Both the position numbers and the translations under genes were made by a program. The notes beneath the pieces are model-generated. The model saw only the letters and a program-made list of their open reading frames with translations. It was not told the DNA's origin and did not search any database. From Methanobacteriota archaeon (GTDB lineage: Archaea; Thermoplasmatota; Thermoplasmata; Methanomassiliicoccales; UBA472), in the NCBI GenBank assembly GCA_021372315.1, contig JAJFUT010000017.1, positions 1 through 32,463 on the forward strand: a DNA stretch of 32,463 nucleotides, given 5' to 3'. Shown here in pieces: positions 1 to 32,463 of this stretch (its first letter is position 1; each line of letters opens with the position of its first letter).

Positions 1-14
1 TTGAAAAATGATTT

Positions 15-41
15 GGGGCCGATCACGTGATGACCGGCCCC
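15..41 (-). terminator. Stem-loop terminator after the multicopper oxidase
   Basis: A 7-bp GC stem (GGGGCCG at 15-21 with CGGCCCC at 35-41) encloses the perfect palindrome ATCACGTGAT (22-31). Read on the minus strand, it lies 13 bases after the stop codon of the multicopper oxidase and is followed by a T-rich stretch (ATTTTTC, around 3-9). This looks like a hairpin plus T-tract terminator. That the inner palindrome could also bind a protein is only a possibility. Confidence 0.6.
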
Positions 42-54
42 TCTCTTGAAAGGT

Positions 55-3000
55 TTACCGATGCGGCACAATTGACAGAGTGTTCGACCAGACCGGTCCT
101 CCAGATCCGATCGCCGTCACGCGATAGTAGTACAGCACGCCTGGCGTGAAACCTCTGTCGGAATAGCTGAACACGTTAGGTCCGACAACGGTCTGCTGCA
201 GGTTCTGGTTGAACAGCGGCGAGGTCGATCTCTGTATCAGGAAGCCGGACTGGCTTCCGGACGGCATATATGTCCACTTGACGAGCACCGGAGCTCCTCT
301 GGCACCTGTTTGCGTGACAGAGACCAGTTTGATCACGCCCGCCGGAGGACCGACCACGTTGGACGGTCCTGAGCTGACGGTGACCGTGGGGAAGTTCTGG
401 ATCCCAGGATTGCCCGCGGCCGCTGCATAGTCCCATGTGTCACCCACCGTATTGATGGCATATACACGATACCAGTACGCTCCCGTCGGAGCTATCGTCG
501 TATCTTCGTAGGTAGTCACGTCCTTCCCTACCTCGAAGGAAACCACCCCCGTGAGGAAATTGGCGTCGGTCGCCCTCTGGATCAGGAAGCCCGACTCGCC
601 TAGGGAATTGTCGGCCCAGTTCAGCACCATCTTGCCCCCCTGCTTGACCGCAGTAAGGCCTGATGGATCCACCGGCGAGACCGCGACGGCCATCGTCCTC
701 ATCATGTCGTTCTCCTCGTGCGCGAGGATGTGGCAATGCCACACGTACTCCCACCCGAAGTTGATCACATGGTTTACGACGGTTATCGGCTCCGCGTTCA
801 CCGAGAACGCGTTGGTCTCGAGTATAGCGCCATCGGGGGATGTCGGATCGAGCAGGCGCTCGCTGTTAGGGATGTCCCACGGAACGTCAGGCACCACTGG
901 CCTCAAGGCGACTATCGTGTTCTGCAGCGGATTGACGCGCAGCGTCTCCTTCCAGCCGAGCTCATTGGCGTCCGGTTCTCGTATGTTGTTGTCCCATGCG
1001 ACCCTGTTGATCAGCTGGACCTCGAACATGTGCCAATGTACGGGGTGAGTATCGACCCCATTGTGCACGATGTTCCATATCTGAGTGCCATCGGACAAGG
1101 TTCCCAGCAACGTTCCCTGCATGTCCGATGCCATCACCTCTGTGGGAGGCGATGCGAACCCGTACAGGATAAGGGTCTGCGCCTGCGGCAGCGTGGTCTC
1201 GACCTGTATTCCGAAGTGGACGGCCATTCTGCCATATTCGTGGTCATAGGCCTCGCCCATCTCGTCCTGGATGGCCTTCATTTCGAACGGGATCGTGACC
1301 GGTGTCGTCGATCCGATCGGAGTGAAGGTCAGGCTCCTGCTGTAGATGTTCGCGAACTGGTTCGTCCAGGTAGCATTGTAGGCGGAGTTGTAGTAGGCCT
1401 GCGGAACGATGATGTCGTTCTGTGACTGCTTGAACACCCCATCCTGCGTGCCGGTCGTATTGAACGCCGCATTGAGCGCTGCGATGTCGAACGGAGCGGC
1501 AGCTGCGTTATTGCTGACGCGGATCTGCATCAGCGTCCTGGTGTTGGAACCATATCCGGGGATGGTCGTCTGAGAACCGCCCTCTTCTGTCATGTCAGGA
1601 TGACCTGTATAATAGTCCTGGCGCGGGTCTCCTGCCGGTGTCGGAGCCGGGCAGTCGTTGTACAATATCAGAGTCTGCCCCGCGTACTGGGAGAAGTCGA
1701 CGATGACATCGGCCCTCTCGGCACTTCCGAGCAGCAGCGTGTACTTGTTCAATATGCCCATGTCGAAGTTGCCCATGTTCATGTTCCAATCGACAGGCTG
1801 GTTAGGCAGCACCACCGGCGCTGGCAGGAAACCGGCCTCATTGCCGATCTGGATCATCTCTGGACCGACGGTCGCGGGGTCCGGGACCCCTCCCTCCCTT
1901 CCATCGATAGGCCATCCCTCTGGATGGCCAATGGTCGGAACGGCCGGGACCATCTTGACCTCGGTGTTCAACCTTCCATCGAAGGTCGTCACGGTCGGGT
2001 CCGCGACGTATAGCTGGAGGTTGAAGAACCTGTCGTCAGCGGCGTTCAAGATGCGGAACCTGTACGCCTGGGGGTCGACCTCAAGGTACGGATATGCCGC
2101 GCCGTTGATCACCGGCGTGTCCATGAAGGCCTCGCCCGGGGACGATGGATTGGGCGTTCCCGGAATGTACATCGGCTCCATCGGGTCGTTCGGGTTCAAT
2201 GGATCATAGTATGGGTTCAGCACTGGCCCGTATGTCGGGTCCTTTGGCGGCCAGAACCACGGCGAGTACATCCAGCGGCCGAACATGCTCTGACCGGATG
2301 GATCGGCTGGATTTGCCATGGTCATGTACACATGCGGATACCACAGATCGCCCGTACTGCCCCACATCGTCGAGTTCCAGGTCGGGTCCTGGAAGGCCAG
2401 CTGTGAGTCGAACATGCCCCACATGTTCTCGATGGGCGTGGTCATGTTTGGAACGAAGGTCTTGTCCTGGATGACCAGCGGTATTTCGGCGGACGGTATT
2501 ATGCCGTTCGAGATCAGTGCAAGCTCGACCGAGTCGCGAACGATATACCCGGCAGTCTCCCCAGCGTACACGTTCAATCTAGTGATCCCGTATGCGTGGT
2601 CGTGGTAGAACATGAGCCTTGCGCTCTGAGCGTTCGTATAGTAGAACGTCTGCGAGCCTGGCTCCTGTACTCCCATGTCAGGAACGTCATAGACGCTCAC
2701 ACCCTCAGGATAGACAGTGTTCTCATTTGCCGGAGTTATCCACTGGTGTGGCGTTCCATCGCTGATCCAGGGCGTCCTTCCACCGTGAAGGTGCAATGTA
2801 GCCCTGTTCTCGGTGTACTCCTCGTACATGATGGAGCCGTCAGGATTCAACATGGGCATTCCGTCTAGGCCCATCATAGGGATGTTGCCCATTCCGGCTC
2901 CCATTATCGTCTTGTCTACTGGCAGGAACAGCTTACCAGCTTCTCCCGTCGGGAGCAAGTTGATGAACTTTACCCTTACTGGGGTGTCTTCCATCGCGAC

Positions 3001-3573
3001 TATGAAAGGTCCCAGATAATGCGGGTTGTCATATGCGATGGCTTGAGATCCGTCGTACTTGAGGACCGGCGTTCCATTCAGATAGGTCAGCGGTATGTGC
3101 TTGCTCGTGGCAAAGTTCACTGTGGTCTCGAGCTGCACGTATCCCCTTAGCTTGGTAGCCGGAATATCCGGATGCATCTTTTCTCTGAACTCCACGAGCG
3201 CGATCTCGTAATAATCAGAGCCGGGATAGCTCTGTGTATCAGAAACAGCGATCGGGATATACTGTCCTAGGTCGTTCGCATTGGCCTCTCCAAAACCAGG
3301 CAATGAATCCATAAACTTCCTGATGCCTCCAGTAACGGAGGCGATGCTCCCATCCGGATTGTATGTCACGGAGGGCAGGTCGCTCGTGGCGTAGTTGGGA
3401 TAGGGGCCAAAATAGTGCGGAACAGCGAGCCCGCCCGGGCCCATCACATCCGACCCCATTGCTGCACTGGCTTTGGGCGGGGATAACGGCACGAATATCA
3501 CCGACAACATCATGACGATGATCAGCACGGCCACCCCCGTCTTTGTGATCTTCTTCCAATCTTCAGATTTCAT
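55..3573 (-). CDS. Large secreted multicopper oxidase with two C-terminal FN3 domains
   Basis: A 1,172-residue exported copper enzyme, much longer than the 450-650 residues of CotA/CueO-type laccases. A hydrophobic segment at residues 13-30 followed by Pro-Lys-Ala-Ser-Ala-Ala looks like a signal peptide with an AxA cleavage site. All four copper motifs are present: HLHGG (261-265), YHDH (323-326), HPVHWH (843-848) and HCHILAHEENDM (946-957), giving the type 1 ligands H843, C947, H952 and axial M957 plus the trinuclear-site histidines. Known multicopper oxidases couple one-electron oxidation of substrate to reduction of O2 to water. Residues 224-249 contain seven methionines. Two FN3-like domains follow, roughly 970-1060 and 1085-1170. 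No C-terminal anchor is seen, so the protein is probably released or non-covalently attached to the surface. It is divergent from the giant surface protein. The substrate (organic, Cu(I), Mn(II) or Fe(II)) cannot be told from sequence. Confidence 0.9.
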   Translation of the reverse strand: MKSEDWKKITKTGVAVLIIVMMLSVIFVPLSPPKASAAMGSDVMGPGGLAVPHYFGPYPNYATSDLPSVTYNPDGSIASVTGGIRKFMDSLPGFGEANANDLGQYIPIAVSDTQSYPGSDYYEIALVEFREKMHPDIPATKLRGYVQLETTVNFATSKHIPLTYLNGTPVLKYDGSQAIAYDNPHYLGPFIVAMEDTPVRVKFINLLPTGEAGKLFLPVDKTIMGAGMGNIPMMGLDGMPMLNPDGSIMYEEYTENRATLHLHGGRTPWISDGTPHQWITPANENTVYPEGVSVYDVPDMGVQEPGSQTFYYTNAQSARLMFYHDHAYGITRLNVYAGETAGYIVRDSVELALISNGIIPSAEIPLVIQDKTFVPNMTTPIENMWGMFDSQLAFQDPTWNSTMWGSTGDLWYPHVYMTMANPADPSGQSMFGRWMYSPWFWPPKDPTYGPVLNPYYDPLNPNDPMEPMYIPGTPNPSSPGEAFMDTPVINGAAYPYLEVDPQAYRFRILNAADDRFFNLQLYVADPTVTTFDGRLNTEVKMVPAVPTIGHPEGWPIDGREGGVPDPATVGPEMIQIGNEAGFLPAPVVLPNQPVDWNMNMGNFDMGILNKYTLLLGSAERADVIVDFSQYAGQTLILYNDCPAPTPAGDPRQDYYTGHPDMTEEGGSQTTIPGYGSNTRTLMQIRVSNNAAAAPFDIAALNAAFNTTGTQDGVFKQSQNDIIVPQAYYNSAYNATWTNQFANIYSRSLTFTPIGSTTPVTIPFEMKAIQDEMGEAYDHEYGRMAVHFGIQVETTLPQAQTLILYGFASPPTEVMASDMQGTLLGTLSDGTQIWNIVHNGVDTHPVHWHMFEVQLINRVAWDNNIREPDANELGWKETLRVNPLQNTIVALRPVVPDVPWDIPNSERLLDPTSPDGAILETNAFSVNAEPITVVNHVINFGWEYVWHCHILAHEENDMMRTMAVAVSPVDPSGLTAVKQGGKMVLNWADNSLGESGFLIQRATDANFLTGVVSFEVGKDVTTYEDTTIAPTGAYWYRVYAINTVGDTWDYAAAAGNPGIQNFPTVTVSSGPSNVVGPPAGVIKLVSVTQTGARGAPVLVKWTYMPSGSQSGFLIQRSTSPLFNQNLQQTVVGPNVFSYSDRGFTPGVLYYYRVTAIGSGGPVWSNTLSIVPHR

Positions 3574-3908
3574 AAGGACACCTTGAAGGGTAGGAAAATT
3601 TTGTGAGGAGGCGATACTTAATGATTGTGTAATTTCACATGAGAGCTTTAATTCGCGTGGAAAAATATATTATTCATTATTAAATATTGAAATGTCCAGA
3701 TGCAACAATTATTCAGATGATGTTCGATATTTGATTCGCTATATTCCATATTATATGAGTATCTTTTTTTAAATTCTCCGAAGCCCGTTAACAAGCGTAA
3801 CAAATCGAGGTTGAGGATTTTTTTGAAGTAGAAAGTATTATTAGCTATAGGCTCAAGAAAAGCCTGCAAGCCTATCGAACGAAATTGAAGGCTGTCGGTG
3901 GTGTCTTG
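3574..3908. promoter_or_regulatory. AT-rich divergent promoter region
   Basis: About 335 bases separate the divergent multicopper oxidase and surface-protein genes. The region is visibly richer in A+T than the neighbouring genes. TATA-like stretches occur on both sides: ATTAAGTAT read on the minus strand (about 3616-3624), and AT-rich boxes near 3755-3772 and 3836-3848 for the plus strand. AAGGTG lies just before the oxidase ATG on the minus strand, and GGTGGTG lies before the ATG at 3909. An open frame on the minus strand here is AT-rich and unlike the real genes. No operator could be assigned. Confidence 0.45.
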
Positions 3909-6900
3909 ATGAAGATCAGTAAAATGCTCGCCCTGTTCGTAGTTTTCACATTGTTATTTGCCAGCTTATCGATCATGATCCCTATGGGGTTGGCCTCGAG
4001 TGGCAGTTCGGAGAACAAATTACCGCTTGCAGCCTTGACCCCCCAGACCTCTTTCCGAATAAATTCCAATGCCGAATTCATTTCGAACGGGTTCACAGGA
4101 ACGGGAACGGCCATCGATCCATATATCCTGGATTCTAAAGAGATTGACGCTGCCGGTTCATTGAACGGAATATATATCGGCAACACGACCAGCTATTTCG
4201 TCATCAGCAACTCGAGCATCTTTGGGGCATCCTCGGCTCAGGCCCTTCCAGGGGCCATCCCGTACGGATTGGGTTCTGGTATCACCCTCTACAATGTCGT
4301 GAACGGTAAGATCGACAACTGTACGATCACCGCCAACACGCGCGGCATTTCCATCATAGCCTCTAGCAACAACATCGTGACCGGAAGCACGCTCTCTTCC
4401 AACACCGAAGAGGGCCTGTTCATCGAAGCGTTACCTTCGCCACCAAGCACCACTTCGACCGATAACATGGTCGACAACAATACCATCTCCAGCAACAACG
4501 TTCAGGTCTATGTCGGTGCGGGTTGCGACAGGAACATTTTCAGGTCCAACCTTCTGACCTTGGGAGGAGAAGGATTCCAAGTACAGGGAACGACGGGCAC
4601 TGAGATCTCGGATAACTCGGTCAACAACATGACCGGCGCGGGAGGCGCGATCTATCTAGGCACCGATGGTCTAGCGTCGATCAATTTCCTGATCCTGAAC
4701 AACACTATCGCCGATTCCACCATCGGCATCGCAGTGATCGGCTCGGCCGGACAGAATTCGAACGGCCGCATCGAGAACAACACGATCTGGATCATCACAC
4801 AGGATGGCATCGGATTGACCAACGTCCAGAACAGCAGGGTCGCAGGGAACAGCATAGACAGCACTGTCCGGGACGGAATCTATCTGGAGGCGAGCAATGG
4901 GAACACCATCGAGAACAACACCGAGTTCTCAGCGACCGGAAATGGGATGTACCTATTCAACTCCGATAGCAATCTCATTCACCACAATCATTTCATGATA
5001 AACGGCAACGTCGGTATCGGGCTTGATTCATCAACGCTCAACCAGGTCCACGACAACCATCTGCTTTACAACACCTTCGAGGGGGTCGTATCGCTGTTCG
5101 GAAGCAGCTCAAACAGGATCTATCAGAACTATTTCCTCGATAACAATGGTGCGACCGCTGTCTACTCATCTGCGAACGTCCAGGCCTATTCGGATGGTTC
5201 GAACCTCTGGACGGACCCAACGGGCAGCTTTGGGAACGTATGGTCGGATTGGATAGCACCAGATGTGGCCTATGACGGAATCGTCGACAGTGCTTACGTG
5301 ATACAGAACGTTCCGCAGAGCGATGCCAAGCCGTTGTCAGGCCCTGTTGGACCGCCGCAGTATCTGACCTTGACGACCGGATGGCTCTATGTCGAATTGA
5401 CATGGAGCGCCCCGAACTATACCTTGTTCGGCCCGGTGAACAACTACATCATCTATAGGTCGGATGACCCGGCGACCCCGATCGGGTTCGTCGACGGCAA
5501 CACGCTGAGCTATGTCGATGCAACGGTCGTCGCGAACACCCAGTACACATACTGGGTGACGGCCGTCAATACCTATCTCGGGCAGCCTTCAGGCAGCAAG
5601 ACGATCACCACGCCGGCGTCCAACACCTTCGCCGTGAGCATCACAGGTCCGGCGGACGGCTCAATATCTGTTTCGAGCTCGGTGACGATCACCTGGGCGA
5701 TGACGACGGGCGCGGCCACGTCCTTCGACACCAACATAGATAACCTCGGCTGGACCGATGCGGGATTGGCGTTGTCTCAGACCGTGAGCGGTCTGGCGGA
5801 CGGCACGCATGCGTTCCAGGTCCGCGCCAACGGCGCAGGACCGGTCCAGGCCATAGCCCAAGTGTCGTTCGTCGTCGATACGACAGGGCCGGTAGTGACG
5901 ATCAGCAGCCCGGTGAACAACACGATGTTCAACACGAACTCGGTGATGGTCTCCTGGGTCGTAAATGACGCTGGCAGCGGTGCTGACTCCTTTGAGTACC
6001 AGATAGATGGAGGGGCATTCTCGTCCCCTGTGGCCGGAAGTTTCGGCTCGCATCTGTTCACTGGTCTGACCAATGGATGGCACATCGTCGGCGTACGTGC
6101 TACCGACCTTGCCGGGTGGCTCGGTCCGGTGACGAACGTCTACTTCCTCGTCGACACGGTCGGCCCAACTGTCACGATCTCTACCCCGGTCGATAATGTC
6201 TTCATTGGAATGAACACGGCCCTGATCGGCTGGAATGGCACGGACGGTACTGGCTCGGGGGTCTCATATTATGAGGTTAGGGTCGACGCAGGGACCTGGA
6301 CCAACGTTGGGACGGCCATGACATACACGACGGCCGTGCTGACGGAGGCTCCGCACACTGCGTCCGTCCGCGGATACGACGCCTTGGGCAATCTCGGAGT
6401 TGCCGCGATCGTGCACTTCACGATCGATCTGAGCAACCCGACCGCGTCTTTCGTGGCCCCGATGCCGACATTGATAAACACGACGTCGACGACCGTGAAC
6501 TGGACGGGCTCCGACGGATTGGGTTCTGGCATAGACCACTATGAACTGCAGCTCGATGCCGGTCCGTGGACGAACGAAGGTCTGACGACGTCCAGGCTGT
6601 TGACGGGACTCGCCGACGGGGCTCACGTACTGTTGCTGAGGGCCGTCGATGGACTTGGCCATGTGAGCACGGCTGCATCATACTCCTTCACCGTTGATGC
6701 GACTAGCCCGGTAGTAACGATAACCGCTCCGGTGAGCGTCTACATCAATACGATCTCGGTGCAGGTCGCATGGACCGGAACTGATGGTGCTGGTTCAGGC
6801 ATCACAGGTTATGAGGTCAGGGTCGATGGAGGCGCATGGACGCCTGTCGCTCTGAACCTTCAGACGACAGTTGGGCCTCTGTCCGTAGGACCCCATATCA

Positions 6901-9455
6901 TCGACGTCCGAGCGACTGATGCCGCTGGCAACACAGGGGCGCTCGACTCGGTGACCGTCACCGTCGATATAACTGGCCCGACCGTCACCATAACCGCTCC
7001 AGGAAACAGCGCCTTGATCGGTCAGTCCTCAGCGTTGATCGTTTGGACAAGCTCGGACGGGACCGGATCGGGTGCAGCGTACTATGAGGTGCGCATCGAT
7101 GGCGGCGCATGGAGCAACAACGCTCTCGTGACGAGCAAGCCCTTCACCGGACTGGCGGATGGTCTGCACATTGTCGATGTCAGGGCGAATGACAGCGCTG
7201 GCAACATGGGACCGATATCGTCCGTGACGTTCACGGTCGATACGACGCCTCCGGCGGTCATAATCTCCGCTCCGAACCAGCCATACCTTAACCAGGCCGG
7301 CACAAACGTCGCTTGGTCGGGGACAGATGCAAACGGCATCGCCTATTACGAAGTGAGACTGGACGGCGGTGCATGGAACAACCTTGGACTGGCGACCAAC
7401 TGGGCCTTGAATGGTCTGTCTGAAGGCTCCCATACCGTCTATATCCGAGCGAACGACACGGCAGGCAATCTAGGGGCCGCGGTCTCGGTGACGTTCATCG
7501 TCGACCTGACTCCACCGATCGTGACCATAACCGCTCCATCGATCGGAATAGCCAACTCGACCTCCGTACTGATCACATGGACGGGCACGGACGGTCTCGG
7601 ATCCGGTGTGGCATACTATGAGGTCAGGGCAGATGGTGGGGTATGGACGTCCATTTCGATGAACCTTCAGACTGTCGTAGGACCACTGGCCGACGGATCT
7701 CATATCATAGAGGTCAGAGCGACCGATGCCGCAGGCAATCTCGGTACGTCAGATTCGGTGACGATCGTGATCGACACCGTCGATCCCATCGTGACCATCT
7801 CGGCCCCGACCGATGCCGTGATCATAGGAATTGGTTCGATGACGGTCACCTGGACCGGTTCCGATGGGACGGGGTTGGGAGTCTCATACTATGAGATCCG
7901 TATCGATGGCGGGGCATGGAGCAACAACGCTCTCGTGACGAGCAAGCCCTTCACCGGACTGGCGGATGGCCTGCACACCGTCGATGTCAGGGCGAATGAC
8001 AGCGCTGGCAACATGGGACCGATATCGTCCGTGACGTTCACGGTCGATACGACGCCTCCGGCGGTGACCATAACCGCCCCGACCCAGACATACTTGAATC
8101 TGAACGATGTCAACGTGACGTGGACCGGGACCGATGCCAACGGGATCGGATATTACGAGGTTCGACTGGACGGAGGAGCTTGGACGAACGTCGCTACGGC
8201 GACCGTCTGGGCCTTGACCGGTTTGGCCGAAGGGGCTCACACCGTTGACGTCAGGGCTAACGATTCCGTAGGCAACCTATGTGCGGCGGTCTCTGTGACC
8301 TTCGTTGTCGATATAACGGCTCCGACATTGACAATAACGTTGCCGGCCATTCCCTATCTGACCGAGGATTCTGTGAGGGTCCTCTGGTCCGGATCGGACG
8401 TCACGTCTGGTATATTTGAATACGCCATTCGCCTAGACGGTGGAACCTGGCAGGCCATGGCCCTCGTGAACGAGAGCTTGCTGAACGATATGCTGGAAGG
8501 AGCTCACCTCGTTGAGGTCAGGGCGACCGACAACGCTGGTAACGTAGCGACGGACAGCGTCACCTTCACCGTCGACACGATAGCACCGACCGCCTCGATG
8601 TCGGATCCTGCTGAAGGTGCGAGGCTCAACGCGAGCACGATCCTCATTGGATGGATTGCTACCGACGCCGGTTCCGGTGTCAGCACGATCGAGATTGGTC
8701 TCGATGGTACCTGGACGACGGTAACGGGAACCTCTTACTCGCTGACGGGATTGACGGAAGGGACCAAGGCCATATCGCTCCGCGTGACCGACGCTGCAGG
8801 AAACCAGGTGGTAGTGGTCGTCAACGTGACGATCGACCTCACGGCCCCGACTGTCATTGAACGCTCCCCAGAGGGAACCAACGTGACCTTGAGCACACCG
8901 ATCGTCATCACGTTCTCCGAGGCCATGGATCAGGACACTGTTTCGGTCTACATCAACGGAGTGATCGCGACCCTGACCTGGGACAACGATACCGTGACGG
9001 TCACACCCGCCACGGCCTTGGCGAGAGGACTGACCTATGTGGTACTGGTGGAAGGGTCCGACCTGGCATCGAACGCGATGGCGCCGGTATCGTGGTCCTT
9101 CGAGACCGTTCCGTCGACGGCGGTCGTCGCAGGAAAGGTCGTGGATTCCAACGGCGACCCGATCGCCGGGGCCACGATCAGGCTGGACGATGTCCTTGTA
9201 GCGGAATCAGACGCCAATGGCGACTTCCAGTTCGAGGTCGCCCCGGGAACGTACACGATAGATATCGGCAGGAGCGGGATGGAGAACCGCACCATTGCGG
9301 CTACCCTGGACATCGGGGAGTCGCTCAATGTCGGTACCATCGAGCTCGCCACGCAATCAGATGGCGGGATCGATATATTGCCGATAATCGTCATCGTCCT
9401 GGTGGTCGTTCTGGTGCTGGCAGCGGCGATCTATCTGCTACGCAAGAGAAAGTAA
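3909..9455 (+). CDS. Giant membrane-anchored surface protein: beta-helix, FN3, Ig-like repeat array
   Basis: I chose the ATG at 3909 over an in-frame TTG at 3885, because it opens directly into a signal peptide (hydrophobic residues about 5-27) and has GGTGGTG upstream. The 1,848-residue product is built as follows. A right-handed parallel beta-helix (PbH1/NosD-like, rich in short N-N-T-I turns) spans about 40-435. An FN3 domain is at about 480-570. About twelve Ig-like repeats of roughly 88-91 residues share the pattern W-x-G-(S/T)-D, YYEVR-x-DGG-x-W, L-x-x-G-x-H and A-x-D-x-AGN. A Big_5-like domain (TFSEAMD) and a carboxypeptidase-regulatory-like domain (GKVVDSNGDPIAGATIRL) follow. The protein ends in one transmembrane helix and the basic tail RKRK. 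This is the architecture of an extracellular stalk that places a carbohydrate- or surface-binding head away from the cell. The NosD resemblance is structural and does not imply a role in nitrous oxide reduction. Confidence 0.88.
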   Translation: MKISKMLALFVVFTLLFASLSIMIPMGLASSGSSENKLPLAALTPQTSFRINSNAEFISNGFTGTGTAIDPYILDSKEIDAAGSLNGIYIGNTTSYFVISNSSIFGASSAQALPGAIPYGLGSGITLYNVVNGKIDNCTITANTRGISIIASSNNIVTGSTLSSNTEEGLFIEALPSPPSTTSTDNMVDNNTISSNNVQVYVGAGCDRNIFRSNLLTLGGEGFQVQGTTGTEISDNSVNNMTGAGGAIYLGTDGLASINFLILNNTIADSTIGIAVIGSAGQNSNGRIENNTIWIITQDGIGLTNVQNSRVAGNSIDSTVRDGIYLEASNGNTIENNTEFSATGNGMYLFNSDSNLIHHNHFMINGNVGIGLDSSTLNQVHDNHLLYNTFEGVVSLFGSSSNRIYQNYFLDNNGATAVYSSANVQAYSDGSNLWTDPTGSFGNVWSDWIAPDVAYDGIVDSAYVIQNVPQSDAKPLSGPVGPPQYLTLTTGWLYVELTWSAPNYTLFGPVNNYIIYRSDDPATPIGFVDGNTLSYVDATVVANTQYTYWVTAVNTYLGQPSGSKTITTPASNTFAVSITGPADGSISVSSSVTITWAMTTGAATSFDTNIDNLGWTDAGLALSQTVSGLADGTHAFQVRANGAGPVQAIAQVSFVVDTTGPVVTISSPVNNTMFNTNSVMVSWVVNDAGSGADSFEYQIDGGAFSSPVAGSFGSHLFTGLTNGWHIVGVRATDLAGWLGPVTNVYFLVDTVGPTVTISTPVDNVFIGMNTALIGWNGTDGTGSGVSYYEVRVDAGTWTNVGTAMTYTTAVLTEAPHTASVRGYDALGNLGVAAIVHFTIDLSNPTASFVAPMPTLINTTSTTVNWTGSDGLGSGIDHYELQLDAGPWTNEGLTTSRLLTGLADGAHVLLLRAVDGLGHVSTAASYSFTVDATSPVVTITAPVSVYINTISVQVAWTGTDGAGSGITGYEVRVDGGAWTPVALNLQTTVGPLSVGPHIIDVRATDAAGNTGALDSVTVTVDITGPTVTITAPGNSALIGQSSALIVWTSSDGTGSGAAYYEVRIDGGAWSNNALVTSKPFTGLADGLHIVDVRANDSAGNMGPISSVTFTVDTTPPAVIISAPNQPYLNQAGTNVAWSGTDANGIAYYEVRLDGGAWNNLGLATNWALNGLSEGSHTVYIRANDTAGNLGAAVSVTFIVDLTPPIVTITAPSIGIANSTSVLITWTGTDGLGSGVAYYEVRADGGVWTSISMNLQTVVGPLADGSHIIEVRATDAAGNLGTSDSVTIVIDTVDPIVTISAPTDAVIIGIGSMTVTWTGSDGTGLGVSYYEIRIDGGAWSNNALVTSKPFTGLADGLHTVDVRANDSAGNMGPISSVTFTVDTTPPAVTITAPTQTYLNLNDVNVTWTGTDANGIGYYEVRLDGGAWTNVATATVWALTGLAEGAHTVDVRANDSVGNLCAAVSVTFVVDITAPTLTITLPAIPYLTEDSVRVLWSGSDVTSGIFEYAIRLDGGTWQAMALVNESLLNDMLEGAHLVEVRATDNAGNVATDSVTFTVDTIAPTASMSDPAEGARLNASTILIGWIATDAGSGVSTIEIGLDGTWTTVTGTSYSLTGLTEGTKAISLRVTDAAGNQVVVVVNVTIDLTAPTVIERSPEGTNVTLSTPIVITFSEAMDQDTVSVYINGVIATLTWDNDTVTVTPATALARGLTYVVLVEGSDLASNAMAPVSWSFETVPSTAVVAGKVVDSNGDPIAGATIRLDDVLVAESDANGDFQFEVAPGTYTIDIGRSGMENRTIAATLDIGESLNVGTIELATQSDGGIDILPIIVIVLVVVLVLAAAIYLLRKRK
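5631..8837 (+). repeat. Array of about 12 Ig-like domain repeats (about 265-275 bp period)
   Basis: The DNA encodes about twelve consecutive domains, each ending near T-V-D and starting with a T-x-P-x-V-T-I-x-x-P motif. Sequence similarity is strongest among the central copies (6699-8312) and decays toward both ends. This is typical of arrays that grow by internal duplication. The domains resemble Ig-like folds of bacterial and archaeal surface proteins, although I could not assign an exact family. Confidence 0.85.
6699..8312 (+). repeat. Tandem duplication of an 807-bp, three-domain block
   Basis: Block A (6699-7505) and block B (7506-8312) are contiguous and each exactly 807 bp (269 codons). 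Domain 1 of A matches domain 1 of B (both carry NLQT-VVGPL-like and ATDAAGN motifs). Domain 2 matches domain 2 (SNNALVTSKPFTGLADG in both), and domain 3 matches domain 3 (GTDANGI-YYEVRLDGGAW). Within domain 2, 7107-7258 and 7914-8065 differ at only 3 of 152 bases, while the flanks have diverged much more. Confidence 0.88.
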
Positions 9456-9468
9456 ACATCTTCCCCAT

Positions 9469-9500
9469 GGAGGGGGCGGCACCTCCTCCTTTTTAATTTT
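9469..9500 (+). terminator. Hairpin and T-tract after the surface protein gene
   Basis: GGAGG (9469-9473) can pair with CCTCC (9482-9486). It is followed by TTTTTAATTTTT, starting 14 bases after the stop codon. This fits a transcription terminator for the surface protein gene. The rest of the spacer to 9590 shows nothing I recognise. Confidence 0.55.
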
Positions 9501-9591
9501 TCATTATTCTAGATGACCATGTAATGATATTTCCAGGTAGACGCCAGTTGTTCGCGATCGGTGATTATTCGTCAATGATGCGGTAGACGCT

Positions 9592-9602
9592 AAACATTTT
9601 TA
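9592..9602 (+). promoter_or_regulatory. TATA-like box of the M29 peptidase gene
   Basis: The sequence AAACATTTTTA lies about 30 bases before the ATG at 9627. A start of transcription about 26 bases downstream of the box would fall just after the alternative TTG at 9615 and a few bases before the ATG. This favours the ATG start and a very short leader. Confidence 0.4.
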
Positions 9603-9626
9603 CCTGACATTACGTTGAACCTCCCG

Positions 9627-10742
9627 ATGTATGACCCGAGGATGAAGAAACTGGCTGATGTGCTCGTCAATTATTCCATCAAGCTCCAGAAAGGGGAGAC
9701 GGTCTATATCGAGGCCTTCGACATCCCCGCGGAGATGGTCGAGCTGATGATCTCAGCCGTGTACGAAGCTGGGGGCATACCGCTCATATCTCAAAAATCC
9801 CCGAGGGCGCTGCGCAAGCTCTATTCTGGAGCTGACGAGGCCTCCATGAAACTTTTTGGAGAGGTCGAGCTGGAGAAGATGAAGAGGTCCCAGGCATACA
9901 TTGGCATGAGAGGCTCAAGCAACACGACCGAGCACTCTGACGTACCGGCCGAGAAGATGGCATTGTACAGGAAGTACTGGTGGCAGCCCGTCCACATCAA
10001 CTGGAGACTGCCGAAGACGAAATGGGTGGTGCTCCGGTGGCCAACGCCTTCGATGGCGCAGCTGGCAGAGATGTCGACGGAGGCCTTCGAGGACTTCTAC
10101 TTCAACACGACGACGCTTGACTACAAGAGGATGTCAGATGCGATGGACCCCCTCGTCAAGCTCATGTCCAAGACGGACCGCGTCAGGCTTGTGGCCCCGG
10201 GCACCGATCTCACCTTCTCGATCAAGGGCATTCCGGTAATCAAATGCGATGGCCACATGAACATCCCTGACGGAGAGGTGTACACCGCCCCGGTCAAGGA
10301 CTCCGTGAACGGTGTCATCCATTACAACACGAGGAGCCTGTACGACGGCAAGATCTTCGACAACATGAGCTTCAAGTACAGGGACGGGAAGATCATCGAG
10401 GCCACGTCCTCGGACACGAAGGGCATGAACCAGATCCTAGATACGGACGAGGGGGCGAGGTATGTCGGCGAATTCGCCATCGGATTGAACCCGTTCGTCA
10501 CGAAACCGATGCTGGACACCCTGTTCGACGAAAAGATCTGCGGTTCGTTCCACTTCACGCCGGGCAATTCCTATGACGACGCCTTCAACGGCAACCGATC
10601 GGCGGTCCACTGGGACATCGTCCTGATCCAGACGAAGCAGTGCGGCGGCGGGGAGATATGGTTCGATGATGTGCTCATCAGGAAGGACGGCATCTTCGTT
10701 CTCGACGAGCTGAAGGGACTGAACCCCGAGAACCTTGCATAA
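9627..10742 (+). CDS. M29-family metallo-aminopeptidase (AmpS/PepS-like)
   Basis: A 371-residue cytoplasmic aminopeptidase of the thermophilic M29 clan, which releases N-terminal amino acids from peptides using two divalent metal ions. The start MYDPRMKKLADVLVNYS is typical of the family. An in-frame TTG 12 bases upstream is less likely given the promoter position. Metal-ligand candidates are E217 in the family signature NIPDGEVYTAP, E282 in GEFAIG, H309 in SFHF, and H328 and D330 in VHWD. The length is slightly below the roughly 400 residues of bacterial members. It stands alone between the surface protein gene and a convergent gene on the other strand, so a housekeeping role in peptide turnover is the simplest reading. 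Confidence 0.9.
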   Translation: MYDPRMKKLADVLVNYSIKLQKGETVYIEAFDIPAEMVELMISAVYEAGGIPLISQKSPRALRKLYSGADEASMKLFGEVELEKMKRSQAYIGMRGSSNTTEHSDVPAEKMALYRKYWWQPVHINWRLPKTKWVVLRWPTPSMAQLAEMSTEAFEDFYFNTTTLDYKRMSDAMDPLVKLMSKTDRVRLVAPGTDLTFSIKGIPVIKCDGHMNIPDGEVYTAPVKDSVNGVIHYNTRSLYDGKIFDNMSFKYRDGKIIEATSSDTKGMNQILDTDEGARYVGEFAIGLNPFVTKPMLDTLFDEKICGSFHFTPGNSYDDAFNGNRSAVHWDIVLIQTKQCGGGEIWFDDVLIRKDGIFVLDELKGLNPENLA

Positions 10743-10768
10743 TATGGATGATGTGAAAAGGAATCGAT

Positions 10769-10795
10769 GAGCTAGCTTCGATATGAAGCGAGCTC
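10769..10795. terminator. Symmetric hairpin between convergent genes
   Basis: GAGCT-A-GCTTC (10769-10779) pairs with GAAGC-G-AGCTC (10785-10795), with one mismatch and a five-base loop GATAT. The hairpin sits between the stops of the peptidase gene (plus) and the membrane protein gene (minus), where it could act in both directions. There is no strong T-tract on either side, so termination is inferred from position. Confidence 0.45.
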
Positions 10796-10797
10796 CC

Positions 10798-11250
10798 CTA
10801 TCTTTTCAAGAAATAGTCTGCGATGTCGGGCCTTCTCAGGTAGTAGATGACCAGGAAAGGGAGGACGACACATATCGCCAGCCTCAGCGCGAACTGAAGG
10901 TCCCCGAAACCGAACACGACGATCGCTAAGGAGTTCGCCAGGACCGTCACGACCGACAGCAGGGCACCGAAAGGATAGGCCCATCCCTTTCTCTTGAACA
11001 TGCCCCAGGTCTCTATAGCTGTCAGGCCGGTCAATACTGCCATGACCGCTCCGAAGGATTCGGTCAGCAGGCGGCCGTTGTCCTTCAGGAAATCGGACGC
11101 GTCCACGCCTAGGTTGGCGATGAGGTCCTCGTCGCTGTTACCAAAGGCCATCAGCAGCAGCGCCGCTGCGCTGTAGAAGAGCAGCACGATGAGTGCGAAC
11201 TCGAACGTCATCAGATAGATCATGTCGTACGGGCGGCGCTTCACGACCAT
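10798..11250 (-). CDS. Small membrane protein with about four transmembrane helices, unknown function
   Basis: The 150-residue product has hydrophobic segments at about 10-36, 63-83, 91-113 and 118-137, separated by short charged loops; the loop at about 37-62 is acidic. I do not recognise a family. A TATA-like box TTAAATATC (11271-11280) is placed so that transcription would begin at or within a base or two of the ATG, so the mRNA is probably leaderless and independently expressed. The gene lies 36 bases downstream of the HTH-V4R regulator on the same strand, so it may be a target or partner of that regulator. This is inference from neighbourhood only. Confidence 0.7.
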   Translation of the reverse strand: MVVKRRPYDMIYLMTFEFALIVLLFYSAAALLLMAFGNSDEDLIANLGVDASDFLKDNGRLLTESFGAVMAVLTGLTAIETWGMFKRKGWAYPFGALLSVVTVLANSLAIVVFGFGDLQFALRLAICVVLPFLVIYYLRRPDIADYFLKR

Positions 11251-11270
11251 GCGCTTCGGATTGGCAAATC

Positions 11271-11280
11271 GATATTTAAC
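11271..11280 (-). promoter_or_regulatory. TATA-like box giving a leaderless mRNA
   Basis: Read on the minus strand, GTTAAATATC is centred about 25 bases before the ATG at 11250, the archaeal TATA-to-start distance. It implies a leaderless transcript for the four-helix membrane protein. Confidence 0.55.
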
Positions 11281-11286
11281 CTTGGC

Positions 11287-12033
11287 TCAGAGCGACGGCT
11301 CGATGACGTACTTGCACATGTTGAAGTTCGAGCCGAACGTCTCCTTCTCCGCGACGCGCAGGGGCATGCCCAGCTTCGCCTCGAATATCGCCTCGAGCAT
11401 GCCTTCGTTGAGAAGGCACAGCGTCCTTCCGACATCTGGCGCCTTGGAACAGTCGTACTCGTCCTTGATGATGAGCGTGACCGGATGGACCGAATAGACG
11501 ACGACCTCGCCGAGCTCGTGCTCCTTGTAGAACTCCTTGACCTCTTGGATCAGGCCTTCCACGTTGTCCGACTTGAACCGCTTTGACACCTCGCTACCGA
11601 TCTGGCGGCCTATGTCCTTGAGGATCGGGTCCATGTTGAACCCTATCGATTCCATTCCGATGACGATGGAGCGTATCATGCCCTTGAGGAACGTGCTGGG
11701 CAGACCGATGCTCCTGGCGATGGTGTTGCCTATCGCCTTCTTGAGCTCCTCCCTCGGGACGACCGATGAACCGACAGGCCTGGAGATCAGATAGAATATC
11801 TTCCTCCTGTTATCCTGCGGGTCATCACGATAACCGATAAGGCCTTCCATGACCATCTTGTCCAGATGGACCGATAGGGTCGATTGGGCCTTGCTCGTCA
11901 ATAAGGCGATCTCGCTGAGGCTCAGGTCGTGGCGCTGGAGCTCGGAAAGTATCTTCTGCCTGACTGGATTGGATATCTGCCTCAGGCCTGCACTTGTAGA
12001 ATAGACGTCAAAATCCGAGTCCTTCTTGGCCAT
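11287..12033 (-). CDS. ArsR-type HTH regulator with C-terminal V4R-like domain
   Basis: A 248-residue transcription factor. The N-terminal winged helix (about 14-85, with the ISNPVRQKIL core and a recognition-helix region around TSKAQSTLSVHLDKM) is ArsR-like. The C-terminal part (about 165-245) resembles V4R (4-vinyl-reductase) domains, with spaced cysteines C195, C206 and C240 and the pattern E-x-x-x-x-G-x-x-F-x-M-C. The same layout occurs in MsvR, a redox-responsive regulator of some methanogens, so a redox, metal or small-ligand sensor is plausible. Upstream in-frame starts exist at 12060 (ATG) and 12063 (TTG). I prefer the ATG at 12033 because the TATA-like TAATTAAA at 12066-12073 would place the transcript start downstream of the earlier codons. 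The ligand and targets are unknown. Confidence 0.8.
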   Translation of the reverse strand: MAKKDSDFDVYSTSAGLRQISNPVRQKILSELQRHDLSLSEIALLTSKAQSTLSVHLDKMVMEGLIGYRDDPQDNRRKIFYLISRPVGSSVVPREELKKAIGNTIARSIGLPSTFLKGMIRSIVIGMESIGFNMDPILKDIGRQIGSEVSKRFKSDNVEGLIQEVKEFYKEHELGEVVVYSVHPVTLIIKDEYDCSKAPDVGRTLCLLNEGMLEAIFEAKLGMPLRVAEKETFGSNFNMCKYVIEPSL

Positions 12034-12065
12034 TTGATACCAGAAGATTAGATTCCGCATCAAGG

Positions 12066-12073
12066 TAATTAAA
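12066..12073 (-). promoter_or_regulatory. TATA-like box of the V4R regulator
   Basis: TTTAATTA on the minus strand lies about 37 bases before the ATG at 12033. This fits a transcript with a leader of about 10 bases and argues against the start codons at 12060 and 12063. Confidence 0.4.
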
Positions 12074-12127
12074 GCTTCGTCTGCAAAACGATGTTTCGGA
12101 GCAGTTCGCCCGACGAAGGACGAATCA

Positions 12128-12136
12128 TTTTTTAAC
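12128..12136 (+). promoter_or_regulatory. TATA-like box of the mtnA operon
   Basis: ATTTTTTAA lies about 30 bases before the ATG of mtnA at 12164. This fits transcription starting a few bases upstream of the start codon. Confidence 0.5.
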
Positions 12137-12163
12137 CTAAGCGCCCTGAGGTCTGACGAGAAG

Positions 12164-13174
12164 ATGAAGCTAGAGATCGATGGAGAGCGCAGGGAGGTCC
12201 GAGCGCTCTGGTACGAGGGCGGGAAGGTTATGATGATCGATCAGAGATGCCTCCCTCATGACGTCAGGATACTGGAGCTGCGGTCGTGCGGTCAGGTGGC
12301 CGACGCGATCAGGGACATGACCGTCAGGGGAGCGCCGGCCATCGGCGCCGCCGCAGCCTACGGAATGCTCCTCGCGAAGAGGGACGGCGAGGACCTTCAG
12401 GCCGCCGCCCGGACATTGAGGTCGACAAGGCCTACAGCTCACGACCTTTTCTTCGCGGTCGATCACATGCTTCGAAAGCTGGCCGAAGGGGATGACCCGG
12501 TCGAGGCCGCGGAGGCATACTGCGATTCCATCGTCGAGAAGTGCCGCATGATAGGGGTCCATGGCGAACCGCTGATCAAGGACGGCGCGAAGATCATGAC
12601 CCACTGCAACGCAGGGGCGCTGGCGACGGTCGATCATGGCACCGCGCTCGCTCCGATGAGGGAGGCCTGGAGGAAAGGCAAGCAGATGTTCGTCTATGTC
12701 TCCGAGACCAGACCAAGGCTCCAGGGGATGAAGCTTACGGCCTTCGAGATGCTCAACGAAGGCATACCACATGCGATAATACCGGACGGCGCGTCAGGGC
12801 ACTTCATGAGGAAGGGCGTGGACGTCATCATAGTCGGGGCGGACAGGATAGCTGCCAACGGCGACTTCGCCAATAAGATCGGCACCTACGAGAAGGCGGT
12901 ACTGGCCCATGAGCTCGGGATCCCGTTCTACACGGCAGCGCCGATCTCGACCTTCGATTTCAGCATAAAGAGCGGCGAGGAGATCCCGATCGAGGACCGC
13001 TCCGAGGACGAGGTCACAATGATCGACGGGATGAGAGTGGCCCCGAAAGGATGCCCCGCCCTGAACCCATCGTTCGATATGACGCCGCACAGATACCTCT
13101 CCGGGATCATCACGGAGATAGGAGTCCTCAAGCCTGAGGACGTCGTTAAGGTCAGGGAGGCTAGGCTATCATGA
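12164..13174 (+). CDS. mtnA: S-methyl-5-thioribose-1-phosphate isomerase
   Basis: A 336-residue aldose-ketose isomerase of the eIF2B-alpha/MtnA fold. It converts 5-methylthioribose 1-phosphate (and, in some organisms, 5-deoxyribose 1-phosphate) to the corresponding ribulose 1-phosphate. Family signatures are VRGAPAIG (54-61), THCNAGAL with the catalytic C148, and GADRIAANGDFANKIGT with the catalytic D227. The related archaeal ribose-1,5-bisphosphate isomerases share the fold, but the signatures here fit MtnA better. The last four bases overlap the start of the class II aldolase gene (ATGA), so the two are translationally coupled and probably catalyse consecutive steps. The MTA phosphorylase that should act first is not in the window. 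Confidence 0.92.
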   Translation: MKLEIDGERREVRALWYEGGKVMMIDQRCLPHDVRILELRSCGQVADAIRDMTVRGAPAIGAAAAYGMLLAKRDGEDLQAAARTLRSTRPTAHDLFFAVDHMLRKLAEGDDPVEAAEAYCDSIVEKCRMIGVHGEPLIKDGAKIMTHCNAGALATVDHGTALAPMREAWRKGKQMFVYVSETRPRLQGMKLTAFEMLNEGIPHAIIPDGASGHFMRKGVDVIIVGADRIAANGDFANKIGTYEKAVLAHELGIPFYTAAPISTFDFSIKSGEEIPIEDRSEDEVTMIDGMRVAPKGCPALNPSFDMTPHRYLSGIITEIGVLKPEDVVKVREARLS

Positions 13175-13800
13175 GGTTCGCGGAGGAGAGGTCGGAGATC
13201 GTCAAGTACGGCAAGTACCTATACGACAGGGGGCTAGTGAGCGGGACCAGCGGCAACATCAGCATCAAGGCTGACGAAGCGACTATGCTCATAACGCCAT
13301 CGGGAGCGTGCAAGGGTATGCTTACCGTAACGGACGTGATCGAGGTGAGCATCGATGACGGAAGGCCATTGACCGATGGCAAGCCGTCGATGGAGACGCC
13401 GTTCCATCTGGCGTTCTACCGAGAAAGGAAGGACGTCAAGGCCGTCATCCACACCCATCCGATGTACAGCACGATCTTCGCGGTGGCGGGACTGAGGGTG
13501 TTCACATCCCTGACGCCGGAGGCCTTGTTGGTCCTTGGAAGGGAGGTGCCCTATGTGGAGTACGCCACACCAGGCTCCGATGACCTCGCCGCAGGACTGA
13601 AGGCGGCGATGGGGGAAGCAACGGCGTTCCTGCTTGACAAGCACGGGGCGATAACGGTCGGGAGGACCATGAAGGAGGCGTACCACAGGATGGAGACGCT
13701 GGAGTTCATGGCCGAGATGCAGTACAAGCTCATCGCCATCGAGAAGGGGGACCCCCTTCCGACGGACGAGATCGAGAAGATAATGAATTTGACGCACTGA
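13171..13800 (+). CDS. Class II (zinc) aldolase, probably acting on 5-deoxy/5-methylthio-ribulose 1-phosphate
   Basis: A 209-residue member of the FucA/AraD/MtnB superfamily. The zinc histidines H94 and H96 (HTH), H158 (KHG) and the catalytic acid E75 (PSMETP) are all present, as is the phosphate-binding SGNIS segment near 27-31. FucA-type enzymes split a ketose 1-phosphate into DHAP and an aldehyde; MtnB-type relatives dehydrate methylthioribulose 1-phosphate instead. The 4-bp overlap with mtnA indicates the MtnA product as substrate. The expected products are DHAP plus methylthioacetaldehyde or lactaldehyde, as in the DHAP shunt. MtnB activity is the main alternative, but no later genes of the classical methionine salvage pathway lie nearby. 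Confidence 0.85.
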   Translation: MRFAEERSEIVKYGKYLYDRGLVSGTSGNISIKADEATMLITPSGACKGMLTVTDVIEVSIDDGRPLTDGKPSMETPFHLAFYRERKDVKAVIHTHPMYSTIFAVAGLRVFTSLTPEALLVLGREVPYVEYATPGSDDLAAGLKAAMGEATAFLLDKHGAITVGRTMKEAYHRMETLEFMAEMQYKLIAIEKGDPLPTDEIEKIMNLTH

Positions 13801-13811
13801 GAGGGCTTAGA

Positions 13812-14897
13812 ATGATACTTGTGACGAAATGGTTCGGGGTGTTCCTCTGCGAGGGGCAGATCGTGAAGAGGTCGGTCATCTTCGAAAAGGACGCGAAGTC
13901 CATAGCGAAGAGGCTTGCGGCGATCCAGAAAGGGGAGATATTGCCCGAGGAGAGATCCCTTGCCGTGAAGAGGATGAAGGTGGCGGAGCCGAGGCTCGCC
14001 AAGCTTGGCAAGCCGGTCCTCTTCGATTCGTCGTTCATACGCCCGCAGGACTACCAGATGCCCCCTGACCTCATGCAGCGCGTGATGGTCGAGCTGGGAA
14101 AGATCAGGACCAGGGAGCCTCTTAGCGAGGACAAGTGCGTCGCCCAGGCGATAAGGGCCACCGACGACCTGATCGAGACCATCAATCTCATGAGCGAACG
14201 CCTTCACGAGTGGTATGGTCTCTACTTCCCCGAGCTGGCCGACTATGCGAGGGAGGAGAGATACGCCGAGCTGGTGGCGAAGGGCGGCAGCAGGGAGGAT
14301 ATCCTGAGGTCCCTCGAAGTGGACCTTGAGTCGGTCGGTTCCGAGATGCTCGAGGATGACATCGATGTCATCAGGTCCTTCGCCTCATCGCTCTTCGACC
14401 TCTACCAGAGGAAGGCGGACCTCGACAAGTACATCCAGGAGTCGATGCAGAAGGTCGCGCCTAACATGACGGCGCTTCTTTCGGCCAATCTGGCGGCGCG
14501 GATGGTGTCTCTCGGCGGAGGCCTGGGACGATTGGCCAGGCTGCCATCGAGCACCCTTCAGCTATTGGGGGCCGAGAAAGCGCTGTTCCTTCACCTGAAG
14601 ACGGGCAAGAACCCGCCGAAGCATGGCATCATATTCCAGCACCCGATGGTGAACAAGGCCCCGTACTGGCAGAGGGGAAAGGTGGCCAGGACGTTGGGAG
14701 GAAAGATATCCATAGCCGTCAAGGTCGATTTCTTCAAAGGCGAGTTCATGGGCGACAAGCTCGTGGCCGACATGGAGGCCAGGGTCAAGGAGATCAGGGA
14801 GAAGTATCCGAACCCCCCGAGGCGTGCACAGCCCCAGTTCCAACGTCAGCAGAGGCGACCAGACAAGGGCAAGGTTTATAAATCGAAGCACAATTGA
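13812..14897 (+). CDS. nop5: Nop5/Nop56-like box C/D RNP core protein
   Basis: A 361-residue scaffold of the archaeal box C/D small RNP. It bridges L7Ae-bound guide RNA and the methyltransferase fibrillarin for 2'-O-methylation of rRNA and tRNA. The N-terminal fibrillarin-binding region is followed by a helical coiled-coil part (about 110-190) and the NOSIC/Nop domain (about 180-300). The Nop domain carries the signatures APNMTALLSANLAARMVSLGG, GAEKALF (253-259) and PKHGIIFQHP. The tail from about 335 is rich in Arg, Lys and Gln, as expected for an RNA-binding extension. The gene starts 11 bases after the aldolase stop. Fibrillarin, a frequent neighbour in archaea, is not next to it. The 3' end carries the TATA box of the aIF5A gene. 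Confidence 0.93.
   Translation: MILVTKWFGVFLCEGQIVKRSVIFEKDAKSIAKRLAAIQKGEILPEERSLAVKRMKVAEPRLAKLGKPVLFDSSFIRPQDYQMPPDLMQRVMVELGKIRTREPLSEDKCVAQAIRATDDLIETINLMSERLHEWYGLYFPELADYAREERYAELVAKGGSREDILRSLEVDLESVGSEMLEDDIDVIRSFASSLFDLYQRKADLDKYIQESMQKVAPNMTALLSANLAARMVSLGGGLGRLARLPSSTLQLLGAEKALFLHLKTGKNPPKHGIIFQHPMVNKAPYWQRGKVARTLGGKISIAVKVDFFKGEFMGDKLVADMEARVKEIREKYPNPPRRAQPQFQRQQRRPDKGKVYKSKHN
14875..14883 (+). promoter_or_regulatory. TATA box of aIF5A within the nop5 coding end
   Basis: TTTATAAAT is a near-consensus archaeal TATA box, about 33 bases before the ATG at 14912. It lies inside the last codons of nop5. It predicts a transcript beginning around 14903-14906 with a leader of under ten bases, so aIF5A can be expressed independently of the upstream genes. 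Confidence 0.65.
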
Positions 14898-14911
14898 CGG
14901 GATTGATAGTC

Positions 14912-15298
14912 ATGTCATGGACACAGTCTGAGGTACGCGAGCTGAAGGAAGGGCGCTACATGTTGATCGATGATGAGCCCTGCAAGATCGTTTCTATGTC
15001 CACATCCAAGCCTGGGAAGCATGGTGAGGCCAAGGCCAACATCGATGCGGTAGGCATTTTCGATAAGAAGAAGAGGAGCATAGTGCACCCCGTGAAGCAC
15101 AGGGTCCAGGTCCCGATGATCGACAAGCGCAAGGCGCAGATCCTCGCGGTCCAGGGAAAGGAGGTCCAGCTCATGGACCTTGAGACCTTCGAGAACTTCT
15201 CGTTGCCGATCGACGAGGAGTTCGAGGGCCAGCTCCACTCCGGTGAGGAGGTCATGTACCTCGTCGCGATGGACCGCCGAATGATCACCAAGGTCTGA
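14912..15298 (+). CDS. eif5A: Translation factor aIF5A (hypusine-containing)
   Basis: A 128-residue archaeal homologue of eIF5A/EF-P, which binds the ribosomal E/P region and relieves stalling at proline-rich and other difficult sequences. An N-terminal SH3-like domain contains the hypusine loop SKPGKHGEAK, with K36 as the predicted modified lysine. An OB-fold domain (about 70-128) follows. The more common KHGHAK or KHGSAK is KHGEAK here. I chose the ATG at 14912, which gives MSWTQSEVRELKEGRYM and matches the promoter position, over an in-frame TTG 18 bases upstream that overlaps the nop5 stop. Deoxyhypusine synthase is not in the window. Confidence 0.93.
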   Translation: MSWTQSEVRELKEGRYMLIDDEPCKIVSMSTSKPGKHGEAKANIDAVGIFDKKKRSIVHPVKHRVQVPMIDKRKAQILAVQGKEVQLMDLETFENFSLPIDEEFEGQLHSGEEVMYLVAMDRRMITKV

Positions 15299-15308
15299 GA
15301 AAGACCAT

Positions 15309-15332
15309 TTTTTTCCCGCCTTGAACGGCGGG
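15309..15332 (+). terminator. T-tract and GC hairpin after aIF5A
   Basis: Six T residues (15309-15314) occur 10 bases after the aIF5A stop. They are followed by the inverted repeat CCCGCC (15315-15320) / GGCGGG (15327-15332) with a six-base loop. A short T-tract alone can terminate archaeal transcription, and the hairpin would serve either strand. The rest of the spacer, to the iscU stop at 15478, holds no ORF with coding character that I could support. Confidence 0.5.
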
Positions 15333-15477
15333 ATCGATGACCTTCTTTTCTTCGTTGTTGCCTGATGCAGAAGTGATGATCTTACTGGCATCAACTGATT
15401 GATCAGGGGCTGACACCTCCTTTGAGAAAAATGCAGTATGCCAGGACCTTTCAAGGAACTAGTATCCGGCGGATGCA

Positions 15478-15849
15478 TCATCTATTTCTGGAATTGTAAT
15501 CGTCCACTGCCATCTTAAGGGCGTCTGGACCGAGTATCGAGCATCCGATCTTGCCTTCAGGTAGTCCTCCAAGGTAATCCGCGACATCCTGTCTAGATAT
15601 CTTCAATGCGTCCTCCAGGGCCTTTCCTTTGATCATCTCGGTGAACGCCGAACTGCCAGCGATCGCCGCGGCGCACCCGAACACCTGGTGCTTCACCTCG
15701 GATATCTTGCCGTCCTTGACCTTGATGCGAACGATGACGACGTCACCATCAACCTGGTTCGCGGCCTTTCCGACGCCGTCGGCCGACTCCATGTCCCCCG
15801 CGTTCCGGGGGCTCATGAAATGGTCCATCACCTTTCTGTTGTACGGCAC
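15478..15849 (-). CDS. iscU: IscU-like Fe-S scaffold with altered ligand set
   Basis: A 123-residue protein clearly of the IscU/SufU/NifU-N fold: YNRKVMDHFMSPRN at the start, then FGCAAAIAGSS and KIGCSILGPDALK. I set the start at the GTG at 15849, which matches the family N-terminus; the frame stays open further upstream only because it runs inside iscS. It overlaps the 3' end of iscS by 22 bases, so the two are coupled. IscU normally assembles a 2Fe-2S cluster on three Cys, with a nearby Asp and His. Here the first Cys (normally in N-P-x-C-G-D) is Asp34 (NQVDGD), and the His before the last Cys is Gly102. D36, C59 and C103 remain. The protein may still accept sulfur from IscS, but cluster ligation must differ from the standard scheme. 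Confidence 0.87.
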   Translation of the reverse strand: MPYNRKVMDHFMSPRNAGDMESADGVGKAANQVDGDVVIVRIKVKDGKISEVKHQVFGCAAAIAGSSAFTEMIKGKALEDALKISRQDVADYLGGLPEGKIGCSILGPDALKMAVDDYNSRNR

Positions 15850-17033
15850 GTCCCCGCCTCCGATCTTTCCATGGAGAACACCTCGGAAGGGGCCAGGCCC
15901 CTCAATCTCTTGATGACCTGCGGCAGGGTCGTGAGGTATCTCTCGACCTCGCCCATGGTGTTCATCCTGCCTAGGGTGACCCTGAGGGAGCCCTTGCATT
16001 CCTTCTCCTCCAGACCGAGGGCCTTCAGCACATGAGATGTCTCGCTGCTCCTGGATGAGCACGCCGAACCCGTCGAGGTCGCAATTCCCTCGTAATCGAG
16101 ATTGAGTACCAATGCCTCTCCGTCGATGCGGTCGAACCTGAAGTTCGCATTGTTGCAGAGCCTCTTCGTCCTGTGCCCATTGAGATGGCACCCTTCCACA
16201 GATGAGATGGTCCCCTCGATGACCTTGTCCCTCATCGACGTCATGTTCTCGACCGTCCTCTCCATATCTGACATGGACAATCGGATCGCCTCGCCCAGAC
16301 CGACGATGCCGGGCACATTCTCCGTTGAAGGCCTGATGCCCCTTTCTTGTCCGCCTCCATACGACATGGGCCTTAACTTGTGACCTTTCCGGAGGTAGAG
16401 GGCACCGACCCCCTTGGGGCCGTGGAACTTGTGCGCCGACATCGACAGGAGGTCGATGAAGTCCCTGTCGACGTCGATGTCCATCTTGGTGACCGCCTGG
16501 ACTGCGTCTGTGTGAAAGGCTATCCCTGAATCCCTCGCGATCCTTCCGATCTCCTCGATCGGCTGGATGGTCCCTATCTCATTGTTCGCGGCCATGATCG
16601 ATATCAATACCGTGTCCTTCCTTATGACCTTCAGAAGAGCATCTGGATCGACAAGTCCGTCCTTGTCAACCGGAAGATATGTGACCTCGAACCCCTGGCG
16701 CTCCAGGAACTCGCAGGTGTGCAGGATGGCGTGGTGTTCGACCGAGGAAGTGATCATGTGTCTGCCCTCCTCGATCCGAGCATAGGCGGTCCCTTGCAAG
16801 GCCAGATTGTCCGACTCGGTCCCTCCGGATGTGAAGAATATCTCCTCGGGGGTGGCCCCGATCGCCTTTGCCGCGAGCTCCCTGGCCTTTTCGATCCCGT
16901 CCTGCGCCTCCGAACCGAAGGAATGCAAGCTGGACGGATTTCCGAACCGTGACCGGAAGTAAGGTAACATCGCCTCCAGGACGCGTTCGTCGACCTGGGT
17001 CGTAGAGCTGTTGTCAAAGAAGATACGTTCCAT
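15828..17033 (-). CDS. iscS: Cysteine desulfurase (IscS/NifS family)
   Basis: A 401-residue PLP enzyme that removes sulfur from L-cysteine as a persulfide for Fe-S cluster and thio-cofactor synthesis. K202 in SMSAHKFHGPKG is the PLP lysine. C325 in STGSACSSRS is the catalytic cysteine on the long IscS-type loop. H101 in VEHH stacks on the cofactor, and the TSGGTESDN phosphate-binding segment is at 68-76. I chose the ATG at 17033, preceded by AAGGTG at a good distance, over an in-frame GTG two codons upstream. It is the first gene of an iscS-iscU pair with a 22-base overlap. The last 20 or so residues lie beyond the usual family core and coincide with the overlap. Confidence 0.93.
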   Translation of the reverse strand: MERIFFDNSSTTQVDERVLEAMLPYFRSRFGNPSSLHSFGSEAQDGIEKARELAAKAIGATPEEIFFTSGGTESDNLALQGTAYARIEEGRHMITSSVEHHAILHTCEFLERQGFEVTYLPVDKDGLVDPDALLKVIRKDTVLISIMAANNEIGTIQPIEEIGRIARDSGIAFHTDAVQAVTKMDIDVDRDFIDLLSMSAHKFHGPKGVGALYLRKGHKLRPMSYGGGQERGIRPSTENVPGIVGLGEAIRLSMSDMERTVENMTSMRDKVIEGTISSVEGCHLNGHRTKRLCNNANFRFDRIDGEALVLNLDYEGIATSTGSACSSRSSETSHVLKALGLEEKECKGSLRVTLGRMNTMGEVERYLTTLPQVIKRLRGLAPSEVFSMERSEAGTCRTTER

Positions 17034-17137
17034 GAACACACCTTAACGATAGATAACGACGATGGAATATCCACTATTTCATTCTGATTGAGATGTATTT
17101 CATAATTGTCGTTCTAGCACGACCTGCAGGCCCGATC

Positions 17138-17150
17138 GATAAATCTATAA
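17138..17150 (+). promoter_or_regulatory. TATA-like region of the GNAT gene
   Basis: GATAAATCTATAA ends 28 bases before the ATG at 17179. A transcript start about 26 bases from the box centre would give a leader of roughly eight bases and supports this ATG over the internal one at 17218. Confidence 0.45.
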
Positions 17151-17178
17151 CTATCCAACAAGCGCTTTTCAAAATACC

Positions 17179-17757
17179 ATGACACTGGATGAAGGGACGG
17201 CAGACACTTCGGTCCTGATGACGGACCGACTTATCATCCGCCCAGTGACCCTTGCCGACGCTGAGGCTATCTTCAAGTTCAAGTCCGACAAGGAAGTCAC
17301 CGACCAGTATGGCCAGGTCCCTCATCGCGGGATCGACGAGACGAGAGCTTGGATCGCCAGAAGCATTTCCGATGGGGAGGAAGGGAGATCGTTCGCCTGG
17401 AGCATCTGCATGAGAGATGAGGACGAGGTCATCGGCGAATGCTGTCTCTGGAATTTCGACGGAGACCGCCTCTGCGCGGAGATAGGGTACGAGCTGCGAA
17501 GGGACCGCTGGCGAAATGGGTTCATGAAGGAGGCGCTGACGGCCCTGATATCATATGGGTTCGGCGTTCTCGGACTGCATCGTATCGAAGCGAACCCTTT
17601 GGGCTGCAACAACGCATCCCGTCGCCTCCTGCTCGACCTCGGTTTCGTCCACGAGGGGACGCTGCGCGAAAGGGTCCGATTCGGAGGAAGGTTCGTTGAC
17701 CAGATGTACTACGGCTTGCTTCAGAACGAATGGATGCCGTGCAACGACCGCCCTTGA
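17179..17757 (+). CDS. GNAT acetyltransferase, RimJ/RimL-like
   Basis: A 192-residue acetyl-CoA-dependent N-acetyltransferase. The layout is that of the RimJ/RimL group: TDRLIIRPVTLADAEAIF at the start (about 15-32), a central sheet, the acetyl-CoA pyrophosphate loop RDRWRNGFMKEAL (108-120), and the distal motif N-N-A-S-R-R-L-L-L-D-L-G-F-V-H-E-G. These enzymes acetylate protein N-termini, or sometimes small amines or antibiotics; the substrate here cannot be told. The gene is single. It is divergent from iscS and convergent with the XPD-like helicase gene. Confidence 0.88.
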   Translation: MTLDEGTADTSVLMTDRLIIRPVTLADAEAIFKFKSDKEVTDQYGQVPHRGIDETRAWIARSISDGEEGRSFAWSICMRDEDEVIGECCLWNFDGDRLCAEIGYELRRDRWRNGFMKEALTALISYGFGVLGLHRIEANPLGCNNASRRLLLDLGFVHEGTLRERVRFGGRFVDQMYYGLLQNEWMPCNDRP

Positions 17758-17764
17758 CCTTCAA

Positions 17765-17794
17765 GCTCCTTTCATTGGTCCAATCATTTGGAGC
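17765..17794. terminator. Inverted repeat between convergent genes
   Basis: GCTCC (17765-17769) and GGAGC (17790-17794) flank the palindrome ATTGG-T-CCAAT (17774-17784) in the 62-base space between the GNAT and helicase stop codons. Its position suggests a bidirectional terminator. The inner stem is weak as RNA, so the call is tentative. Confidence 0.3.
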
Positions 17795-17819
17795 ATACGC
17801 CGAAATGTGCGAGGACGAT

Positions 17820-19862
17820 CTATCTTCTGACCCCGAAGAAGCGCTGGACCTCTGCGACGGGGTCGTCGGACCTCTTCGCATCGAGCTGCTCGACGTACTT
17901 CGATATCCTTGAGTCCAGCAGCACCGCCGCACCTCTGTCCGTCTCCGTTCGTATCAGCCGCCCGATGGACTGCTGCACCTTACGTAGCGCTGGGACCGCC
18001 TGGGCATATTCCCATCCCTTTCCGCGGCCGTACCTTCTGTCATACAGTTCCTGCAGCTTTCTGTTGGCGAGGCTCGGGGGCGGATATGGCAGGCCGACCA
18101 TTATCACCATCTCGAGCTCCTTTCCAGGGAAATCCAGGCCTTCGGACACCCTGCCGCCCGTGACCGTAAGGAAAACCCCTCCGGGCTTGGACCGGAACTC
18201 CCTGACGGCGCGGCTGAACATGCCCGATGAGAGCTCGATGTCCCACAGCATGCGCCTGGTCACGCCCCTCTCTACCTCCACCCGCATCTGCCGCATGAGC
18301 TCGTAGGAGCGGAAGAAGACCATCGTGCTGACGTTCACGGAGTTGCACAGGTCGACTATCCTTTCGACGATCCGACCGTGCATCGTAGGGTCCTGGCGCA
18401 TCACGTCGTAGGCGGGATTGAGGTCCGGTGTGAAGAGGACGAGGCGGTTCTCAGGCGGGAACGGCGAAGGGTACGTGACCATGACGGGGCCTTTAGGGAG
18501 GCCGGCCACCTCCGAGTACTGCTTCAGCGGCCTTAGCGTTCCGGACATGTGGAGGACCGAGGGGCAGGCGGCAAGGAACCTCTCCAGCTCCTCGGGTACG
18601 AGATTGATCGCCTCCAGGCTCCCGCTCCCTTCGGTGCTCACCGCCTTGACGTACGCCTTGTCGTTGACGGTGAACCAGCTCGTCAGGAACCTTCCGAGCA
18701 GCAACGTCGCGGACGTCGGGTCCGCTCCGCTCTCGAGCTTCTCCTCGGCGATCGTCTGCCCGAGGTTGAAGGCGTTCACTCCGAGGGTCCTTACCTCCTC
18801 CACCCTCAGCTCGAGACGGCGGGCCAGCTCCCCTTCCAGGAACATCCGGCCAAGCTCGACCTCCGATCGGTCCGGAGGCATCTCAACTAGCGATGAGAGG
18901 ATGATGTCCGTCACGGCGTCCGAGAGCTGGCTCAGCGTGATCCCATGGCCGAGGTCGCTGCCCCCCTTCTCATTCAGCTCCACATCCCCGGCCCGAAGCT
19001 CTGCGACGCTGATGTGAAAGCTCTCCGCCTCCCGCGCCGATTCCACGAGGTTGTGGGCCTCGTCGATTATGATGAGCACGTCATCGAGTCCTGCCCCGAT
19101 CCGGTCGAGGAACTGCTCCCTGAGGTCCTCAGAAAGGACGTGGATGTAAGGTGCGATGATCACGTCGGCCTTGTCCGAGAGAAGCTTCCTGCACTCGTAG
19201 GGGCACACGCCCTCATCGGCGCAGAAATCGTCGAACTCCTGGGCGAGAGGCAGCTCCCTGGCAACGTAGTTCTCGAACATGCCGTCCATGCTGGAGATGA
19301 GATTGGCATAATATCCGCACCCTCCCTCGGCACCGCTCTTCGTCCGCTTCTTCTTCTCCTCGCAGAAACGGCTGAGCGCCTGCGGGGGGATGCCCCCTTC
19401 GAACTCCGCCTCCCTCATGAAAAGGCATGACTTCCCCCTGCCGGTCAGGGGCAGGCCGATGACCTTCCTCCTCTCGGCGATGACGCGAAGCTCGCGCATC
19501 ACCTGGTCGCTCTGCGAGATCGTCCTGTTTAGATAGATGACCTTCTTCCCGGTCTCCTTCGCCAGGTCCAGGGCGGAGACGAGCGAGCATATCGTCTTGC
19601 CGGTCCCTGTGCCTGATTCGATGACGATGTGCTTGCCGGACGCAAGGGCGTCCTTGGCCTCGGAGACGAACCTCTCCTGGTAGGGACGGTACGGGTATGG
19701 GAAGGTGCCTTGCCCTTCCTTGGCCCGGGGGACGCGCCTCCTGACCTCAGGCCGGATGGCCTCGTCCTCTGCGACCGCCTTCTTGCCGAGGCCGCACCTG
19801 GGGCATCTCCCGGCTCCGGGCGGCACGAGGGTGTTGCATCGCCTGCAAAAGAAAGATGGCAC
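17820..19862 (-). CDS. XPD/Rad3-like Fe-S DNA helicase with N-terminal zinc ribbon
   Basis: A 680-residue superfamily 2 helicase of the XPD/DinG group, which unwinds DNA 5' to 3' in repair. The Walker A is ESGTGTGKT (82-90), the Walker B is IDEAHN (266-271), and the arginine-finger motif VI is QSIGRLIRTETDRG. Between motifs I and II are cysteines suited to the 4Fe-4S pin: C146, C167, C182 and C220, with extra C214 and C224. An N-terminal zinc ribbon (C6, C9, C20, C23) precedes the helicase core, an addition not found in the simplest archaeal XPDs. The start is a GTG at 19862. The TATA-like box at 19879-19888 fits a leaderless transcript, so the gene may be expressed apart from glmM 70 bases upstream. 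Confidence 0.9.
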   Translation of the reverse strand: MPSFFCRRCNTLVPPGAGRCPRCGLGKKAVAEDEAIRPEVRRRVPRAKEGQGTFPYPYRPYQERFVSEAKDALASGKHIVIESGTGTGKTICSLVSALDLAKETGKKVIYLNRTISQSDQVMRELRVIAERRKVIGLPLTGRGKSCLFMREAEFEGGIPPQALSRFCEEKKKRTKSGAEGGCGYYANLISSMDGMFENYVARELPLAQEFDDFCADEGVCPYECRKLLSDKADVIIAPYIHVLSEDLREQFLDRIGAGLDDVLIIIDEAHNLVESAREAESFHISVAELRAGDVELNEKGGSDLGHGITLSQLSDAVTDIILSSLVEMPPDRSEVELGRMFLEGELARRLELRVEEVRTLGVNAFNLGQTIAEEKLESGADPTSATLLLGRFLTSWFTVNDKAYVKAVSTEGSGSLEAINLVPEELERFLAACPSVLHMSGTLRPLKQYSEVAGLPKGPVMVTYPSPFPPENRLVLFTPDLNPAYDVMRQDPTMHGRIVERIVDLCNSVNVSTMVFFRSYELMRQMRVEVERGVTRRMLWDIELSSGMFSRAVREFRSKPGGVFLTVTGGRVSEGLDFPGKELEMVIMVGLPYPPPSLANRKLQELYDRRYGRGKGWEYAQAVPALRKVQQSIGRLIRTETDRGAAVLLDSRISKYVEQLDAKRSDDPVAEVQRFFGVRR

Positions 19863-19903
19863 GCCAGGATGACCGAATGATATTATTTGAACATGACCCT
19901 GGC
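19863..19903 (-). promoter_or_regulatory. Helicase promoter with flanking inverted repeat
   Basis: On the minus strand, AAATAATATC (19879-19888) is a TATA-like box about 20-25 bases before the GTG start. It is bracketed by the inverted repeat GCCAGG (19863-19868) / CCTGGC (19898-19903). A regulator binding both arms would cover the promoter. This is an untested inference. Confidence 0.35.
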
Positions 19904-19932
19904 ACGTTCGAAGATGATGTCGGCGGAGGAGA

Positions 19933-21297
19933 TCACGCGGCCTTGGACCCCTCTATGGCCTCCCTGAGCTCCTTCTCGCACCGGTCCCCGATCCTCTTCG
20001 CGGCCTCCTTCGTCTTGGCCTCGGAATATATGCGGAATATCGGTTCGGTCCCGGAAGGCCTCACGAGGGCCCAGCCGTTGTCGAAGTACACCTTGACGCC
20101 GTCGGTGGTATCCACCTTCTCCTCCTGGAATCGGACCAGAAGGTCCTCCAGCACCTGCTCCTTGATCTCGTCGGAGGCCTCGATGCGTCTCTTGTCCAGC
20201 GCGTAGTTGGGGATCGCGCTCATGAGCTTGGAGAGCTTTCCCTCCTTCGCGACGATCTCCAGGACCTTCGCCATCGTCATCGCGGCGTCCCTGCAGTACT
20301 GGTGCTCCGGGAATATCAGTCCGCCGTTCTCCTCGCCTCCGAACACGGCGTTGAGCTCGATCATCTGCCTCGCCACGACCGGCGAGCCGACGCGAGTGTA
20401 TACGACGTTCCCTCCTTCGGCCTTGACGACGTCCTCGACGCAGGAGGACGTGCTGACCGGGGTGACGACCGTGCCACCTCCTCGTTCCTTCACCATGTAC
20501 TTCGCGACCAGCGCCAAGGACTTGTCACCGTAGAGGTAGTTGCCCTTGTCGTCGACGAATATCGTCCTGTCGGCGTCGCCGTCGTGCGCCACTCCGAGGT
20601 CCGCACCCGTCGCCTTCACCGTGGCGACCAAATCCTTTAGATGGTCCGGCGTCGGCTCGCTCTCGTGCCCGGGGAACTTCCCCTGGGGGTTGGCGTTGAG
20701 CGTGATCGCCCTCACGCCCAGCATGTCCAGCAGCACAGGCGACGTGACCGACCCGGCCCCGTTCGCGCAGTCCAGGACGACCGTCAGCTTCGCATCCTCT
20801 ATGGCCGTGATGTCGACGAGCCTCTTGACGGCGTTGATGTACGACGAACCCACGCCGGTCACCTGCCTCGTCGCTCCGACGGACCTCCACGACCTCTGCA
20901 CGAAGTCCTTGGAGAAGAATATCTTCTCGATGAGCTGTTCCTTGTTGCGGGACATCTCCGTCCCGTCGTAATCGATGCACTTGATCCCGTTGAACTCGGG
21001 GGGGTTGTGCGAGGCCGTGATCATCACCCCGCCCTTCACGCCCGAGTTCTTGACGTAGTACTGGATCGCTGGCGTCGGGAGCATGCCCAGATCGAGCACC
21101 TCGACCCCTACGGACATCAGACCAGCGGAGACCGCGCACCTGAGCATGTCCGCCGACGTCCTGGAGTCGGTGGCTATCGCCACCTTGCCTCCCATGAACG
21201 AACCTATCGCCTTTCCGACATCGAGCGCCAGCTGGGCGCTCATGTCCTGATTTATCACTCCGCGCACTCCGTTGGTGCCGAACAATCGCTGCTCCAT
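19933..21297 (-). CDS. glmM: Phosphoglucosamine mutase (GlmM-type phosphohexomutase)
   Basis: A 454-residue alpha-D-phosphohexomutase. It interconverts glucosamine 6-phosphate and glucosamine 1-phosphate for UDP-GlcNAc synthesis; archaeal members can also act as phosphomannomutases. The FGTNGVRG start, the phosphoserine loop TASHNPP with S96, the magnesium loop DGDADR (D239, D241, D243), the sugar-specificity loop GGEENGG and the phosphate-binding RPSGTEP are all intact. It starts four bases after the PhoU-like gene and so belongs to the ABC transporter operon. A sugar-phosphate nucleotidyltransferase gene lies about 4.6 kb upstream on the same strand and may act on the product. Confidence 0.9.
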   Translation of the reverse strand: MEQRLFGTNGVRGVINQDMSAQLALDVGKAIGSFMGGKVAIATDSRTSADMLRCAVSAGLMSVGVEVLDLGMLPTPAIQYYVKNSGVKGGVMITASHNPPEFNGIKCIDYDGTEMSRNKEQLIEKIFFSKDFVQRSWRSVGATRQVTGVGSSYINAVKRLVDITAIEDAKLTVVLDCANGAGSVTSPVLLDMLGVRAITLNANPQGKFPGHESEPTPDHLKDLVATVKATGADLGVAHDGDADRTIFVDDKGNYLYGDKSLALVAKYMVKERGGGTVVTPVSTSSCVEDVVKAEGGNVVYTRVGSPVVARQMIELNAVFGGEENGGLIFPEHQYCRDAAMTMAKVLEIVAKEGKLSKLMSAIPNYALDKRRIEASDEIKEQVLEDLLVRFQEEKVDTTDGVKVYFDNGWALVRPSGTEPIFRIYSEAKTKEAAKRIGDRCEKELREAIEGSKAA

Positions 21298-21301
21298 GGG
21301 A

Positions 21302-21997
21302 TCACCGGACCTGGGCCTTGTGCCTCTGTGATGTGACCAGTATGTGAAGTATGTCCGCCGAGTCCTCGCACTTGTCCGCGGAGTTCTCGATGCCGTGGAG
21401 AAGGTCCCTCATCAGATAGATGGCCCTGGGGTCAAGGTCCGCCATCGTGAAGATCTCCTTCTTGGTGCTGAAGTACATCTCGTCGAGCGTATGCTCGGAC
21501 ACCTTGACGCTGCGCTCGTGACTTATCACGGCGTCCATGTCGACGCCCAATGCGTCGATGCTCAGCCTCAGCGACTTGGTGGCCTTCTCGAGCTCGATCG
21601 TCATCTCCGAGTATCTCTTCCAGAGCTGGACCGGGATCTTGATCTTCGCCTCGATGATGAGCTGCAAGTTCATTCCCGATTCCTTGGCCCAGTCCGCGAC
21701 ATAGTCCATGCGGCGTATGAGGTGCATGAGGTCCTCCCTCTCCTTGGACTCCATGTCCCCCTTCGAGAGCTCCTCGCTGATCATCTCCTCCATGCGGTCC
21801 GCCTCCTTCTCGGAGAGGACCAGGCGCTTGATCGCGTCCAGAGCCGAAGCCTCGTCGCCCTTGACCATCGCCGCAACGGCTCTGTTGAGCTCCGATGCCG
21901 TGTCGCCGACCTTCTCAGCGTGTTCCCTGATCGCCTTGTTCACCAAGGATTCGCGACGTTTGCCGAACCAGTCCAACAAAGACCCCTTATCACTCAA
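21302..21997 (-). CDS. PhoU-like DUF47 family protein
   Basis: A 231-residue, almost entirely helical protein of the DUF47/TIGR00153 family, relatives of PhoU. Two PhoU-like three-helix repeats are visible, rich in the E-x-x-x-D metal-binding pattern (for example SEKEADRMEE near 63-71 and HGIENSADKCEDSAD near 202-216). Such proteins often accompany phosphate (Pit) transporters and are thought to regulate them, but here the neighbour is an ABC importer. The start is a TTG at 21997; the gene overlaps the preceding ATPase gene by 8 bases, so they are coupled. A role in gating or regulating the adjacent ABC system is inferred. Confidence 0.82.
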   Translation of the reverse strand: MSDKGSLLDWFGKRRESLVNKAIREHAEKVGDTASELNRAVAAMVKGDEASALDAIKRLVLSEKEADRMEEMISEELSKGDMESKEREDLMHLIRRMDYVADWAKESGMNLQLIIEAKIKIPVQLWKRYSEMTIELEKATKSLRLSIDALGVDMDAVISHERSVKVSEHTLDEMYFSTKKEIFTMADLDPRAIYLMRDLLHGIENSADKCEDSADILHILVTSQRHKAQVR

Positions 21998-23075
21998 GTT
22001 TTACCGCCTCCGCTATGCCTTCATGTGGCCTCGGGAATACAACCGTTGCCTTATTGTTGATCATGAGATAGACCTCCTGCCCTATTTTATACAAATGGCC
22101 ATCTGACACGGGCACGTCGAAGTCGATCTCGTCCTCGCTCGCCGACTCCGCCGTCATCCTCCAATACGTGCCCATGTACGTGGTCGAGACGATCTTCGAA
22201 CGAAGCCCGCTCGTGAACGGGTATACGAACTCGGGCCTGACCGAGACTACAACGGCCGTTCCCGTGTCGTACGGGCAGGAGTGGACCTCGAGCTCGGAAC
22301 CGTCGCGAAGCTCGATCTTGCACAGGCCCACCGACCTCTCCCGGACCCATCCTTCGATGAGGTTCGTCTCGCCTATGAAGTTCATCGTGAATATGTTCTC
22401 TGGCTTCGTGTACAGCTGCTCTGGCGTCCCCATCTCGACGATGGCCCCGGCCCTCATCAGGACTATCCTGTCGGAGACCGACATCGCCTCCTCCTGGTCG
22501 TGGGTGACGTGGACGGTCGTGATGCCCAACGCCTTCACCAGCCTTCTCAGGTCGTACCTGAGGTCCACCCTCACCCTCGCGTCCAAGGCGGAAAGGGGCT
22601 CGTCCAGCAGCAGAAGCTTCGATCCGGTCGCCAAGGCCCTTGCCAGAGACACCTTCTGCTGCTCCCCGCCGCATAGCTCCCCGGGGAACATGCCCATCTT
22701 GTCCAGCAGCTTGACGAGCTCGAGATATTTGTGAGATGTCGTCCCTTGCTCCTCGGGGCTCTTGCCCTTGACCCTGGGGCTGTACGATACGTTCTCGCCG
22801 ACGTTCATGTTCGGGAACAATGCGATGTTCTGGAACACGTAACCGAGGTCCCTCTCCTCGATCGGCACCCCCTTCATGTCCTTGCCATCGATGAAGACCT
22901 TGCCCTCTGTGGGCTCTATGATGCCGGCCATCATCCGTATCAGCGTCGTCTTGCCGCATCCGGACGGGCCCAGGATCGTGACGTACTCCTTGTCCTTGAT
23001 CGTGAGGGTGGCATCATCGACCGCGATGACCTTCCCGTACCGCTTGGTCAGTCCTCTAACGGTGATCTCGGGCAT
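21990..23075 (-). CDS. ABC importer ATPase subunit 2 (with TOBE-like C-terminus)
   Basis: A 361-residue ATPase of the Fe3+/sulfate/spermidine/molybdate importer type (CysA/PotA/FbpC class). Walker A is GPSGCGKTT (36-44), the Q-loop is at FQN (81-83), Walker B is LLLLDEP (154-160) and the switch histidine is H192. The ABC signature is LCGGE (134-138): the usual Ser of LSGGQ/E is Cys135. A C-terminal regulatory part from about 240 is TOBE-like. The ATG directly abuts the stop of ATPase 1, which suggests equal production and a heterodimeric motor. No substrate-binding protein is encoded nearby. Confidence 0.9.
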   Translation of the reverse strand: MPEITVRGLTKRYGKVIAVDDATLTIKDKEYVTILGPSGCGKTTLIRMMAGIIEPTEGKVFIDGKDMKGVPIEERDLGYVFQNIALFPNMNVGENVSYSPRVKGKSPEEQGTTSHKYLELVKLLDKMGMFPGELCGGEQQKVSLARALATGSKLLLLDEPLSALDARVRVDLRYDLRRLVKALGITTVHVTHDQEEAMSVSDRIVLMRAGAIVEMGTPEQLYTKPENIFTMNFIGETNLIEGWVRERSVGLCKIELRDGSELEVHSCPYDTGTAVVVSVRPEFVYPFTSGLRSKIVSTTYMGTYWRMTAESASEDEIDFDVPVSDGHLYKIGQEVYLMINNKATVVFPRPHEGIAEAVKLE

Positions 23076-24167
23076 TCACTCCACCTTCAGCTCCCTCTCC
23101 AATCCCCATTCCGGGATCGGGAACACCCTGGCCTTCTCGGGGTTCCATCTGATCTGTTTCCTGTCCCCCACCGCGATCTTGCCCATCCTCCAGGACGGGA
23201 CCTTGGCCGAGATCCGCCCGTTACCGTCCACCAGCAGGTCGACGTGCAGGTACCTTCCTTCGAAAAGGATCCTCTCCACTGTGCCCTGGAGGAACCCGAC
23301 CCCGTCCTTGGATATCTCCGTATTGCCGACCTTGACGGCCAGCACGGCCTCGCACCCGATGTCAATATCGGTCGCCTTGGCCTCCAACAGGCTCCCGGAC
23401 TCTGTCCTCAGCACCGTATGGCCCTCGGAGGACTCGATCGTTCCCTTGAAGAAGTTGGACTGGCCGACGAAATTGGCTACGAACGGCGAGACTGGCGAGT
23501 CGAACACCTCGGCCGGCGTCCCCACCTGCAATATCCTCCCCTCCTTGATGACCGCGATCCTGTCCGCCATGACCATCGCCTCGTCCTGATCGTGCGTCAC
23601 GTGGACCGTCGTCAGGCCGAGGGATTTCGCCAGGTCCTTCAGTTCGTACCTAAGGCTTATCCTCAGGCGAGCGTCCAGCGCCCTCAGCGGTTCATCGAGC
23701 AGAAGGACGTCGCATCCGGATGCCAGCGCCCTTGCTAGCGCGGTCCTCTGTTGCATCCCGCCGCTCAGTTCGCGGGGATATGCGTCCGACCTCGAGGTGA
23801 GGCGCACCAGGTCAAGCATGGAAGAGAGCGTCTTCTCCTTGTCCGGATCGCTCATGCCCCTTATGTCCGGTCCGAACAGGATGTTGTCCTGGACGGTCAG
23901 ATGGGGGAAGAGCGAATACGTCTGCGACAGCATTACGGCGCCGCGGTCCTCTGGCTCCTCCTTCGTGACCTCCTTGTCCCCGAAGAAGATCTTGCCCTTG
24001 TCGAGAGGAGTTAGGCCGCACAGGGCCCTGAGGAAGGTCGTCTTTCCGGCCCCGGTCGGTCCGAGGATGCACATGTATTCGCCGTCGCGGATCTCGAGGT
24101 CTATACCGTCGGCTGCGTGGATGTCCCCGTAGCTCTTCTTCACGTTCAAGACCCTGATGCCTGGCAA
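23076..24167 (-). CDS. ABC importer ATPase subunit 1
   Basis: A 363-residue ATPase of the same class as its downstream neighbour but clearly not a recent copy. Walker A is GPTGAGKTT (36-44), the Q-loop is SQT (81-83), the ABC signature is the regular LSGGM (134-138), Walker B is VLLLDEP (154-160) and the switch histidine is H192. The C-terminal 120 residues form a TOBE-like regulatory region. The start is a TTG at 24167, immediately after the permease stop; no better start is near. It probably pairs with ATPase 2 beneath the fused permease. Confidence 0.9.
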   Translation of the reverse strand: MPGIRVLNVKKSYGDIHAADGIDLEIRDGEYMCILGPTGAGKTTFLRALCGLTPLDKGKIFFGDKEVTKEEPEDRGAVMLSQTYSLFPHLTVQDNILFGPDIRGMSDPDKEKTLSSMLDLVRLTSRSDAYPRELSGGMQQRTALARALASGCDVLLLDEPLRALDARLRISLRYELKDLAKSLGLTTVHVTHDQDEAMVMADRIAVIKEGRILQVGTPAEVFDSPVSPFVANFVGQSNFFKGTIESSEGHTVLRTESGSLLEAKATDIDIGCEAVLAVKVGNTEISKDGVGFLQGTVERILFEGRYLHVDLLVDGNGRISAKVPSWRMGKIAVGDRKQIRWNPEKARVFPIPEWGLERELKVE

Positions 24168-25814
24168 TCAGGCCACCCTCCTCTTGGTGATGTAGCGAAG
24201 CAGGACCATGAACACGTAGGACACGATTATCAGGACGATGCATGCGAGGCCAGCGGTGTAGAACTGCTCGGTATTGATCAGATCCACGATGTAAACGGGC
24301 GCGGTGTTCGCATTGGCCACGACGGCCAAGGTCGCACCGGTCTCTCCCAGGCTCCTCGTGAAGGCCATGATCGCGCCTGCGAGTATCGATGTCTTGATCA
24401 TCGGGTAGAGCACGCGCCTGAACGCCTGCAAAGGCTTCGCCCCGAGCGTCCTGGCGGTTTCTTCGTATGAGGGGTCGATCTCCTCGACGGCGCCTGCCAC
24501 GTTCCTGACGACCAGAGGATACGTGAAGGCAACATGCGCCATGACTATCAGGATGAAATCGAACGAACCTATGCCAGGAACGTCGCCCCAGAACATCCCC
24601 AGCGAGAATCCGAGCGCCGCGGTCGGGACTATGAGCGGAACGTTCACGAGGACGTCGAGCGACTGTATGATCTTGGAACCGTGGCCACGTGCGACGTACA
24701 GCGCCATCGGCACCCCCATGATGATGTCCAAGACGGTGACCACTCCGGCGATGATGAAGGAGTAGAAGAGGCTGTCCCAGAAAAGCCCCCATTCGGCGCT
24801 TTGGTACGGCAGCACGACGACGTAGGTGAAGATGAAGAAGGAAGGTATGAGAACGAAGATGAAGAGGAAGGCCGAAGAGGTCGAGTCCTTCAGGAACGGG
24901 GCCCATCCCCTCGAGAGGATGCGCTCGTACTTGGGCCAGACCTTTCCGGCGGGAAGCTTGATCTTCATCACCGCGATCTTCAGGATTATGAGCAGGATCA
25001 GCGAGATGACGATGAGAAGGATGCTGACGAAGGCCAATTGAGGTATGAGGTCGGGGTTCGATTTCCAGGCGCCGATGAGCGTCGGACCGGTCTCGAAATT
25101 GCCCGAGTTCGCCATCGTCGCCAAGGCGATCATCGTCCCGCCCGTCTCGCTCAGGCTTCTGGCCATGCATAATATTATTCCGGTCACGAGACCGGCCCGG
25201 AAAAGAGGCAGCGTGATCGTCCTCGCTGCCGTCAGCTTTGTCGCTCCCAAAGCCCTGCCGGCGGTCTCGTACGTGACGTCGATCTGTTCCAGGATCGCCG
25301 CCAGGCTTCGGACCATGTAGGGATAGGAGAAGACGACGTGAAGAAGGACGATGAGAAGGAAGGCTGAATCGACGAACCCCGGAGCGAACCCCGGGGCATT
25401 GACGTTCGAAGATGTCGCCGCCCAAAAGATCGCGCAGGAAAATCCCAGCGCTGCCGTCGGAACGGCGAGCGGCATGTCGATCAATGTGTCGAGATATCTC
25501 TTGCCGCGGAACTCCTTCCTGACCAGTATCCATGCCATCGGCAACCCAACTATGATGTCGATGACGGTGACGATCGCAGCTATCTCGAAGGAGGCGAGGA
25601 TCGCGTCGTAGATGGTGCTCATCAGGTCGGGATCGCCCATGACCGTCTCGATGCTCGACCAGTCAGTGAAGATGTAGCTCAGGACCCAGACCGTGGGCAA
25701 TATAACGAAGAGCAGGAAGAAGATGATGATGAAGGCCTTCCAGCCGCTGCGGAAGTGCCTGGTGCTGATCTTTTCAAGAAATGTGCTCTTCGGTGCTTCG
25801 GCCAGACGATCCAC
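24168..25814 (-). CDS. Fused two-domain ABC importer permease
   Basis: A 548-residue membrane protein with two BPD_transp_1 halves, about 12 transmembrane helices in all. Each half carries an EAA coupling motif: YETAGRALGATKLTAARTITL in the first and YEETARTLGAKPLQAFRRVLY in the second. Fusion of both halves is typical of iron (FbpB/SfuB), thiamine (ThiP) and some sulfate/molybdate-type importers. The start is a GTG at 25814, preceded by AAGGTGG-like sequence and a TTATCTTTTTATC box (25840-25852). It opens an operon of permease, two ATPases, a PhoU-like protein and glmM. The substrate is undetermined: an anion, a metal or a small cation are all possible. Confidence 0.9.
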   Translation of the reverse strand: MDRLAEAPKSTFLEKISTRHFRSGWKAFIIIFFLLFVILPTVWVLSYIFTDWSSIETVMGDPDLMSTIYDAILASFEIAAIVTVIDIIVGLPMAWILVRKEFRGKRYLDTLIDMPLAVPTAALGFSCAIFWAATSSNVNAPGFAPGFVDSAFLLIVLLHVVFSYPYMVRSLAAILEQIDVTYETAGRALGATKLTAARTITLPLFRAGLVTGIILCMARSLSETGGTMIALATMANSGNFETGPTLIGAWKSNPDLIPQLAFVSILLIVISLILLIILKIAVMKIKLPAGKVWPKYERILSRGWAPFLKDSTSSAFLFIFVLIPSFFIFTYVVVLPYQSAEWGLFWDSLFYSFIIAGVVTVLDIIMGVPMALYVARGHGSKIIQSLDVLVNVPLIVPTAALGFSLGMFWGDVPGIGSFDFILIVMAHVAFTYPLVVRNVAGAVEEIDPSYEETARTLGAKPLQAFRRVLYPMIKTSILAGAIMAFTRSLGETGATLAVVANANTAPVYIVDLINTEQFYTAGLACIVLIIVSYVFMVLLRYITKRRVA

Positions 25815-25839
25815 CTTATCTTCCCTGAACCTCTATGCC

Positions 25840-25852
25840 GATAAAAAGATAA
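25840..25852 (-). promoter_or_regulatory. TATA-like box of the ABC transporter operon
   Basis: Read on the minus strand, TTATCTTTTTATC is centred about 32 bases before the GTG start of the permease, consistent with a short leader carrying the GATAAGGTG ribosome-binding-like sequence. Confidence 0.45.
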
Positions 25853-25904
25853 CGACTGGCCCGACCGGGCCGAGTTGAATCGGGAGTTGAATATCAGGAG
25901 CACA

Positions 25905-26864
25905 TCATGCGATGATCGTTGATCCGACGATCTGGCCCTTCTCGATTCGGACGCCAGGCCCGACGATCGAACCCTTGACGATAGCGCCCTCGCCGACGAT
26001 GGCGCCCTCCATGACCGTCGAATCGCTCACCTCTGCCCCCTCCATGACGGCCGCCCCCTTTCCGACGACGGCGTTCGGACCGACGGTGCAACCCTCGAAC
26101 CGCGCTCCTTCCAGATAGTTATTGCCCGGCATCTTCACGCTGCCTTTGAACGTACACTCATGTATCGCCGCGAGCCCGTTCGAGAGGAGCGTCGACTGCG
26201 CCCTGAGGTAGCTTTCCCTCGTCCCGCAATCGACCCAGTAACCTTCGAACCTGTGACCGTAGAGCCCCTTGCCCAATATCCTCGGGAACACCTCGCGTTC
26301 CAGAGAGACGACCCCGTCATCGATGTGCTCGAATATCTCCGGCTCGAAGATGTAGACCCCGGCGTTGATGCTGTTCGAGACCGCGTCCCCCCGCTTTGGC
26401 TTTTCCTGGAAGACGTCTATCCTATCATCGGCCGTTGTCCCGACGACGCCGAACGCCGATGGATCATCGACGTCCCATAGCGATATCGTGCCGATGCCCT
26501 TTCGGGAGCGGTGCTTTGCCAGCATGTTCGCCAGGTCAAGCGACGTCAGCACGTCCCCGTTGAACGCGAAGAAGGCGCCGTCGATATGGGACGAGACGTT
26601 CTTGAGCGCCCCGCCGGTCCCTAGGGGCGTGTCCTCGTTGACGAGGACGACCTTCCGTCCGCAGTCGTTCTCATCGAAGTACTCCTCGAGCCTGTCCTTC
26701 ATGTAGCTGACCGCGAGGATGACCATGTCGACCTCCTTCGGCAGGGAGTCGATGATGTGCATGACCATTGGCCTGTCGACGAGCGGCACTAACGGCTTCG
26801 GCATGGAATATGTCAGAGGCCTCAGCCTCGTTCCCATGCCCCCGGCGAGTATGACCGCCTTCAT
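25905..26864 (-). CDS. Sugar-phosphate nucleotidyltransferase with left-handed beta-helix tail
   Basis: A 319-residue enzyme of the mannose-1-phosphate guanylyltransferase / glucose-1-phosphate nucleotidyltransferase family, which activates a sugar 1-phosphate with an NTP. The signature GGMGTRLRPLT (8-18), the following KPLVPL, the metal-binding FNGD, FQEKP, and VDCGTRESY are present. The closing 80 residues are hexapeptide (left-handed beta-helix) repeats with alternating V, G and I positions. Eukaryotic-like GMPP and archaeal GlmU-like proteins share this layout. GDP-mannose or UDP-sugar synthesis for glycosylation is plausible, and the glmM gene downstream fits. The nucleotide and sugar are not determined. 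The gene follows lsm by 35 bases, probably as one transcript. Confidence 0.87.
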   Translation of the reverse strand: MKAVILAGGMGTRLRPLTYSMPKPLVPLVDRPMVMHIIDSLPKEVDMVILAVSYMKDRLEEYFDENDCGRKVVLVNEDTPLGTGGALKNVSSHIDGAFFAFNGDVLTSLDLANMLAKHRSRKGIGTISLWDVDDPSAFGVVGTTADDRIDVFQEKPKRGDAVSNSINAGVYIFEPEIFEHIDDGVVSLEREVFPRILGKGLYGHRFEGYWVDCGTRESYLRAQSTLLSNGLAAIHECTFKGSVKMPGNNYLEGARFEGCTVGPNAVVGKGAAVMEGAEVSDSTVMEGAIVGEGAIVKGSIVGPGVRIEKGQIVGSTIIA

Positions 26865-26899
26865 AGAAATCGGTCGACCTGCCCTTGAACTTAGGTCGT

Positions 26900-27115
26900 T
26901 CAGAGCGGAGATATGCTGACGACGTTGTTGCCACGGAGGATGACCACTCCGAGGCGCCTGCTCTGTTCCGCGGTGCGCTCCTCGGTCTCCTCTATGACCA
27001 TGTTCATGTACTCATCGTAACCGGTGAGCTTACCCTCTAGGACCCTGGTGTCCTTCAGTAATATGGATATACGCTTGTTGATGGACTTCTCGAGCAGAGC
27101 GAGCGGCATTACCAT
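26900..27115 (-). CDS. Sm-like archaeal protein (Lsm)
   Basis: A 71-residue single-domain protein with Sm1 (KRISILLKDTRVLEGKLTGYDEYMNMVIE) and Sm2 (LGVVILRGNNVVSISP) motifs. Archaeal Lsm proteins form heptameric or hexameric rings that bind U-rich RNA. I chose the ATG at 27115, because the TATA-like box at 27148-27157 places the transcript start downstream of the earlier in-frame ATG at 27136. An ATG at 27109 is also possible. The R-G-N-x-V core of Sm2 is intact. It leads the pair lsm-nucleotidyltransferase. Confidence 0.9.
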   Translation of the reverse strand: MVMPLALLEKSINKRISILLKDTRVLEGKLTGYDEYMNMVIEETEERTAEQSRRLGVVILRGNNVVSISPL

Positions 27116-27147
27116 AAAATCACTGAACTCACGCATCAGGCCGGTTC

Positions 27148-27157
27148 GATTTAAACC
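27148..27157 (-). promoter_or_regulatory. TATA-like box of lsm
   Basis: Read on the minus strand, GGTTTAAATC is centred about 37 bases before the ATG at 27115. It lies between the end of the small ORF and lsm, so lsm can be transcribed separately from the condensin operon. Confidence 0.5.
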
Positions 27158-27178
27158 TTTTCTTCGGAGCGAGCTGAT

Positions 27179-27364
27179 TCAGTGCTTGATCGCAAGGAAG
27201 GGTTGGCCCATCCAGTAGCTTGCGGTGGACGCGGGGCCCCCCCATTCGTACGAAAGCTCGGTGATGTTGACGCAGTAACCGGTCCCGTGCTGCCTGTTGC
27301 CTTCAGGGACGGTCACCGGAATCCGCACGATGCCGGGGCTTGGGACCATATTGTCCGGGATCAC
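27179..27364 (-). CDS. Small ORF, fourth gene of the SMC-ScpA-ScpB operon, unknown function
   Basis: A 61-residue ORF whose GTG start overlaps the scpB stop (GTGA at 27361-27364), the same coupled arrangement as the genes before it. By my count about four fifths of its codons end in G or C, like the genes around it and unlike random sequence. The product contains PVTVPEGNRQHGTGYCVN and ends in WMGQPFLAIKH; it has one Cys, no signal peptide or transmembrane segment, and several aromatic and Gly/Pro residues suggesting a compact beta-rich fold. I do not recognise a family. The frame is also open a little further upstream (GTG at 27388), inside scpB. A conserved accessory of the condensin complex is a guess from position. 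Confidence 0.6.
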   Translation of the reverse strand: MIPDNMVPSPGIVRIPVTVPEGNRQHGTGYCVNITELSYEWGGPASTASYWMGQPFLAIKH

Positions 27365-27858
27365 TGCTTTGATTGGGATTCCAGCCACCTCTTGATCTCT
27401 TCCTTCTTGGTGCTCCCGATGCCGAACTTCTCGCTGAACTTCGTCGTGGTGGTGAGAAGCCAGGTCTGTCCCTTCTTCTTCCCGGTCACGAGGCCGGCCT
27501 GCCTGAGCGCTCTGACGTCATCATAGATGTCGGAGCCCATCAGCCTCGCGAGCTCGCTCTGAAGTATGGGCTGGTTGTAGGCGATGATCGCCGCCGTCCT
27601 CAGAACGCGGTCGGGAAGGTCCTTCTCGGCGAACTGCATCGAATAGCTGGCCGCCTCCTTCCTCAGCTGCATCGAATAGTTGAGCCCCGTCCTCGCGATC
27701 TGGATCGCGGACGCGCGATCGTCGTACGTGGCGATGAGCTTCTTCAGGGCCTTCCTGACTTCGGTCTGGGACATCCCGGTCGCGTCGCAGATCTCCGACG
27801 CCTTCAGCGGCCTTCCGGCCGAGAAGAGCACTGCCTCGACTGCGACCTCAGGCTCCAC
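27361..27858 (-). CDS. scpB: Segregation and condensation protein ScpB
   Basis: A 165-residue protein with two winged-helix domains (about 4-80 and 85-150). It dimerises and binds the central part of the kleisin ScpA in the SMC complex that compacts and segregates chromosomes. The family features VEAVLFSAGRPLKASEI at the start and RVLRTAAIIAYNQPILQSEL in the middle are clear. The start overlaps the scpA end by 11 bases and the stop overlaps the small ORF, so all four genes of the operon are coupled. The tail is short and charged. Confidence 0.92.
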   Translation of the reverse strand: MEPEVAVEAVLFSAGRPLKASEICDATGMSQTEVRKALKKLIATYDDRASAIQIARTGLNYSMQLRKEAASYSMQFAEKDLPDRVLRTAAIIAYNQPILQSELARLMGSDIYDDVRALRQAGLVTGKKKGQTWLLTTTTKFSEKFGIGSTKKEEIKRWLESQSKQ

Positions 27859-28777
27859 TTCTCATCACCGCTCTCGTCTCATCCGCGGGGACCGCCGCAA
27901 TGGCCTTGTCCTCCATCGTCCCGATGTCCCATGGCAACTTGATCTCCAGGAATATCTGACCGTAGGGTACGTCGTCCTGCCAGAGCGATATCTTGCCGGA
28001 CCGGTTGAGGAAAAGCAGGGAAACGAACACCGTCACGGCATCCTCCTTCCCGCCCTCGACCAGGTCTTCGAACTGGATCGGCCCGTTGCCGCATCTCATG
28101 ATCCGTCCCCAGGTGACCTCGACGTCCTTCTCCAGGTCCTCGAGGTGCGCCTTGTCGTCGAACTTGACGACCTTTGACCTGAGGGCCTCCTTGACCCTCT
28201 GCCTCTGCAGCTGGACCTCGACGTCCAGCTTAGCCTCCTCGAACGCATCGAGGAGCTCGACGAGCGATACCGGCCTCGAGCTGTGGTGCCTGACGGCCTC
28301 CGTCAGCTCCACCCCCGCCGGGACCTTCGTGTCGATGCGGGCCAGGGCGGGGTCCTCGACGAACTCGTCCAGCATGTCCATGTCGAGGTCGGAGAACATG
28401 AGCTCGCAAGGCTCATGCGTGTCGTGAAGGGTAAGTACTTCCTGGGACTGCATCCTGAAGATGCTCCAGGCCATGAACATGAGCCTTCCGGCGACTATGA
28501 AGTTGATCTCGTCCCCGTGCATCTTCTTGGCGTAGAGGCGGGAGAACTCCATCAGGTTGACGTCCCATGGGTCGAAGTTGTTCGAAAGCACGAGCTCGAA
28601 TACCAGCTGGATCGCCCTGTCGACGGGGTCCTGCGGGGCCGAGCGGTCCCCCTGCTCCGCCTGCTTGAGCAGCTCCATGTACCTTTCGATCTTCTCACTG
28701 CGGTCCCCCTCGTCGATTATAGCCCTGTGGAACAGCAGATGGCCCAACACCGCCTCCGAGCTCGTGACTTCGCTCAT
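27848..28777 (-). CDS. scpA: Kleisin ScpA
   Basis: A 309-residue kleisin that closes the SMC dimer ring. The N-terminal helical domain (about 50-125, with DPVDRAIQLVFELVLSNNFDPWDVNL) should contact the SMC neck. The C-terminal winged helix (about 235-295) should contact the SMC head cap. The central region about 135-225 is acidic and helical and would hold ScpB. The ATG overlaps the smc stop by 4 bases (ATGA). The N-terminal 45 residues, before the conserved DP-x-D segment, are longer than in many bacterial ScpA proteins. Confidence 0.92.
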   Translation of the reverse strand: MSEVTSSEAVLGHLLFHRAIIDEGDRSEKIERYMELLKQAEQGDRSAPQDPVDRAIQLVFELVLSNNFDPWDVNLMEFSRLYAKKMHGDEINFIVAGRLMFMAWSIFRMQSQEVLTLHDTHEPCELMFSDLDMDMLDEFVEDPALARIDTKVPAGVELTEAVRHHSSRPVSLVELLDAFEEAKLDVEVQLQRQRVKEALRSKVVKFDDKAHLEDLEKDVEVTWGRIMRCGNGPIQFEDLVEGGKEDAVTVFVSLLFLNRSGKISLWQDDVPYGQIFLEIKLPWDIGTMEDKAIAAVPADETRAVMRSGA

Positions 28778-31700
28778 GCATTTCCCCCCTTTTCCTCTGG
28801 TATCTTCAATTCCTCATGAAGGTCCTTGATGTCGCCGACGTCCGGCTTGACTATGATGTTGCTGATGCCTCCCTCGGGCTTCGTCACCCCGATGATGTGG
28901 TCCGCCTTGTTGAGCGTGACCTTCCGTAGGGAGATCATGACGAACTGCGCCGTCGACGCGCACTTCCTGACGCGCTGCGCCACGCTGTCCGCGTTCACGG
29001 CGTCAAGGAACATGTCGACCTCGTCAAGCAGATAGAACGGCGATGGCTGCCACTCCTGCATGGCGAATATGAACGATAGCGCCGCGAGCGATTTCTCGCC
29101 GCCGCTCAGCGCCTCGAGCCTGAGCACCTTCCCGTTCCTCGGCCTGCACTTCATGACCAGGCCGCCCTCGAACGGCTTGTCCGGGACCTCGAGGTAAAGC
29201 TCGGCCTCCCCTCCCTGGGACAGCTCCGCATATACCTTCTTGAAGCTCTCGTTGACGCCATCGAACACCTTCAGGAGCGCGACCTTCTTCTTGTCGTTCA
29301 GTTCCGTGGTGAGCTTGATCAGGTCCTTGCGCTGGTCCTCCAGCCTCTTGACCTCGTTCTTCATCTCGATGTGCCTGGCGCCCTTCTGCTCGTAGTCCTC
29401 GATGGAGCGCAGGTTCACGGCCCCCATGGAGGCGAGCGTGGACTCGCAGCGGTTCATCTCGGACCTGATGTCCTCCATCGACGGCAGCGGATATGTCACC
29501 GGCACCTGGATCTGTTCGATCTCGACCTCGCACTCCTTGATGCGCTCCAATGCCGCGGCCTGCTTCGTCGTGAGCGTGATGATGAAGTCCTGGCTCGTGT
29601 CGACCCTGGTCTGCACCTTGTCCCGGTCCGACTCGTACTGGGTCCTGTCCTTGAACAGGCCCTCCTTCTTCGCCCTGAGCTCGTTCATCTCGCGGCCCAT
29701 GGCCTCTTCGATCCGCTTGAGGCCGTTGAGCTCGATGCGCAGCTTGGCCTCCTTGGCCTTGGCCTCGTCCCCATCGGCCTTCAGCTTGATGCCCTTCTGC
29801 CTCGTCTCGAGCTCGAACTCGTCGAACTCCTGAAGGTGCTTCCTGATGAGCTCGACCTGCGTCTGCATGGTCGTCCTTTCGGAGAGCAGCTGGGCCGCCT
29901 CGGCGGTCAGTTCGACGACCTCGGACTGCAGAGCGCGCAGCTTGGTCGACATGTCCTTCGGGGCCAGCTCCAATATCCTCTTCTTGCCGGCGTCCCTCTG
30001 CTCGCGGATGACCGCGACCTTGGAATCGAGGGATCCGATCTCCCTCCCCAGTTTATCGATGGCAGCCTTGAGCTCGCCGAGGTCCTTCGTCTTCTGGACG
30101 ATATCGTCCTTGGCCCTCGTGAGCTTGGCCTTCGCCTCCTTGAGAGATGCTTCCAGACCTGTGATCTTGATCTCGTTGCCGCTTCCGGAGCCGTTCAGCT
30201 CGCGCATGCGCGCCTCGATCTGCTGGAGCTCCAGGCGCAGAGCCTTCACCTGCACCGCGACCTTCTCCGAGTGCTCCGTCGACCTTCTGAGCTCCTCGGC
30301 GACCTCCTCGATCTTGCCCTTCTTGCTCTGGCCGAACCTCGGGACGTTCGTGTCGACCGTCCCTCCGACCATGGCGCCCGATGCTTCGATCAGCTCGCCG
30401 CTCGCGGTGACCAGGCGCACGCCGCCCATCATCCTCCTTGCCTGGTCCAGGGTGTCCACGACGACCGTGTCGCCGAAGACGTACCAGAACGCTGCGCGAT
30501 ACTGGTCGTCGAAATCTATGAGATCGATCGCGTACCCGACGGCGTCCTTGACGACGATCTGCGCTTTGCCGCGCGGTTTGCCGTCCAGCATCTTGCTGAG
30601 CGGAAGGAACGTCGCCCTTCCGAGGCTGTTCCTCTTGAGATACTGTATCGAGGCCGAGGCGACCTCGTCGTCGTCAACGATGATCGACTGCATTCTCGCG
30701 CCGGCGGCGACGTTCAGTGCGACCTCATACTGGGGATCGACCTTGGCCAGCTCCGCGACGGTGCCGTGAATGCCCTTTATCTCGCCCCTGTCCCTTGCCT
30801 CGAGCAAGGAACGGACGGCGCGGTTGTAGCCCTTGGCGACGCTCTCCGCCGCCTCCTTCTCCGCGGTGAGATGGTTGTATTCGCGGGTCAGTGATTTGAT
30901 GGCGTTCTCCAGCTCCTCGAGCTGCGCCGAAAGCTTCGATTCCTGAGACCTTTTGGCGAAGAACTGCGCCTGAAGAGTGGTGACCTCGCCGGTCGACGAT
31001 TTCTCGTTCCTCTGGACCTCCTTGAGGCGCCATTCAGAGTCCTTGACCTGGAACTCGAGGTTGTCGCGGCTCTCCTCGAGCGAAGCAATGTCGGACGTCA
31101 GTCTGCCAGACCTGTCCTCCATGCGGTTCTTCTCGAGGAGCATCGAATGCGATCTCTCCTCGCCTTCCTTGACCTGAGCGTCCAGCTCTGTGACCTTCTT
31201 CTCCAGCGCCGAGATCTCGCCGTCGAACGAGGACATCCTCTCCTGAACCTGGGCCATCGTGGCCTTCTTTTCATCGAGGAGGCTCTGCTTCTCCACCCTG
31301 ACAGCCTCCGTCGTCTTGATCTTGTCCTCGAGGCCTTTGACCTCCTGTAGCAGCTTGGACCTCTCCTCCTTACGGCCTTTCAAAGCCTCTAGGAGCTCCT
31401 TGAGGTCCTCCTCGCTCCTCTGCATGGTGTCGGTGGCCCGGGCGATCTCGATCTTGGCGGAGTCCATCCTCTCCTTCATCTGGCGGAACTCCTCGCCGCC
31501 CTTGTCGAGTATCTCCTTCTCCAGCTGCTCGATCTTGTGATCGGTCTCTGTGACCTTCTTTGCCAGCTCGAGCTTCTTCTGCTTGAGCCCTTCTATCTCT
31601 TTGTTGTAGGAGTCGATCTGGGTCCTAGTCGCGTTGACCTCGGTCTCGGCGACCTCCCTCTTCTTGTGCGCCAGACGGGACTTCGATAGCGCCAGACGGT

Positions 31701-32373
31701 CCCGGGTCTCCATGTACTTTATCGCCGCGGCCTTCTCTGACTCGAGCTGCTTCATATGCTTCTCGAGCTCGGCCATTATGATACCGAGGCGGTCCATGTT
31801 CTCCTCGGCCGTCTTGCGTTCGCCGTCCGCGCGGATGATGTCCTCATCGAACTTGCTGATGCCGGAGATATCGTCCAGAACACGCCTTCTCTCAAGGGGG
31901 GACATCTCGACTATTCGAGTGACATCACCCTGTTGGACGAGATTGTATCCGTCAGCGCTTATCCGGGCGGACGAAAGGAGATAATCGAACTCGGTGAGCG
32001 ACGACTTCCTGTCGTTGACGTAGAAATAGGAATTGTAACCGATCTCGCTCTCGGAGAGCTTGACATGCCTGGTCAGTCTGACGATGTCCGAATCGACCGG
32101 GATGATCCTGTCCTTGTTATCGAACACCAAGGACACCTTGCAATAGCTGGATGGCTGCTTGGAATTGCCGCCGTTGAAAATCAGGTCCGTGAGCTTGCCG
32201 GCCCGCAATGCCTTGGAGCTCTTGGGGCCCAGGACGAATAGTATAGCGTCAGAGATGTTGGATTTCCCTGATCCGTTCGGGCCTGTCACGGCCGTGAAGC
32301 CGTCCAACATAGGGATGGTCATCTTCTTTCCGAACGATTTGAAGTTCTCTACTTCGATCTGCTTTAGGTACAC
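28774..32373 (-). CDS. smc: Chromosome segregation ATPase SMC
   Basis: A full-length 1,199-residue SMC protein. The N-terminal head has Walker A GPNGSGKSN (31-39). Long coiled coils rich in Glu, Lys and Leu (about 170-510 and 690-1020) flank a hinge (about 530-680, beginning GIHGTVAEL at 534). The C-terminal head has the ABC signature LSGGEKSLAALSF (1089-1101) and Walker B FYLLDE with the catalytic E1118. It dimerises at the hinge and, with ScpA and ScpB, forms the condensin ring. The start is a GTG at 32373, preceded by an AGGGGGT ribosome-binding-like sequence. It is the first gene of smc-scpA-scpB-small ORF. Confidence 0.95.
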   Translation of the reverse strand: MYLKQIEVENFKSFGKKMTIPMLDGFTAVTGPNGSGKSNISDAILFVLGPKSSKALRAGKLTDLIFNGGNSKQPSSYCKVSLVFDNKDRIIPVDSDIVRLTRHVKLSESEIGYNSYFYVNDRKSSLTEFDYLLSSARISADGYNLVQQGDVTRIVEMSPLERRRVLDDISGISKFDEDIIRADGERKTAEENMDRLGIIMAELEKHMKQLESEKAAAIKYMETRDRLALSKSRLAHKKREVAETEVNATRTQIDSYNKEIEGLKQKKLELAKKVTETDHKIEQLEKEILDKGGEEFRQMKERMDSAKIEIARATDTMQRSEEDLKELLEALKGRKEERSKLLQEVKGLEDKIKTTEAVRVEKQSLLDEKKATMAQVQERMSSFDGEISALEKKVTELDAQVKEGEERSHSMLLEKNRMEDRSGRLTSDIASLEESRDNLEFQVKDSEWRLKEVQRNEKSSTGEVTTLQAQFFAKRSQESKLSAQLEELENAIKSLTREYNHLTAEKEAAESVAKGYNRAVRSLLEARDRGEIKGIHGTVAELAKVDPQYEVALNVAAGARMQSIIVDDDEVASASIQYLKRNSLGRATFLPLSKMLDGKPRGKAQIVVKDAVGYAIDLIDFDDQYRAAFWYVFGDTVVVDTLDQARRMMGGVRLVTASGELIEASGAMVGGTVDTNVPRFGQSKKGKIEEVAEELRRSTEHSEKVAVQVKALRLELQQIEARMRELNGSGSGNEIKITGLEASLKEAKAKLTRAKDDIVQKTKDLGELKAAIDKLGREIGSLDSKVAVIREQRDAGKKRILELAPKDMSTKLRALQSEVVELTAEAAQLLSERTTMQTQVELIRKHLQEFDEFELETRQKGIKLKADGDEAKAKEAKLRIELNGLKRIEEAMGREMNELRAKKEGLFKDRTQYESDRDKVQTRVDTSQDFIITLTTKQAAALERIKECEVEIEQIQVPVTYPLPSMEDIRSEMNRCESTLASMGAVNLRSIEDYEQKGARHIEMKNEVKRLEDQRKDLIKLTTELNDKKKVALLKVFDGVNESFKKVYAELSQGGEAELYLEVPDKPFEGGLVMKCRPRNGKVLRLEALSGGEKSLAALSFIFAMQEWQPSPFYLLDEVDMFLDAVNADSVAQRVRKCASTAQFVMISLRKVTLNKADHIIGVTKPEGGISNIIVKPDVGDIKDLHEELKIPEEKGGNA

Positions 32374-32382
32374 TGGCAGACC

Positions 32383-32420
32383 CCCTGGTAAAGAGCAGAG
32401 GGTCTGACCTCTGGTAATAT
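32383..32420 (-). promoter_or_regulatory. Candidate smc promoter with inverted repeat
   Basis: On the minus strand, a TATA-like ATATTA (32415-32420) is followed by the perfect inverted repeat CAGAGG / CCTCTG (32396-32401 and 32408-32413, loop of six), and then ACCAGGGGGTCTGCCA just before the GTG start. The inverted repeat lies between the TATA-like box and the expected transcript start, where a repressor could act. The six-base arms could also arise by chance. Confidence 0.35.
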
Positions 32421-32463
32421 CGACTGCATCCCATCCATCCCTGGAGTCCGACGGCTGTCAGAC

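Follow-up and report, generated by a model that had tools for sequence, protein, structure and literature searches.

The window, meaning the whole stretch of DNA analysed (32,463 nucleotides), carries on its minus strand, in the order of transcription, smc, scpA, scpB, a small ORF, lsm and a nucleotidyl transferase gene. The gene smc (28774..32373, minus strand) matches PF02463 (SMC_N, E 1.3e-64) and the hinge model PF06470 (E 1.4e-37), scpA (27848..28777, minus strand) matches PF02616 (SMC_ScpA, E 2.3e-6) and scpB (27361..27858, minus strand) matches PF04079 (SMC_ScpB, E 7.1e-34). An earlier note on this DNA had described these three genes as overlapping one another by 4 and 11 bases, followed by an ORF whose GTG overlaps the scpB stop (GTGA) and which stays open for 61 residues down to 27179. 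The coordinates bear out the overlaps, and the ORF is present as described, with its GTG at 27364 (27179..27364, minus strand). The same frame is also open from a GTG further upstream, at 27388, and from there would encode 69 residues ending at a TGA at 27181-27179 (27179..27388, minus strand). In the 69-residue reading the overlaps form a series of 4 bases for smc/scpA, 11 for scpA/scpB and 28 for scpB/small gene, and the GC content at the three codon positions of its 69 codons is 0.57, 0.49 and 0.77.

The stop of the small ORF precedes a separate TATA-like box for lsm, the next gene, as had also been remarked from the sequence: a TTTAAA at 27155-27150 (27150..27155, minus strand), which begins 40 bases before the lsm ATG. 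This ATG, at 27115, opens a conserved start of the protein (MVMPLALLEK; lsm, 26900..27115, minus strand), and the longer reading of lsm from 27136 matches PF01423 (LSM, E 1.4e-22). This longest reading begins very close to the TTTAAA box, just 14 positions beyond its end; the ATG at 27115, common to relatives and 40 bases after the box start, is the more plausible start of lsm. In all 15 carriers of the small ORF a TTTAWA lies past the ORF stop, 38-42 bases ahead of the lsm ATG; in these carriers the scpB stop and lsm are 238 to 332 bases apart (15/15 read). Among genomes that do not carry the ORF, the box is found 38-41 bases before the lsm ATG in the eight where both could be located by pattern, and the promoter-like box of lsm thus seems to be older than the ORF.

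The length of the ORF is not in itself above chance. In a dinucleotide Markov simulation of the window alone, 31% of trials had a frame still open beyond the scpB stop (chance about 0.31), and the same chance taken singly over 15 homologues ranged from 0.09 to 0.36; the significance of the ORF therefore comes from its relatives. With the 61-residue sequence as query, clear matches in 41 genomes (its own included) were found only in G001, G002 and G004, all of them adjoining scpB, and its own genome held no second copy at E 0.001. When 30 loci, one per genome, were read in the same frame beyond scpB, a related ORF was seen in 15. A profile built from 12 homologues recovered 15 of the 22 genomes of one Methanomassiliicoccales family, distributed over four genera, with 16 full-length places at E-values of 2e-29 to 8e-22. 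Homologues were found to adjoin scpB without exception, the coordinates showing all 16 full-length places to overlap the scpB match at its end, and broken frames were sought in the same places without a single internal stop coming to light (0 in 16/16). One of the carriers, G021, for which 4% contamination is estimated, contains two scpB copies (C38 and C67), each with its own small ORF, as well as one short weak match beside its two full-length places, which may mean that two strains were assembled together.

In profile searches of 147 genomes of the order and 400 drawn from the class, full-length matches were confined to members of this family. Outside it, only short matches, covering 17 to 44 of the 69 profile positions, were obtained in 12 of the 147 order genomes (best E 0.0094), and weak matches in 4 of the 400 class genomes (best E 0.003), where at most 15 candidates were scored per genome. 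A search for scpA, scpB or lsm near 13 weak-match loci (7 from the search with the 61 residues, 1 from the profile search of the family and 5 from that of the order) returned only one chance-level ScpA match (E 0.17). The weak matches at these 13 loci are treated as chance.

Seven genomes of the family gave no match. Five of them could be read at scpB (G006, G007, G008, G011 and G014), while the remaining two are not judgeable, scpB lying at a contig end in G010 and G013 showing no scpB. In G008 and G011, scpB and lsm are separated by 127-128 bases with no such ORF between them. In G006 and G007 (loci L012 and L008), which likewise have no ORF, lsm was not found by pattern within the roughly 1.5 kb read past scpB. 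In a tree of ScpA and ScpB from 30 genomes, the 15 carriers make up one side of one branch (support 93/94) and the five family non-carriers one side of another (100/100). The simplest account is a single gain of the small gene in one branch of the family; if the gene goes back to the origin of the family, the pattern could also stem from a single loss in the sister group. Restricted as it is, among the genomes searched, to part of one family, the small protein is not a general SMC-kleisin component.

Selection on the frame was estimated from codon alignments, the first 11 columns of which, largely overlapping scpB, were dropped in all dN/dS runs. In a first gap-free set of four sequences (L014, L017, L020 and L023), omega in frame was 0.245, with a 2dlnL of 30.1 over a model with omega 1 at the best-fitting of seven kappa values, and in a second gap-free set of three (L006, L013 and L015) it was 0.304 (2dlnL 13.4); both sets come from genus g2. 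The shifted sense frames, which contain stops, gave omega values of 1.67 and 2.39 in the first set and of 3.06 and 1.94 in the second. The sign of coding that the earlier note had proposed to look for, a dN/dS below 1, is therefore found, at 0.25 and 0.30 in frame against 1.67 to 3.06 in the shifted frames. A 14-row codon model, which omits L016 as near-identical to L014, reached an lnL of -2385.1 compared with -2448.3 when omega was fixed at 1; the gap-free sets are preferred to this run because it uses a protein-guided alignment with long branches. Among the 25 closest pairs, omega was 0.20 to 0.78 in 24 and 0 in the near-identical pair. The loci of the window's own genus (L002, L003 and L004) differ in length, and for this genus there are pairwise estimates only, namely 0.27 with L003 and 0.60 with L004.

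One antisense frame also showed a low omega (0.30, 2dlnL 16.7). Taken with the open-frame chance of 0.31 for the single sequence, this is what could be said for a non-coding origin of the frame, either as a chance ORF in GC-rich DNA or as the shadow of an antisense gene. However, the antisense frame in question is interrupted by stops in 2 of 58 codon columns, its signal is weaker than that of the sense frame (16.7 against 30.1), and the two other antisense frames gave 1.30 and 2.09; antisense coding was rejected on these grounds. A chance ORF is contradicted by the omega tests, in which the shifted sense frames contain stops and reach 1.67 to 3.06, and a non-coding origin of either kind is hardly credible. 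Judged from these sequence comparisons, the small ORF is almost certainly a real protein-coding gene under selection. Its product is constrained but evolves much faster than its neighbours, unlike a core subunit: in the same four genomes the omega of ScpB is 0.041, compared with about 0.25 for the small protein, and the identities of the small protein and ScpB are 59% and 94% in one comparison and 48% and 80% in another.

The homologues also bear on where translation would begin. The earlier note had placed the start at the GTG of the GTGA (27364), a start that is not common to the homologues, L003, for example, having no start codon at this position. The upstream GTG at 27388, by contrast, has an equivalent in register in all 15 homologues read, and six of these (L003, L007, L011, L017, L020 and L023) have it as their sole ATG, GTG or TTG ahead of the conserved Arg-Ile-Pro core described below. 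Position 27364 is thus probably not the start of the small gene. The GTG at 27388 falls within the conserved last codons of scpB, so that its own conservation may be due to scpB, and we infer the exact start at 27388 with this in mind. In the nine carriers measured, the overlap of scpB and the small gene is 28 or 31 bases. The overlap could also be read in another way, with the frame forming a C-terminal extension of ScpB reached by -1 frameshifting and not a separate protein, and the offset of the ORF from the scpB frame is indeed identical in all 15 carriers read. However, inspection by eye of the last 36 bases of the carriers' scpB genes disclosed no common slippery heptamer, and a usable GTG is available in every one of the 15, which makes such an extension very improbable.

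The predicted proteins are 66-74 residues long. Five residues of the 69-residue reading are invariant in 12 aligned rows, namely R22, I23, P24, V40 and K68, and the Arg-Ile-Pro core (residues 22-24, codons at 27317..27325, minus strand, counted from the 27388 start) is unchanged in 12/12 and in 9/9 rows. Across homologues this core begins at residue 19-22. Searches of Pfam, NCBIfam, PHROGs, PADLOC and PDB sequences gave no family match better than E 0.035, a value obtained by one of 12 members against an NCBIfam sigma-factor model. Remote kinship with ScpB was rejected (hhalign probability 0.1%), and no homology to a kleisin, a kite or another Smc-ScpAB subunit was detected with Pfam or by hhalign to ScpB. 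Single-chain AlphaFold predictions from two 9-row alignments, one for the window protein and one for a distant homologue, yielded no confident fold on either (mean pLDDT 47.0 and 46.2, pTM 0.15 and 0.19). The low confidence of the models may be due to the shallow alignments, or the protein may acquire its fold only when bound.

The invariant core recalls a different kind of function, in which the act of translation and not the product matters, with the peptide tuning the operon or the downstream lsm. Arg-Ile-Pro is followed by a further proline in several homologues, which is reminiscent of RAPP-like arrest motifs; RAPP-like arrest peptides are described in bacteria (PMC12992588). The small ORF shares with them a conserved Arg-x-Pro, in several homologues Arg-x-Pro-Pro. 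In the small protein, however, the motif lies mid-chain, whereas the bacterial arrest motif is placed near the C-terminus (PMC12992588); the second proline varies, conservation extends to the remainder of the chain, including the C-terminal half (V40 and K68), and lsm, the gene that follows, is preceded by a promoter-like, TATA-like box of its own past the ORF. Nor is there a sign of structured RNA. The consensus fold has an energy of only -3.2 kcal/mol with a covariation term of 0, although 8 of its 12 predicted pairs show at least one double change, and between 26800 and 27900 no Rfam model matched at its gathering score, the sole match being sR1 at 27846-27873 with 16.7 bits against 45. A structured RNA element was rejected on this basis, and a regulatory peptide appears improbable.

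A selected protein of its own is left as the main reading, and its position suggests what it may do. We propose, with a probability somewhat short of one half (roughly 0.45), that the gene encodes a young and fast-evolving accessory protein or regulator of Smc-ScpAB, of about 69 residues, which is made together with ScpB from the smc-scpA-scpB message. The gene would most simply have arisen once, in the gap that separates scpB from lsm, within a single branch of the Methanomassiliicoccales family, and its product would be translated as a separate protein of about 69 residues from a message presumably shared with smc, scpA and scpB. Translation from a GTG inside the last scpB codons would tie its synthesis to that of ScpB by translational coupling, and the product may then serve Smc-ScpAB as an accessory partner or regulator, for instance by touching ScpB as it is made. 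Serial overlaps and an lsm box that lies only past the ORF stop (15/15 carriers) suggest that the genes from smc to the ORF share one message and that the dose of the small protein follows that of ScpB, and this in turn favours an accessory or regulator acting on ScpB or on Smc-ScpAB. Genetic linkage to smc, scpA and scpB is present. However, gene order is static within the clade, so that lying beside scpB throughout is a weak argument for a common function, and it is from position only that we infer the condensin role of the putative partner.

Nearly as likely as a condensin accessory is a passenger that the operon simply carries along. In this case the protein would be genuine and under selection but unrelated to condensin, and its young gene would have been born in the scpB-lsm spacer. 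Such an origin would fit carriers confined to one branch, fast evolution, the lack of a match to a known family and a neighbourhood too static for linkage to be informative. It fits less well with the gene never being found away from scpB at any of its full-length places, and with a common start inside scpB, through which its dose would be linked to that of ScpB.

For the reading as a Smc-ScpAB accessory, what is reported on the archaeal proteins is of direct relevance. According to PMC7055376, smc, scpA and scpB are adjacent in six of six Methanomassiliicoccales, ScpA proteins that lack the ScpB-binding segment prevail in archaea, and the archaeal ScpA/ScpB pairs tested did not associate, so that even the canonical complex is unproved here. 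The prevalence of such ScpA proteins, as described there, leaves room for a lineage-specific helper without showing one. In a bolder form of the proposal, which we regard as unlikely, the small protein would be a fourth Smc-ScpAB component peculiar to this clade: newly evolved, it would bind ScpB during synthesis of the latter and fit it to an archaeal ScpA without the bacterial ScpB-binding segment; if true, a de novo gene would have become part of the chromosome-condensation machine. Since it is disputed whether archaeal ScpB cooperates with ScpA at all (PMC7055376), a small partner dedicated to them would be informative and open to direct test.

Whichever function it has, a small gene under selection joins a chromosome-organisation operon that ranks among the most conserved in prokaryotes, and its appearance and persistence at the end of this operon can be traced within a single archaeal family. 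Searches of the open-licence PMC library brought up no title or abstract opening that concerned a small fourth gene in this operon. Relative to the Smc-ScpAB condensin operon, the small gene takes fourth place in the chain of overlaps, after smc, scpA and scpB; its product differs from the subunits of this system in having neither similarity to ScpB nor a Pfam or NCBIfam family, and in occurring, among the genomes searched, in only part of one archaeal family. The gene also resembles young overprinted genes, of which laoB in E. coli is reportedly an example of a small gene that arose by overprinting or de novo: it is short and taxonomically restricted, starts inside an older gene and is under measurable purifying selection. 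In contrast to laoB-type genes, it lies on the same strand as the older gene, is found in 15 genomes of four genera and overlaps its host by only 28-31 bases, so that most of the small gene sits in what is spacer elsewhere.
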